From Nitrospirota bacterium (lineage in GTDB: Bacteria; Nitrospirota; JACRHL01), in assembly GCA_029881725.1 (NCBI GenBank), contig JAOUMB010000017.1:1-51984 (forward strand): a stretch of DNA of 51,984 nt. Reading direction: 5' to 3'. A program made the position numbers and the translations under genes. Positions 1 to 51,984 of this stretch are shown here, piece after piece. Position 1 is the first letter of the stretch. Every line of letters begins with the position of its first letter. The notes below the pieces were generated by a model. The model had not been told where the DNA came from and did no database searches. It saw only the letters and a list, made by a program, of their open reading frames with translations.

Positions 1-867
1 CAGGTCGTTCCGGTAGAAATCAAAATCCCGCCGCCACCCTGCCGAATCGCGCTCGACGATGGCGTGATCCATCACGCGGACCATTTTTTCCCGGGTGGCC
101 GCCAGGTGCTCGATCCGGGAAGCCAGGGCCAGATCCCTGCGGGAGAGTTTTTCCCGCACCGTGGTGAAAATCCGCTCGTTGCGGGTGCGCTGCGCAAAAT
201 ACTGTTGCTTGAAGCTTTCGTCCTTCATGAACAGGTAGCCGCGCAGGGCGCTCATCATGCGGCTGGCGGAATCCTGGTAGCCCATGAGGGCGGAAAGCAC
301 CAGATGATCCCCGGACGGATCCACCTCAATCCATCGGTCCATGACCAGATCCACCAGCGCGGAGGTACGGTCCAGCAGTTGTTCACCGCGGGTGTTGATC
401 AGGTGCACGGCAGCCACGTTATCCGGTTTGTGGCTTTGTTCAAACAGGGCGAACGCCTGGGTTTCCAGCTTGTCCACCAGTCCGGAAACCCCATCCATGA
501 CCGCCAGACGCCGCTTTTCCGCATCCGGATCGGCGGACAGGTCCGCCGATCCCAGGCCCGCCAACGTAATGCGCGCCATCTCAAGCGCGTTTTCAAAGCG
601 TTCCCGGTCCCCTTCGTCCAGCGTAACCAGATAGCGCTCAATGGCGCTTTGGGCCTCCAGCAGGCTGTTGACCAGGGTCATCACCCGAATGGACTCGGGC
701 ACCAGAACCTCCGATACCTCCTGCTCCATCCGGGCGTTCTGTTCCAGTCCCCGCATCAGGGGCAGCAGCGCGGCCACCAGTGCCAGGCCCATCACCAGCA
801 CCGCGGCGATGATCCTCGCACCGGGACCAAAACGGCCCTTGACGCCCTGGATGTCCATTCCCGTCAT
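1..867 (-). CDS. Membrane sensor / chemoreceptor-like protein, C-terminal part outside window
   Basis: An open frame begins at ATG 867, overlaps the stop of the upstream MCP gene by 4 bp (ATGA), and stays open to base 1, so 289 residues are visible and the rest is lost. An uncleaved signal anchor is seen near residues 17-37 (IIAAVLVMGLALVAALLP), followed by about 250 mostly helical residues rich in E, R, L and M, as in four-helix-bundle sensor domains of chemoreceptors and sensor kinases. No second membrane span, HAMP, kinase or MCP signalling tip has been reached by residue 289. Position as the last visible gene of a cheW-cheW-mcp operon suggests a second receptor or a hybrid kinase; the sequence here cannot separate these. 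A 26-bp palindrome lies inside the coding sequence at 527-552. Confidence 0.75.
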   Translation of the reverse strand, partial: MTGMDIQGVKGRFGPGARIIAAVLVMGLALVAALLPLMRGLEQNARMEQEVSEVLVPESIRVMTLVNSLLEAQSAIERYLVTLDEGDRERFENALEMARITLAGLGSADLSADPDAEKRRLAVMDGVSGLVDKLETQAFALFEQSHKPDNVAAVHLINTRGEQLLDRTSALVDLVMDRWIEVDPSGDHLVLSALMGYQDSASRMMSALRGYLFMKDESFKQQYFAQRTRNERIFTTVREKLSRRDLALASRIEHLAATREKMVRVMDHAIVERDSAGWRRDFDFYRNDL

Positions 868-2393
868 CCGGCGTCTTCCTGGGAGGCTGGCTTGCGCCCG
901 GCAATCAGTTGCAGGTCACGGGCAACCTCCCGCAGGTGCTCCACCGCATCCAGGGTGGCTCCCGCCTGTTCCTCGGACTCGCTGGCGATATGGGAGAGGG
1001 ACTCCACCGCCTCGGTCACCTGTTCCACCGAATAGACCTGCTCCCGGGTGGTGGTTTCAATCGCCTGGACGGCATCCGCGGTACGGGTCACCAGGGTAAT
1101 GAGGGTGTCGAAATTATCCGCAATCCGCGAGGTCTTGCCGAGGCCGCGATCCACCGACTGGGCGCCTTCCGCGGTTGCCGCGCTGGTGACGTGGGCGGTG
1201 TCCTGGATGTCCTCGATCAGGGCACGGATCTCTTCGGTAAACTCCACCGCCCGCTCCGCGAGCAGCCGGATTTCTTCGGCCACCACGGCAAACCGGCGGC
1301 CGGATTCCCCGGCCCCCGCCGCCTCGATGGTGGCGTTGATGGACAGCAGGTTGGTCTGGGACGCCAGTTCGTTGATCATTTCCAGCACGCCGTTGATCTG
1401 CTGGGATTTTTCCACCAGCGTACGCATGTGCTCGGTAATGCGCCCCACCTCCCGCTTGATCTGCTCCATGCCGTGCTGGGAGTCCATCAGCAGGGCGTGC
1501 CCCTTGTGGCACTCCTCGGCGGCGTCCTTCGAGGTGCGCACCATGTCGTGACTGCGGTCGGTCATGTCGCGGAAGCTGGCCACCAGCTGCTGCATGGTGG
1601 AGGAAATCTGCACCATGGCCGAGGATTGGTCGGCCGCACTCTTCACGTGATACTGGGCGGCCCGGGTCAACTTGCCGGTGGAACTGGCGATCAGCGAAAC
1701 CGGCCGATCCAGGCTGCGCAGGATGCGGATGGTGAGAAACGTCCCCGCCACCACGCACAGAAGGATCCCGAGCACCCCGACAAGCACCAGCCAGCGGGTC
1801 ACTTCGCGCACGGTTTCCACCATGTGCGCGGTTTCCCGTTCCATCATCTCGTCGCCGTTGGCCTCCAGCCGGGTCAACAACTCGTCCAATTGCTGCTGAA
1901 CCGAGAACATGCGCGCATGGAACGCCTCCCCCGGCTCAACCCCCGCGGTAATCTCCTCCTCCACCATCGCCGTCGCCTCGTCGTACAGTCGGCGCACGGT
2001 GTGCAGGTTGACCGTGTCCGCCACCCCGGTGGAGAGGGCCCGCTCATACTGGGTTTCAAACAACGCCACGGCGTGCCGGTGGGCGGCCCGGGCCTCATCC
2101 TGACGCCCGTGATCGGACAGCAGCGCGGCCCAGGCATCCTTGAACGAGCCGATGTTCATCTCCATCACCGCGTCCGCATAGACCCAGGAACGTTCCAGCT
2201 TGTCGAATCCGCGGTTCAGTTCCCGCAGCGTCTGGGTGCCGATCAGGACCCCCACCAGCAGGGTCACGCCCAACACCATCACTCCCAGTGTGATCAGGCG
2301 GCGCACCGGCATGGCGTTGCGCTGTCGGTAAAAGAAGAATTCGGCCGGGTTCTCCCTCCCGGGCGCCGACCGTTTCAAACCCCGAATGCCCAT
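864..2393 (-). CDS. Methyl-accepting chemotaxis protein
   Basis: This 509-residue inner-membrane chemoreceptor would pass ligand state to a CheW/CheA array. Two membrane spans are visible near residues 33-51 and 200-225, bracketing a helical periplasmic sensor of about 150 residues. The cytoplasmic hairpin carries the MCP tip core (NELASQTNLLSINATIEAA, then GESGRRFAVVAEEIRLLAERA), with GAGESGRR where the usual form is RAGEQGRG. The cytoplasmic part is short (about 280 residues), and I see no C-terminal CheR-tether pentapeptide. The ATG at 2393 follows an AAGGGA ribosome site; an internal Met at residue 28 is an alternative start. It lies 29 bp after a CheW-like gene and overlaps the next receptor-like gene by 4 bp, so the four genes form one transcription unit. 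Confidence 0.9.
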   Translation of the reverse strand: MGIRGLKRSAPGRENPAEFFFYRQRNAMPVRRLITLGVMVLGVTLLVGVLIGTQTLRELNRGFDKLERSWVYADAVMEMNIGSFKDAWAALLSDHGRQDEARAAHRHAVALFETQYERALSTGVADTVNLHTVRRLYDEATAMVEEEITAGVEPGEAFHARMFSVQQQLDELLTRLEANGDEMMERETAHMVETVREVTRWLVLVGVLGILLCVVAGTFLTIRILRSLDRPVSLIASSTGKLTRAAQYHVKSAADQSSAMVQISSTMQQLVASFRDMTDRSHDMVRTSKDAAEECHKGHALLMDSQHGMEQIKREVGRITEHMRTLVEKSQQINGVLEMINELASQTNLLSINATIEAAGAGESGRRFAVVAEEIRLLAERAVEFTEEIRALIEDIQDTAHVTSAATAEGAQSVDRGLGKTSRIADNFDTLITLVTRTADAVQAIETTTREQVYSVEQVTEAVESLSHIASESEEQAGATLDAVEHLREVARDLQLIAGRKPASQEDAG

Positions 2394-2422
2394 GGTGTCC
2401 CTTCCACTCCTCGCATAACCAG

Positions 2423-3022
2423 TTAACCGCGCGCGTCCAACTGCACAAACAGGGAATCCACGTCGGGAAACAAAAACAGCACGTCCCCGTGCGGCAGGGT
2501 TCCGCGTACCAGTGCCCTGACCGACGACGGCAGGGTGGCGGGCGGCTTGCCCATGCCCCCCTCGTCCAGTTCCACCAACCCGTGGGTGGCATCCACCGCC
2601 ACCGCGGCATCGAACGTGGGGCCCGCCAGCACCACCAGTTCCTCCACCGGCAGGGTGGAACGCGGGTATCCGAACAGGGCCGGAAGGTCGTAAACCGTCA
2701 CCAGGTCGCCGCGCAGATTGATCATCCCCAGCAGGTGTGGCGGGGCTCCCGGCAGCGGCATCACTTCCGGATTCCGCACCAGCCGCCGTACCCGCAGGAT
2801 CGGCAGCGCAAAATTTTCGGGTCCCACACGCGCCTTCAAAAACCGACCCAGCCCGGTGGGTCCGGTCTCCACCGGCCGTGCCACCCCTTCCTCAAAATCC
2901 GCCTGCAAACGGCGCAGTTGCTCAAACAGCACCTCATCGCGTTCGCCAAACAACGCTTCCCCCACCGGGGCGGACTTCCGGACGCCGGCTTTCCGGGTCG
3001 GCGGATTCAGGTCGTCACTCAT
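2423..3022 (-). CDS. CheW-domain chemotaxis coupling protein (second of two)
   Basis: A 199-residue soluble protein with a CheW-like beta-barrel in its central and C-terminal part: the segment ILRVRRLVRNPEVMPLPGAP, then LLGMINLRGDLVTVYDLPALF, is the standard CheW signature around the two SH3-like subdomains. About 60 residues of charged N-terminal extension precede it, longer than in minimal CheW proteins (about 150-165 residues). It should couple receptors to a CheA kinase, which is not in the window. Start and stop overlap the upstream cheW-like gene by ATGA, indicating translational coupling. It could instead act as a scaffold or CheV-like adaptor, but no receiver domain is present. Confidence 0.85.
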   Translation of the reverse strand: MSDDLNPPTRKAGVRKSAPVGEALFGERDEVLFEQLRRLQADFEEGVARPVETGPTGLGRFLKARVGPENFALPILRVRRLVRNPEVMPLPGAPPHLLGMINLRGDLVTVYDLPALFGYPRSTLPVEELVVLAGPTFDAAVAVDATHGLVELDEGGMGKPPATLPSSVRALVRGTLPHGDVLFLFPDVDSLFVQLDARG

Positions 3023-3474
3023 CGGGAAACACCTTTGGCCAGTGTTTGCGCCGAAAGAAGATAGGTCAGGGCACCATCCACATCGAGCATGCCGGGGCTG
3101 TCCGGATCCCCCTCCGGAAAGGTCACCGATTCCGGCTGGTAGGGGATAATGTCGGCCACCTCGTCCACCCGCCAGTGGCGGTCGTGGTCACCTTCGCGGC
3201 TGACAATGACCCAGGCCCGGGAATCCACCCCGGCACCCGCCACGGAGGGCTGTTCCCCGCCGATGGGACCGGACCAGACCTGCCGGAGTGCATGCGCCAT
3301 GTCGTACACGCGAACCGGCCGGTCGTGCATGCGCACCACACCGACCACGCCGTCCGGCGTTCCGTGTTCCGGGGGTTTGGTGGGCAGACGGCTCACCTCC
3401 CTCAGATCCAGAATATCCATGGCGTACCGGTGACCACTTACGGTGAACACCAGAATTTGTCGCTCCGCCTCCAC
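3019..3474 (-). CDS. CheW-domain chemotaxis coupling protein (first of two)
   Basis: A CheW-domain protein of 151 residues if translation begins at GTG 3474. That start has GGAGGG a few bases upstream and opens directly into the first CheW strand (ERQILVFTVSGHRYAMDILDL). The frame stays open up to 3585, but the extra residues are Gly/Arg-rich and look like upstream DNA. A second conserved block (DGVVGVVRMHDRPVRVYDM) matches the usual LRG.V.PV.DL region, though in a diverged form. It is the first gene of the chemosensory operon and is divergent from phoH across 148 bp. Two unequal CheW paralogs beside one or two receptors suggest a dedicated array rather than the main flagellar cluster. Confidence 0.8.
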   Translation of the reverse strand: MEAERQILVFTVSGHRYAMDILDLREVSRLPTKPPEHGTPDGVVGVVRMHDRPVRVYDMAHALRQVWSGPIGGEQPSVAGAGVDSRAWVIVSREGDHDRHWRVDEVADIIPYQPESVTFPEGDPDSPGMLDVDGALTYLLSAQTLAKGVSR

Positions 3475-3587
3475 AAGCCCTCCGCGCAGACACCACCGGT
3501 TTCCTTTTCGGCCAGCGCCGCAACGCACTTGAACCGGGCGCCAACCGCCACCGGCGTGCATGGCCGGAAGGGAAACAAACACCACGC

Positions 3588-3616
3588 TTGTCAGCCGCCG
3601 GTGCGGTTCCTATACT
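3588..3616 (+). promoter_or_regulatory. Sigma70-type promoter for phoH operon, predicted leaderless
   Basis: TTGTCA at 3588-3593 and TATACT at 3611-3616 are separated by exactly 17 bp, a near-consensus housekeeping promoter. The transcription start expected about 7 bases after the -10 falls on or next to the A of the phoH ATG at 3623, and no ribosome-binding site precedes that ATG, so the mRNA may be leaderless. Confidence 0.6.
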
Positions 3617-3622
3617 CGGTGC

Positions 3623-4567
3623 ATGGAAACGCTTACCCTGCTGCTGGATGAGGAGCTGGACATCTCGCGCCTGTTCGGGCTTTACGACGCCCACCTGAAG
3701 GCCATCGAAAACGAGCTGGGGGTCACCATTGCGGCCCGCGGCCGGCAGATTTCCATCGATGGGGGCGATGGGCAGGCAAAACTCGCGGAGCAGGTGATCC
3801 GGCGCCTGTCGAAGCAGCTGCGCAAGCGGGGTGAGGTGGGGCCGGACGATGTGGAGCTGTTCCTCTCCCAGGCACGTAGTGGGGGCAGCGTCGAACCGCA
3901 GCCGCTCAAACTGACCGCCCGCGCCCGCCCCCTGAATCCGCGCAACGACAATCAGGCGCGCTACCTGGACGCCATCGACAAGCACGACCTGGTGGTCGCC
4001 ATTGGGCCCGCGGGCACGGGGAAAACCTATCTGGCCATGGCTGCCGCCGTTTCCGCATACAACCGCAAGGAAGTGCGGCGTATCATCCTGACCCGTCCGG
4101 CGGTGGAGGCCGGAGAACGGCTCGGCTTCCTGCCCGGCGATCTGGTGGAAAAGATCAACCCCTACCTGCGCCCCCTGTACGACGCCCTTTACGACATGAT
4201 GCCCGCCGAGGCCGGACAGAAGCTGATCGACAACGGACAGATTGAGATCGCACCGCTGGCCTTCATGCGGGGGCGCACCCTCAATGACGCCTTTATCATT
4301 CTGGACGAAGCCCAGAACACCACCCCGGAACAGATGAAGATGTTCCTCACCCGCTTCGGCGAGAACTCCAGGGTGGTGGTTACTGGAGACACCACCCAGA
4401 TCGACCTGCCCGCAGGCGACAATTCCGGCCTTGTGGAGGTGTCGACCCTGCTCCAGAACATGCCCGGCGTGGCCATCGTTCATTTCTCGGACCGGGACGT
4501 AATCCGCCACCCGCTGGTGGCACGCATCGTCAAGGCCTATGAGGACCGGGACAAGGAGCCGCGCTAG
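3623..4567 (+). CDS. ybeZ: PhoH family ATPase (YbeZ type)
   Basis: A 314-residue cytoplasmic P-loop ATPase of the PhoH/YbeZ family, linked in other bacteria to RNA and ribosome metabolism together with YbeY. The N-terminal 100 residues match the KH-like PhoH N domain (ISRLFGLYDAHLKAIENELG). The ATPase follows with Walker A GPAGTGKTYLA and Walker B FIILDEAQNTTPEQMKMFLT, then the arginine-containing end (FSDRDVIRHPLVARIVKAYE). The ATG at 3623 matches where family members begin; a longer in-frame reading from 3560 adds unconserved residues upstream of the promoter. pgpH begins 18 bp downstream and ybeY follows, the same order as phoH-yqfF-ybeY in Firmicutes. Confidence 0.95.
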   Translation: METLTLLLDEELDISRLFGLYDAHLKAIENELGVTIAARGRQISIDGGDGQAKLAEQVIRRLSKQLRKRGEVGPDDVELFLSQARSGGSVEPQPLKLTARARPLNPRNDNQARYLDAIDKHDLVVAIGPAGTGKTYLAMAAAVSAYNRKEVRRIILTRPAVEAGERLGFLPGDLVEKINPYLRPLYDALYDMMPAEAGQKLIDNGQIEIAPLAFMRGRTLNDAFIILDEAQNTTPEQMKMFLTRFGENSRVVVTGDTTQIDLPAGDNSGLVEVSTLLQNMPGVAIVHFSDRDVIRHPLVARIVKAYEDRDKEPR

Positions 4568-4585
4568 CGCCGCTTAACCACCCCC

Positions 4586-6892
4586 ATGGCCAAGGAACGT
4601 CCCAGTCTGCAACTGCTCAAGCGCCCCCCGGAAGGGGCGAGCGCGCCCGGACGCGAAACCCCCATATGGACCAAAATCCTGATTTCGGGCGTTTCGCTGG
4701 CGGCCTGCCTGATGATTCTGGTCCCGGAGCCGGGAGGACTTCCCAGCCTGGAGGTGGGGGATACCGCCCCCATCGATATCATCGCCCCCCGTGATCTGAC
4801 CGTGCCGGACGCCGAAGCCACCCGCGCGGCGCGCGAACGGGCCCGGGAAAAGGTGCCGGTGGTGTACGACCTGTCGCGGGCGGAAACGGCACGCCTGGAG
4901 GCGCGCATTCGCGATACCTTCGCATCCATCCGGGCCCTGCGCCTGCAGCCCGCGGACAGCGCGGAACCCGCGCCCACCCTGTCGGAACTGTTGCGTACCC
5001 GGCTTGGCATCCTTCCCCCGGAAACCCTTGAAAACCTGCCTCCGGCACGTTTTACCCGGCGGATGGAGGCGGAACTGGTCCGCATCCTCCGGCGCGTGCT
5101 GGACCGTGGAGTGCTGTTGAACCGGGAGGAGGTGGATGGCGGTCCCGATACCGACCTGCTGATCCGGATTCCGGGAGAACGCCGGGAAAGTTACGCCAAG
5201 CTGCGCGATGTCTACGACCTGACGGCGGCCCGCAATGCGGTGGTGGCTGCTGCGGAACAGGTGTATCCGGATGCCCCGGCGGCCCGGGAGCTGCTCGCTT
5301 TCCTGGGCCAGTCGCTGGTATTTGCCAACCTGGTGGAAAATCCGCAGCAGACCTCCATGCGGCGGGAAGCGGACGCCGCGCGGGTCACCCCCCTGTATCA
5401 ACAGATCCGCAAGGGCGAGGTGATCGCCGCGGCGGGCACCCCCATCCTGCATCAGCAGGCGGCCGCCATGCAGGCGGCGAAGCGCTCGGCGGGCCCGTTT
5501 GCCGTGGCGCAGAAGGGCATCGGCCTGACGGTGCTGACGGCGCTCATCTTCTACGTCTTCTACCTGGACCTGAAAGGGGTTCGCTCCCGGGTGCTCACGG
5601 AACTGCCGCGCCTTGTCCTCACCGCACTCATTCTGGTGGGCACCCTGGCCATCTGCCGCCTCGCCCTGTTTTTGCTGGGGGCGTTCACCACCGGATTCGA
5701 AAGCGTGGACTCCGCGGCGATTCCGTTTGCCCTGCCGGTGGCCTCGGGGGCCATGCTGGTCACCCTGCTGCTGAACGTGCGCACGGCTCTGGTGTTCTCG
5801 ATGATGTCCTGCATCCTCATGGGCCTCATGGTGCCGGAAGTGCCCCTGTTCACCCTGTATGGCTTTGTGGCCTGTCTGGTGGGCGTGTTCACCGTGGAAA
5901 ACTGCCAGCGCCGGGGCCATATCCTGCGTGCCGGGGTATGGGTGGGGGTAGTCAGCGCCCTGGTGGCGGCGGGAATCGGTTTGCAACAGGCGGCCCTGTC
6001 GCAGCCGGAACGCCTGTACGACCTGGGCTTTGCCTTCTGCGGCGGCCTGCTTGCGGCGGTGGTGGTTTCAGCGGTGCTGCCGGTGCTGGAAACCGTGTTC
6101 AACCTGCCCACCAATATCCGTCTGCTGGAACTGTCGGACCTGAACCACCCCCTGTTGCGCCGCCTGCTGGAACAGGCGCCGGGCACCTATCACCACAGCA
6201 TGATCATGAGCAACATGGCGGAGCAGGCCGCCAAGGCCATCGGGGAAAACGCCCTGCTGGCGCGGGTCGGTTGCTACTACCACGACATCGGAAAGATGCT
6301 CAAACCGGCCTATTACATCGAAAACCAGTGGGGCACCCACGAAAACCTGCACGACAAGCTTACCCCCACCATGAGCCGTCTGGTGCTGGTGGCGCACGTG
6401 AAGGAGGGGATCGATCTGGCCCGCCAGTACAACCTGCCGCAGGAGATCATCGACGTGATCCCGCAGCACCACGGCACCCGGCTGATCAACTATTTCTACG
6501 TGAAGGCCAAACAGGCCCAACAGGCCATGGGGGCCGAAACCGTCCCGCCGGACGAGGAGAATTTCCGTTACCCCGGCCCCCGGCCCCAGACCAAGGTGGC
6601 CGGCATCATCATGCTGGCCGATACGGTGGAGGCCTCGTCCCGGGTTCTTGAAGACCCCAGCCCGGCCCGTATCGCCACCCTGGTGGATCAGATGGTCAAC
6701 ACCATCTACCTGGATCAACAGCTGGACGAGTGCGAATTGACCCTCAAAGACCTGCGCGGCATTGCCGACGCATTTGGCAAAGCCCTTACCGGCACCTTCC
6801 ACCACCGCATACAATACCCGGGCATGCAGATTCCCCCGACCCAACCCGATGCCGGTCCATCTGAACAACCGCCAACGGCGCTTACCCGTTGA
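4586..6892 (+). CDS. pgpH: PgpH/YqfF-type 7TM-HD domain phosphohydrolase
   Basis: A 768-residue inner-membrane protein. One N-terminal span near residues 28-45 is followed by a long extracytoplasmic domain (about 50-300, the 7TMR-HDED type), a bundle of hydrophobic spans between about 310 and 510, and a cytoplasmic HD domain. The HD ligands are visible at H536/H537 (GTYHHSMIMSN) and H566-D567 (YYHDIGKM), with further histidines in PQHHGT. In Listeria PgpH this domain hydrolyses cyclic di-AMP; the substrate here is inferred from that family. No cyclic di-AMP synthase gene is visible in the window. The gene sits between phoH and ybeY and its 3' end overlaps the ybeY start by 44 bp, so the three are co-transcribed and probably coupled. 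Confidence 0.92.
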   Translation: MAKERPSLQLLKRPPEGASAPGRETPIWTKILISGVSLAACLMILVPEPGGLPSLEVGDTAPIDIIAPRDLTVPDAEATRAARERAREKVPVVYDLSRAETARLEARIRDTFASIRALRLQPADSAEPAPTLSELLRTRLGILPPETLENLPPARFTRRMEAELVRILRRVLDRGVLLNREEVDGGPDTDLLIRIPGERRESYAKLRDVYDLTAARNAVVAAAEQVYPDAPAARELLAFLGQSLVFANLVENPQQTSMRREADAARVTPLYQQIRKGEVIAAAGTPILHQQAAAMQAAKRSAGPFAVAQKGIGLTVLTALIFYVFYLDLKGVRSRVLTELPRLVLTALILVGTLAICRLALFLLGAFTTGFESVDSAAIPFALPVASGAMLVTLLLNVRTALVFSMMSCILMGLMVPEVPLFTLYGFVACLVGVFTVENCQRRGHILRAGVWVGVVSALVAAGIGLQQAALSQPERLYDLGFAFCGGLLAAVVVSAVLPVLETVFNLPTNIRLLELSDLNHPLLRRLLEQAPGTYHHSMIMSNMAEQAAKAIGENALLARVGCYYHDIGKMLKPAYYIENQWGTHENLHDKLTPTMSRLVLVAHVKEGIDLARQYNLPQEIIDVIPQHHGTRLINYFYVKAKQAQQAMGAETVPPDEENFRYPGPRPQTKVAGIIMLADTVEASSRVLEDPSPARIATLVDQMVNTIYLDQQLDECELTLKDLRGIADAFGKALTGTFHHRIQYPGMQIPPTQPDAGPSEQPPTALTR

Positions 6893-7355
6893 CCGGAACC
6901 TGCTGGTGGCGCGGGCGGAGTGGCTGCTCGAGCACCTGGGGGAAGCAAGAGCGGAGCTTTCGCTCACCCTGGTGTCCGATCCGGCCATGCGGCAGTTGAA
7001 CCGGCACCACCGGGGCATCGACCGCGCCACCGACGTGCTTTCCTTTCCCATGTACGAAGGGGGACCGCGGGAAATTTTGGCGGCGCTGGGCCGGGACGCG
7101 GATGCGGGAATGGAACCGGCCCTGGGGGATGTGGTGATTTCGGTGCAGACCGCGCACCGGCAGGCGCGGGAGGCGGGACTGGACCTGGACACCGAACTGG
7201 CGGTGTTGCTGGTGCACGGCACCCTGCACCTGTCCGGTTGGGACCACGAGGCCGGCCCGGAACAGGCCGCTGTCATGCGTGGCGCCGAAATGGCGGCACT
7301 CGGGAAGCTGGGGCTAACCGCGCACGGTCTTGTGGACCGTGCGGAACACGAATAA
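6849..7355 (+). CDS. ybeY: Endoribonuclease YbeY
   Basis: A 168-residue zinc-dependent RNase needed for 16S rRNA 3' maturation and ribosome quality control. The metal-binding signature is intact near the C-terminus (VHGTLHLSGWDHE, three histidines spaced H-x3-H-x5-H), and the upstream block RHHRGIDRATDVLSFPMYE is the usual TDVLSFP region. The start is taken as ATG 6849 (MPVHLNNRQRRL), which fits family length; a longer in-frame reading from 6762 would lie mainly inside pgpH. The start overlaps pgpH by 44 bp, and ftsY begins 10 bp after the stop. Confidence 0.93.
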   Translation: MPVHLNNRQRRLPVDRNLLVARAEWLLEHLGEARAELSLTLVSDPAMRQLNRHHRGIDRATDVLSFPMYEGGPREILAALGRDADAGMEPALGDVVISVQTAHRQAREAGLDLDTELAVLLVHGTLHLSGWDHEAGPEQAAVMRGAEMAALGKLGLTAHGLVDRAEHE

Positions 7356-7365
7356 GGAGTGTGTG

Positions 7366-8289
7366 GTGGCAGGATTGTTCAAACGGCTGTTCGGCGGCCT
7401 TTCCAAGAGCCGCACCGCCCTGGGAGGGCGGCTGGCGGACGCCGCCTCCGGCCACGACCGCATTGACGAGGCGCTGCTGGAGGAGGTGGAAGAGATCCTG
7501 ATCACCTCCGACGTAGGGGCCGCCGCCACCACGCGCTTTTTGAAGACCGTGGATAACGAGGTGCGCTACAACCGGCTCACCGACCCGGCGCGCATGTGGG
7601 AGATCCTGAGGGACGACATGCTGCGCAGCCTGGCTCGCTGCGGAGACCGGAAACTCACGGTTTCCGCATCCCCCACGGTGGTCATGGTGGTGGGGGTGAA
7701 CGGCGTGGGCAAGACCACCACCATCGGCAAGCTGGCCGCCCGCTACAAGGCGGAGGGACACAAGGTGATGCTGGCCGCCGGCGATACCTTCCGCGCCGCC
7801 GCCGGGGAACAACTGACCCTGTGGGGCCAGCGGCTGGGGGTGGAGGTGGTTCGCCAGCAGGAAGGGGCGGATGCCTCGGCGGTCGCCTACGATGCCTGTC
7901 AGGCCGCCATGGCCCGGGGTGTGGACCTGTTGCTGGTGGATACCGCGGGCAGGCTGCACACCAACGTGAACCTGATGGCCGAGCTGGAAAAGGTGCGGCG
8001 GGTGATCGGCAAGGTGATTCCGGGCGCCCCCCATGAGGTGGTGCTGGTGCTGGATGCCAATACCGGCCAGAACGCCCTGTCCCAGGCCAAAACCTTCGTG
8101 GATTCCGCCGGCGTGACCGGGTTCGTGCTCACCAAGATGGACAGCACCGCCCGGGGCGGGGTGCTGGTCAATCTGGTGGAAACCTACCAGCGGCCGGTCT
8201 ACTTCATCGGACTGGGGGAGCAGGCGGAAGACCTGACCCCCTTTGATCCGGAAGGGTATGTGGCCGCCCTGTTCGGCGAGGCCGAATAG
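7366..8289 (+). CDS. ftsY: Signal recognition particle receptor FtsY
   Basis: A 307-residue SRP GTPase that docks SRP-ribosome complexes at the membrane translocon. The N-terminal four-helix region is followed by the G domain: G1 GVNGVGKTTTIGKLA (about residues 108-122), the DTFRAAAGEQL loop, G3 DTAGRLHTN, and G4 TKMDSTARGG. The long acidic N-terminal A domain of enteric FtsY is missing, which is common outside the enterics; the first residues (AGLFKRLFGGLSKS) can form a short amphipathic membrane-targeting helix. Start chosen at GTG 7366, six bases after AAGGAG at 7354-7359; GTG 7363 is the next choice. It closes the phoH-pgpH-ybeY-ftsY operon. Confidence 0.95.
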   Translation: MAGLFKRLFGGLSKSRTALGGRLADAASGHDRIDEALLEEVEEILITSDVGAAATTRFLKTVDNEVRYNRLTDPARMWEILRDDMLRSLARCGDRKLTVSASPTVVMVVGVNGVGKTTTIGKLAARYKAEGHKVMLAAGDTFRAAAGEQLTLWGQRLGVEVVRQQEGADASAVAYDACQAAMARGVDLLLVDTAGRLHTNVNLMAELEKVRRVIGKVIPGAPHEVVLVLDANTGQNALSQAKTFVDSAGVTGFVLTKMDSTARGGVLVNLVETYQRPVYFIGLGEQAEDLTPFDPEGYVAALFGEAE

Positions 8290-8307
8290 CCGGGCCCGGC
8301 GATCCCC

Positions 8308-9312
8308 TCAGCAGCAGCCGGAGGGGGCCGAGCCGTCCGGCCCGGTCAGCGCAAACATGCCCGCATACGGCTCCCGCGCCAGTTTGGCGGCGGTATCGGT
8401 GCATACCTCCACCACCTGCCCGCGCAGGAAGGTGTGCCCCTCGTCATCCACAAAGGCCTGACCCGGCCCCAGATAGGTGGCGGTCTGTCCCTGATACAGG
8501 CACCCGGTTTTGGCACCGCCCCGGTAGGCACGGAAGGTGGTGGAATAGAAGCGGATGCCGTTCACCTCTTTCCACAGGTATTCCCGGTCCAGGGTGATGC
8601 CGTAGAACCCGGCACCCTCGGCCAGGGTCGCGAACTCCCGCTCGGTGAGCGCTCCGGAGATGCACTCCCCCCACAGTTCGGAATCGGCACGCATGGCTTC
8701 CGGAACCGGCTGGTCGGAGACGATGTCCGAGATCACGAAGCGGCCTTCCGGGGCCAGTACCCGGTGGATTTCAGAAAACACCCCCGGTTTGTCCACCGAC
8801 AGGTTGATCACGCAGTTGCTGGTGACCAGGTTGGCCTCACCGTCCCCCACCGGGATCTCTTCCAGGAATCCCTTGCGAAACTCCACCACGTCGTAGCCCA
8901 GACGGTCGGCCACCGCGCGGGCGTTGACGCGGGCCTTGGCCAGCATCGGCTCGGTCATGTCCACGCCAATCACCCGCCCCTCCGCGCCCACCATACGGGC
9001 CGCGATAAAGCAGTCGATGCCGCCACCGGAACCCAGATCCACCACCGTATGACCGAGGCCGGGCCGGGCCTGGGCAATGGGGCTCCCGCAGCCGTAGGAA
9101 ATGGCCAGCACCTCCTCCGGAATATGGCCCACGTCCTCCGGCCGGTAGGCGGTGGGACAGCACAACTGTTCCTGGGGCGCCTCCGCCGCCGCACCATAGT
9201 AAGACTGCACCTGATCGCGGCTGACGCCGCCGGCCGCGTCGCTCCCGGCGCTCTCGCAGGACAGGTCCGGTCCGCAACATCCCCCGGCAGCCATGTTCAA
9301 TCCGTCACTCAT
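8308..9312 (-). CDS. arsM: Arsenite S-adenosylmethionine methyltransferase ArsM
   Basis: A 334-residue cytoplasmic methyltransferase that methylates As(III) using SAM. The SAM-binding motif VDLGSGGG is at residues 91-98. The As(III)-binding cysteines conserved in ArsM are all present: C51-C52 (LCCP), C75 (YGCG), C167 (SNCVINL) and C217 (GECISGA). Extra cysteine pairs lie at the two ends (GGCCG at 10-14, C19, and a terminal GCC), which may help metal delivery. The C-terminal 100 residues belong to the extended family that includes arsenosugar-type ArsM, so the product may be fed into a larger pathway, but no arsS-like radical SAM gene is adjacent. It stands alone, convergent to ftsY, with no arsR in the window. 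Confidence 0.88.
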   Translation of the reverse strand: MSDGLNMAAGGCCGPDLSCESAGSDAAGGVSRDQVQSYYGAAAEAPQEQLCCPTAYRPEDVGHIPEEVLAISYGCGSPIAQARPGLGHTVVDLGSGGGIDCFIAARMVGAEGRVIGVDMTEPMLAKARVNARAVADRLGYDVVEFRKGFLEEIPVGDGEANLVTSNCVINLSVDKPGVFSEIHRVLAPEGRFVISDIVSDQPVPEAMRADSELWGECISGALTEREFATLAEGAGFYGITLDREYLWKEVNGIRFYSTTFRAYRGGAKTGCLYQGQTATYLGPGQAFVDDEGHTFLRGQVVEVCTDTAAKLAREPYAGMFALTGPDGSAPSGCC

Positions 9313-9329
9313 GCTTCGCTCTCCTGGCC

Positions 9330-9351
9330 GGACTGCGGAATTCCGCAGTCC
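9330..9351. promoter_or_regulatory. Perfect 22-bp palindrome upstream of arsM (candidate operator)
   Basis: The half-site GGACTGCGGAA (9330-9340) is followed immediately by its exact reverse complement (9341-9351). With no loop it is more likely a dimeric regulator site than an RNA hairpin. It lies 18-39 bases before the arsM start codon, where a repressor would block transcription. The regulator is unknown; an ArsR-type protein is a guess from context. Confidence 0.5.
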
Positions 9352-9546
9352 TGATCAAACTTAAAGATGTGAATACCGCGATGGTAGCACGGGCGTTAAC
9401 CGCCCCAAGGGTCGGTCTATTCCCGCCTCCGCCACCTGGCCGGGGGGTGCCTTGACACGATTCGCATTCGGCTCCAGACTTGCCATCCGGGCCTTTTCAG
9501 GTCCGGAACATTGACATAACCCCTCTGTTTTCTGGAAGATTCGCCC

Positions 9547-9816
9547 GTGGCCATTCTGCGCAAATCCAACACCGTCCTGCTTGGCTTCGTGATGGGAGGC
9601 GGCTTTTTCGGCAGCGTTCTGGCCGAAGCCCTCAAACGCTTTTCCTCCGAAGGCCTGCTGCGGGACGTGTTTCTGAAAGGGTTCGGCATCGGCATCAATC
9701 CGCCGTTCACCCTGGACCTGCACCTGTTCAGCTTCACCCTCGGCTTTACCATCGCCATCAATCTGTTCGTGGTGCTGGGCGCCCTGTTCGGGGTGCTGGT
9801 CTACAAGCAGGTGTGA
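9547..9816 (+). CDS. DUF4321 family small membrane protein
   Basis: An 89-residue protein with two hydrophobic spans, at about residues 8-26 and 62-85. The second half (FTLDLHLFSFTLGFTIAINL, then a VLGALFGVLVYKQ-type end) matches the DUF4321 pattern of a T-LDL-x-L-x-FGF stretch followed by a terminal span and a YK end. Function is unknown for the family. Translation starts at GTG 9547 after GGAAGA. It is a single gene between divergent arsM and convergent rlmN, with no obvious partner. Confidence 0.7.
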   Translation: MAILRKSNTVLLGFVMGGGFFGSVLAEALKRFSSEGLLRDVFLKGFGIGINPPFTLDLHLFSFTLGFTIAINLFVVLGALFGVLVYKQV

Positions 9817-9831
9817 GCCGGTCGATCCCGT

Positions 9832-10890
9832 TCAACCCGGAGTGACCAGCGTACCACCGGCCGCCTGGGCGCTCCGCAACTGGCCGCACGCGGCCAGAAT
9901 GTCCTGCCCGCGACTCTTGCGGATGAAGGCGCGAATTCCGGAATCACTCAACACTTTCTGAAAGGCCAGCACCGTCTCCGGCTCGGATGGCTGATAAGGC
10001 GCTCCGGGGATCGGGTTCATGGTCATCAGGTTCACCTTGGCGCGCACCCCGTGCAGCCGACGCACCAGTTCCCGCGCCTGGGCCGGAGAGTCGTTCAGCC
10101 CCCGGATCAGGATGTACTCGAAAAAAATGCGCCGCCGGGGCGGCAACGGATAGGCGCGGCAGGCGGCCATCAGTGCGTCCAGCGGCCAGCGGCGGGCCAT
10201 GGGGATAATCTCCTCCCGTGCCGCATCGGTGGCCGCCCCCAGTGAAACCGCCAGGTTGATCTTGGGAAATGCCTGCCCCAGTTCCGCCATCTGCGGCACC
10301 AGACCGACGGTGGACACGGTCACCCGGCGCGGAGCCAGATGAATCCCCTGTTCGTCCAGAAGATGGGCCAGGGCCGGAAGCACCCCCTTCAGGTTGTGCA
10401 ACGGCTCCCCCATGCCCATCATCACCACGTTACTGATCGGTGTCTCCGGCGGGGTGCGGCGGCGCACCTCCAGATACTGCTCCACAATCTCCCACGGCTC
10501 CAGGTTGCGCGTAAGCCCCCCCTGGGCGGTGAGGCAAAAGCCGCACCCCATGGCGCACCCCACCTGCGTGGAAATGCACAGGGTCACGCGCCCCTCCTCG
10601 GGAATCCATACGCTCTCCACCGTCTCGCCGTCCGGCAGGCGGAACAGGTACTTGCGGGTACCGTCACGGGAGTGGGACTCGTGGGCCGGAATCAGCCGGG
10701 GAAGCGCGGCTTCCGCCTCCAGAACGGCACGCAGATCCTTGGGCAGATCGGTCATCGCGTCGAAGCTCTCGACCCCCCGGTGATACATCCACCGGTAGAG
10801 CTGGCGGGCCCGGAACGGCTTGTGGCCACGCTCCCCCAGCCAGGCGGCCAGTTCCTTCAAGGATCGGTTTTTCAGGTTCTCAAGCTGCAT
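9832..10890 (-). CDS. rlmN: 23S rRNA A2503 / tRNA A37 C2-methyltransferase RlmN
   Basis: A 352-residue radical SAM enzyme that methylates A2503 of 23S rRNA and A37 of some tRNAs. The iron-sulfur triad is in CAMGCGFCLTAQGG (C-x3-C-x2-C). The GMGEPLHN block, PKINLAVSLGA and the late IRKSRGQDILAACGQL region, holding the resolving cysteine, all follow the family order. The start is taken at ATG 10890 (MQLENLKNRSLKELAAW), the normal RlmN N-terminus; the frame is open for another 90 residues upstream, but that part crosses an AT-rich promoter region and is unlike the family. It is divergent from the DUF4388 operon. Confidence 0.96.
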   Translation of the reverse strand: MQLENLKNRSLKELAAWLGERGHKPFRARQLYRWMYHRGVESFDAMTDLPKDLRAVLEAEAALPRLIPAHESHSRDGTRKYLFRLPDGETVESVWIPEEGRVTLCISTQVGCAMGCGFCLTAQGGLTRNLEPWEIVEQYLEVRRRTPPETPISNVVMMGMGEPLHNLKGVLPALAHLLDEQGIHLAPRRVTVSTVGLVPQMAELGQAFPKINLAVSLGAATDAAREEIIPMARRWPLDALMAACRAYPLPPRRRIFFEYILIRGLNDSPAQARELVRRLHGVRAKVNLMTMNPIPGAPYQPSEPETVLAFQKVLSDSGIRAFIRKSRGQDILAACGQLRSAQAAGGTLVTPG

Positions 10891-10952
10891 GATGCGGAGC
10901 CTACCACGCGGATTCGCGCCGGTAAACCGGGCGAAAAAAGCACGCAGAGTAG

Positions 10953-10981
10953 TTGGATAATGGTGAAAAAAAGGATAATAT
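10953..10981 (+). promoter_or_regulatory. Sigma70-type promoter of the DUF4388-zapA-dapC operon
   Basis: TTGGAT at 10953-10958 and TAATAT at 10976-10981 are spaced by 17 bp in an unusually AT-rich stretch between divergent genes. The predicted start, near 10988, gives a 5' leader of about 65 bases. Confidence 0.6.
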
Positions 10982-11030
10982 CTGGACGATTGAAAGCGCT
11001 GTGTGGAATTGTAGCGTGGAATCCGTCCAG
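10982..11030 (+). promoter_or_regulatory. Leader hairpin between promoter and ribosome site
   Basis: CTGGACG (10982-10988) pairs with CGTCCAG (11024-11030), continued inside by ATT/AAT with a one-base bulge and by CGCT/AGCG. The predicted transcript would begin at or near the 5' arm. It sits about 15 bases before the GGGGGT ribosome site of the first gene, so it could act on mRNA stability or translation. Confidence 0.45.
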
Positions 11031-11052
11031 GTGCCGGATTATCAGGGGGTGT

Positions 11053-11790
11053 ATGGCAGAAGCGCCGAACGTGCTGATCGTTGAACCCGCTTCCGAACGG
11101 GAGGGGCTGGAATCGCTGCTCACCGGGCAGGGGTTCGGGTGCGTTGTTGCGCGCGGCCTTCACACCACCCTGGTACAGGCCGCCATCCGCACCCCGGACC
11201 TGGTGGTGGTGGACCTTTCCCGCCCCGGCAGTGCCGGCTGGGACGCGTGGACCCAGTTAAAGCAGTTTGCCCATTTCAGCCCCGACCGGTTTCTGTTGAT
11301 TGGTGCGGACGGTGAGTTGCCCGCCACCGCCACCCCGGAGCAGGTGTGCGAGGCCGTGCTGGAAAGGCTCACCCCCTCCCACCCCCCCGAGCACCCGGTG
11401 GCAGATACGGAACCCGAACCGGAGCCCGAACCCGAGCCGGAAACCTCGTCGGCATTGACGGACCTGCTGATCCGCCTGGGGGTGACGTCGGCCACGACCA
11501 CCGTCACCGTGTTCGGCCCCGACGGCTCTCTGGGGGAAGTTCTGGTGCGGAACGGCAAGCCGTTTCATGCCGTGACCGCGGACGGCCTGAGCGGCCCGGA
11601 AGCGCTGGACGCCATGCGGAACTGGCCCGCCGTGCGGGTGGCGGAGGGGGGTGCGCCACGGGAGGAGGCGCCGGTTTCCCTGAGCCCCCCCGAACCGGAG
11701 CCGGCCCCCGCCGCCGAGGACAAGGAGGCGATCCACCGCCTGCTGGCGGAGCTCGAAGCCGTGGGCGTGATCCACCGGGTGGCCCCGTGA
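11053..11790 (+). CDS. Degenerate receiver domain fused to DUF4388
   Basis: A 245-residue protein in three parts. Residues 5-105 look like a response-regulator receiver (VLIVEP, then PDLVVVDLSRPGSAGWD with D54 in the phospho-acceptor place). The acidic pair that binds magnesium is replaced by E11-P12, so phosphorylation is doubtful. A linker of repeated E-P residues (about 118-132) follows. Residues about 135-200 (LTDLLIRLGVTSATTTVTVF, VRNGKPFHAVTADGLSGPEAL) match DUF4388, a small domain often attached to receivers and other signalling modules. A second Pro/Glu-rich stretch leads to a helical end. The ATG at 11053 follows GGGGGT. The stop overlaps the next gene by GTGA, so the two products are made together and may interact. 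Confidence 0.7.
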   Translation: MAEAPNVLIVEPASEREGLESLLTGQGFGCVVARGLHTTLVQAAIRTPDLVVVDLSRPGSAGWDAWTQLKQFAHFSPDRFLLIGADGELPATATPEQVCEAVLERLTPSHPPEHPVADTEPEPEPEPEPETSSALTDLLIRLGVTSATTTVTVFGPDGSLGEVLVRNGKPFHAVTADGLSGPEALDAMRNWPAVRVAEGGAPREEAPVSLSPPEPEPAPAAEDKEAIHRLLAELEAVGVIHRVAP

Positions 11791-12563
11791 CGCGGCCCGT
11801 CAACGTACTGGTGATCGGCGGAGGGACCGAGGCGCTGGAGTGGGTTCCCCTGCTGTTCCGGGCCACGGAGTTCAACGTGCTGGCGGTGGTCTCCACCCAC
11901 CCCGCGGACCTGATCCGCAACCTGGATATCCACGGCTATGCACTCACCACGCCGGGGCCGCTCATGGTGGTGCACGGCCTGGACGATCTGGGGGCACTGC
12001 CCGCACCCGACGTCATCCTCGACACCACGGTCAATCCGGCGGTGCTGCCACGCCTTGCGGCCGCGGGACTGGACGCGGTGCCGCGCCTGAATCCAGCGGC
12101 CATGCGGCTGCTGATGGCCGGAGCGGCACGCGCGGGCGGGCCGCCGGCCGCCGATGCCGATCTGGCGCTGCGCCTGACCAAGGAGGTGGGCCGGGCCTAC
12201 CGCAACGGACGCACCCTGGGCCTGATCCTGATCGACCTGCACACGGACGGGAAGGAGCCGGACCCGGAACACACCCGTCGGGCGCAACAGTCGGTCGAGG
12301 AGGCGCTGCGGCTACAGGATGTGGTCGGCCACACCGGGGACGGCACCCTGGCGATTCTGCTTCCGGAGACCGGCGATGCCACGCATCGGGTGGCGCGCCG
12401 TTTGACTTCAAATCTGGCCGATCTTAAAATCGGCGTGTCCGGGGAAGAGGGACAATCCCCAAAGCTCGGCTGGGTCTGGTTCCCCCAGGAGGCCAAAACC
12501 GCGCAGGCCATGCTGGACAAGGCACGTGCCCGTATGGGCGACCGCCCGCCGCCCCCCCACTGA
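11787..12563 (+). CDS. Rossmann-like domain fused to degenerate GGDEF domain
   Basis: A 258-residue soluble protein. Residues 5-100 have a dinucleotide-binding look (VLVIGGGTEALEWVPLLFRA, then a DVILDTTVNPAVLPRL strand-turn), as in Rossmann-type input domains. Residues about 125-250 resemble the second half of a GGDEF domain: LALRLTKEVGRAYRNGRTLGLILIDL and then RLQDVVGHTGDGTLAILLPETG, where TGDGT stands in place of the GGDEF active-site loop. Cyclase activity is therefore unlikely; a regulatory or ligand-sensing role is inferred. The start is GTG 11787 inside the GTGA overlap with the previous gene. Its position upstream of zapA suggests a cell-cycle or division link, but nothing in the sequence proves it. 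Confidence 0.65.
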   Translation: MTRPVNVLVIGGGTEALEWVPLLFRATEFNVLAVVSTHPADLIRNLDIHGYALTTPGPLMVVHGLDDLGALPAPDVILDTTVNPAVLPRLAAAGLDAVPRLNPAAMRLLMAGAARAGGPPAADADLALRLTKEVGRAYRNGRTLGLILIDLHTDGKEPDPEHTRRAQQSVEEALRLQDVVGHTGDGTLAILLPETGDATHRVARRLTSNLADLKIGVSGEEGQSPKLGWVWFPQEAKTAQAMLDKARARMGDRPPPPH

Positions 12564-12594
12564 TCGCCCGCCGTCACACCCGGAAAGGCACCCG

Positions 12595-13089
12595 ATGGAA
12601 CGAATCGACCGGCTGGAAACCAAGGTTCGCGAAATGATCGCCATGGTTCACTCCCTGCGCGAGGAAAACGGACGCTTGCAAGCCCAGGTCGCCGAATACG
12701 AAACCCGCATGTCCGGCCTTTCCGCCGAGCAGGGGGTGATCGACGAAGAGCGTTCCCGTCTGCGTGACCGGATTGAATCCATGCTTTCCGATCTGGAAGC
12801 GCTGGAGGCGTCCGCCGCCGGGCCTGAGGCGGTCGACGAACCCGCCCCTTCCGGATTCGGCATGGACGCGTCCCCGGAGCCGCAGCCGTCCGCCGATGGC
12901 CCCTCCGATGCCGGATCGGTGGAAATTTCCCTGCCGGAACCGGAAGCGGACGACGATCCCCAGTACGGCTTCACCCTGGAACCGGCCACCCGCAACGCCC
13001 CCGAAAGCGATTCCGAAACCGACGACACCGATCCGCCCACGCCACCCGGCAGCGACCCGGCCCACCCGGTGCTTCCGGGATTCAGCTAG
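12595..13089 (+). CDS. Coiled-coil protein upstream of zapA (ZapB-like)
   Basis: A 164-residue protein with two distinct halves. Residues 1-65 form a heptad coiled coil (MERIDRLETKVREMIAMVHS, then LREENGRLQAQVAEYETRM), like ZapB or other division-linked coiled coils in this genomic place. Residues 75-164 are acidic and rich in P, D, E and S with no predicted fold, ending in HPVLPGFS. ATG 12595 is preceded by GGAAAGG; an upstream in-frame Met would overlap the previous gene. zapA begins 9 bp after the stop. The ZapB-like label rests on position and coiled-coil character, not on clear homology, and the disordered acidic tail is not part of classical ZapB. Confidence 0.6.
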   Translation: MERIDRLETKVREMIAMVHSLREENGRLQAQVAEYETRMSGLSAEQGVIDEERSRLRDRIESMLSDLEALEASAAGPEAVDEPAPSGFGMDASPEPQPSADGPSDAGSVEISLPEPEADDDPQYGFTLEPATRNAPESDSETDDTDPPTPPGSDPAHPVLPGFS

Positions 13090-13098
13090 GAGGTCACC

Positions 13099-13419
13099 AT
13101 GTCCGATCAACCGGGTTCCCCCGGACCCAATTCCCGCGTGCATATTTTCGGACAGACGCTGACCATCAAGGGGTCGGCCGATCCGGCCTATCTGCAAAAT
13201 CTGGCGTCCTTCGTCACCGCGCACATGGAACGGCTGTCCAAGGATTCCCCGCTCACCCCGCTGGCCCAGGTGGCCATGCTGGCGGCGCTCAACATCAGCC
13301 ACGAGCTGTTTGAACTCAAGCGCCAGAGCGAGGCGCGGGAGGCCGATGTGGAGCGGCGCGCGAGCGAGTTGCTGGCCAGCATCGAGGCGGAGTTCGCCGC
13401 CTCCGGCCCCGGCTCCTGA
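13099..13419 (+). CDS. zapA: Cell division protein ZapA
   Basis: A 106-residue FtsZ-ring stabiliser. The N-terminal globular part (VHIFGQTLTIKGSADPAYLQ, NLASFVTAHMERLSK) and the helix LAALNISHELFELKRQ match ZapA, followed by the C-terminal coiled-coil helix that drives tetramerisation. The start at ATG 13099 has AGGAGG (13089-13094) in front. It lies 9 bp after the coiled-coil gene and 13 bp before dapC, leaving no room for the 6S RNA gene that follows zapA in many gammaproteobacteria. Confidence 0.9.
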   Translation: MSDQPGSPGPNSRVHIFGQTLTIKGSADPAYLQNLASFVTAHMERLSKDSPLTPLAQVAMLAALNISHELFELKRQSEAREADVERRASELLASIEAEFAASGPGS

Positions 13420-13432
13420 CCCCCTCCCCTCC

Positions 13433-14617
13433 ATGAACCCGCACCTTTCCGAACTGCACCCGTACCCGTTCGAGCGCCTGCGCGACCTGCTGAAAGGGGT
13501 TTCCCCGGCGGACGGCCTGTCCCCCATCTCGCTGGGCATCGGGGAGCCCGCGTTGCCGGCTCCGGAACTCTTTTTGAGCACCGTAATGGCCGAAAAGGAT
13601 GGCTTTTCCCGCTATCCGACCACGGCGGGCGACCCGCGCCTGCGGCAGGCCATCTGTGGCTGGCTGTCCCGTCGCTACGGCGCGGACGACCTGGACCCGG
13701 CCCGTCACGTGGTGCCGTGCGCCGGTACCCGCGAGGCGCTGTTCTCCATCTGCCAGGCGGTGGCGGGCGGCGGCAACCGGCGCAAGGTGCTGATGCCGAA
13801 CCCGTTCTACCAGATTTACGAGGGGGCCGCCCTGTGGGCGGGGGCGGAGCCGGTCTACGTGGCGGCCACCGAAAAAACCGGGTTTCTGCCCGACTATGCG
13901 GGGCTGGGCGAAACGGTGCTGCGGGACACCGCGCTGCTCTACCTGTGCTCCCCCAACAACCCCACCGGCGCGGTGGCCCCGGTGGAATACATGCGGGAAC
14001 TGATCCGCCTGTCGGCCCGATACGGGTTTGTGATCGTCTCCGACGAATGCTACGGGGAGATCTACCCTGATGAATCCACCCCCCCGCCGGGCATTCTGGG
14101 GGTGGCCCGGGACATGGGGCACCGCGATTACACCGGCCTGCTGGCGTTTCACTCCCTGTCCAAACGCTCCAGCCTGCCCGGCGCCCGCAGCGGTTTCGTG
14201 GCGGGCGATGCGGCGCTGCTGGCCAGCTACCTGAAGGCGCGCACCTATTTCGGCAGCACCATTCCGCTGCCCATCCAGTACGCCTCGGCGGCGGTATGGG
14301 GGGACGAGGCCCATGTGGTGGCGAACCGGGCCGCCTACCGCAGGCAGTTCGACGCGTTCCTGAACGAACTGGACGGGCACCTGCCCCTGGTTCGGCCGCA
14401 GGGTGGGTTTTGCCTGTGGGCCAGGGTGCCCGGCGGGGGCGAGGCGTTCTCGCGCAAGCTGTTCGAGCGGTGTAACATTACCGTTCTTCCCGGCGCGTAT
14501 CTGGCCCGTCCGGACGGGAGCGGCGTCAACCCCGGCGCGGACTATGTGCGCATGGCGCTGGTGGAAGGGGAGGCCAGGTGCGCCGAGGCCGCCCGCCGTA
14601 TGCGGGAAGTGCTGTAG
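13433..14617 (+). CDS. dapC: Succinyldiaminopimelate transaminase (DapC type)
   Basis: A 394-residue PLP-dependent aminotransferase of fold type I, expected to convert N-succinyl-2-amino-6-ketopimelate to N-succinyl-LL-diaminopimelate in lysine and peptidoglycan synthesis. Visible landmarks are SLGIGEPALPAPE at the N-terminus, GFSRYPTTAGDPRLRQA, CSPNNPTGAV (the conserved NPTG), SDECYGEIYPDE, and the PLP-lysine block HSLSKRSSLPGARSGF. The C-terminal QGGFCLWARVP and the arginine of YVRMALVEGEARC bind the carboxylate. The ATG at 13433 gives the DapC length. dapD follows after a terminator, which supports the succinylase assignment over other class I aminotransferases. Confidence 0.9.
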   Translation: MNPHLSELHPYPFERLRDLLKGVSPADGLSPISLGIGEPALPAPELFLSTVMAEKDGFSRYPTTAGDPRLRQAICGWLSRRYGADDLDPARHVVPCAGTREALFSICQAVAGGGNRRKVLMPNPFYQIYEGAALWAGAEPVYVAATEKTGFLPDYAGLGETVLRDTALLYLCSPNNPTGAVAPVEYMRELIRLSARYGFVIVSDECYGEIYPDESTPPPGILGVARDMGHRDYTGLLAFHSLSKRSSLPGARSGFVAGDAALLASYLKARTYFGSTIPLPIQYASAAVWGDEAHVVANRAAYRRQFDAFLNELDGHLPLVRPQGGFCLWARVPGGGEAFSRKLFERCNITVLPGAYLARPDGSGVNPGADYVRMALVEGEARCAEAARRMREVL

Positions 14618-14646
14618 CCCCGTTGCGGGGCGTTTTGCTTTTTTTT
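14617..14646 (+). terminator. Rho-independent terminator after dapC
   Basis: GCCCCG (14617-14622) and CGGGGC (14626-14631) form a 6-bp stem with a TTG loop, followed by GTTTTGCTTTTTTTT. It overlaps the dapC stop codon and ends the 11053-14617 operon before dapD. Confidence 0.8.
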
Positions 14647-14669
14647 GATTTCAATGTGTGAGGTTCGGT

Positions 14670-15497
14670 TTGTCGATTCAGGATATTGAAAAGGTCGTTA
14701 CCCAGGCGTGGGACCAGCGCGATGCCATCTCCCCCGGCAAGGCCGATTCCGGCGTGGAGCGCGCGGTACTGGCCGCCATCGACCTGCTGGACCGGGGCGA
14801 GGCGCGGGTGGCGTCCAGGGAGAACGGCCACTGGGTGGTGCACGAATGGCTGAAAAAGGCCGTGCTGCTCTACTTCAAGATGCACAACAACACGTTGATG
14901 GGCGACGAAGCCGCCCACTACTACGACAAGGTGCCGCTCAAGTACGCCAGCTATTCCGAGGACGACTTCAAGCGCGACGGCGTGCGCGTGGTGCCCCCGG
15001 CCACGGTGCGCAAGGGGGCGTTCATCGGCTCATCCTGCATCCTGATGCCCAGCTACACCAACATCGGCGCCTATGTGGACGAAGGCACCTTGGTGGACAC
15101 CTGGGCCACGGTGGGCAGTTGCGCCCAGATCGGCAAGCGCGTGCACCTGTCCGGCGGCACCGGCATCGGCGGCGTGCTGGAGCCGTTGCAGGCCAACCCC
15201 GTCATCATCGAGGACAACTGCTTCATCGGCGCCCGCGCCGAGATCGCCGAAGGGGTGATCGTGGAGGAGGGGGCGGTGATTTCCATGGGCGTGTACATCG
15301 GCGCCTCCACCAAGATCGTGAACCGGGAGACCGGCGAGATCACCATGGGCCGCGTGCCGGCCTATTCCGTGGTGGTTCCCGGCACCCTGCCCGGCAAGGA
15401 CGGCGGCCCCGGCCTCTACTGCGCCGTGATCGTGAAGCAGGTGGACGCCAAGACGCGGGCCAAGACGGGGATCAACGACCTGTTGCGGGAGTTCTGA
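14670..15497 (+). CDS. dapD: Tetrahydrodipicolinate N-succinyltransferase DapD
   Basis: A 275-residue left-handed beta-helix acyltransferase that succinylates tetrahydrodipicolinate, the step before DapC in lysine synthesis. The helical N-terminal domain ([20 protein letters not shown]) leads into hexapeptide repeats ([20 protein letters not shown], then [20 protein letters not shown] and [20 protein letters not shown]). The start is taken at TTG 14670, six bases after TGAGG; GTG 14658 is in frame but has no ribosome site. The 3' end is unusual in that a diverged copy of its last 26 codons lies about 420 bp downstream. Confidence 0.94.
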
Positions 15498-15541
15498 CCG
15501 CAGCCGCGTACACGCGGCGCGATTTGAAAAGGGGGCGGCGC

Positions 15542-15808
15542 ATGGGAGGGGACGGAACACGCCTGAAACGACCGCTTCACCCGATGCCGGACTTTGCCAA
15601 AAAGGCGCTGACGGAATGCGGCCTGATGGACGCCTACATGGAGCGCCCCGCCTACCAGCGCAACGACTACATCGGCTGGATCACCCGCGCGAAACGACCG
15701 GAGACGCAGGAAAAGCGCCTCCGCCAGATGCTGGATGAACTGGAGCGGGGCGGTGTGAACATGAACATGGCGCATCCGGCATCAAAAAAGGACCGGAGCG
15801 GGATTTAG
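15542..15808 (+). CDS. Small YdeI/OmpD-associated (OmdA-like) protein
   Basis: An 88-residue protein whose central block (ERPAYQRNDYIGWITRAKRP, then ETQEKRLRQMLDELERGG) matches the C-terminal OmdA/YdeI domain found alone in many short bacterial proteins. No catalytic residues or membrane spans are visible; the biochemical role of the family is not established. AAAAGGGGG precedes ATG 15542. It lies 44 bp after dapD and directly before the dapD-like scar, so it marks the junction between core genes and the AT-rich insert. Confidence 0.7.
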   Translation: MGGDGTRLKRPLHPMPDFAKKALTECGLMDAYMERPAYQRNDYIGWITRAKRPETQEKRLRQMLDELERGGVNMNMAHPASKKDRSGI

Positions 15809-15826
15809 GGCGGACCGGTGCAGCCG

Positions 15827-15919
15827 TCAAAGGATGCCTCCGGCCTCTACTGCGCCGTGATCGAGAAGCCAGTGAACGCTAGGACGTGGGCGAAAACCGA
15901 GCTTATCGTACTATTTTAA
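15827..15919 (+). pseudogene. Decayed second copy of the dapD 3' end
   Basis: From 15840 the DNA repeats the 3' end of dapD: 24 bases are identical to 15409-15432, then similarity falls but the frame is kept. The reading GLYCAVIEKPVNARTWAKTE ends ELIVLF and a TAA at 15917-15919, against [20 protein letters not shown] and a terminal EF-stop in dapD. About 26 codons remain, with no start and no upstream dapD body. It marks the left edge of an AT-rich insertion, consistent with a recombination or integration scar. Confidence 0.7.
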
Positions 15920-15926
15920 GAAAATA

Positions 15927-16589
15927 ATGAGCCGCCTGAGAATCTCTAGTTGGGGGAATGTAAAAGTGAATTACCAGCTTGACACGCTGTACCGCCACAC
16001 AGAACAAACAGCGAAGCGAACGCGACATAGGTGTACGAAAGAGATAAATAACGCAAAAGAAGCCTTCCGGGTGTTATCCAGTCACTTCAATGAGGTTAGC
16101 AAAGAAACAAACAAGCCTGAAAAAAATATAAAATTATCGTTGATAACCCGCTTTATTAACCATCTTCTTTCTTATTTCTTGTTAATTGAAAGAGGATTGA
16201 TATTAGATGCGGTAAATAGCTCACGAAGCGCTGTCGAGACAACGGCATTTTATTGGCTTGTTTGCGTTGATAAAAAATCTTTGCATGACTACGTTAACGA
16301 ACGAAGTCCTCGGCCGGTGGATGTCCGCAAAAAACTTGAAGAGATAGGAATAGATGTCAGCCAACTTAAGGAAAGATACAGTCGTGAGAGCGCCGTATGT
16401 CACGTTGGAAACCCCCACGATCAACTCCAAATTAACTGGGAAAAAGGAAACTCTGGGAAGCTCCTGGTTGGGGGTGGGGGCTATGATGATTTACGAAGAA
16501 AAATGTTTCTTTCCATTGGCAACTATGTGGCAGCGTTTCTCAAGCACGATACAAGATACGAAGTTTCAGGTGACCCTTTTTCTGTCTAG
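15927..16589 (+). CDS. AT-rich orphan gene, hypothetical helical protein
   Basis: A 220-residue protein I do not recognise. Its base composition is much richer in A and T than the flanks, and it uses codons such as ATA, AAA and TTA that are rare in the rest of the window, so recent transfer is likely. The predicted protein is mostly helical, without a signal peptide; a hydrophobic helix lies at about residues 71-95 (ITRFINHLLSYFLLIERGLI). Conserved-looking residues include SSRSAVETTAFYWL and CHVGNPHDQLQ, loosely like DUF5677/HEPN-type helical proteins, but this is only a resemblance. ATG 15927 has no clear ribosome site; GTG 15966, eight bases after GGGGGA, is a good alternative. It may be cargo of a small integrated element. 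Confidence 0.6.
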   Translation: MSRLRISSWGNVKVNYQLDTLYRHTEQTAKRTRHRCTKEINNAKEAFRVLSSHFNEVSKETNKPEKNIKLSLITRFINHLLSYFLLIERGLILDAVNSSRSAVETTAFYWLVCVDKKSLHDYVNERSPRPVDVRKKLEEIGIDVSQLKERYSRESAVCHVGNPHDQLQINWEKGNSGKLLVGGGGYDDLRRKMFLSIGNYVAAFLKHDTRYEVSGDPFSV

Positions 16590-16623
16590 AACTCCTAGCG
16601 AGCTATAGTCCAAGCTAAACTTC

Positions 16624-17706
16624 CTACCCCGCCGCCGGATAGTCCGTATACCCCTTCTCCCCCCCCGTATAAAACGTATCCGGGTCGGCTTCCGCCAAGG
16701 GGATGCCCTCCTTCAGCCGCCGCACCAGATCGGGGTTGGCGATGAACGGCACGCCGAACACCACCCCGGCCACGTTGGCCACCCGGTCCGCCAGGGCCAA
16801 AGCGGCGCGTTCCGCCGTGTAACCCGCGTTGATCAGCACCCGCCCGCCGAATACCCGCGCCATGTCACGGGTGAGCTGCTGCGGGCCGGGGGTGGGCGAG
16901 GGGGCGCCCATCTCGTTTACGTGCATGTAGGCAATCCGGAAACGCGCCAGCTGTTCCGCCGTATTGCGGAAGGTAATGCCGGGGTTGCGGTCGCTCATGC
17001 CGTTGAACGGGTTCCAGGGGGACAGGCGCACCCCGGTGCGGGCCGCGCCCACTTTTTCCGTTACCGCGCGGGTGATCTCCATCAGCAACCGGCCCCGCCC
17101 CGCCGGGCCGCCGCCCCAGTCGTCCTCACGGAGGTTGGTGCCGGTGCGCAAAAACTGGTCGGGCAGGTAGCCGTTGGCGCCGTGCACCTCCACGCCATCC
17201 GCCCCCGCCCGCATGGCCCGCTCAGCGGCGTTTTTGTAATCGGCGATGACGGCCTCGATGCCCGCCTCGTCCAGCGCCAGCGGGGTCTCGAACGGCTGCA
17301 TGGAAAAATCGGCGGCCATGACTTCCCCCGCCGGGGTGATGGCCGAGGCCGACACCGGCGTTTCACCGATCAGCGACGAATGGCCGATGCGCCCGGTATG
17401 CATCAGTTGCAGCACAAAGCGCCCGCCGGCCCGGTGCACCGCGTCGATCACCTGCCGCCAGCCCGCCTCCTGCGCGTCGTTCCAGATGCCGGGCATGAGC
17501 GGATAGCCCGCCCCCTGACGGCACACCGCCACCGCCTCGGAGATGATCAGCCCGGCACTGGCCCGCTGGGTGTAATAGGTGGCCACGCACGGCTGCGGCA
17601 CCCCGGAGGCATCCGCCCGGTTGCGCGTCATGGGGGCCATGACCACGCGGTTGTTCAAGGGGATGTCCCCCACCTGATCCGCTTCAAACAGGGTCGGCTC
17701 GCTCAT
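16624..17706 (-). CDS. Old yellow enzyme family alkene reductase (NemA-like)
   Basis: A 360-residue FMN-dependent TIM-barrel oxidoreductase that reduces activated C=C bonds or nitro groups with NAD(P)H. Landmarks are NRVVMAPMTRNRADASG at the N-terminus, the FVLQLMHTGRIGHSS block, GADGVEVHGANGYLPDQFLR with the substrate-binding H and N, VGVRLSP-type TGVRLSPWNPFN, and the phosphate-binding FGGRVLINAGYT. Length and order match the NemA/xenobiotic reductase branch. ATG 17706 has GAGGAG in front; an in-frame GTG/ATG a few codons upstream lies inside the terminator. Physiological substrate is not predictable. The preceding terminator leaves only about 20 bp for an own promoter. Confidence 0.9.
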   Translation of the reverse strand: MSEPTLFEADQVGDIPLNNRVVMAPMTRNRADASGVPQPCVATYYTQRASAGLIISEAVAVCRQGAGYPLMPGIWNDAQEAGWRQVIDAVHRAGGRFVLQLMHTGRIGHSSLIGETPVSASAITPAGEVMAADFSMQPFETPLALDEAGIEAVIADYKNAAERAMRAGADGVEVHGANGYLPDQFLRTGTNLREDDWGGGPAGRGRLLMEITRAVTEKVGAARTGVRLSPWNPFNGMSDRNPGITFRNTAEQLARFRIAYMHVNEMGAPSPTPGPQQLTRDMARVFGGRVLINAGYTAERAALALADRVANVAGVVFGVPFIANPDLVRRLKEGIPLAEADPDTFYTGGEKGYTDYPAAG

Positions 17707-17728
17707 TCCCGGCTCCTCTGCCAATGAC

Positions 17729-17768
17729 AAAAACCCCGCCCGCCGAAGGATTGGCAGGCGGGGTTTTT
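17729..17768. terminator. Bidirectional terminator downstream of pheT
   Basis: The 12-base arms 17729-17740 (AAAAACCCCGCC) and 17757-17768 (GGCGGGGTTTTT) are exact complements around a 16-base loop. Read on the minus strand it gives a GC stem followed by five U residues after pheT. Confidence 0.8.
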
Positions 17769-17823
17769 ATACACCAAAAATCGATTCCGGCGGGGGGTCT
17801 GCCCCTTCGGGTCCGGGGGATCC

Positions 17824-19509
17824 CTATGCCGCGGAGAGGGCGTTCAGGTCGATTTCGAACGCCACCGCGGGCACGGTAATGCCCCAGTTTTCCAGCACCT
17901 CCGGCGACAGTTCGCCAATGATGCCCACCGACTCGCGCCCCACCACAATGCGTCCGGCGCGGCCGGGGATATAGGAGGCGTGATCCACCCCCTCCAGCCG
18001 GTATTCCGTGTTCAGATAGAAGAACAGCATCTCCAGCTTGGCGGTCAATTCCGAGAAATTGGCCTCCGCGTGGGCCAGCAGCGCCGCCAGTTGCACCCGG
18101 GTCTCGCTGCCCATGGGGGCGTCCGCCTGGGGAATGGCCACCTCGCCCACTTCGAACAGGGCATGGGGATAGAACGCCCGCCCGCTCTGCTGCTCCATCT
18201 TCAACAGGGACGGCAGCACCGCGTTGCGCAGCACGCTGTAGGAGGCGGTCATCACGTTGGAGACCGACACCAGCTTGGCGCCGTGCAGTTCCATGTGATC
18301 GGTCAGTTCCTCGCGCCCCACCAGAATGTTGGACAGCACCTCCTGAAAGCCCAGCCCCACCATCTGCTCGCGCACCCGGTCGGAATATTTTTCCAGCGGC
18401 AGCAGGCCGCCCACGGTGAACTCGGCGGGCAGTTCGGCGGCAAACGCGTCGTAGCCACGGGAAATGGCGAAATCCTCGATCACGTCCACCGGGTGCAGAA
18501 TGTCGTCCCGGTAGGGGGGAACCGTCACCTCCACGCCGCTCGCTGCGGTACGGGCCTGATACCCGTATGCGGTAAGGGCCTTTACCAGTTCCTCCACCGA
18601 CACGTCCTCGCCCAGCACCCGGCGGAAGGCGGGGAGCGTTACCGCCTGCACCCGCTCCAGGTGACGCGGCATCACCACCGTGCGGCCGAATGGGGTCTCT
18701 TCCGGAAACACCACCTCCACCGGATCGATGGACGCGCCCCGGTCGGCCATGTTGGCGGCCAGCAGGTTGATCACCATGGTCACCATGCGCAGGTCGGTGC
18801 CGGTCACCTCGATGAACAGTTCGCTGTCGCCCACCTGCACCTCGCCCACCTGCCGGCTGTTGATCACCGGGGGGAAGGAGAGCACCGTGTCCGCATCGTC
18901 CACCAGCAACGGCCACTGGGCGTGGCGCGACACGATCGGCGCATACTGCTGCCCCTTGGGGTGCATTTCGGCAATCTGGCTCAGGGTCAGCGGCTCATCC
19001 ATGCCCAGGGGCACAAACGCCGCTTCGGAGGGGGACACGCCCTTGTAGTGGAGCGGAAACTTCAGGCCCGAGGCGTCGTAGATGCCGATGGCGATGCTGC
19101 GCCGCTTGCGGCCGTAAACGTCGCACACCTTTTCCTGGGTCTGGATCAACTGGGTCAGCAGCGTGTCGTCCACCGTCACCCCGCGCGAAATGCAGGCGCC
19201 GATGTAAGGACGCACGCCGCTTACGCTGGCATCCACAATCACCTGCCGCTCGGCGGTCCGGGGGGCAAAGAAGTCATACCCCTTGCCGCTTCCCTCCCGA
19301 TGGGCCACAAGCTGGCGGCAGATGCCCTCCACACACCACAGGTCGGGCCGGTTGGTGTCGTTCAGTTCCACGCGCATTTCGCCGGTGGCGGCGTCCACGT
19401 CGTCCAGTTCGCCCTTCACCAGTTCCAGCAGGCGTTCAAACTCGTCCGCGTCAAACGGGATCCCCAGCAGGGTTTCGAGGTCTTTGCGGTGTACGGTAAT
19501 GGTCGGCAT
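17824..19509 (-). CDS. pheT: Phenylalanyl-tRNA synthetase beta subunit, archaeal/eukaryotic type
   Basis: A 561-residue subunit of PheRS. Bacterial PheT is normally about 790 residues with an N-terminal tRNA-binding (EMAP-like) domain and a C-terminal anticodon-binding domain. This one is the short archaeal/eukaryotic form: it begins MPTITVHRKDLETLLGIPFD, has the NDTNRPDLWCVEGICRQLVA block, the B3/B4 editing region (YIGACISRGVTVDD), the B5 region and a catalytic-like core (KYSDRVREQMVGLGFQEVLS). No EMAP-like domain or C-terminal ferredoxin-like domain is present. The ATG at 19509 has AGGGAA in front. It follows pheS by 11 bp and is the last gene of the def operon. Confidence 0.92.
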   Translation of the reverse strand: MPTITVHRKDLETLLGIPFDADEFERLLELVKGELDDVDAATGEMRVELNDTNRPDLWCVEGICRQLVAHREGSGKGYDFFAPRTAERQVIVDASVSGVRPYIGACISRGVTVDDTLLTQLIQTQEKVCDVYGRKRRSIAIGIYDASGLKFPLHYKGVSPSEAAFVPLGMDEPLTLSQIAEMHPKGQQYAPIVSRHAQWPLLVDDADTVLSFPPVINSRQVGEVQVGDSELFIEVTGTDLRMVTMVINLLAANMADRGASIDPVEVVFPEETPFGRTVVMPRHLERVQAVTLPAFRRVLGEDVSVEELVKALTAYGYQARTAASGVEVTVPPYRDDILHPVDVIEDFAISRGYDAFAAELPAEFTVGGLLPLEKYSDRVREQMVGLGFQEVLSNILVGREELTDHMELHGAKLVSVSNVMTASYSVLRNAVLPSLLKMEQQSGRAFYPHALFEVGEVAIPQADAPMGSETRVQLAALLAHAEANFSELTAKLEMLFFYLNTEYRLEGVDHASYIPGRAGRIVVGRESVGIIGELSPEVLENWGITVPAVAFEIDLNALSAA

Positions 19510-19520
19510 AAATTGATTCC

Positions 19521-21080
19521 CTACACGCCGCCACGGGTGGTGCGGATCAGGTCCAGGTCACTGGAGAACAGGTCGCGAATGTCGTGGATGTTCAGGGCCA
19601 CCATGGCCATCCGGTCCAGTCCCAGGCCCCAGGCGATCACCGGCTCGCTGATGCCCATGGGGCCGGTCACCTCCGGCCGGAACAGCCCGGCGCCGCCCAG
19701 CTCGATCCACCCCAGCTTGGGGTGCTTGGCGTGCATCTCCACACTCGGCTCGGTAAACGGAAAATAGGCGGGCACGAATTTCACCTGGTCCGCCTTGGCC
19801 ATCTCGTGGGCGAACATTTTCAGCATTCCCAGCAGGGTGCGGAAGTTGATCTGCTCGCCCAGCACGATGCCCTCCACCTGGAAGAAGTCCGGCGCGTGGG
19901 TGGCGTCCACCTGATCGTAGCGGAAGCAGCGGGCGATGGAAAAATACTTGCCCGGAATGTCCGGCCCCTCGGACAGCTTGTGGGCCGAGTCGGCGGTACC
20001 CTGGCTGCGCAGCACCAGCCGCCGGGACTGCATCTCGCGGAACTTGTAGTTCCATCCGGTGGAGCCGGTGTCGCCACCGTCCGCGTGCACTTTCGCCACG
20101 TTGGAGAAGAACGGCTCCTCCACCGGCTTGCTGTGCTTGGGATCGGCCACGAAGTAGGCATCGTGGATGTCCCGCGCCGGGTGAAACTGGGGCATGAACA
20201 GGGCGTCGTTGTTCCAGAATTCGTTCTGCACCAGGGGCGAGGTCATCTGCTGGAAGCCCATGGCCACCATCTTGGCCTTGATCTGGTCCAGATAGGCCCG
20301 GTACGGGTGTTTGCGGCCCACCGCCACCCGCGGCGGCTTGAGGTTGATGTTGTAGCGGCGGAACGCCTTGCCCTTCCAACTGCCGTCCGCCAGGATTCTG
20401 GAGGTGAGCTGGCCGATCTCCTCGATCTGGGCACGGTCCTTGAGCAGCGCCGCCACCTCGGAGCCCAGACGGGACAGCACATAGGTACGGGTGCGGTGCT
20501 CGTCCACCCGGAACACCCCCTTGGACTTGCCCCGCTTGCGGTGCAAGCCGTCCAGCGCCTGCTGCTGCTCTTCCGGCAGCGTGGCCTGATCGACGGTTCC
20601 CTCCGAGGCGACCTGGGCGATCAGCGCGCCAACCCGCTCAAACTGCGCCAGATCGGCACCGGGCACCATTTCCAGGGCGCCCCCCTTGCCGCTGGTGATG
20701 ACCGCCGCCTTTTTGAGCGCGCCCACGGCGGTACCGGCCTCGGATTGCTCCATCTCCAGGGCTTCCGACAGGGATGCCATGGTCAACTCGCGCCCGGCGG
20801 TCAGCGCGCCGATGATGCGGGCCTCGGGGGTGCCACCGGAGGCATAGCGCTGGCCGGTTTCGGTCAGGCTGACCGTGTGCGCCACCGATTCGTGGGCACA
20901 TTCGATGATGGATTTTTCGGCCAGCCAGCCACACGCCATGTCGCGCCGCGCCGGGTCCATCTGGGCCGCTTCGGCCAGTTCCGCGTCGGTAGCCTCACGG
21001 GCCTTGACCAGCGCCTGGATGACCGCCACTTCCAGCGGGTGCAGGCTGGAAACCAGGGATTCGGGATCGGGAAGGGTCAT
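19521..21080 (-). CDS. pheS: Phenylalanyl-tRNA synthetase alpha subunit, archaeal/eukaryotic type
   Basis: A 519-residue catalytic subunit that charges tRNA-Phe. It is much longer than typical bacterial PheS (about 330-350) because residues 1-200 form tandem winged-helix-like domains (LHPLEVAVIQALVKAREATD; MDPARRDMACGWLAEKSIIE) in place of the bacterial N-terminal coiled coil. That arrangement is the archaeal/eukaryotic type. The class II core follows: HPYRAYLDQIKAKMVAMGFQ, FHPARDIHDAYF, FREMQSRRLVLRSQ-type motif 2 and motif 3 near GLGLDRMAMVALNIHDIRDL. ATG 21080 has no good ribosome site. Similar PheRS is known in spirochaetes, so horizontal origin is a reasonable inference. Confidence 0.92.
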   Translation of the reverse strand: MTLPDPESLVSSLHPLEVAVIQALVKAREATDAELAEAAQMDPARRDMACGWLAEKSIIECAHESVAHTVSLTETGQRYASGGTPEARIIGALTAGRELTMASLSEALEMEQSEAGTAVGALKKAAVITSGKGGALEMVPGADLAQFERVGALIAQVASEGTVDQATLPEEQQQALDGLHRKRGKSKGVFRVDEHRTRTYVLSRLGSEVAALLKDRAQIEEIGQLTSRILADGSWKGKAFRRYNINLKPPRVAVGRKHPYRAYLDQIKAKMVAMGFQQMTSPLVQNEFWNNDALFMPQFHPARDIHDAYFVADPKHSKPVEEPFFSNVAKVHADGGDTGSTGWNYKFREMQSRRLVLRSQGTADSAHKLSEGPDIPGKYFSIARCFRYDQVDATHAPDFFQVEGIVLGEQINFRTLLGMLKMFAHEMAKADQVKFVPAYFPFTEPSVEMHAKHPKLGWIELGGAGLFRPEVTGPMGISEPVIAWGLGLDRMAMVALNIHDIRDLFSSDLDLIRTTRGGV

Positions 21081-21128
21081 GGGTTTATTGCTTGGAGAGA
21101 TAAATAATGGGCCGCGCGCGCACCGGAC

Positions 21129-21812
21129 TCACAGCCCGGCACGCAGGGCGCTGATCGACGCCTTGTAGTCCGGCGCGTTAAACACGGCGGAGCCGGCCAC
21201 GAACACCTCGGCTCCGGCCCCGGCCACTTCGGCGATGTTGTCCGCCTTGATACCGCCATCCACCTCGATGTAGGTGGACAGCCCGCGGGCATCGATCATG
21301 GCCTTCAGGCGGCGGATCTTGTCCAGGGCGCCGGGGATGAATTTCTGGCCCCCAAAGCCCGGATTCACGCTCATGATCAATACCATGTCCAGATCCGGCA
21401 GAATTTCGCCCAACGTTTCCACCGGCGTGGCCGGATTGATGGAAACACCGGTCATCACCTTGCGCCCCGCCTTCGCCCCTTCCTCGCGGATCAACTGCAC
21501 CGTGCGGTGCAGGTGCGGGCACGCCTCCTGATGCACCGTCACGCAGTCGGCACCGGCCTCGATGAACTCGCCGATATACTGGTCCGGGTTGGTAATCATC
21601 AGGTGACAATCCAGGGGCAGATCGGTCACCTTGCGCACCCACTCCACCACCACCGGGCCGATGGTCAGGTTGGGCACGAAATGGCCGTCCATCACGTCCA
21701 CGTGGATCACATCCGCCCCCGCGGCCTCCACGGCGGCCACCTCATCCGCCAGGCGCGCGAAATCGGCGGACAGAATGGACGGCGCAATCAGCTTATGATC
21801 CTTGGTAAACAC
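21129..21812 (-). CDS. rpe: Ribulose-phosphate 3-epimerase
   Basis: A 227-residue TIM-barrel enzyme that interconverts ribulose-5-phosphate and xylulose-5-phosphate. Family landmarks are IAPSILSADFARL, VIHVDVMDGHFVPNLTIGP with metal-binding H and D, DCHLMI, VLIMSVNPGFGGQKFIPGAL and the phosphate-binding EVDGGIKADNIAEV. The start is GTG 21812, seven bases after GGGAG; an upstream in-frame reading from 21965 crosses into rsmB and is not family-like. The gene lies 31 bp after rsmB and 48 bp before pheS. Confidence 0.94.
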   Translation of the reverse strand: MFTKDHKLIAPSILSADFARLADEVAAVEAAGADVIHVDVMDGHFVPNLTIGPVVVEWVRKVTDLPLDCHLMITNPDQYIGEFIEAGADCVTVHQEACPHLHRTVQLIREEGAKAGRKVMTGVSINPATPVETLGEILPDLDMVLIMSVNPGFGGQKFIPGALDKIRRLKAMIDARGLSTYIEVDGGIKADNIAEVAGAGAEVFVAGSAVFNAPDYKASISALRAGL

Positions 21813-21843
21813 AATGGACTCCCGGAAAAAAGGGATTATTTTA

Positions 21844-23298
21844 TCACGACCGCCGCACCAAATGGACCCCAAAGAACGCGGCGGGCGCCACCCGGGGTGA
21901 CAAACGGGGGGTGGGCCGTGGTGGTTCAGCGTCACCGTCACCGGCCCGCGGAGGCGGATCGCCACCTTCCGGCAGGGCGCGTGAGGTATCCAGATACCCC
22001 TCCGGGGAGATCCACGGGGCCGCCTCCGGCCCCAGCAGTTCGCCCGCCGGACGCACGGAAAACTCCGGGTGGTTCGCCAGAAAGGCCGTCACCTGGGCGG
22101 CGGTTTCCTCCGGTTCCCCGGTACAGACCGCATACACCAGCACCCCCCCCGGCTTGACCATGGGCGCCAGGTGGCTCAGCAGATCCCGCTGGGCAACGCC
22201 GCAGGACCGGATACCCGCCTCACTCTTCCACCACTTGCCTTCCGGGTTGCGGGACAGGGTGCCCAGGCCGGAGCAGGGGGCATCCAGCAGAATGCGGTCA
22301 AATGGCCCGTTCAGTTGCGGCATGGAGACCACGCCGGCGTCGGCGATGACCACCTGAACATTGTCCGCCCGCATGCGCTCCAGGTTCCGGTGCAGCCGCT
22401 CCGCCCGGCCCGGATCCCGCTCCACGGCCACCACTTGACCGGTCGGTCCAACCATTTCGGAGAGCTGCTGGCACTTGCCTCCCGGCGCGGCGCAGGCGTC
22501 CAGCACCCGCTCCCCGGGGAGCGCCGCCACCAGCCGCCCGGCCAGCTGGCTGGAAGGATCCTGCACCACGAAGGCACCGCCCGCGTACCCCGGCAGGTCG
22601 GTCACCCGGACCGGACCGGAAATCCCTACGGCGGCGGGCAGATAGGGCAGCGGAAGCGCTTCCGCCCCCATATCCATGCATTCCCTGACGAATCGGTCCA
22701 CTTCCCGGTCCGCCGCCAGCCGCACGGTTAATGTCGGGGCGGATGCGGCCTGACGGGCGCGGGCCTCGGCCCTCTGCGGACCCTCATCCCGCCACCAGCG
22801 CTGCGCCAGCCATGGGGGCAACGACCATTCGGCGGCCAGCCGTTCGGGCCCCTGGGCCGGCAAGGCGGGCTCCCCCTCCCGCGCGAGCCCCCGCAGCACG
22901 CCGTTCACGAAGCCTCGGCGGCGGGGGTTGCCCGCCAGTTTCACGGTTTCGTTCACCGCCGCGTTGGGGGGAATGGCGTCCATGAACAGGAGTTGATACG
23001 CCCCCAGCCGCAGGCAGGTGCGCACGTTGCGGTCCAGATCCTTGAGGGGCCGCCCGGTGCGGGCACGGATGGCGTGGTCGAGGCGAAACCGCCAGCGCGC
23101 CACACCCCATGCGAGTTCCGCCGCCAGCCGCCGGTCGCGGGGGTCCCAGCCCGGCGTGTCGAGTGTCCGGTCCAGTTCCGCCGCCAGGTCGAACGGCTCC
23201 CGGTCCAGCCGTGAAAGCAGCAAAAAAGCGGCACGCCGGGGGTCGTTACGCCCCGGACGGCCGCTATTTCCAGGCAAATCCGGCCCGGGTCCGGGCAT
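21844..23298 (-). CDS. rsmB: 16S rRNA cytosine-967 C5-methyltransferase RsmB
   Basis: A 484-residue enzyme with a NusB-like N-terminal RNA-binding domain (about residues 18-150: RRAAFLLLSRLDREPFDLAA; RTCLRLGAYQLLFMDAIPPN) and a C-terminal SAM methyltransferase. Catalytic landmarks are VLDACAAPGGKCQQL for SAM binding and LLDAPCSGLGTLSRNPEGKW with the PC motif; VYAVCTGEPEE stands where VYSTCS-type motifs usually occur, keeping its cysteine. The C-terminal 50 residues are Pro/Arg-rich and extra. ATG 23298 follows AAGGGG and lies 9 bp after the htpX stop. Confidence 0.93.
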   Translation of the reverse strand: MPGPGPDLPGNSGRPGRNDPRRAAFLLLSRLDREPFDLAAELDRTLDTPGWDPRDRRLAAELAWGVARWRFRLDHAIRARTGRPLKDLDRNVRTCLRLGAYQLLFMDAIPPNAAVNETVKLAGNPRRRGFVNGVLRGLAREGEPALPAQGPERLAAEWSLPPWLAQRWWRDEGPQRAEARARQAASAPTLTVRLAADREVDRFVRECMDMGAEALPLPYLPAAVGISGPVRVTDLPGYAGGAFVVQDPSSQLAGRLVAALPGERVLDACAAPGGKCQQLSEMVGPTGQVVAVERDPGRAERLHRNLERMRADNVQVVIADAGVVSMPQLNGPFDRILLDAPCSGLGTLSRNPEGKWWKSEAGIRSCGVAQRDLLSHLAPMVKPGGVLVYAVCTGEPEETAAQVTAFLANHPEFSVRPAGELLGPEAAPWISPEGYLDTSRALPEGGDPPPRAGDGDAEPPRPTPRLSPRVAPAAFFGVHLVRRS

Positions 23299-23307
23299 CC
23301 CGGCCCC

Positions 23308-24165
23308 TTACGCCCGGCCCCAGGAGGCAGCCATCTGCTCCAGACGGGCCACGCGCTCCGCCATCGGCGGATGGGTGGAGAACAGGGCCGTGATACCGCC
23401 GCCACGCAGCGGATTGACGATGTACATGTGCGCGGTGGAGGGGTTCACGTCCATCGGCTGCACGGCTGTACCGCGCTCAAGCTTTTGCAGGGCGGACGCC
23501 AGCCACAGGGGGTTGCCGCAAATCTTCGCGCCGCCTTCGTCCGCGCCGTACTCCCGCGAGCGGCTGATGGCCATCTGCACCAGCATGGCCGCCAGGGGCG
23601 CAAGAATCATCATCAACACCATCACCAGCGGATGCGGCGCGTTATCACCATCCCGGTGGCCTCCACCGAAGATCATCGCCCACTGGGCCATGTTGGCCAG
23701 CATGGAGATGGCCCCGGCCATGGTGGCGGCAATCGTGCCGACCAGAATATCCCGGTTGCCCACATGGGCCAGTTCATGGGCCATCACCCCGGCCAGTTCA
23801 TTGCGGTCCAGAATCCGCATGATGCCGGTGGTGGCCGCCACCGCCGCATGGCTCGGGTTGCGGCCAGTGGCGAAGGCGTTGGGTGACGGGTCGTCGATGA
23901 CGTACACCTTGGGCATCGGCAGGCTGGCGCGGGTGGCCAGTTCCCGCACAACGGAATACAGTTCCGGGGCTTCCGCCTCGGTCACCTGACGGGCGTGGCT
24001 CATGCGCAGCACGATCTTGTCGGAATACCAGTAAGCGCCCACGTTCATGATCAGGGCGAACGCCAGAGCGATCATCATTCCGCCCTGGCCGGCCAGCATG
24101 CCGCCTCCATACACCAGGATCAGGGTCAGAACGGTCAGCAGAAAAGTCGTTTTCATTACGTTCAT
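23308..24165 (-). CDS. htpX: Zinc metalloprotease HtpX
   Basis: A 285-residue inner-membrane M48 protease that degrades damaged membrane proteins. Two N-terminal spans (about 4-24 and 30-50), the catalytic helix [13 protein letters not shown] (HExxH), further spans near 150-170 and 195-215 and the downstream EYGADEGG zinc ligand motif are all visible. [20 protein letters not shown] matches the HtpX activity region. ATG 24165 has GAGGAA about eleven bases upstream; ATG 24156 is possible. Insertion of htpX between fmt and rsmB is found in several proteobacteria. Confidence 0.94.
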
Positions 24166-24276
24166 CGTGGAATCGGTTCCTCGTTTCGGTCTCGGTCCAT
24201 GGTGTCGCCAGCAGGCCTTGTTTAAAGGACCAGCCGGCGTATTGGCGGTTTCGTCACCGCCACAATGCCACCCCGT

Positions 24277-25212
24277 TCAGGGGGCGGCCAACACGGCACC
24301 CGCCTCGACGCGGGTACCATTCAAAAAATCCCTCGCGCTCATGGCGCGCTTGCCGGGCACCTGCACTTCCAGAATGCGCACCGTGCCGTTTCCGGCGGCG
24401 ATCAGCAGGCTGTCGCCGTCCACCCGCAGGATGGTGCCGGGCACCGCCCCTCCGGCCTCCGCCTCGCCCACCCTGGCTCCGGTAATCTTCCACGGAGTGC
24501 CCGCATATCCCGTGTGGCTTCCCGGCCACGGCACGAATGCGCGAATCCGGTTGACCACCTCCGTGGCGGAGCGCTCCCAGTGGATGATGCCGTCCTCCTT
24601 TTTGAGGATCGGCGCCAAGGTCGCGACTGCGTCGTCCTGGGGCACGGGCTTCAACCCCTCCCCCACCCGCCGCAGGGTATCGACGATCAGCGGCCCGGCC
24701 AGCTCCCCCAGCCGCTCGGTGAGGGTGACCGCGTCATCCCCCGCCCGGATCGGAGTCACCGCCGTCAGGTAGGTCGCTCCGGTGTCCATCCCGGCATCCA
24801 TCCGCATGGTGGTGAGCCCGGTTTCGGCCTCTCCGTTGGCAATGGCCCAGTTGATCGGCGCCGCCCCCCGGTACTTTGGCAACAGGCTGGCATGGATGTT
24901 TATGCATCCGAATTTCGGGATGTCAAGGAGTGCCTGAGGCAATATCTGGCCAAAGGCGATAACCACGGCGGCGTCCGGCGCCAGTTCCCGGAACCGATCG
25001 ATAAAATCCGGCTCCCGCACCCGGTTCGGCTGCAACACCGGAATCCCCAGGGAAATGGCGGTTTCCTTGACCGCCGACCGGGTCACCTTGCCGCCACGCC
25101 CCTTGGGACGGTCCGGCTGGGTGACCACGGCGACCACCTGGTGCCCGGCCCCCACCAGATCCATCAGCGACGGAACCGCGATGCGCGGCGTGCCCATGAA
25201 AACCAGACGCAT
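24277..25212 (-). CDS. fmt: Methionyl-tRNA formyltransferase
   Basis: A 311-residue enzyme that formylates initiator Met-tRNA. The start MRLVFMGTPRIAVPSL at ATG 25212 is the classical Fmt N-terminus and follows GGAGAG; the frame extends upstream into def but that part is not conserved. The catalytic core has the formyl-THF site block GCINIHASLLPKYRGAAPIN (N, H and D of the hydrolase-like fold) and MDAGMDTG, and the C-terminal domain follows (GGAVPGTILRV). It is 31 bp downstream of def, the usual pair. Confidence 0.96.
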   Translation of the reverse strand: MRLVFMGTPRIAVPSLMDLVGAGHQVVAVVTQPDRPKGRGGKVTRSAVKETAISLGIPVLQPNRVREPDFIDRFRELAPDAAVVIAFGQILPQALLDIPKFGCINIHASLLPKYRGAAPINWAIANGEAETGLTTMRMDAGMDTGATYLTAVTPIRAGDDAVTLTERLGELAGPLIVDTLRRVGEGLKPVPQDDAVATLAPILKKEDGIIHWERSATEVVNRIRAFVPWPGSHTGYAGTPWKITGARVGEAEAGGAVPGTILRVDGDSLLIAAGNGTVRILEVQVPGKRAMSARDFLNGTRVEAGAVLAAP

Positions 25213-25243
25213 GCGTTTTCTCTCCGGCCAGCAGGGGGCGCCT

Positions 25244-25756
25244 TCAGGCGTCGCCCCGGGCCTGCAGTTTTTTGAAACGGCGGATAAACATGCCCCGCTT
25301 GAGAGGGCTGAGGCGCTCAATAAACAGAATGCCGTTCAGATGGTCGGTTTCGTGCTGAAACATGCGCGCCAGCAGCCCGGTGGCGTCCACCTTGATCGGG
25401 TTGCCGCTCCGGTCCCGGGCCTCCATCACCACCCGGGCGGAACGCTTCACCGCCGCCGTATAGCCGGGCACGGACAGGCACCCCTCCTCGTCCGACTCCT
25501 CCCCCTCCATGAGGGTGAACTTCGGATTGCACACCACCCCCACCCGCTCATGGTCGCGGGACACCTCCAGGTCGTATACAAACAGTTGCAGGTCCACGCC
25601 GATCTGGGTGGCCGCCAGGCCGATACCCGGTTCGTCCCACATGGTATCGGCCATGTCGGCAATCAGTTCGTCCAGTGCCGGACCGAACTCCGTCACCGGC
25701 TTCGCCACCCGTTTCAGGAACGGGTCCGGATATGTAAGAATTTCGCGTATCGGCAT
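25244..25756 (-). CDS. def: Peptide deformylase
   Basis: A 170-residue metalloenzyme that removes the formyl group from nascent proteins. All three motifs are intact: GIGLAATQIG (residues 44-53), EGCLSVP with metal ligand C93, and QHETDHLNG with H135, E136 and H139. It is the first gene of the def-fmt-htpX-rsmB-rpe-pheS-pheT operon. A TAAAAT at 25766-25771 (minus strand) lies only 9 bases before the ATG and no ribosome site is visible, so the transcript may have almost no leader; the -35 is poor. Confidence 0.96.
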   Translation of the reverse strand: MPIREILTYPDPFLKRVAKPVTEFGPALDELIADMADTMWDEPGIGLAATQIGVDLQLFVYDLEVSRDHERVGVVCNPKFTLMEGEESDEEGCLSVPGYTAAVKRSARVVMEARDRSGNPIKVDATGLLARMFQHETDHLNGILFIERLSPLKRGMFIRRFKKLQARGDA

Positions 25757-25858
25757 ATTGCGGCTATTTTACCGAAGCCCTCACCGACACGCCATCCCGG
25801 AGTCCATCCGGTGCCGCCACCCGCCGCACGGGCAGGGCAGACCCGAACCGGAAACCTG

Positions 25859-25867
25859 TGCTAAATT
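25859..25867 (+). promoter_or_regulatory. Extended -10 promoter candidate for gpmI
   Basis: TG at 25859-25860, one base, then TAAATT at 25862-25867 has the form of an extended -10 element; no good -35 is seen. The predicted start near 25874 gives a leader of about 33 bases before ATG 25907. Confidence 0.35.
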
Positions 25868-25906
25868 ACCGGCGATTCCCTGTTTTTCCCACCGGAACCA
25901 TGCCTT

Positions 25907-27580
25907 ATGTCGAGCCATAACCCCTTTTACCAGGCCGTGCAGGACCATTTTGCCCCACGACCGATCCACCTGCTGATCGTACTGGACGGCTTCGGTCTGG
26001 GCACCAAGCCGGAGTGGGACGCAATCCGATCCGCCAACGCCCCGCATCTGGAGCGCCTGTTTTCGGGCAGCCCATGGGCACGCCTGGCCACCCACGGCCC
26101 CTTTGTGGGCCTGCCCGCCGCCAAGGACCTGGGCGGCTCGGAAGTGGGACACTTGACCATGGGCGCCGGACAGATCCTGGATCAGGGCCCCACCCGCATC
26201 AACAACGCCATCGCCGACGGCTCCTTCTTCCGCTCCCCCGCGCTGATGGAACTGATCGAGCACTGCGCCGGCACCGACCATGCCCTGCACCTGCTTGGCC
26301 TGCTGTCCGACGGCAACATCCACAGCCACATCGACCACTTTGAAGCCATCATCCGCCATGCGGATGCCAGCGGGGTGCGCCGCCTGTACCTGCACGCGCT
26401 GCTCGACGGGCGCGATGTGGGAATCCAGAGCGCCCTGGACTACACGGAACCCATGGAGGCGCTGCTGGCCGACATCTCCCGCAAGGAGAATCGGGACTAC
26501 CGCTTTGCTTCCGGCGGCGGGCGGGAAGCCATCACCATGGACCGGGACCACAATTGGGACCGCATGAAAACCGGGTGGGACGCGCACGTGCACGGTCGCG
26601 CGGCGCGCACCTTCGGCAGCATGGGAGAAGCCATCGCCACCCTGCGTGCCGAGACCAAAGGGATCGTCGATCAGGACCTGCCGCCGTTCGTGATCGTGGA
26701 CAAGGGCCACCCGGTGGCCCTCATCCGCGATGGTGACGCGGTGATCAACGTAAATTTCCGCGGCGACCGGGTGATCCAGATTTCCCGCGCCTTCACCGAG
26801 ACCGACTTCGACGGGTTCGACCGGGAAGGCACCCCGGACGTGCTGTACGCGGGAATGATGGTGTACGACGAGGACACCAACCTGCCGGAACGGCAGCTCA
26901 TGGGCCCCACCAAGGTGGAAAACCCGTTCGGGCGGCGCATTCTGGAGGCGGGCATGCGCCAGTTCCGGCTGGCCGAAACCCAGAAATTCGCCCACGTCAC
27001 CTTCTTCTTCAACGGCGGCTACCGGCTGCCGCTGGATCCGCGCATGGAGGATTACGAGTTGATCGCCTCGGACAAAGGCATCCCCTTCGACCAGGCACCC
27101 CAGATGAAGGCTCCGGAAATCGCCGCCCGCGCCTGCGAACTGATCCGGGGGGGACAGCACCGCTTCGGCCTGATCAACTTCGCCAATACCGACATGGTGG
27201 GCCACACCGGCAACTTCCGCGCGGCGGTTGCCGCCACCGAGGCGGTGGACCGGGCGCTGGGGCAGATCATGGGCGCCCTGTCGGAAGTGGGTGGCACCGC
27301 GCTGATCACCGCCGACCACGGCAACGCGGACGAAATGCTGGTGACCAACAAAAAGGGCGAGGCGGAGATCTCCACCAAGCACTCGCTCAATCTGGTTCCG
27401 GCCATTCTGTTCGACCCCACCCCCTTGGCGGGAATTGCCCTGCGCCGCCCCCGGCCGGAAGACGGCACCTTTGACACCCCCGGCCTGTCCAACGTGGCGG
27501 CCACCAACTTTCTGATGCTCGGACAGACGGTACCGGAAGAACTGCAACCGCCCCTGATCGTGCCTGCTGGAAACGGATGA
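25907..27580 (+). CDS. gpmI: 2,3-bisphosphoglycerate-independent phosphoglycerate mutase
   Basis: A 557-residue dimanganese phosphoglycerate mutase that interconverts 3- and 2-phosphoglycerate. D27 (IVLDGFG) and the nucleophile S78 (GGSEVGHLTMGAG) form the first metal site. The phosphotransferase insert carries SDGNIHSHIDH and LHALLDGRD, with INVNFRGDR at its end. The final metal ligands are in INFANTDMVGHTGNF and TADHGNADEM, with a late histidine in TKHSLN. It is slightly longer than the E. coli enzyme (514). It is divergent from def and 1 bp separates it from the DUF5069 gene. Confidence 0.95.
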   Translation: MSSHNPFYQAVQDHFAPRPIHLLIVLDGFGLGTKPEWDAIRSANAPHLERLFSGSPWARLATHGPFVGLPAAKDLGGSEVGHLTMGAGQILDQGPTRINNAIADGSFFRSPALMELIEHCAGTDHALHLLGLLSDGNIHSHIDHFEAIIRHADASGVRRLYLHALLDGRDVGIQSALDYTEPMEALLADISRKENRDYRFASGGGREAITMDRDHNWDRMKTGWDAHVHGRAARTFGSMGEAIATLRAETKGIVDQDLPPFVIVDKGHPVALIRDGDAVINVNFRGDRVIQISRAFTETDFDGFDREGTPDVLYAGMMVYDEDTNLPERQLMGPTKVENPFGRRILEAGMRQFRLAETQKFAHVTFFFNGGYRLPLDPRMEDYELIASDKGIPFDQAPQMKAPEIAARACELIRGGQHRFGLINFANTDMVGHTGNFRAAVAATEAVDRALGQIMGALSEVGGTALITADHGNADEMLVTNKKGEAEISTKHSLNLVPAILFDPTPLAGIALRRPRPEDGTFDTPGLSNVAATNFLMLGQTVPEELQPPLIVPAGNG

Positions 27581-27581
27581 C

Positions 27582-28028
27582 ATGCGGAAAGACGCCCCCG
27601 ACCTGAACCACACCGCGCCGCGCAGCCCGGCCGAGATACTGGGCGACCTGGCCCACCTGGCACGCATGCTGGACAAGGCGCGCGCGCTTCACGCGGGCAC
27701 CCTGGGTGAATACATCTACCCCTGCCCCATGGACCTGGCGCTGGCCGATTTTCTGCAAATCGACCCGCACCTGTTCCAGAAAGCGGCGGCCACCCGCACC
27801 GACGCGCAAATGATCGAGTGGATCACCATGCACGGGGTGGAGCGGAGCCGTGCCGAGAAGGCGGCATTTACCGCGGAGCTGCTGTCCATGGCGCCGGACG
27901 AGGAAAACCTGCCACGTTTTATCGCCGCCCGCGACGCGGCCCAGCCGGGGCGGGATGACGTGACCACCTGGGCACAACTCATCGACCTGGACGAAGGCCG
28001 TCTGGGCGGAGGCCCGCCTTCCGCCTAA
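27582..28028 (+). CDS. DUF5069 domain protein
   Basis: A 148-residue soluble protein. The core LARMLDKARALHAGTLGEYI, then YPCPMDLALADFLQID, matches the DUF5069 pattern of a short helical domain with a conserved KAR-x9-GEY and a CP-x-D. Function is unknown. Its ATG lies 1 bp after the gpmI stop, so the two are co-transcribed. Its stop codon overlaps the stop codon of the convergent hydrolase gene (28025-28028). Confidence 0.7.
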   Translation: MRKDAPDLNHTAPRSPAEILGDLAHLARMLDKARALHAGTLGEYIYPCPMDLALADFLQIDPHLFQKAAATRTDAQMIEWITMHGVERSRAEKAAFTAELLSMAPDEENLPRFIAARDAAQPGRDDVTTWAQLIDLDEGRLGGGPPSA

Positions 28029-28861
28029 TCGTCCACCGCGCGGCGCACCCTGGCCGCCACTTTCGGGTGCACCGGCAACACCGTGTGCCCGATGCCGTCC
28101 AGCACCACGTTTTCCGCGCCATCCATCTCCAGCCGGGAGGAATCGAACGGCACAATGGTTTGATCGAAGGTGGAATAGATCGAGGTCACCCGGGTGTCGC
28201 CGGGGAATCCCCCTTCCGTGACGGTGGTTTTTAAAAAATCGCAGCCCGGCCGCATCTGCCGCACCGAATGACCGGGGGACAGGGCCCAGGTGCGGGTGCC
28301 GCCGAACGGGGTCCCCACCGCCACCAACCGGCGCACCCGCCCGGGGTTCTGGCCGATGTAACGGGCCGCGATCAGTCCACCCATGGAGTGGGCCACCAGA
28401 TCCACCGGCCGCTCCGGCGGACAGACGCGGCTGACCAATTCCGCCAGCTGGGCCACGAACCGGTCGATATCCCCCAAGGCCGGATAATAATCCAGCAGAT
28501 ACAGGGGCCGCCCGGTGGATTTCAGGCGCCACCACAGCACGGCCATGGTCCACGGGGTCAGAAAGTAGCCGTGGATCAGAATGATCGGGATACCCTCGCC
28601 AGAAGCACGCTCCGGTGGGCGCCTGGCGCGCCTCAGCCACGCGCGGAGGGGGTTTTCTATTGCCCACACCAGAAACACCGCCACCGTCACCACCACTTCG
28701 GTCATCAGCGGCGGCGCCCCCCGCAGCAGATTCCGCAGCCATCCGATGGTGGTGGACGGCGCCTCATACCCGTCGCGGTTGGTCACCTCGATGAGGCGCG
28801 GTATCTGGCCCAGAGCCTTGAACAGGAACAGACCGAACAACAACCCTGAAATCATCCACAT
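28025..28861 (-). CDS. Membrane-anchored alpha/beta hydrolase (lipase-like)
   Basis: A 278-residue protein with two hydrophobic segments in the first 80 residues (MWMISGLLFGLFLFKALGQI and MTEVVVTVAVFLVWAIENPL), then an alpha/beta hydrolase fold. The oxyanion strand reads IPIILIHGYFLTPWTM, the nucleophile elbow is VAHSMGGL, and VGTPFGG follows as in triacylglycerol lipases and PGAP1-like esterases. The acid is probably the D in STFDQTIVP and the histidine is in GIGHTVLPVHP. ATG 28861 is preferred; the longer reading from 28900 adds residues without homology. Substrate unknown. Confidence 0.8.
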   Translation of the reverse strand: MWMISGLLFGLFLFKALGQIPRLIEVTNRDGYEAPSTTIGWLRNLLRGAPPLMTEVVVTVAVFLVWAIENPLRAWLRRARRPPERASGEGIPIILIHGYFLTPWTMAVLWWRLKSTGRPLYLLDYYPALGDIDRFVAQLAELVSRVCPPERPVDLVAHSMGGLIAARYIGQNPGRVRRLVAVGTPFGGTRTWALSPGHSVRQMRPGCDFLKTTVTEGGFPGDTRVTSIYSTFDQTIVPFDSSRLEMDGAENVVLDGIGHTVLPVHPKVAARVRRAVDD

Positions 28862-29142
28862 CGGCACTATTCCCGCTGGTGACCGGCACCCTGAAGGCAC
28901 GTATTGTCAGTTGTGGCACCCACAAATTGCGTGCCCTGCGTCCGGTCATTCTACCCCCTTGGGGAGCGCCCTGAAAACATGGGGATCACAGCACCCCGAG
29001 GCCCCTCGCCCACCCGGTGCCGGCTTGACACAAAGCCCCTACGGGACGTACCTTTCCCGATTTCCAAGCCGCGAACCGCGCACACCGCATCGCAGCCAAT
29101 TCATGCCATCGGCACCTACCGGAACAGGGGGTTTGTATTCTC
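28862..29142. other. Divergent intergenic region with glyQ promoter
   Basis: About 280 bases between the hydrolase and glyQ hold no gene I can support. A sigma70-like promoter for glyQ is at 29025-29054. GTATTGTCAGTTGTGGCACC near 28900 and the region 28930-29000 show nothing clear. No T-box stem or anti-terminator is visible before glyQ. Confidence 0.5.
29025..29054 (+). promoter_or_regulatory. Sigma70-type promoter for glyQS
   Basis: TTGACA at 29025-29030 is consensus; TACCTT at 29049-29054 is a weaker -10 with an 18-bp spacer. The predicted start near 29061 gives an 80-base leader before GTG 29143. Confidence 0.55.
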
Positions 29143-30054
29143 GTGCAAGCTAAGGCGCTCAACTTCCAGGAACTGGTGCTCTCGCTCTCCAATTACTGGG
29201 CCGGACAGGGGTGCGTGCTGGCGCAGCCCTACGACCTGGAGACCGGCGCGGGCACCTTCAATCCCGCCACCTTCCTGCGCTCCCTGGGGCCGGAGCCGTG
29301 GAACGTGGCCTATGTGGAACCGAGCCGGCGCCCCACGGACGGGCGCTACGGTGAAAACCCCAACCGGCTGCAGCACTATTTCCAGTTCCAGGTGATCATG
29401 AAACCGAGCCCGGACGACATTCAGGAACGGTACCTGGAGTCGCTGCGGGTGTTCGGCATCAATCCCAAGGAGCACGACATCCGCTTCATCCGCGACGACT
29501 GGGAATCCCCCACCCTGGGCGCATGGGGCCTGGGCTGGGAAGTGCGCCTGGACGGCATGGAAATCACCCAGTTCACCTATTTTCAGGAGGTGGGCGGGAT
29601 TCCGCTGGACCCGATCCCGGTGGAAATCACCTACGGCATCGAGCGCATCGCCATGTACATCCAGGGGGTGGAGAACGTCTACCACCTGGACTACAACGGC
29701 GACCTGACCTACGGCGACATCTACCACGAAAACGAGGTGCAGTTCTCGCGCTACAACTTCGAGGCCGCCCACGTGCCGAACCTGTTCGAGCAGTTCACCA
29801 TGGCCGAATCGGAAGCCAAACGGCTGGTGGCCATGGACCTGCCGCTGCCCGCCTACGACCAGTGCGTGAAGGCCAGCCACCTGTTCAACCTGCTGGACGC
29901 GCGCAACGCCATTTCGGTGACCGAGCGCACCGCCTACATCGGCCGGGTGCGCGCCCTGGCCCGCGCCTGCGCCAAGGGTTTTTTAGAGAACCGGGAGGCC
30001 AAGGGCTTTCCGCTCCTGAAAGGGCATGAGCCGGTGGGCGAGGTGACTCCATGA
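29143..30054 (+). CDS. glyQ: Glycyl-tRNA synthetase alpha subunit
   Basis: A 303-residue catalytic subunit of heterotetrameric bacterial GlyRS. The protein begins with a GTG start giving [20 protein letters not shown], and the class II core is visible: [40 protein letters not shown]-like region, [20 protein letters not shown] and [20 protein letters not shown]. The C-terminal helices end in [11 protein letters not shown]. glyS starts inside the last codons (ATGA overlap), ensuring equal synthesis of both subunits. Confidence 0.97.
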
Positions 30055-32117
30055 GCCAGGTGGATCTGATTCTCGAAATCGGCTGCGAGGAGATCCCCCA
30101 CGACCTGCTGGCGGACGGCATTCAAGCCTTGAAAACCGGCCTGGAAAAAGGGCTGGACGGAAACCGGCTGCTGGCGGAAGAGGTGGCCGTTTACGGCACC
30201 CCCCGGCGCCTGACCGCCATCGTGCGCGGCATCCCCGCGGAACAGCCGACGGTGGAGGAAACCATCACCGGCCCGCCGCAAAGCGCCACCAAGGACAAGG
30301 ATGGCAACTGGACCCGCGCCGCCGAAGGATTTGCCGCCAAGCAGGGGGTGTCTCCCGACGACCTGCTGATCGTGGATACCGGACGTGGCCCCTATGTGGC
30401 CGCCAAACGCACCCTGACCGGACAACCGGCCTCCGAGGTTCTCCGCACGCTGCTGCCGGAAATCCTGGGTGGCATCCACTGGGCCAAGGCCATGCGCTGG
30501 GCCAACAGCCGGGGGCCGTTCGTGCGCCCGATCCGGTGGATCTGCGCGGTGCTGGGGGGTGAGACGGTCGAATTCGAATTCGCCGGGGTAAAGTCCGGCA
30601 ACCAGAGCCGGGGCCACCGCTTCATGGCGCCGGAGCCGTTCACCGTGACCGATCCAGACCAGTACCTGGGCGACATGGACATGCGCAAGGTGCTGGTGGA
30701 CCCCGCCGCCCGTGAGGCGCGCATCCGCGAGGGGCTGACCAAGGCCGCCAAAAAGACCGGCGGACAGGTGATCGAGGACCAGGAGCTGGTCTCCATCACC
30801 GCGGCCAAAACCGAATGGCCGGTGCCGGTAACCGGGCGGTTCGACGACAAATATCTGGAAGTCCCCCGGCAGGTGCTGATCACCTCCATGCGGGAACACC
30901 AGGACGACTTTGCCATCGAGGACAAGGAAGGCAATCTGCTTCCCGCGTTCGTCAATTTTGCCGACATCGAGGCCGCCGACCCGCAGGTGATCGCCCACGG
31001 CAACGAGCGGGTGCTGCGCGCCCGGCTGGAAGACGCCCGCTTCTTCTACTCCGAGGACCGCAAACAGCCGCTGGCCGCTTACGCGGAGCGCTTGCAGAGC
31101 TTTCTGTTTCAGAAGGACCTGGGCTCGGTGGCGGAAAAGGTGCAGCGCATCACCACCCTGGCGCGCCTGCTGGCGGAGCCGCTGGGGGCCGACCTGGAAC
31201 ATGCTGCGCGGGCGGCGGAGTTGTGCAAGTGCGACCTGGTTACCGGCATGGTCTACGAATTTCCCGAATTGCAGGGGGAGATGGGCGGCGCCTATGCCCG
31301 GGACTCCGGCGAGCCGGAGGCGGTGGCAAAGGCGATCATGGAGCACTATAGGCCCCGATTCTCCGGCGACGCGCTTCCCGCCACCCCGGAAGGGCGTGCG
31401 GTGTCCCTGGCCGACAAACTGGACACCATTTGCGGTATTTTTGGCGTGGGCCTGATCCCCTCCGGCTCCGCCGACCCCTACGCCCTGCGCCGCGCCGCGC
31501 AGGGGGTGGTGCAGATGCTGATGAGCGAGGCCACCGGGGTAAACCTCACCCGCACCATCGAATCCGCCTCCGCCCTGCTGGCCGCACGGGTGCAATCGGA
31601 CAATCTGGCGGATCAGGTGCAGAACTTCCTGCGTGACCGGCTCGCCCACCTGCTTGGGGAGGAGGGCATGCGCTATGACGTGGTTTCCGCCTGTCTGGCG
31701 CCGGGCATCGGCGACGTGTATGACGCCCGCCAGCGGACCCTGGCGCTGGAAGCGGCGCGCACCAGCGACCCCACCGGGTTCGATAACCTGATGACCAGCT
31801 TCCGGCGGGTGATGAAGATCATCCCGGTGGGCTTTGCCGGCGAGACCGTGCAGGCCACGCGTCTGGTGGATGGCGCCGAGCGCAACCTGTGGAACGCGTT
31901 CTGCGAGTCGCGCGATGCCATGTGCGAACCCGCCCGCCCCGCCTCCGACCGGCTGGCGGCCATGGCCGGACTGCGCCCGGCGGTGGACGCCTTCTTCGAT
32001 TCGGTGCTGGTGATGGACCCGGACGAGAACGTGCGCGCCAACCGCCTCTCCATGCTGTCGGAAATCCGCGACACCTTCGGCGGCTTTGCCGACTTCTCGC
32101 TGGTGGTGGTGGACTGA
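30051..32117 (+). CDS. glyS: Glycyl-tRNA synthetase beta subunit
   Basis: A 688-residue tRNA-binding subunit of bacterial GlyRS. The N-terminus [20 protein letters not shown], the [20 protein letters not shown] block, the HRFMAPEPF region and the HD-like stretch near [20 protein letters not shown] are all standard. The C-terminal anticodon-binding domain ends [20 protein letters not shown]. Length equals that of typical GlyS (about 690). It overlaps glyQ by 4 bp; mnmA follows after 91 bp. Confidence 0.97.
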
Positions 32118-32208
32118 CCGGTCCGGTGTTCCGCGGCAGCACAACCGGTGCCCGGCCGATACAATGGGGGCAGCGGCACCTTCGCCTTCACCCGGTTGAC
32201 CGAACGGT

Positions 32209-33315
32209 ATGACAGCAACCATCAAAAAACGGATTCTGATCGGCATGAGCGGCGGGGTGGACAGCTCCGTGGCCGCCGGGCTGCTGGCCCGTGAGGGGTA
32301 CGACGTGACCGGCGTCACCCTCAAGCTGTGGGAGGGGGAGGACAATTCCGACGCCCGTTGGCAGGACCGCTCCTGCTGCAAGGTGGGCATTGCCCGCTAC
32401 GTGTGCGACGAGATCCGCATCCCGCATACGGTGGTGGATCTGCGGGACACGTTTCGCGCCAACGTGGTGGAAGACTTTCTGGATACCTACGCACGGGGAG
32501 AAACCCCCAACCCGTGCGTGCGCTGCAACGAGTCGGTCAAGATCACCGGCCTGCTGGCCTACGCCCGCGCCAACGGCTTTGACGCCATCGCCACCGGCCA
32601 CTACGCGCGCATCGAGCGCACCGGCACCGGCGCCCGACGCCTGCTGGCGGGCGCGGACCCGCTCAAGGACCAGAGCTATTTCCTGTACCGCATCCGCCGG
32701 GAAGACCTTTCCGCCATCCGTTTTCCGCTGGGGGCACTCCGAAAAACGCAGGTCATGCAGATCGCCCGGGAGTTCGGCTTTCCCGCCGACGAGATCGCCG
32801 AAAGCCAGGAAATCTGCTTCGTAAACGACGATTACCGGGAATTTCTGCGGGCGGAACGTCCCGAAGTGGCGCAGCGCGGGGAAATCGTCGACATCGACGG
32901 GCGGGTGCTGGGCACCCACGGCGGCGTGGCGCTGCACACCATCGGCCAGCGGCGCGGCCTGAACGTGGCCACCGGCAGCCGGGTGTACGTGGTGGACACG
33001 GACACCGCCAGTGGCCGGGTCACCGTCGGCCCCCCGGAGGCGCTGGAGGCTGCGGGCCTGGAGGCGGATCAGTTGAACCTTCTGGCTCCCCTCTCCGGCA
33101 CCGTCCGGGTGCACGCCCGCATCCGCCACCGGAGCGCCCCGGTGGCGGCCACCGCGCGAATTGACGGGGAGCGGCTGACCGTCACCTTCCACGCCCCCCA
33201 GCGGGCGGTGGCGCCGGGCCAGAGCGTGGTGCTGTACGATGGCGATACGGTACTGGGCGGCGGCGTGATCCGCCGGGCGATTCCCACCCGGTCCGGCACG
33301 GAGCGGGCGGCATGA
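32209..33315 (+). CDS. mnmA: tRNA-specific 2-thiouridylase MnmA
   Basis: A 368-residue enzyme that thiolates U34 of tRNA-Lys, Glu and Gln. The PP-loop is GMSGGVDSSVAAGLL; the two catalytic cysteines are in NPCVRCNESVK and SQEICFVNDDY. The central domain (ATGHYARIE, KDQSYFLYRI) and the beta-barrel end (HTIGQRRGLNVATGSRVYVV) complete the family layout. ATG 32209 is used; no strong ribosome site is seen. The last codons overlap the next gene by 4 bp. A cysteine desulfurase that could supply sulfur lies at 39000. Confidence 0.95.
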   Translation: MTATIKKRILIGMSGGVDSSVAAGLLAREGYDVTGVTLKLWEGEDNSDARWQDRSCCKVGIARYVCDEIRIPHTVVDLRDTFRANVVEDFLDTYARGETPNPCVRCNESVKITGLLAYARANGFDAIATGHYARIERTGTGARRLLAGADPLKDQSYFLYRIRREDLSAIRFPLGALRKTQVMQIAREFGFPADEIAESQEICFVNDDYREFLRAERPEVAQRGEIVDIDGRVLGTHGGVALHTIGQRRGLNVATGSRVYVVDTDTASGRVTVGPPEALEAAGLEADQLNLLAPLSGTVRVHARIRHRSAPVAATARIDGERLTVTFHAPQRAVAPGQSVVLYDGDTVLGGGVIRRAIPTRSGTERAA

Positions 33316-33938
33316 TCTTCGAGCACCTGCTGGTGGGCGCGTTCCAGTGCAACTGCTTCGTATTGGGGTGCGAACAGACAAAACAGGCGATCGTCATCGA
33401 CCCCGGTGACAACCCGGACGCGATTTTAAAAAAAGTGGCGGAAAAGGGGCTGACGGTGACGGCCATCATCGCCACCCACGCCCATCTGGACCATGTGGGC
33501 GGCATGGTGGGAGTCCACACCGCCACCGACGCCCCCACCTGCATGCACAAGGCGGATCAATTTCTGTACGACGGGCTGGCCATGCAGGCGGCCGCCTTCG
33601 GCCTGCCCACCCCTCCCGGCGGCCCGGTCACCCGGTATGTGGACGAGGGGGATACGGTGGCGTGGGGCAGCCACGAACTGCACGTGATCCACACCCCCGG
33701 CCACACCCCCGGCAGCATCTGCTTCCACCTGCCGGGCGAAAACCTGATTTTTTCCGGGGACACCCTGTTTGCGGGCAGCATCGGCCGCACCGACCTGTGG
33801 GGAGGCAACCACGGGCAACTGCTGAAAAGCGTCAACGAGCGGCTGATTACGTTGCCCGAGGCCACCCAGGTGCTGCCCGGCCACGGGCCGGGCACGACGA
33901 TCGGGCACGAAGCGGGGCATAATCCGTTTTTGGTATAG
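33312..33938 (+). CDS. MBL-fold hydrolase (YcbL/glyoxalase II-like)
   Basis: A 208-residue metallo-beta-lactamase-fold protein of the short glyoxalase II-like group. Metal ligands are in THAHLDHVGG, HTPGHTPGS, SGDTLFAGSIGRTDL and PGHGPGT. The long C-terminal substrate domain of true glyoxalase II is missing, so glutathione thioester activity is uncertain; related YcbL proteins show weak glyoxalase II activity. Start ATG 33312 overlaps the mnmA stop by 4 bp. It is the last gene of the glyQS operon. Confidence 0.88.
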   Translation: MIFEHLLVGAFQCNCFVLGCEQTKQAIVIDPGDNPDAILKKVAEKGLTVTAIIATHAHLDHVGGMVGVHTATDAPTCMHKADQFLYDGLAMQAAAFGLPTPPGGPVTRYVDEGDTVAWGSHELHVIHTPGHTPGSICFHLPGENLIFSGDTLFAGSIGRTDLWGGNHGQLLKSVNERLITLPEATQVLPGHGPGTTIGHEAGHNPFLV

Positions 33939-33992
33939 CTCCCGCCCACTTTTAGACTGGGAACCAAACGTTCTGTAGCTTAGTGGTGCAAA

Positions 33993-34439
33993 CTACCGGC
34001 CAGCACCCACACGGGCATCCAACTCCACATCAAGAGCAATAACCGCCTCAATGAATTTATCCAGGGGGTTCTCACGACAATATTTCGCCAACCACGCCAT
34101 GTGTCCTTCCTCATCAGTGTGAGTGACTCGCCCTTTAGAATGGTTTGCCCCAGTTATGAATCCACTGATCCAATTCGCCCACAGCCACTTGAGAGAGTCC
34201 CCTATTTCATCGCTGTTGAGTCCATCTGTGAATTTTCCACAAGAGATGTCGGGAGCATAATAGGTCGCCCCACGGATTCCCGGCGGTGGCCCACTGGCAG
34301 CAGTAATTTCCTCCAGTGTGTAAGTTTGATTTCCCTTGTGCTGTGGTGGATCAAACCGGTCAAACGGGTTCGGGGTGTCCCCCGCCCACCCGGACCCGGC
34401 CAATAATACAACCAACACTGCAACCAGTACTGTCCGCAT
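33993..34439 (-). CDS. Small secreted protein, Rap1a/Tai-like pattern
   Basis: A 148-residue protein. MRTVLVAVLVVLLAGSGWAG is a clear Sec signal peptide, probably cut after GWA. The mature part has two cysteines (DISCGKF and AKYCRENP) that may form a disulfide, a central W-x4-GFITGAN segment and the end YCRENPLDKFIEAVIALD. This spacing recalls the Rap1a/Tai immunity and HdeA-like group of small periplasmic proteins; the match is by pattern only, and no type VI effector is nearby. ATG 34439 follows GGAGGG. It faces the MBL gene convergently. Confidence 0.55.
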   Translation of the reverse strand: MRTVLVAVLVVLLAGSGWAGDTPNPFDRFDPPQHKGNQTYTLEEITAASGPPPGIRGATYYAPDISCGKFTDGLNSDEIGDSLKWLWANWISGFITGANHSKGRVTHTDEEGHMAWLAKYCRENPLDKFIEAVIALDVELDARVGAGR

Positions 34440-34555
34440 ATCGCCCTCCATCTCTACCCACCTTGCTGCCCATCCTGACGAAACGAAGCCCTTCCGTCAA
34501 ACCGTGGCCGGGCCCCATCGACAGGTCAAACCGACAACCGCCCCCGCCCCCCACC

Positions 34556-34585
34556 TTGAGTAAACACCCCCAAATCCCCTAGAAT
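34556..34585 (+). promoter_or_regulatory. Sigma70-type promoter of the leu operon
   Basis: TTGAGT at 34556-34561 and TAGAAT at 34580-34585 are 18 bp apart. The predicted start near 34592 leaves about 89 bases of leader before leuC. The leader can pair GCGGGACGT (34621-34629) with ACGCCCCCGC across a T-rich loop, but no leucine-rich leader peptide is present. Confidence 0.55.
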
Positions 34586-34680
34586 AGCCTGTTCAACCGA
34601 GTTCACCCGGACGCCGGTGCGCGGGACGTTTTTTACGCCCCCGCTGCAAGCGGCATCCCGTATCTTTCCGCGAGGCGCAG

Positions 34681-36081
34681 ATGACGGCCAAAACCCTGTT
34701 CGAAAAAGTGTGGGAAGCCCACGTGGTGCGTATGGACGGCGATGTGGCGTTGCTCTACATCGACCGCCATCTGGTGCACGAAGTCACCAGCCCGCAGGCC
34801 TTCGAAGGGTTGCGCATGGCGGGCCGCACCCCGCACCGGCCCGATTTCACCTTCGCGGTGCCCGATCACAACGTGCCCACCACGGGGCGTGAGCTGGGCA
34901 TCACCGATCCGGTCAGCCGCTTGCAGGTGGAAACGCTGGATGCCAATTGCGAGCAGTTCGGCATCACCGAATTCGCCATGGGCGACGTGCGCCAGGGGGT
35001 GGTGCACGTGATGGCTCCGGAGCAGGGCATCGTGCAGCCGGGCATGACCATCGTCTGCGGTGACTCCCACACCGCCACCCACGGGGCCCTGGGGGCACTG
35101 GCCTTCGGCATCGGCACCTCGGAGGTGGAGCACGTGCTCGCCACCCAGTGCCTGATCCAGAAAAAGCCGAAAAGCATGCGCGTCACCGTGGACGGCACCC
35201 TGGCCCCGGGCGTCACCGCCAAGGACATCGTGCTGGCGGTCATCGGCAAAATCGGCACCGCCGGCGGCACCGGCTACGTGATCGAGTTCGCCGGCTCGGC
35301 CATCATGGACCTGACCATGGAAGGGCGCATGACCGTGTGCAACATGGCCATCGAGGCGGGCGCCCGGGCCGGCATGATCGCCGTGGACGAAAAAACCATC
35401 GACTACGTGGAGGGCCGCCCCTACGCGCCCAACGGCAACGACTGGGATCAGGCCACCGCCTGGTGGCGCACCCTGCATACGGACGCCGGGGCAAAATTCG
35501 ACGCCGAGGTGCATATCGATGCCGCTTCCCTGCAGCCGCAGGTGACCTGGGGCACCAGCCCGGAAATGGTCACCGGCATTGACGGCAAGGTGCCCGATCC
35601 GGCCGCCGAACCCGATGCGGTGAAGCGGACTTCCATCGAAAACGCGCTGGCGTACATGGGCCTGAAAGCCAACACCCCCATGCGCGAAGTGACCATCGAC
35701 CGGGTATTCATCGGCTCCTGCACCAACGGCCGCATTGAGGACATGCGCGCCGCCGCCGCCATCGCGCGGGGCCGCAAAGTGGCCGCGGGGGTGTCCGCCA
35801 TGGTGGTGCCCGGTTCCGGGCTGGTGAAGGAGCAGGCCGAGGCCGAAGGGCTGGACCGGATTTTCATCGAGGCCGGCTTCGAATGGCGCGATCCGGGCTG
35901 CTCCATGTGTCTGGCCATGAACGCCGACCAGCTCGCCCCCGGCGAACGGTGCGCCGCCACCAGCAACCGCAACTTCGAGGGGCGGCAGGGCAAGGGCGGG
36001 CGCACCCACCTGGTCAGCCCGGCCATGGCGGCAGCCGCCGCCGTCACCGGACGCTTCACCGATGTGCGGGACCTGACCTAG
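34681..36081 (+). CDS. leuC: 3-isopropylmalate dehydratase large subunit
   Basis: A 466-residue 4Fe-4S aconitase-family enzyme for the second step of leucine synthesis. The cluster cysteines are in [14 protein letters not shown] and [31 protein letters not shown] and VPDHNVPTT are other family landmarks. ATG 34681 starts right after the AGGCGC leader end; ribosome site GAGGCG is seen four bases upstream. It is the first of eight same-strand genes and 48 bp ahead of leuD. Confidence 0.97.
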
Positions 36082-36129
36082 AAGGTTTTGGCGCTTTTTG
36101 TATTTACCGACTTATCGGGATGATCTGAA

Positions 36130-36774
36130 ATGCAATCGTTTGTAACGCTTGATGGATTGGTGGCCCCCCTCGACCGCGCCAACGTGGATACGGACGCCAT
36201 CATTCCCAAGCAGTTTTTAAAAAGCATCCGCCGCACCGGCTTCGGAAAATACCTGTTCGACGAGTGGCGCTATCTGGATCAGGGGCAGCCGGACATGGAC
36301 GTGACGAGCCGCCCGAAGAACGCCGATTTCGTGCTCAACCAGCCCCGCTATCAGGGGGCGGAAATCCTCCTCACCCAGGACAATTTCGGGTGCGGCTCGT
36401 CCCGTGAGCACGCCCCGTGGGCGCTGCTGGACTACGGATTCCGCTGCATCATTGCCAAGAGCTTTGCGGACATTTTTTTCAATAACTGCTTTAAAAACGG
36501 CATCCTGCCCATCGTTCTGCCGGCCAAGGCGGTGGACGACCTGATGGGGCAGGTAAAGGCGCATGAGGGATACCGTCTGGCAGTGGACCTGCCTGCCCAG
36601 ACCATTACCACCCCGGATGGCGAAGCCATCCCGTTCGAGGTGGATCCGTTCCGCAAGGACTGCCTGATCAACGGCCTGGACGACATCGGCCTGACCCTGC
36701 GCCACGTGAAGGACATCCGTGCCTACGAAACGCAGCGCAAGACCCGGGCCCCGTGGCTGTTCGCGGGCAATTAA
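36130..36774 (+). CDS. leuD: 3-isopropylmalate dehydratase small subunit
   Basis: A 214-residue swivel-domain subunit that pairs with LeuC. The family landmarks [20 protein letters not shown], the substrate loop [20 protein letters not shown] and [20 protein letters not shown] are intact. The length is normal for the bacterial form. Spacing to leuC is 48 bp and to leuB 46 bp. Confidence 0.97.
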
Positions 36775-36820
36775 TCTTTTATCCGTCATTTCCAGACGCT
36801 GAGTGCAAGGAACTTCGAGC

Positions 36821-37894
36821 ATGGCCAAGAAGGTGGTGATCCTCCCCGGAGACGGGATCGGACAGGAAATCGTGCCCCAGGCGGTACGGGTGATGGACCT
36901 TCTGGCGAAGGAGTACGGCATCGCCATCGAGACCGAGAGCCACCTGATTGGCGGCGCGGCCTACGACAAGACCGGAACCCCCCTGCCCAAGGAAACCCTG
37001 GCCGCCTGCAAGGCCGCCGACGCGGTGCTGCTGGGGGCCGTGGGCGGCCCCAAGTGGGAAGGGCTGGACTATTCCGTGCGCCCGGAGCGCGGCCTGCTCG
37101 GCATCCGCAAGGAGTTGCAGCTGTTTGCCAACCTGCGCCCGGCGGTAGTGTTTCCACAACTGGTGCATGCCTCGTCGCTCAAGCCGGAAGTGGTGGCCGG
37201 GATCGACGTCATGGTGGTGCGCGAACTGACCGGTGACATCTATTTTGGCGAACCCCGTGGCGTGACCGGCGAGGGCGACGCCCGGCGCGGCCTGAACAGC
37301 ATGGTCTACACCGCGCCGGAGATCGAGCGCATCGCCCGCAAGGCGTTCGAAGTCGCCCGCGTGCGCAGCAATAAGCTGTGCTCGGTGGACAAGGCCAACG
37401 TGCTGGAGTGCACCGAGCTGTGGCGCGACGTGGTGAACGAGGTGCATGCGGATTATCCGGATGTGGCGCTGAGCCACATGTATGTGGATAACGCGGCCAT
37501 GCAGCTGGTGCGCTGGCCCAAGCAGTTCGACGTGATCGTTACCGGCAACATCTTCGGCGACATCCTGTCCGACGAGGCCTCCATGCTGACCGGCTCCATC
37601 GGCATGCTGCCGTCCGCCAGCCTGGGGGAATCCCACGCCATGTACGAGCCGATCCACGGATCGGCGCCGGATATTGCGGGCAAGGACCTTGCCAACCCGA
37701 TTGCAACCATCCTGAGTGTCGGTATGATGTTCAAGTACACCTTCGGCAAGCCGGAGGCGGAACAGCGGGTGGAGCAGGCAGTGTCCCGGGTGCTCGACGC
37801 CGGGGCGCGCACCGCCGATATCGCCACCGGGGATGAAACCGCCATCGGCTGTGCCGAAATGGGCGACCGGATCGTGGCCGCCCTGGGCGACTGA
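36821..37894 (+). CDS. leuB: 3-isopropylmalate dehydrogenase
   Basis: A 357-residue NAD-dependent decarboxylating dehydrogenase for the third leucine step. Landmarks are [19 protein letters not shown], the substrate-binding [34 protein letters not shown], the metal-binding [20 protein letters not shown] and the NAD site [20 protein letters not shown]. Start at ATG 36821 with AAGGAA nine bases before; an upstream GTG at 36803 adds six unconserved residues. A GC palindrome follows its stop. Confidence 0.97.
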
Positions 37895-37901
37895 CACCCG
37901 G

Positions 37902-37931
37902 CCCGCCGCGCGGCGGGTTATTCACCTTTTT
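37902..37931 (+). terminator. Weak terminator or attenuator between leuB and asd
   Basis: The 16-base palindrome 37902-37917 (CCCGCCGCGCGGCGGG) can form a 6-bp GC stem with a four-base loop; TTATTCACCTTTTT follows, a broken U tract. It may reduce expression of asd and the genes behind it relative to leuCDB. Confidence 0.45.
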
Positions 37932-37963
37932 GACCGGCATTGCCGGGATCGGACCAGACAGCG

Positions 37964-38989
37964 ATGTTGCAGGCCAAGGAACGGTATAACGTAGCCGTGG
38001 TCGGCGCCACCGGCGCCGTGGGCCAGGAGATGCGCGAAATCCTCGAGGAGCGGCAGTTCCCCGTGGATCAGGTGCGCATGCTCGCCTCCGAGCGCTCCGC
38101 CGGACAGGAAGTGGAATTCATGGGGCGCACCGTAAAGGTGGAAACCCTCACCGAAAATTCCTTTGCCGGAATCGACATCGCCCTGTTTTCCGCGGGCGGC
38201 TCCCGCAGCGAGCAGTTCGCCCCCCATGCGGTCAAGGCCGGGGCGGTGGTGGTGGACAACTCCAGCGCCTTCCGCATGCACGACAACGTGCCGCTGGTGG
38301 TGCCCGAGGTGAATCCGGAGGCCTTGCAAAACCATATCGGCATCATCGCCAATCCCAACTGTTCCACCATCCAGATGGTGGTGGCGCTGAAGCCGCTGCA
38401 CGATGCGGCCACCATCCGCCGCATCGTGGTGTCCACCTACCAGTCCGTGTCCGGCACCGGGCAGAACGCCATCGAGGAATTGTTCACCCAGTCCGGCCAG
38501 GTGCTGAACATGCAGGAGGCCACGGCCAAGGTCTATCCGCACCAGATCGCCTTCAACTGCCTTCCGCAGATCGACGTGTTCGACGAGCTGGACTACACCA
38601 AGGAAGAGTGGAAGATGGTGCGGGAAACGCAAAAAATCATGGGGGACGACACCATCCGCGTGACCGCCACCACGGTGCGGGTGCCGGTGTTCCGCTGCCA
38701 TTCGGAAAGCGTGAACGTGGAATTCGAAAATCCCATCACCCCCAACGAGGCGCGCGCCCTGATGAGCGCCTCCCCCGGCGTGGTGGTGTTCGATGACCCC
38801 TCCCGCAACATCTACCCGCTGGCCACCGATGCGGCGGGCGCCGATGCGGTCTACGTGGGCCGCGTGCGGGTGGACCCGACGGTGGAAAACGGCCTGAACA
38901 TGTGGATTGTCTCCGACAACCTGCGAAAAGGGGCGGCGCTGAACGCCATCCAGATCGCGGAGCAACTGATTCGGAACGCCCGGGGCTGA
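37964..38989 (+). CDS. asd: Aspartate-semialdehyde dehydrogenase
   Basis: A 341-residue NADP-dependent enzyme that makes aspartate semialdehyde, the branch point to lysine, threonine and methionine. The N-terminal VAVVGATGAVGQEMREIL, the catalytic cysteine in NPNCSTIQMVVAL and the catalytic-domain block FNCLPQIDVF with RVPVFRCHSESVNVEF are visible. ATG 37964 gives the normal length; a TTG-initiated extension from 37940 is not conserved. The leuB-asd linkage is common in proteobacteria. It supplies the DapA-side substrate of the pathway that dapC and dapD complete elsewhere in the window. Confidence 0.96.
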   Translation: MLQAKERYNVAVVGATGAVGQEMREILEERQFPVDQVRMLASERSAGQEVEFMGRTVKVETLTENSFAGIDIALFSAGGSRSEQFAPHAVKAGAVVVDNSSAFRMHDNVPLVVPEVNPEALQNHIGIIANPNCSTIQMVVALKPLHDAATIRRIVVSTYQSVSGTGQNAIEELFTQSGQVLNMQEATAKVYPHQIAFNCLPQIDVFDELDYTKEEWKMVRETQKIMGDDTIRVTATTVRVPVFRCHSESVNVEFENPITPNEARALMSASPGVVVFDDPSRNIYPLATDAAGADAVYVGRVRVDPTVENGLNMWIVSDNLRKGAALNAIQIAEQLIRNARG

Positions 38990-38999
38990 GGGCCACACC

Positions 39000-40175
39000 A
39001 TGACGGCCAAGACCACCATCTACCTGGACCACGCCGCCACCACCGGGGTGCGGGCGGAAGTGGTGGAGGCCATGCTGCCGTACTTCACCACCTGGTTCGG
39101 CAACGCATCCTGCACCTACGAGCTGGGAAAAGCCTCACGGGACGCACTGGACACGGCACGCAGCGAGGTGGCCGGGGTACTGGGCTGCCGCCCGCGTGAA
39201 GTCATTTTTACCAGTGGCGGCACCGAGGCGGACAATCTGGCCATCCTCGGCGTGGCCCACGCCCTGGCGGACCGGGGACGGCATCTCGTCACCAGCGCCA
39301 TCGAACACCACGCGGTGCTGCACACGGTGCGCGCCCTTTCCGAAGAAGGGTGGCGGGTCACCGTGCTGCCGGTGGACGGCTATGGACGGGTGGCGCTGGC
39401 GGACGTGGAGGAGGCCATCGGCCCGGAAACCACGCTGGTTTCCATCATGCACGGCAACAACGAGGTGGGCACCCTGCAGCCCATCGCGGAAATCGGCGCC
39501 CTGTGCCGGGAGCGCGGGGTGCTGTTCCACACCGATGCGGTGCAGTCCTTTGCCCATGTTCCCACCGATGTGAAGGCCCTGAACTGCGACCTGCTGTCGC
39601 TTTCGGCCCATAAATTTTACGGCCCCAAGGGCGTTGGGGCCCTGTACGTGAAAAAGGGGGTCAGACTTTCCCCCATCACCCACGGCGGAAAGCAGGAGCG
39701 GGGCATCCGCCCGAGCACCGAAAACGTCCCCGGCATCGTCGGCATGGGCGTGGCGGCGCGCCTTGCGGCGCAGGAAATGGATGCGGAAGTGGCCCGCCAG
39801 ACCATGTTGCGGGACCGGCTGATCGAAAAACTGACCGCCCTGCCGGATGTGCGCCTGAACGGCCACCCGAGCGAGCGCCTGCCCAACAACGTGAACGTGA
39901 GCGCCGCCGGGGTGGAGGGTGAATCCCTCAACCTGCGCATGGGGCTGCGCGGCATCGGGTGTTCCACCGGTTCCGCCTGCACCACCGGCTCCCCGGCCCC
40001 GTCCCACGTGCTGACCGCCATGGGCATGGTGGAACCGTGGCTGAGCGGCAACCTGCGCATGACCCTGGGCCGCAAAACCACGGAAGCGGATGTGGATGCC
40101 GCCGCGGCGGCCTACGCGGAGATCGTGCGCGACCTGCGTGCCCAGTCGGCCACCTATGTGCAGGGGAACCCGTGA
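39000..40175 (+). CDS. Cysteine desulfurase (NifS/IscS-like)
   Basis: A 391-residue PLP enzyme that takes sulfur from cysteine for Fe-S clusters or tRNA thiolation. TIYLDHAATTGVRAEVVEAM is the usual N-terminus, the PLP lysine is in SLSAHKFYGPKGVGALYV, and the active-site cysteine loop is GCSTGSACTTGSPAPSHVL. The order and loop length fit the group I NifS/IscS class. It begins 10 bp after asd and overlaps bluB by 4 bp (GTGA). No iscU or nifU scaffold is adjacent, so the sulfur acceptor is unknown; MnmA at 32209 is one candidate. Confidence 0.93.
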   Translation: MTAKTTIYLDHAATTGVRAEVVEAMLPYFTTWFGNASCTYELGKASRDALDTARSEVAGVLGCRPREVIFTSGGTEADNLAILGVAHALADRGRHLVTSAIEHHAVLHTVRALSEEGWRVTVLPVDGYGRVALADVEEAIGPETTLVSIMHGNNEVGTLQPIAEIGALCRERGVLFHTDAVQSFAHVPTDVKALNCDLLSLSAHKFYGPKGVGALYVKKGVRLSPITHGGKQERGIRPSTENVPGIVGMGVAARLAAQEMDAEVARQTMLRDRLIEKLTALPDVRLNGHPSERLPNNVNVSAAGVEGESLNLRMGLRGIGCSTGSACTTGSPAPSHVLTAMGMVEPWLSGNLRMTLGRKTTEADVDAAAAAYAEIVRDLRAQSATYVQGNP

Positions 40176-40912
40176 GCCAGGAGCACCGTTTTCCCAGGCG
40201 CGACCGACAGGCCGTGTATGAGGCCATTTACCGCCGCCGCGACATGCGGGAAGGCTTTACCGGCGAACCGCTCGACCACGAGGTGCTGGCGCGCCTGCTG
40301 CTGGCCGCCCACCACGCTCCCAGCGTCGGCTTCATGCAGCCGTGGAATTTTGTACTGATCCGCAACATGGACATCCGCGAACAGTTGTGGCGCGTGGTGG
40401 AAAAGGAGCGGCGCTCGGCGGCGGTGATCTTTGAGGGTGAACAGGCCGACATGTTCCCCACCATCAAGATCGAGGCCCTGCGCGAGGCGTCGGTGGTGAT
40501 CTGCGTCACCGTGGACCCGTCCCGGCGCGGCCCCCACGTACTGGGGCGAAACAGCGATGAGGACACGGACCTGTACAGCGCCGCCGGGGCCATCCAGAAT
40601 CTGTGGCTGGCGGCCCGGGCCGAGGGGCTGGGCATGGGGTGGGTATCGTTCTACAAAAAGCCCGACGTGCGCCTGACCCTGGACCTGCCACCGCACATCA
40701 ACCCCATCGGCCTGCTGTGCCTGGGTCCGGTGGAGGCCTTTCCGGACCAGCCCATGCTGGCGGAACTCGGTTGGGGACGCCGCATTCCGCTTCCGGAACT
40801 GATCTATTTCGAAAAATGGGGCCGCACCGAAGCCGAAACCGGCGGCCCGTGGGACGGGTTCGTGGAGGTGGTGGAGGCGACCGTTCACAAGCCGCTGGGA
40901 GGCGGGTCATGA
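40172..40912 (+). CDS. bluB: 5,6-dimethylbenzimidazole synthase BluB
   Basis: A 246-residue nitroreductase-fold enzyme that splits reduced FMN with O2 to make the lower ligand of vitamin B12. VYEAIYRRRDMREGFTGEPL, LLAAHHAPSVGFMQPWNFVL, GRNSDEDTDLYSAAGAIQNL and GLGMGWVSFYKKPDVR match BluB rather than general nitroreductases. The start is GTG 40172 in the overlap with the desulfurase stop. Both ends are coupled by 4-bp overlaps to unrelated genes. No other cobalamin gene is in the window; the gene implies aerobic B12 synthesis or remodelling. Confidence 0.92.
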   Translation: MSQEHRFPRRDRQAVYEAIYRRRDMREGFTGEPLDHEVLARLLLAAHHAPSVGFMQPWNFVLIRNMDIREQLWRVVEKERRSAAVIFEGEQADMFPTIKIEALREASVVICVTVDPSRRGPHVLGRNSDEDTDLYSAAGAIQNLWLAARAEGLGMGWVSFYKKPDVRLTLDLPPHINPIGLLCLGPVEAFPDQPMLAELGWGRRIPLPELIYFEKWGRTEAETGGPWDGFVEVVEATVHKPLGGGS

Positions 40913-42012
40913 GCGGCGGCATCCTGCCCATTCAGGCCCTGCGCGCGGCCCACGAGGCAAACCGGATTCAGTGCCCGCCCATGGATGAGGGGCAGTTGCA
41001 GCCCGCCAGCCTGGACCTGCGCCTGGGTCCGGTCGCCTACCGCATCCAGTGCAGCTTTCTGCCTCAGGACCGGCCGGTGGAAGAGGTCCTGCCGGAACTG
41101 CTCATGTACGAGGTGGACCTGTCCAAGGGGGGAATCCTTGAGCGCGGCAACGTCTACCTGATCCCGCTCATGGAAGCGCTGGACCTTCCCGACGACGTTT
41201 ATGGCCGCACCAATCCCAAGAGCAGCACCGGGCGGCTGGATATCTTCACCCGCGTCATCACCGACCGCTCCTGGCGTTTTGAGGAAGTGCGCGCCGGATA
41301 CAAGGGCCGCCTGTATCTGGAAGTGGTCCCCCGCTCCTTCACGGTGCGGGTGGTGCCGGGGCTGTGCCTCAACCAGTTGCGCCTGTTCACCGGCCACGCC
41401 CGCATGAGCGATCTGGAACTGAGCGACCTCTACCGCAGGGAACAACTGCTATACGACGAGCACGGCCAGCCCATCTCCCCGGAGAAGGCCATCATCCGCG
41501 ACGGCCTGTACATGAGCGTGGACCTGAAGGGTGAGCAGTCCGACGGCGTGATTGGTTACGTGGCCCGGCGCAACTCGGCCATCGTCGACCTGACCCGGGT
41601 GGGCGCCCACCCGGCCGCCGATTACTGGGATCCGATCCGCGCCGGATCCCGCGAGTCGGTCATCCTGGAACCGGAAGAGTTTTATATTTTCGCCTCCCGC
41701 GAGCACGTGCGGGTGCCCGGCACCGTGGCGGCGGAAATGGTCGAGTACGATGCCGGATCCGGCGAACTGCGCACCCACTATGCCGGTTTTTTCGACTCCG
41801 GCTTCGGGTACGGCCCTCGTGGTGAAATCAACGGCACCCGCGCGGTGCTCGAGGTGCGCCCCCACGATGTGCCGTTCCGCATCGAACACGGCCAGCCCTG
41901 TTTCAAGCTGGTCTACGAACGCCTTACCGACCCCCCGGAATTCACCTACGGCCTCGGTTCCCACTACCACCGCCAGTCCCTCACCCTCTCCAAACACTTT
42001 TACATTCAGTGA
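40909..42012 (+). CDS. dcd: Long-form 2'-deoxycytidine 5'-triphosphate deaminase
   Basis: A 367-residue protein of the dUTPase/dCTP deaminase superfamily. Two tandem DCD-like beta-barrel halves are visible: an N-terminal half (LQPASLDLRLGPVAYRIQCS, YGRTNPKSSTGRLDIFTRVI, RLYLEVVPRSFTVRV) and a C-terminal half (REHVRVPGTVAAEMVEYDAG, YAGFFDSGFGYGPRGEINGT). This is the double-length form found in alphaproteobacteria and relatives, not the 193-residue E. coli Dcd. ATG 40909 overlaps the bluB stop by 4 bp; queA follows after 43 bp. Confidence 0.88.
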   Translation: MSGGILPIQALRAAHEANRIQCPPMDEGQLQPASLDLRLGPVAYRIQCSFLPQDRPVEEVLPELLMYEVDLSKGGILERGNVYLIPLMEALDLPDDVYGRTNPKSSTGRLDIFTRVITDRSWRFEEVRAGYKGRLYLEVVPRSFTVRVVPGLCLNQLRLFTGHARMSDLELSDLYRREQLLYDEHGQPISPEKAIIRDGLYMSVDLKGEQSDGVIGYVARRNSAIVDLTRVGAHPAADYWDPIRAGSRESVILEPEEFYIFASREHVRVPGTVAAEMVEYDAGSGELRTHYAGFFDSGFGYGPRGEINGTRAVLEVRPHDVPFRIEHGQPCFKLVYERLTDPPEFTYGLGSHYHRQSLTLSKHFYIQ

Positions 42013-42055
42013 CCCGCGGGTCGCCTGCGGTGGCATGGGACGGCGGCCGGAGCGG

Positions 42056-43135
42056 ATGGTGGTGAAAAAAACAGGAACATCCGTGACGCCCGGCGAATCC
42101 GAACAGGGCCTGACCGCCTCCGATTTCGACTTCGATCTGCCCCCGCAGCAGATCGCCGAGCGCCCCGCCACCGTCCGCGACGCCTCGCGTCTGATGACCC
42201 TGGAGCGGGCCAGCGGCGCCACCGGCCATCACCGCTTTACCGACCTTCCCACCCTGCTGTCCCCCGGCGACCTGCTGGTGCTCAACGACACCCGCGTGTT
42301 CCCGGCCCGCATCGGCGCCACCAAAACCGGTACCGGCGGACGGGTGGAGCTGTTGCTGATGGCCGCGGACCCCGGTGGCGAATGGGGAGCCATCGGAAAA
42401 GGGAGACTGCGGGAGGGGGATACCCTCACCCTGGACGGTGGCTTGGACGGCCACATTACCGGCGTGGAAGGGGACGGCTTTTACCGGGTGCGCTTCACCT
42501 GCTCCCCGGCGGAAGTCACCGGCCACCTGGAGCGGCACGGCATCCTGCCCCTGCCACCGTACATCCGCCGTCCGGCGGACGCGACCGACCGGGAACGCTA
42601 CCAGACCGTGTTCGCCGCAAACACCGGCTCGGTGGCCGCCCCCACTTCCGGCCTGCACTTCACCGATGCGGTGCTGGCGGCGCTAGGGGAGCGGGGAATC
42701 CAGACCTGCCGCGTGACCCTGCATGTGGGACCGGGCACCTTCCTGCCCATGCGCGTGGAACGCATTGAAGACCATCGCATGCATGCGGAACGGTTTGTGA
42801 TCCCGCCGCAGGCGGCGGAGGCGGTGCGCCAGACGCGCCAGCGGGGCGGACGGGTGATCGCCTGCGGCACCACCGTCACCCGCGCGCTGGAAACCGCGGC
42901 CAGCGAAGGGGGCACGCTGGAACCCATGGAGGGGGAAAGCCGGTTGTTCATCCGCCCCGGCTACCGGTTCCGGGTGATCGACGGACTGGTGACCAATTTT
43001 CACCTTCCGCGCTCCACCCTGCTGATGCTGGTGTCGGCGCTGGTGTCCCGGGAAGCGGTGCTGGCCGCCTATGCGGAGGCGGTGCGGGAAGGGTACCGGT
43101 TTTTCAGCTACGGCGACGCCATGCTGATCCGCTGA
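42056..43135 (+). CDS. queA: S-adenosylmethionine:tRNA ribosyltransferase-isomerase QueA
   Basis: A 359-residue enzyme that transfers the ribosyl part of SAM to 7-aminomethyl-deazaguanine in tRNA to make epoxyqueuosine. DFDFDLPPQQIAERPATVRD, LVLNDTRVFPARIGATK, APTSGLHFTDAVLAALGERG, CRVTLHVGPGTFLPMRVE and VTNFHLPRSTLLMLVSALVS are the family blocks. Start is placed at ATG 42056 behind GGAG; GTG 42059 and 42062 and an ATG at 42035 are alternatives. It is convergent with the diguanylate cyclase gene, only 16 bp apart. No tgt gene follows. Confidence 0.95.
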   Translation: MVVKKTGTSVTPGESEQGLTASDFDFDLPPQQIAERPATVRDASRLMTLERASGATGHHRFTDLPTLLSPGDLLVLNDTRVFPARIGATKTGTGGRVELLLMAADPGGEWGAIGKGRLREGDTLTLDGGLDGHITGVEGDGFYRVRFTCSPAEVTGHLERHGILPLPPYIRRPADATDRERYQTVFAANTGSVAAPTSGLHFTDAVLAALGERGIQTCRVTLHVGPGTFLPMRVERIEDHRMHAERFVIPPQAAEAVRQTRQRGGRVIACGTTVTRALETAASEGGTLEPMEGESRLFIRPGYRFRVIDGLVTNFHLPRSTLLMLVSALVSREAVLAAYAEAVREGYRFFSYGDAMLIR

Positions 43136-43151
43136 CCCGCTGACCTGCTGA

Positions 43152-44768
43152 TCAGCCGCTCACCCGATCCTCCCGACCGGCACGGCCGGGGGTTGCCCGG
43201 GGGGCCCGGAACCGCACCTGATCGCGCCCGGCACGTTTGGCCGCATACACCGCCCGGTCGGCGGCCTGCAGCAGGGACACGGACTGATCCGAACCCTCGG
43301 AGCCTCCGGAACTCACCCCCAGGCTCACGCTGATGCGCAGGGACTCCCCCTTGACCGGCAGAGTGATCTCCTTCACCGCCAGGCGGATTTCCTCGGCCTT
43401 CGATTCGGCGCCCATCCGGTCGGTGAGGGGCATCAGAATCACGAATTCCTCCCCGCCGAAGCGGGCGAAACAGTCGGTCTGGCGCAGGGTGGCGCCCACC
43501 ACGCGGGCCAGTTCCACCAGCACCTTGTCGCCCACCGTGTGGCCATGGCTGTCGTTGATCCGCTTGAAGTGATCCACATCCAGCATGATCAGGGACAGAG
43601 GCAGGGAGTGCCGCTCGGCGAGCAGAAACTCCTCTTCCAGACGCATGTCGAAAAAACGCCGGTTGTACACGCTGGTGAGGGGATCGGTCACCGCAAGTTG
43701 ATGCAGGGAGTGGCGTTCCGCCTCCAGGGTTTCGTGAATGTAGGCATTCTTGAGCGCCCCCGCCGCCATGTTGGCCACCAGTTCCGCCACGTGGGCGTCC
43801 CGTTCGGAAAAGATGCCGCGCCGCTTGGCCAGTGACAGCATCAGGGTGCCCAGCACCCGGTCCCCCAGGGTCAACGGCACCACCAGCAGGGAACGGATGC
43901 CCACCTGAGCCAGTTTCCCGCGCACTGGCGCGGTCAGCGGGTTGTCCGCCACGTCCGACAGGCGCAACACCTGCCCGGTGGCGGTGGCCTGGGCCAGTTC
44001 CGGGTAGTCGGCCATGCGAATGCGCAGGGTACGGGTGGCGGCTCGCTCATCGGCGGCCAGAATCTCCCGCGAAACCAGAATGGTGCCCTGCCCGTCCGCG
44101 TCCAGATGCACCACGCTGCACCGCCAGGCGGACACCAGTTCCGCCATGGTGCGGATCAGTTCGCCCAGCAGTTCACCCTGGTTGAGGCTCGCCCCCAGGC
44201 GGTGATTGGCGCGCACCACCATCTCCAGATCGCGGCGGCGCGCTTCGGCCAACTGCTGGCCCACGGTCTGAATGCGCACCCGCTGGGCCATGTAGCCAAA
44301 GGCCGCGCCCATGGCCGCCAGCATGGCGGAGCGGAACGCCAGCCCGGAAATATCCGGTGCCGCGCCGCCCGCCAGGGCAGCGGCCCGCAAATCGAGCCAG
44401 GAAAGGCCGCCGTAGACCCCGGCGGTCACCGCCACGGTGGCGAACAGGCCCGGTTGCCCGTGAATGCACGCGGCCAGCCCCACCACCGGCAGGTACAGGA
44501 AAAACGCCTCCCCGTCCGCCGCTCCCAGCCGCTGGACGGCCACCGACACCAGAAACAGGTCGAACAGCACCAGCAGGAACCAGTGCGGTCGGTATTCGAA
44601 CAACGGCGCCGGGCCCGCATGCAGGATCAGGTTGGAACCCAGCAGCATCACCAGCGCGGTGGTCAGCGCCGCATCGCCGAACAGGCCGGGACCGGAGAGC
44701 TGCACCAGTCCCGCGGCCAGCAGCAGGGTCAACCAGCGAAAGTTGAGAATCAGTGTTTTACGGTCCAT
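43152..44768 (-). CDS. Membrane diguanylate cyclase with GAF domain
   Basis: A 538-residue protein. The first 180 residues hold about five to six hydrophobic spans (a MASE-like sensor), followed by a short coil, a GAF domain at about 195-345 (LLGELIRTMAELVSAWRCSV; IRSLLVVPLTLGDRVLGTLM) and a GGDEF domain from about 360. The active site is GGEEF at residues 438-442, and the product-inhibition I-site RQTD lies at 429-432, five residues before it, so an active and feedback-regulated cyclase is expected. ATG 44768 follows GGAAAGG. It lies 107 bp after znuB on the same strand; whether it shares the zinc operon transcript is not clear. Confidence 0.92.
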   Translation of the reverse strand: MDRKTLILNFRWLTLLLAAGLVQLSGPGLFGDAALTTALVMLLGSNLILHAGPAPLFEYRPHWFLLVLFDLFLVSVAVQRLGAADGEAFFLYLPVVGLAACIHGQPGLFATVAVTAGVYGGLSWLDLRAAALAGGAAPDISGLAFRSAMLAAMGAAFGYMAQRVRIQTVGQQLAEARRRDLEMVVRANHRLGASLNQGELLGELIRTMAELVSAWRCSVVHLDADGQGTILVSREILAADERAATRTLRIRMADYPELAQATATGQVLRLSDVADNPLTAPVRGKLAQVGIRSLLVVPLTLGDRVLGTLMLSLAKRRGIFSERDAHVAELVANMAAGALKNAYIHETLEAERHSLHQLAVTDPLTSVYNRRFFDMRLEEEFLLAERHSLPLSLIMLDVDHFKRINDSHGHTVGDKVLVELARVVGATLRQTDCFARFGGEEFVILMPLTDRMGAESKAEEIRLAVKEITLPVKGESLRISVSLGVSSGGSEGSDQSVSLLQAADRAVYAAKRAGRDQVRFRAPRATPGRAGREDRVSG

Positions 44769-44875
44769 CCGGCCTTTCCAAAGCGAAACGCAGGTCGCCA
44801 AACCGGCACACCCCACCACCCGGCATGCTCGTATTTTCGGCAGTTTTCGGAGGAAACTTGACCCGCAAGGCGGGA

Positions 44876-45700
44876 TCAGGCGGGACGGGCGTCCCGCACA
44901 CGGCGTACCATGAACGCCGCAAAGAACAGCATCACCAGCGCCAGCACAATGGACCCGCCGGAGGCCAGGTCCCACAGATAGGAACTGGTCAGGCCGATGA
45001 ACACCGCCAGCCACCCGGAGAGGATGGAAATGCCCAGAATGCCGCGCCAGTTGTCGGCCATCTGGAACCCCACCGCGGCCGGGATCACCAGCAGGGCCGA
45101 GGCCAGCACCAGCCCGACCACGTGGATGGCGGCCACCACCGTGCAGGCGATGGCCACCAGCAGGCCGTAACCCAGCAGGCGCGCCGGAACCCCGGTCACC
45201 CGCGCCACCTCCTCGTCAAAGGAGACGAACAGCAACTCCTTGTAGAAGAAGCCGATAAACCCCAGCACCAGCACCGCCACCCCGGCCAGGGACACCAGTT
45301 GCCCGGTACTGACGGCGAGGATGTTGCCGAACAGGTAACTGAACAGGTCCCCCTGGTAGGTGCCCGCAAAGCCCACCAGCACCACGCCGAAGGCCATCAG
45401 GCCGGTGGTCAGGATGCCGATGGCCACGTCTTCGGTCAGGCGCCCGGTGCGGCTCACCGCGCCGATGCCGAAGGCGGTGGCCACACAGACCAGCAGCGCG
45501 GTAAGCAGCGGGTTCACCCCGGTCACCAGCCCCAGCGAGATGCCCCCCAGCGCCGCGTGGGAGATGCCCACCCCGGCGAACGCCAGCCGCTTGAGCAGCA
45601 CGAACAGGGACAGCACCGAGCACAACAGACTAACCAGCAGTCCGCCCACCACGGCGCGCACCATGAAGTCGTACTGGAACATGTCGGCCAGCGGCGCCAT
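44876..45700 (-). CDS. znuB: Zinc/manganese ABC transporter permease (ZnuB-like)
   Basis: A 274-residue inner-membrane permease of the ABC-3 family with about eight hydrophobic spans. MVRAVVGGLLVSLLCSVLSL, FVLLKRLAFAGVGISHAALG and VVAAIHVVGLVLASALLVIP are typical family segments. It begins one base after the znuC stop. The expected substrate is zinc because the partner ZnuA has a long histidine loop and ZnuC a histidine tail. A small hairpin (44862-44874) follows the stop. Confidence 0.92.
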   Translation of the reverse strand: MAPLADMFQYDFMVRAVVGGLLVSLLCSVLSLFVLLKRLAFAGVGISHAALGGISLGLVTGVNPLLTALLVCVATAFGIGAVSRTGRLTEDVAIGILTTGLMAFGVVLVGFAGTYQGDLFSYLFGNILAVSTGQLVSLAGVAVLVLGFIGFFYKELLFVSFDEEVARVTGVPARLLGYGLLVAIACTVVAAIHVVGLVLASALLVIPAAVGFQMADNWRGILGISILSGWLAVFIGLTSSYLWDLASGGSIVLALVMLFFAAFMVRRVRDARPA

Positions 45701-45701
45701 G

Positions 45702-46502
45702 TCAGTGCTCCCCCTGGTGGTCGTGATGGTGGCCGCCGCCCCCGTGGGGGTGGTGGGAGAAAAAGTCGAACTCGCAGGAATAGGCGTTGCCCAGATGGTG
45801 GCTCTCCATCACCTCGCGCGGGTCCCCGTGCACGTGCAGGGTGCGGTTGATGCACGCCAGTTCGTCCGCATAGCCGGACAGCATGGACACGTCGTGGCTC
45901 ACGGTGATCACCGTGAGGCCGCGCTCCACCTGCAACTCCTTGAGCAGCTTGTAGAGGCGGTCCTGATGGGGCAGATCGACCCCTTCCGTCGGTTCGTCCA
46001 GTACCAGCAGACGGGTTTTGCGGCACATGGCGCGGGCAATCATCGCCCGCTGCACCTGTCCGCCGGAAAGGGACCCGATGGGGCGGTTCGCCTCCCCGGA
46101 AAGTCCCATCCGCTCCAGACTTTCCTCCACCAGCCGCCGGTCCTTGGCTCCCGGGCGCCGCCCCAGCCCGATGCAGCACACGCGTCCCATCATCACCACG
46201 TCGTACACCGAAAACGGCGCGTACCGTCCGGCCAGTGCCCGTTGCGGCACATACCCGATGTGGTGCGCCCGGTGGCCCAGTTCCCACGGTTTGGAGCCCA
46301 GCACCCGCACGCTGCCCCGGGTGGGGCGGTGCACCCCCAGGATGACTTTCAGGCAACTGGTCTTGCCGGCTCCGTTGGGGCCGATCAGGCCCAGAAAGCG
46401 GCCCGGCATGAGGGAGATGGAGATGTCCTCCAGCACCTGACGGCCGCCCAGGGTCAGGTCCACGTGCTCCATCTGGAGCACCGGTTGCAGGGTTTCGGTC
46501 AC
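45702..46502 (-). CDS. znuC: Zinc ABC transporter ATP-binding protein (ZnuC-like)
   Basis: A 266-residue ABC ATPase. Walker A is GPNGAGKTSCLK, the Q-loop is in GYVPQRALAGRY, the signature is LSGGQVQRAMIARAM, Walker B is LLVLDEPTEGVD and the switch histidine is in ITVSHD. The C-terminus is histidine-rich (SHHPHGGGGHHHDHQGEH), which may sense or buffer zinc in the cytoplasm. The start is GTG 46502 in a 4-bp overlap with the znuA stop, giving translational coupling. Confidence 0.93.
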   Translation of the reverse strand: MTETLQPVLQMEHVDLTLGGRQVLEDISISLMPGRFLGLIGPNGAGKTSCLKVILGVHRPTRGSVRVLGSKPWELGHRAHHIGYVPQRALAGRYAPFSVYDVVMMGRVCCIGLGRRPGAKDRRLVEESLERMGLSGEANRPIGSLSGGQVQRAMIARAMCRKTRLLVLDEPTEGVDLPHQDRLYKLLKELQVERGLTVITVSHDVSMLSGYADELACINRTLHVHGDPREVMESHHLGNAYSCEFDFFSHHPHGGGGHHHDHQGEH

Positions 46503-47494
46503 CGCTCGGCCGCCTGCTGGAAGGAATGCACGATGTGACGCATCAGGTCCTCGTAAGAGGCGCCCCGGTCCGGGGCGCCGATGGGATCGGCGGTCACCAC
46601 CACCCCGTCGAACTGGGCGGCAATGGTGCGGGCCACGCGCGGGCTGAACTGGGGCTCGATGACCACCACCCGCGCGCCCTCCCGGCGGGCTTCGTCCACC
46701 ACGTGGGCCATCCAGCGGGCGGACGGCTCGCGCCCGGGGGCCGGCTCCACCACCGCCACCTGGCGCAGCCCGTAGCGCGCGGCAAACCGTCCCCACGGAC
46801 CGTGGAAGGCCACGAACGCCAGGCCGTCCAATTGGGCCAGAACCGGTTTGATTTCCGCATCCAGCCGGGACAGGCGCGCGGCGAACGCGGCGGCCCGCTG
46901 CCGGTAGGCATCGGCGGCGCCGGGATCGACGGCGGCCAGCGCCTCGGCGAGGGCCGGCACCAGCCGCTCCCGCACCAGCACCGGGTCCAGCCACAGGTGC
47001 GGATCGGGGCCGTGGTGGGCATGGGCGTCGGTATCGTGATCGGCGTGATCGGCGTGATCGGCGTGATCGGCGTGATCGGCGTGATCGGCAACCGCGTCCA
47101 TCAGCACCAGCCGGGGGAGTTGGCCGGGAACGGCCCGCGCCAGCCGCTCGGCCCACGGGTCCAGCCCGCCGCCCACGGTGACCAGCAGGCGTGCGTCGGC
47201 CAGCCGCCGCACCTGGGTGGGGGCCGGTTCAAAGCCGTGCGGAGACGCACCCGGCGGCAGCAGGGTGGAAACGGCAACGGCTTCGCCGCCCACCGCCTGG
47301 ACCAGCAGGGCGACCGGATGGATGGAAACGGAAACCGGCAGCGGCGCCGCACCCGCGGGAACCGCGAGCAGCGCCAGGGAAAGCACCGTGGTGATGCACC
47401 AAAAGCCCCGCACCACTCCGGACGTGGAGTGGCGCGGGGCCAACCGGTTGCAATACCGGGCAAGGCGGAAGGTTCCGATCACGGAAAACAGCAT
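46499..47494 (-). CDS. znuA: Zinc-binding periplasmic protein (ZnuA-like)
   Basis: A 331-residue metal-binding lipocalin-unrelated cluster A-I receptor. From ATG 47494 (AGGGG seven bases upstream) a hydrophobic signal at about 31-50 ends VPAGAAPLP. If translation instead starts at one of two adjacent GTGs near residue 27, the signal peptide becomes of normal length. Metal ligands are in SIHPVALLVQ, DPHLWLDPV, VAFHGPWGRF and the late acidic IEPQFSP. A histidine-rich loop at 137-158 (ADHADHADHADHADHD, then AHAHH) is made by a 9-bp tandem repeat. A strong hairpin (47405-47440) covers the early codons. Confidence 0.9.
   Translation of the reverse strand: MLFSVIGTFRLARYCNRLAPRHSTSGVVRGFWCITTVLSLALLAVPAGAAPLPVSVSIHPVALLVQAVGGEAVAVSTLLPPGASPHGFEPAPTQVRRLADARLLVTVGGGLDPWAERLARAVPGQLPRLVLMDAVADHADHADHADHADHADHDTDAHAHHGPDPHLWLDPVLVRERLVPALAEALAAVDPGAADAYRQRAAAFAARLSRLDAEIKPVLAQLDGLAFVAFHGPWGRFAARYGLRQVAVVEPAPGREPSARWMAHVVDEARREGARVVVIEPQFSPRVARTIAAQFDGVVVTADPIGAPDRGASYEDLMRHIVHSFQQAAER
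47035..47088. repeat. Six tandem 9-bp repeats inside znuA
   Basis: Six exact copies of CGTGATCGG run from 47035 to 47088. On the coding strand each unit gives Asp-His-Ala, building the metal-binding loop of ZnuA. Copy number is likely to vary by slippage without breaking the frame. Confidence 0.95.
47405..47440 (-). promoter_or_regulatory. Strong hairpin with U-rich tail at the znuA 5' end
   Basis: Arms 47405-47419 and 47426-47440 pair over 15 positions around a six-base loop; the single mismatch becomes G-U on the minus-strand RNA. TTTT follows on that strand, as in an intrinsic terminator. It hides GGAG next to two candidate GTG starts, so it could attenuate transcription or translation of znuA. 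Confidence 0.55.
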
Positions 47495-47576
47495 CACCCT
47501 GCCCCTGGTGTACGGATTGCCGGAAACCCGAATGCGTTTCCCGGCGGTCGGGCCGCCGGGAGGGGGAAGTGCCGCC

Positions 47577-47672
47577 CTAGCGGCTGCGCCGCTGGTGCCG
47601 CGTCTTCTTGAGCAGCTTGCGGTGCTTGTGCTTGCGCATCTTCTTGCGGCGCTTCTTGATGACCCTCGACAT
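47577..47672 (-). CDS. 31-residue bS22/AURKAIP1-COX24-type ribosomal mini-protein
   Basis: This tiny gene encodes MSRVIKKRRKKMRKHKHRKL followed by LKKTRHQRRSR. More than half the residues are Lys or Arg, and the order VIKKRRKKM...KHKHRKLL.KTRHQRR is the AURKAIP1/COX24 domain, the family of the small bacterial 30S protein bS22 best known in mycobacteria and of mitochondrial mS38. The ATG at 47672 is preceded by AGGGAG with a six-base gap, a very good ribosome site. An extended -10-like TGGTACTCT (AGAGTA at 47706-47711 on the plus strand) lies upstream. It stands alone, 82 bp before znuA on the same strand. Hairpins at 47540-47560 separate the two. Confidence 0.85.
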   Translation of the reverse strand: MSRVIKKRRKKMRKHKHRKLLKKTRHQRRSR

Positions 47673-48068
47673 TCAGATCTCCCTGAAAAAACCCACTAAA
47701 AAACCAGAGTACCAGCCCGCTCACACAGGCAACACGGGGAATGGCACCCACCGAAACCAAAAGAGCGGAGTAGGTTACCACATGGACCGCCCGATGAACA
47801 ATCACTACCGTTTCCCGCCGTTGGCGGCGTCCCGCTCCGGGCGCGCGCGAAACCCTGCCGGAAGAATCCGGCAACACCGGTCCCCCACCTGCCGGGCCGG
47901 GAGGGGATGGGGCCGAAACCGGCCCGCAACACATTCAGAAATGGGGCGGGAGGCAGAAAAAAAGGGGGACGCCCGGTGACCACGGCTCCCCGTGTCACGC
48001 AGGCTTCCCCCCGATGGAACTGCCCTTCCGGGAACCGCCGTGCGGCCCCCGGAAGGCATATCCGGTCA
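47673..48068. other. Intergenic region without a supported gene
   Basis: About 400 bases between the bS22-like gene and the zinc-ribbon gene. Short open frames exist on both strands, but none has a ribosome site or recognisable product. It holds the likely bS22 promoter (near 47706), hairpins at 47976-47998 and 48024-48056, and a seven-base A tract at 47957-47963 that reads as a U tract on the minus strand. Confidence 0.6.
47957..47998 (-). terminator. Terminator of the zinc-ribbon gene
   Basis: GTGA-CACGG (47976-47985) pairs with CCGTG-TCAC (47990-47998) with one bulged C, and on the minus strand a run of seven U residues follows after about a dozen bases. A second 9-bp stem (48024-48032 with 48048-48056) directly follows the stop codon of the gene. 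Confidence 0.45.
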
Positions 48069-48269
48069 CTACTGGCACAACTCCCAGGTCAGGTGGTCGT
48101 CGCCGCAGTTTTCACACGGGCCGAAGGTGTCTCCGGCGGTTGCTTCAATCTCTTCACCACAGGTGGTGCATTCGTAGGTGCCGGTTTCCGGCACCTTATC
48201 GCCGATCTTGTTTGCAATCGTGGAGGCGTCCACTTCGGCATCGCCCTGATAATTAAGATCGTAATCCAT
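48069..48269 (-). CDS. Small zinc-ribbon protein
   Basis: A 66-residue acidic protein, MDYDLNYQGDAEVDASTIAN at the start, with two CxxC knuckles (YECTTCGEE and GPCENCGDD) that should hold one zinc, as in rubredoxin-like ribbons. No longer domain is present; family and function are not known to me. ATG 48269 has GAGGGA six bases before; the frame extends upstream into the promoter without another ATG in a good context. A promoter (TTGCCA-17-TATAGT, 48346-48374 on the minus strand) drives it, back to back with the promoter of the SPFH gene. Confidence 0.75.
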   Translation of the reverse strand: MDYDLNYQGDAEVDASTIANKIGDKVPETGTYECTTCGEEIEATAGDTFGPCENCGDDHLTWELCQ

Positions 48270-48345
48270 TGAAATCCCTCGTAACTCAAAACAGAAACAA
48301 AAGACCCGGCGCGGGCCCGGAAAAATTTTTGCGCGGGAGCCAGTA

Positions 48346-48374
48346 ACTATATCCCGGAACCGGTCTACTGGCAA
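48346..48374 (-). promoter_or_regulatory. Sigma70-type promoter of the zinc-ribbon gene
   Basis: On the minus strand TTGCCA (48374-48369) and TATAGT (48351-48346) are separated by 17 bp. The start near 48339 leaves a leader of about 70 bases that includes AAAAATTTTT and a GC-rich stem. Confidence 0.6.
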
Positions 48375-48383
48375 GGTTTGCCC

Positions 48384-48412
48384 TTGTACCCGCCGCGCAG
48401 GTGCCCTACCCT
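48384..48412 (+). promoter_or_regulatory. Sigma70-type promoter of the SPFH gene
   Basis: TTGTAC (48384-48389) and TACCCT (48407-48412) are 17 bp apart. Its -35 lies 9 bp from the -35 of the divergent zinc-ribbon promoter, so the two may compete or share control. Confidence 0.45.
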
Positions 48413-48451
48413 AGTGCCACTCACACCATTTTGTAATTCTGGAGACAGTGT

Positions 48452-49291
48452 ATGAGCGAGACACCGACTTACAAGCCGGTTCAATTGGGTGTTCCCGGCG
48501 GGGCGGGAGGGTTCCTGGCCATTGCCGCGGTGCTGGCGTTGTTTTTGTTGTACAACACGGCGTTTGTCACCGTCGGGGCCGGCGAACGGGGCGTGGTGTT
48601 CTCCAAGTTCGGCGGCGTCAAGGAACACGTGCTGGGCGAGGGACTGCATTTCAAGATGCCGTTTTTTGAGGAAGTGATCACGGTGGACGTGAAGGTGCAG
48701 AAGGTCCAGCCCCGCGCCGAAGCCTCCTCGCGCGACCTGCAGACGGTCACTTCCACGGTCGCCATCAACTTCCATGTGGACCCGCTCAAGGTGGCGGTCG
48801 TCTATCAGGAAGTGGGCCTGGAGTTCGGCAGCCGCATCATCGATCCGGCGGTCCAGGAAGCGGTGAAGGCGGTCACCGCCCAGTATTCCGCCGAGGAGCT
48901 GATCACCCAGCGCTCCAAGGTGCGCGACGACATCAAGGAAATCCTGCGGAAGCGGCTGGCCGGCTTCCACATCCTGATGGACGAGTTCTCCATCGTGGCC
49001 TTCGATTTTTCGCGGGAGTTCAACGCCGCCATCGAGGCCAAACAGACCGCCGAGCAGAACGCCCTCAAGGCCAGCCGCGACCTGGACCGGATCCGGGTGG
49101 AGGCGGAACAGAAGGTGACCCAGGCCCAGGCCGAGGCCGATGCCCAGCGCCTGCAGGCCCAGACCATCACCGCCGACATCCTCAGCCTGCGCGCCATCGA
49201 AAAGTGGGACGGCCACCTGCCGCAGGTGGTGGGCGGCGACGGCGCCGTGCCGTTCCTGAACATTGGCGACCTGAAATCCTCGAAGCGATAA
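48452..49291 (+). CDS. Prohibitin-like SPFH/Band 7 membrane protein
   Basis: A 279-residue membrane-anchored protein of the prohibitin branch. One N-terminal span (GGFLAIAAVLALFLLYNTAF) is followed by the SPFH domain (VTVGAGERGVVFSKFGGVKE; GEGLHFKMPFFEEVITVDVK; TSTVAINFHVDPLKVAVVYQ) and a C-terminal coiled coil (FNAAIEAKQTAEQNALKASR), as in HflC/prohibitin. Such proteins form large rings around membrane proteases such as FtsH. ATG 48452 has GGAGA seven bases upstream. No NfeD or FtsH gene is adjacent. A 17-bp hairpin follows the stop. Confidence 0.92.
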   Translation: MSETPTYKPVQLGVPGGAGGFLAIAAVLALFLLYNTAFVTVGAGERGVVFSKFGGVKEHVLGEGLHFKMPFFEEVITVDVKVQKVQPRAEASSRDLQTVTSTVAINFHVDPLKVAVVYQEVGLEFGSRIIDPAVQEAVKAVTAQYSAEELITQRSKVRDDIKEILRKRLAGFHILMDEFSIVAFDFSREFNAAIEAKQTAEQNALKASRDLDRIRVEAEQKVTQAQAEADAQRLQAQTITADILSLRAIEKWDGHLPQVVGGDGAVPFLNIGDLKSSKR

Positions 49292-49319
49292 TCCGGCCCG
49301 GCATCCCCGGCCGTTACCC

Positions 49320-49356
49320 CACAGGCCCTTTCACGCAGCGCGTGGAAGGGCCTGTG
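49320..49356 (+). terminator. Strong hairpin after the SPFH gene
   Basis: Arms 49320-49336 and 49340-49356 pair over 17 positions with one T-G wobble and a three-base loop. No U tract follows, so it could be a stability element or a Rho-assisted terminator. Confidence 0.5.
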
Positions 49357-49474
49357 TGCGTTCGGAGCCGGCCATTTAACCCCCTGAGCCGCGGGCCCGT
49401 GCGCAAACGGCTTGCAGGGGGCATTCCGGCGCATTCCGCGTGGATGCGGGCGGGTGGATGGGAAAAGGTGGGAG

Positions 49475-49735
49475 GCCCTGCCCGGTGTCTCAACCGGGCA
49501 GGGCACTAAATCCAGGTGGGAATAGAGACGAAAGGCCCCTCTTTCCCAGGCCGAAGCCGGGGATCAGAGAATGTGCCAGCGGTGAGCCGGCGAAGCGCGG
49601 CGGCAGTAGTAGCCAGGCAGGTAATGCGCTCCATCGGGGCCCCCTCTCGGAGGAAGCATGTCTGCACCCCGAGAGCACTGCATAGCACGTGCCACGTCGT
49701 GACAATACGCCGGAAAAATGCATAACTAACTGAAA
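49475..49735 (+). ncRNA. Candidate structured non-coding RNA
   Basis: No protein gene fits this stretch, yet it is dense in nested helices. A 12-bp stem stands at 49475-49486 with 49493-49504. GGGAA-AGAG (49518-49527) pairs with CTCT-TTCCC (49539-49547). GGC-CGAA-GCC sits at 49549-49558. TGCC (49574-49577) pairs with GGCA (49602-49605) around GCCGGC-GAA-GC-CGGC (49586-49601). ATGC (49624-49627) pairs with GCAT (49680-49683) around CTCTCGG (49644-49650) with CCGAGAG (49669-49675). GGCAC (49502-49506) can close on GTGCC (49689-49693). Unpaired segments on the plus strand are purine-rich (AATAGAGACGAAAGG, GGAGGAAGC), which favours that strand. The layout brings to mind HEARO/omega-RNA elements, from memory only; it is not RNase P RNA, tmRNA, 4.5S or 6S RNA as far as I can tell. 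Confidence 0.4.
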
Positions 49736-49815
49736 AACCAGGCGGTTAAACGGTTAGCTGAGGGGCTACTGGAATGTTTAGGACAAGCTGAACGCGCGGG
49801 AATCGCGCAATATCG

Positions 49816-50409
49816 TCACGGTTTTGGCTGTGGGTGCGCCAAAATGTCATCCATGGTGAACAAAGCCTCCAGGGCAAGGCCCTGGGCGGCCAGCCCCTCG
49901 CGCCCGCCTTCGTCCCGGTCCACCACCGCCAGGGCGGCCACCACCTCGAAACCGGCCTCGCGCAGCCGTTCCACCGCCTCCAGGGTCGATTTGCCGGTGG
50001 TCACCACGTCGTCCAGCACGGCGATGCGCATGGGGGGGGTGGCGGGGCCTTCGATCCAGCGGCCGGTTCCGTGCCCCTTGGCGGCCTTGCGCACGATGAT
50101 GGCATCCATCGGTTCGCGGCCCAGGTGGCTGGTGAGCGCCACCGCCGACACCAGCGGGTCCGCCCCCAGGGTCAGCCCGCCCACGGCCAGAATGCCGCGC
50201 CCCTGCAGCCGGGAGAACAGCAGACGGCCGCACAGGGCGGCGCCCTCGGCGCTCAGGGTGGTTTTTTTCAGGTCCACATAGTGGTTGCTGTGCTTGCCGG
50301 AGGAAAGGGTGAACCCCTCCTCCGAAAACCGGTACGAGTGCAGGGTAATCAGTTCCAGCAGGCGCGCGGCGTCCGCGGCAGGGCTGGTGGTGGCTTGGGT
50401 AAGGTTCAT
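49816..50409 (-). CDS. pyrE: Orotate phosphoribosyltransferase
   Basis: A 197-residue enzyme that makes orotidine monophosphate from orotate and PRPP. The PRPP motif RIAVLDDVVTTGKSTLEAVE and the substrate-binding EGFTLSSGKHSNHYVDLKKT are intact, as is the flexible catalytic loop (IVRKAAKGHGTGRWIEG). ATG 50409 is used. The gene lies 33 bp after the prenyl synthase gene on the same strand. The stop is followed by a small hairpin and then the candidate RNA region. Confidence 0.95.
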   Translation of the reverse strand: MNLTQATTSPAADAARLLELITLHSYRFSEEGFTLSSGKHSNHYVDLKKTTLSAEGAALCGRLLFSRLQGRGILAVGGLTLGADPLVSAVALTSHLGREPMDAIIVRKAAKGHGTGRWIEGPATPPMRIAVLDDVVTTGKSTLEAVERLREAGFEVVAALAVVDRDEGGREGLAAQGLALEALFTMDDILAHPQPKP

Positions 50410-50442
50410 GCGGGGGAAACGGCTCGGGGTGGATGGGGCGGG

Positions 50443-51471
50443 TCAGCGATCCCGCTCGACCACGTATTCGGCCAGATTGACCAGCGCCTGACGGTGGGGG
50501 CCGTCGGGGAACGCCCCGGTGAGGATTTCCCGGGCGCGCAGGGAAAACCCGCGTGCCCGCTCCAGGGCGTCGTCCAGGGCGTGGTAGCGGTCCATCAGGG
50601 CCAGCACAAAGGCCAGATCCTCTTCCGGCGCATCATCGTCCCGGGCCACGATCCGCTCCACCCGTGCGCGCTCGGCGGCGTCGCACCGTTGCAGGGCATA
50701 CAGCAGGGGCAGGGTGATCTTGCCGTCTTTCAGGTCGCCCCCCAGGGCCTTTCCGAACACCTCGGTATCGGAACGGTAGTCCAGCGCGTCGTCGGCCACC
50801 TGAAACGCGATGCCCATCAGGCGTCCGTATTCCGCCAAGGCGTCGCAGCGGGCCGCGTCCACTCCGCCCAGCATGCCTCCCACCCGTGCGGCGGTGGCCA
50901 TCAGCGAGGCGGTTTTCAATTCCACAATCCGCAGGTAGGAGTCCTCGGTGAGCCCGGCGTCGCCGCACACGGAAAGCTGGAACACCTCCCCCTCGCTCAT
51001 CTCCTCCACCGCCTGGGTGAGGGCCTGCACGATGTCCAGATCGCCCACCGAAACGCTCATGGCCAGGGCGCGGGCATACAGGTAATCCCCCACCAGCACG
51101 CTGCCGGCATTGCCCCACAGGGCGCGGGCCGCATCCTGGCCGCGCCGGATTTCGCCATCGTCCACCACGTCGTCGTGCAGCAGGGTGGCGGTGTGAATGT
51201 ACTCCACCACCGCCCCCAGCAAGGCCATCGCCGGGCTGGATTCGCCATCCGGGACCGCTCCCGCCATGCGCGCGGCAGCCGCCAGCACCAGCGGACGAAA
51301 CCGCTTGCCGCCACTGCCCAGCACGTAGCGCGCCACCTCGCCCACCAGAGCCACGTCGGAACGCAGGTTCGCGGAGAGCTGCGCCTCCACCTGTTCCAGG
51401 TCGGTTCGGTAGCGTGCCCACACCTCCTCGGCGCGGGTCCGGGGGTCTAGCTGTTGTGCCGGACTAGTCAT
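50443..51471 (-). CDS. ispB: Trans-isoprenyl diphosphate synthase (IspB-like)
   Basis: A 342-residue all-helical prenyltransferase that builds the side chain of ubiquinone or menaquinone. The first aspartate-rich motif is LLHDDVVDDGEIRRG, the second is FQVADDALDYRSDTEVFGKA, and GGKRFRPLVLAAAARM is the IPP-binding block. The residue before the first motif and the length suit medium/long-chain (octaprenyl-type) synthases, but chain length cannot be fixed from this alone. ATG 51471 has only a weak AGGCC upstream. In many proteobacteria ispB is divergent from rplU-rpmA; those genes are not reached here. Confidence 0.9.
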   Translation of the reverse strand: MTSPAQQLDPRTRAEEVWARYRTDLEQVEAQLSANLRSDVALVGEVARYVLGSGGKRFRPLVLAAAARMAGAVPDGESSPAMALLGAVVEYIHTATLLHDDVVDDGEIRRGQDAARALWGNAGSVLVGDYLYARALAMSVSVGDLDIVQALTQAVEEMSEGEVFQLSVCGDAGLTEDSYLRIVELKTASLMATAARVGGMLGGVDAARCDALAEYGRLMGIAFQVADDALDYRSDTEVFGKALGGDLKDGKITLPLLYALQRCDAAERARVERIVARDDDAPEEDLAFVLALMDRYHALDDALERARGFSLRAREILTGAFPDGPHRQALVNLAEYVVERDR

Positions 51472-51984
51472 CGGAAAGGCCTAATCATGCATGGATGCCC
51501 CCCCTCTCTGTCAAGATGCTTCCCGGTGCCGGACGGGGGAATGGGGTGGGTTGCGGTGCTGCGCGCATGGCGGATTGAGGTGATTTGGGGGGGGCACTGG
51601 TTATATATATGAATGGTTGGGTGGCGGCTGTCGCATGGGTCCCGTGGGGTGGTCTGTGTTTTCTTCCATGTCCTTTCCGGCCCCCCAATCGTGCTACGCG
51701 CACGGCGATATGGCTGGCGAGTCAAACCGTACTCCACCCCGGAGGCGGCACTCGGTCGTCCGGAATTATCGCCGTGCGCGTAGCACCGCACGGCGGTATG
51801 TGACTGTAGAGGACTGTTTGGAGCTCTTTCGGTGGAAATGACCAGCCGCCTTGCGTTCCGTATTGGCTATCGTCGATGGGCCGCACTGTGGGGGGGATGC
51901 CGCTGGTCCCGAGGGGTGGTCTTTCATATGAATGTGAGTGGTTGGGTGGGGTGGGGTGCATGGGTCGTATGCCGTTTCTTTTGT
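51472..51984. other. Repeat-rich non-coding region at the right edge
   Basis: No protein or RNA gene is recognised in the last 513 bases. G-rich and T-rich runs dominate the plus strand. It holds several related copies of GTGCTACGCGCACGGCG (51556, 51691, inverted at 51786, partial at 51788) and two copies of a block containing ATATGAATG, GGTTGGGTGG and GCATGGGTC (near 51607-51655 and 51913-51966). The region continues beyond the window. Confidence 0.6.
51691..51786. repeat. Perfect 20-bp inverted repeat with 56-bp spacer
   Basis: GTGCTACGCGCACGGCGATA (51691-51710) is repeated exactly in inverted orientation at 51767-51786. A diverged direct copy is at 51556-51575 and a partial one begins at 51788. 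This could be the ends of a small non-coding mobile element or a hairpin-forming intergenic repeat. Confidence 0.85.

Follow-up and report, generated by a model that had tools for sequence, protein, structure and literature searches.

An archaeal/eukaryotic-type phenylalanyl-tRNA synthetase as the sole PheRS of a Nitrospirota bacterium, and its distribution and gene order in the phylum

Replacement of the bacterial phenylalanyl-tRNA synthetase (PheRS) by the archaeal type has been described in Spirochaetaceae (Borrelia, Treponema, Spirochaeta) by Andam and Gogarten in 2011 (PMC3191353). The alpha subunits of these spirochaetes are 513–528 aa and the beta subunits 514–573 aa long, and the sister families keep the bacterial type. 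The phenomenon is thus already published for spirochaetes. The results below show that the trait is also real in Nitrospirota and is not unique to the genome studied here. The search of the open-access literature (subscription journals lay outside it) found no report of archaeal-type PheRS in Nitrospirota and the further phyla named below, nor of the gene-order trace or the unchanged tRNA. The exchange concerns an essential translation enzyme and presumably crossed the boundary between domains; roughly half of the Nitrospirota genomes sampled retain the acquired form, in a phylum to which the nitrite-oxidising and comammox Nitrospira belong. The pheS gene is in use as a universal phylogenetic marker (PMC3636077), and its replacement would mislead such use for Nitrospirota.

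The pheST locus and its two subunits

The window analysed is a stretch of 51,984 nucleotides from a Nitrospirota draft genome (GCA_029881725.1, contig JAOUMB010000017.1). NCBIfam profiles gave the gene order def-fmt-htpX-rsmB-rpe-pheS-pheT, with 11 bp between the pheS and pheT ORFs (Table 1). The pair closes this series, in agreement with the preliminary description, which had proposed integration into a translation operon. The GC3 values of pheS (0.88) and pheT (0.86) are like those of the neighbours (0.81–0.92), indicating that the genes are not recent arrivals. Rfam at gathering thresholds matched nothing in the window, and we accordingly propose neither a T-box nor a leader.

Table 1. Features in and around the pheST operon of the window
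Feature	Product or description	Position	Strand	Length	Basis and remarks
ORF	NADH:flavin oxidoreductase (old yellow enzyme-like)	16624-17730	-		By eye from translation; beyond pheT and the terminator-like site
Hairpin	Terminator-like, with T tail, just past pheT	17734..17748	-		Possible operon end; number of terminator-like sites in the region not clearly above chance
pheT	Archaeal/eukaryotic-type PheRS beta subunit	17824..19509	-	561 aa	NCBIfam, Pfam, AlphaFold model
pheS	Archaeal/eukaryotic-type PheRS alpha subunit	19521..21080	-	519 aa	NCBIfam, Pfam, AlphaFold model
rpe	Ribulose-phosphate 3-epimerase	21129..21812	-		TIGR01163; start codon not fixed, listed ORF runs to 21965
rsmB	16S rRNA m5C967 methyltransferase	21844..23298	-		TIGR00563 over cut-off
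htpX	Zinc metalloprotease	23308..24165	-		NF002826 over cut-off
fmt	Methionyl-tRNA formyltransferase	24277..25212	-		TIGR00460; ORF listed from 25320, family match from residue 37
def	Peptide deformylase	25244..25756	-		NF001159 and TIGR00079; first operon gene
gpmI	Divergent from def	25907-27580	+

PheT consists of B1, the B3/B4 editing domain, B5 and a catalytic-like module. Its residues 1–558 aligned end to end with the archaeal model TIGR00471 pheT_arch (positions 1–550 of 551), with 509.1 bits against a cut-off of 282.65 (E = 1.3e-152). The bacterial model TIGR00472 pheT_bact gave 131.6 bits, far below its cut-off of 402.65, and the match was limited to model positions 410–691 of 798, the catalytic-like part of PheT. 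Pfam detected the PhetRS B1 domain, B5 and the catalytic-like module and found neither the EMAP-like B2 nor the anticodon-binding B8 domain. The catalytic-like module ends at residue 555 of 561, leaving no sequence for either of them. The closest solved relatives by sequence were P. horikoshii and eukaryotic cytosolic enzymes, with the bacterial ones ranking lower. The AlphaFold model of PheT (pLDDT 91) matched 2cxi, the N-terminal fragment of P. horikoshii PheT, with a TM of 0.94 by target length and an rmsd of 2.0. The top five structures were 2cxi and eukaryotic cytosolic PheT chains, which ranked above all bacterial chains.

The archaeal editing site has an Asn (Asn217 in P. horikoshii, Asn238 in human) where bacteria have a His (PMC3275996). 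This Asn is present in the window's PheT as N217. S211, N217 and E234 of the editing site were invariant in 27 aligned archaeal-type PheT from bacteria. The B3/B4 site would hydrolyse Tyr-tRNA-Phe. Both the catalytic and the editing parts are laid out as in the archaeal/eukaryotic enzyme.

PheS comprises three N-terminal winged-helix-like modules and a class II catalytic domain. NF003210 (archaeal PheS, PRK04172) matched it end to end with 554 bits (cut-off 350, E = 2.5e-166). Fungal, human and Plasmodium cytosolic enzymes were the closest solved relatives by sequence, followed by bacterial ones. The AlphaFold model showed the three modules at residues 15–202 with high confidence. Winged-helix modules at the N-terminus are a described trait of archaeal/eukaryotic alpha subunits (PMC3275996), and in this PheS they may take the tRNA-binding role that B8 and the coiled coil have in the bacterial enzyme. 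The profile and model results bear out the preliminary description as to the archaeal/eukaryotic type of the pair, the winged-helix-like domains of the 519-residue PheS and the absence of EMAP-like and C-terminal domains from the 561-residue PheT.

The best and only full-length structural match of the PheS model was human 3l4g_C. The catalytic domain was modelled with low confidence and was therefore judged by sequence. The Phe pocket motif AYFPFTEPS lies within residues 438–468 and includes Phe440-Pro-Phe442, to which F467 is added; the motif varies little or not at all among bacterial archaeal-type PheS. Phe440-Pro-Phe442 resembles the T. thermophilus enzyme (Phe258, Phe260), whereas the human enzyme has Asn410-Pro-Tyr412 at this place. 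F467 corresponds to human Phe438. Judged by these residues, the Phe pocket of the window's PheS is mixed relative to the human enzyme. The catalytic domain would make Phe-AMP and Phe-tRNA.

A single PheRS and a tRNA-Phe with the bacterial identity set

The genome is a 2.96 Mb draft of 126 contigs with 98.35% completeness. Profile searches of this 98.35% complete assembly found a single PheS, and nothing scored above the cut-off for bacterial-type PheT. A weak second match to pheT_bact elsewhere in the genome spans model positions 45–122 only, and weak matches to these positions also occurred in other genomes without bacterial PheT. The infC-rpmI-rplT cluster is situated on a different contig from the window. 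The gene 20 bp past rplT is not pheST and encodes a 931-aa EpsE-like polysaccharide export protein (L020 2938–5733 and 5754–6104, G000:C20). The archaeal/eukaryotic-type PheRS is the sole, replacing enzyme of this genome and not an extra copy; the extra-copy reading was rejected on the single PheS and the lack of a bacterial-type PheT over the cut-off. The replacement of the bacterial form, proposed earlier with a check of the full genome for a second pheST, is upheld by these searches. The EpsE-like gene fills the spot where other Nitrospirota have the bacterial-type pheST.

The tRNA-Phe of the genome is GCCGAGATAGCTCAGTCGGTAGAGCAGAGGCCTGAAAAGCCTCGTGTCCACAGTTCGATTCTGTGTCTCGGCACCA (L137 1462–1537, G000:C110), the only match in the genome. 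It carries U20, U45, U59, A26, G44 and A73. These nucleotides belong to the bacterial tRNA-Phe identity set listed in a review (PMC9976931). The review gives G20 for archaea and eukaryotes, the archaeal assignment being based on A. pernix. The tRNA-Phe counts cover the genomes that matched the tRNA pattern, some genomes having given no match. All matching Nitrospirota of both PheRS types had U20 or, in a few archaeal-type genomes, C20. The same holds for archaeal-type genomes with a tRNA-Phe match among the spirochaetes and those labelled Planctomycetes, Gemmatimonadota, Latescibacterota, Armatimonadetes and Deltaproteobacteria. A switch of tRNA-Phe to G20 along with the enzyme was seen in none of the tRNA-Phe matches found.

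The tRNA-Phe retains the bacterial set with U20, although the characterised archaeal/eukaryotic PheRS use G20, which suggests that the enzyme adapted rather than the tRNA. The enzyme would then charge a tRNA-Phe of the retained bacterial identity set. We tentatively propose, at somewhat less than even chances, that several bacterial phyla have members relying on archaeal-type PheRS alone with a bacterial-identity tRNA-Phe (U20, U45, U59), and that the bacterial clade of this enzyme evolved a mode of recognition that is neither the G20-based one of archaea and eukaryotes nor the bacterial one through B8 and the coiled coil. If true, such a mode breaks the reported orthogonality of the two PheRS-tRNA-Phe systems. 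Since the tRNA-Phe stayed bacterial, these lineages are natural test cases for a synthetase adapting to a foreign tRNA identity set.

Distribution and gene order in Nitrospirota

The replacement is not an event of the window's lineage. The pheT_arch cut-off was passed by 158 of 296 Nitrospirota genomes, and the split runs along whole families. Carriers include Nitrospira, Manganitrophus and family f10 (member G020), which is probably Leptospirillum. The nearest named matches were Nitrospira, Manganitrophus and other Nitrospirota. The family of the window (f1) has three further genomes with a PheT identity of 69–76%. Two of them (L106, L107) have the order def-fmt-htpX-rsmB-rpe-pheS-pheT followed by dapD/dapC, and complete Nitrospira chromosomes (L039, L053) carry the pair. 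A draft of 126 contigs could hold archaeal genes on a contig wrongly binned into a bacterium. This reading has a negligible probability and is refuted by the position inside a bacterial operon, the GC3 shared with the neighbours, the f1 relatives and the complete chromosomes.

Beyond Nitrospirota, archaeal-type PheRS was found in spirochaetes, Latescibacterota and single MAGs labelled Planctomycetes, Gemmatimonadota, Deltaproteobacteria and Armatimonadetes. None of 14 named archaeal-type genomes from several phyla had a bacterial PheT over the cut-off, and the replacement is thus complete in every genome looked at. The plasmids searched gave no match to archaeal PheRS, and pattern matches on viral contigs were not confirmed. 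Phage matches to PheT covered the C-terminal half only, with 24–27% identity, as expected for bacterial-type PheT. A MAG labelled Nitrospinota (L049 3503–8861) has its PheST inside the Nitrospira group, the gene order of Nitrospira and rplT nearby; from this position and gene order its label is probably wrong. The uncultured bacterium RUG13696 (L082 4438–7650) carries a very divergent archaeal-type pheST on a long branch.

In bacterial-type Nitrospirota, rplT-pheS-pheT was co-directional in five of eight loci (L110, L111, L112, L113, L118), with infC-rpmI preceding rplT where visible. The remaining three had no rplT in the stretch covered. The PheT of L110, L112 and L118 was confirmed over the pheT_bact cut-off. 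These proteins (699–726 aa) aligned with the bacterial model from roughly position 156 onwards only and, by this alignment, seem to be a shortened bacterial type without the EMAP-like B2.

In archaeal-type Nitrospirota, rplT-rpmI-infC is convergent on pheT in 33 of the 37 named loci for which 1.5 kb or more of downstream sequence was available. The rpe gene lies directly upstream of pheS in 33 of the 35 named loci with enough upstream sequence, and the archaeal-type pheST extends the fmt-rsmB-rpe operon in most lineages of the phylum. The operon had earlier been called typically proteobacterial; the gene order stands, but the host belongs to Nitrospirota, where rpe-pheS-pheT is common. In a genome of the same phylum (G054) the match lies at C1:360019–361725, which are the coordinates in Ca. 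Nitrospira defluvii FP929003. Family f10 (L101, L102, L105) has the convergent rplT and no rpe. The window's locus has dapD/dapC in place of an rplT neighbour. None of the 29 archaeal-type loci that carry the labels Spirochaetota, Latescibacterota, Planctomycetota, Myxococcota, Gemmatimonadota or Armatimonadota had a convergent rplT.

The archaeal-type pheST lies at the same end of rplT but inverted, and this suggests a single ancient replacement at the site of the native genes. In the simplest reading of the gene order, the archaeal-type pair would have entered the rplT-adjacent place of the bacterial-type pheST once, in inverted orientation, and become part of the rpe operon on the line to Nitrospiria and f1; in most lineages it would continue fmt-rsmB-rpe. 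Family f1 would later have lost the link to rplT, with dapD/dapC now adjoining. In the rplT neighbourhood, gene order preserves a record, rarely available, of the way such an exchange took place.

The PheT tree was rooted with a eukaryotic outgroup, and the archaea were represented by one P. horikoshii PheT fragment (348 aa). Families f1 (support 100) and f10 and the Spirochaetota each formed one clade. P. horikoshii fell between the eukaryotes and the bacterial archaeal-type cluster (SH-aLRT 93), a placement to be read with caution given the long branches and the sole archaeal sequence. In the concatenated tree f1 was a clade with 100/100, and the branches tying it to other Nitrospirota were weak (32/67 and 41/88). 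Family f10 was placed outside the other Nitrospirota in the best concatenated tree with low support, and the constraint of all Nitrospirota including f10 to one clade was not rejected (p-AU 0.32). A single origin within Nitrospirota is compatible with the trees, which alone do not establish it; gene order is the stronger argument.

The weakly supported Nitrospirota clade would also suit several acquisitions, in which f1, Nitrospiria and f10 separately obtained pheST from bacteria already carrying it, and the position beside rplT arose by homologous exchange or coincidence. The window's PheT is 46–48% identical to that of MAGs labelled Planctomycetota, Gemmatimonadota and Myxococcota, as high as to many Nitrospirota (44–54%), and the upstream context differs between f1 and f10. 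However, the inverted placement at rplT is common to f10 and Nitrospiria and absent from all other phyla examined, rpe-pheS is common to f1 and Nitrospiria, and one clade including f10 is not rejected. We consider several acquisitions unlikely, at about one chance in four in our judgement.

An archaeal-type PheRS that was ancient in early bacteria, kept in some phyla and replaced elsewhere by the bacterial type is still less probable. Such differential loss would agree with the occurrence in records labelled as several bacterial phyla and with their grouping apart from P. horikoshii. The distribution is nevertheless patchy among the families of one phylum, the bacterial-type families keep the standard rplT-pheS-pheT order, and Bacteria as a whole generally have the bacterial type (PMC3275996, PMC3191353).

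Very probably, then, the only PheRS of this cell is an (alpha-beta)2 enzyme of archaeal/eukaryotic type, which displaced the bacterial form early in Nitrospirota, no later than in the ancestor shared by the Nitrospiria-like and Leptospirillum-like families and f1, and took the rplT-adjacent place in inverted orientation. The clade is presumably of archaeal ancestry; the family definition and, for spirochaetes, PMC3191353 are the basis for the direction and donor of the transfer.

Comparison with known systems

Nitrospira, Ca. Manganitrophus and f10 (probably Leptospirillum) have the same protein families and the same replacement as the window. The order rpe-pheS-pheT occurs in most loci of Nitrospira and Manganitrophus, as in the window. 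These three groups have the convergent rplT-rpmI-infC beside pheT, whereas the family of the window has dapD/dapC, and their PheT is 40–54% identical to that of the window.

The PheRS of Spirochaetaceae resembles that of the window in its archaeal type, in the lengths of both subunits and in having replaced the bacterial form. The spirochaetes belong to a different phylum, their PheT identity to the window is approximately 40–43%, and no linkage to rplT or rpe was seen in them. The P. horikoshii (2cxi) and human (3l4g) enzymes have the domain layout, the PheT fold and the editing Asn217 in common with the window, and P. horikoshii PheT is 36–37% identical to the window's PheT. The archaeal/eukaryotic cytosolic PheRS use G20, whereas the enzyme of the window would serve a tRNA-Phe with U20.
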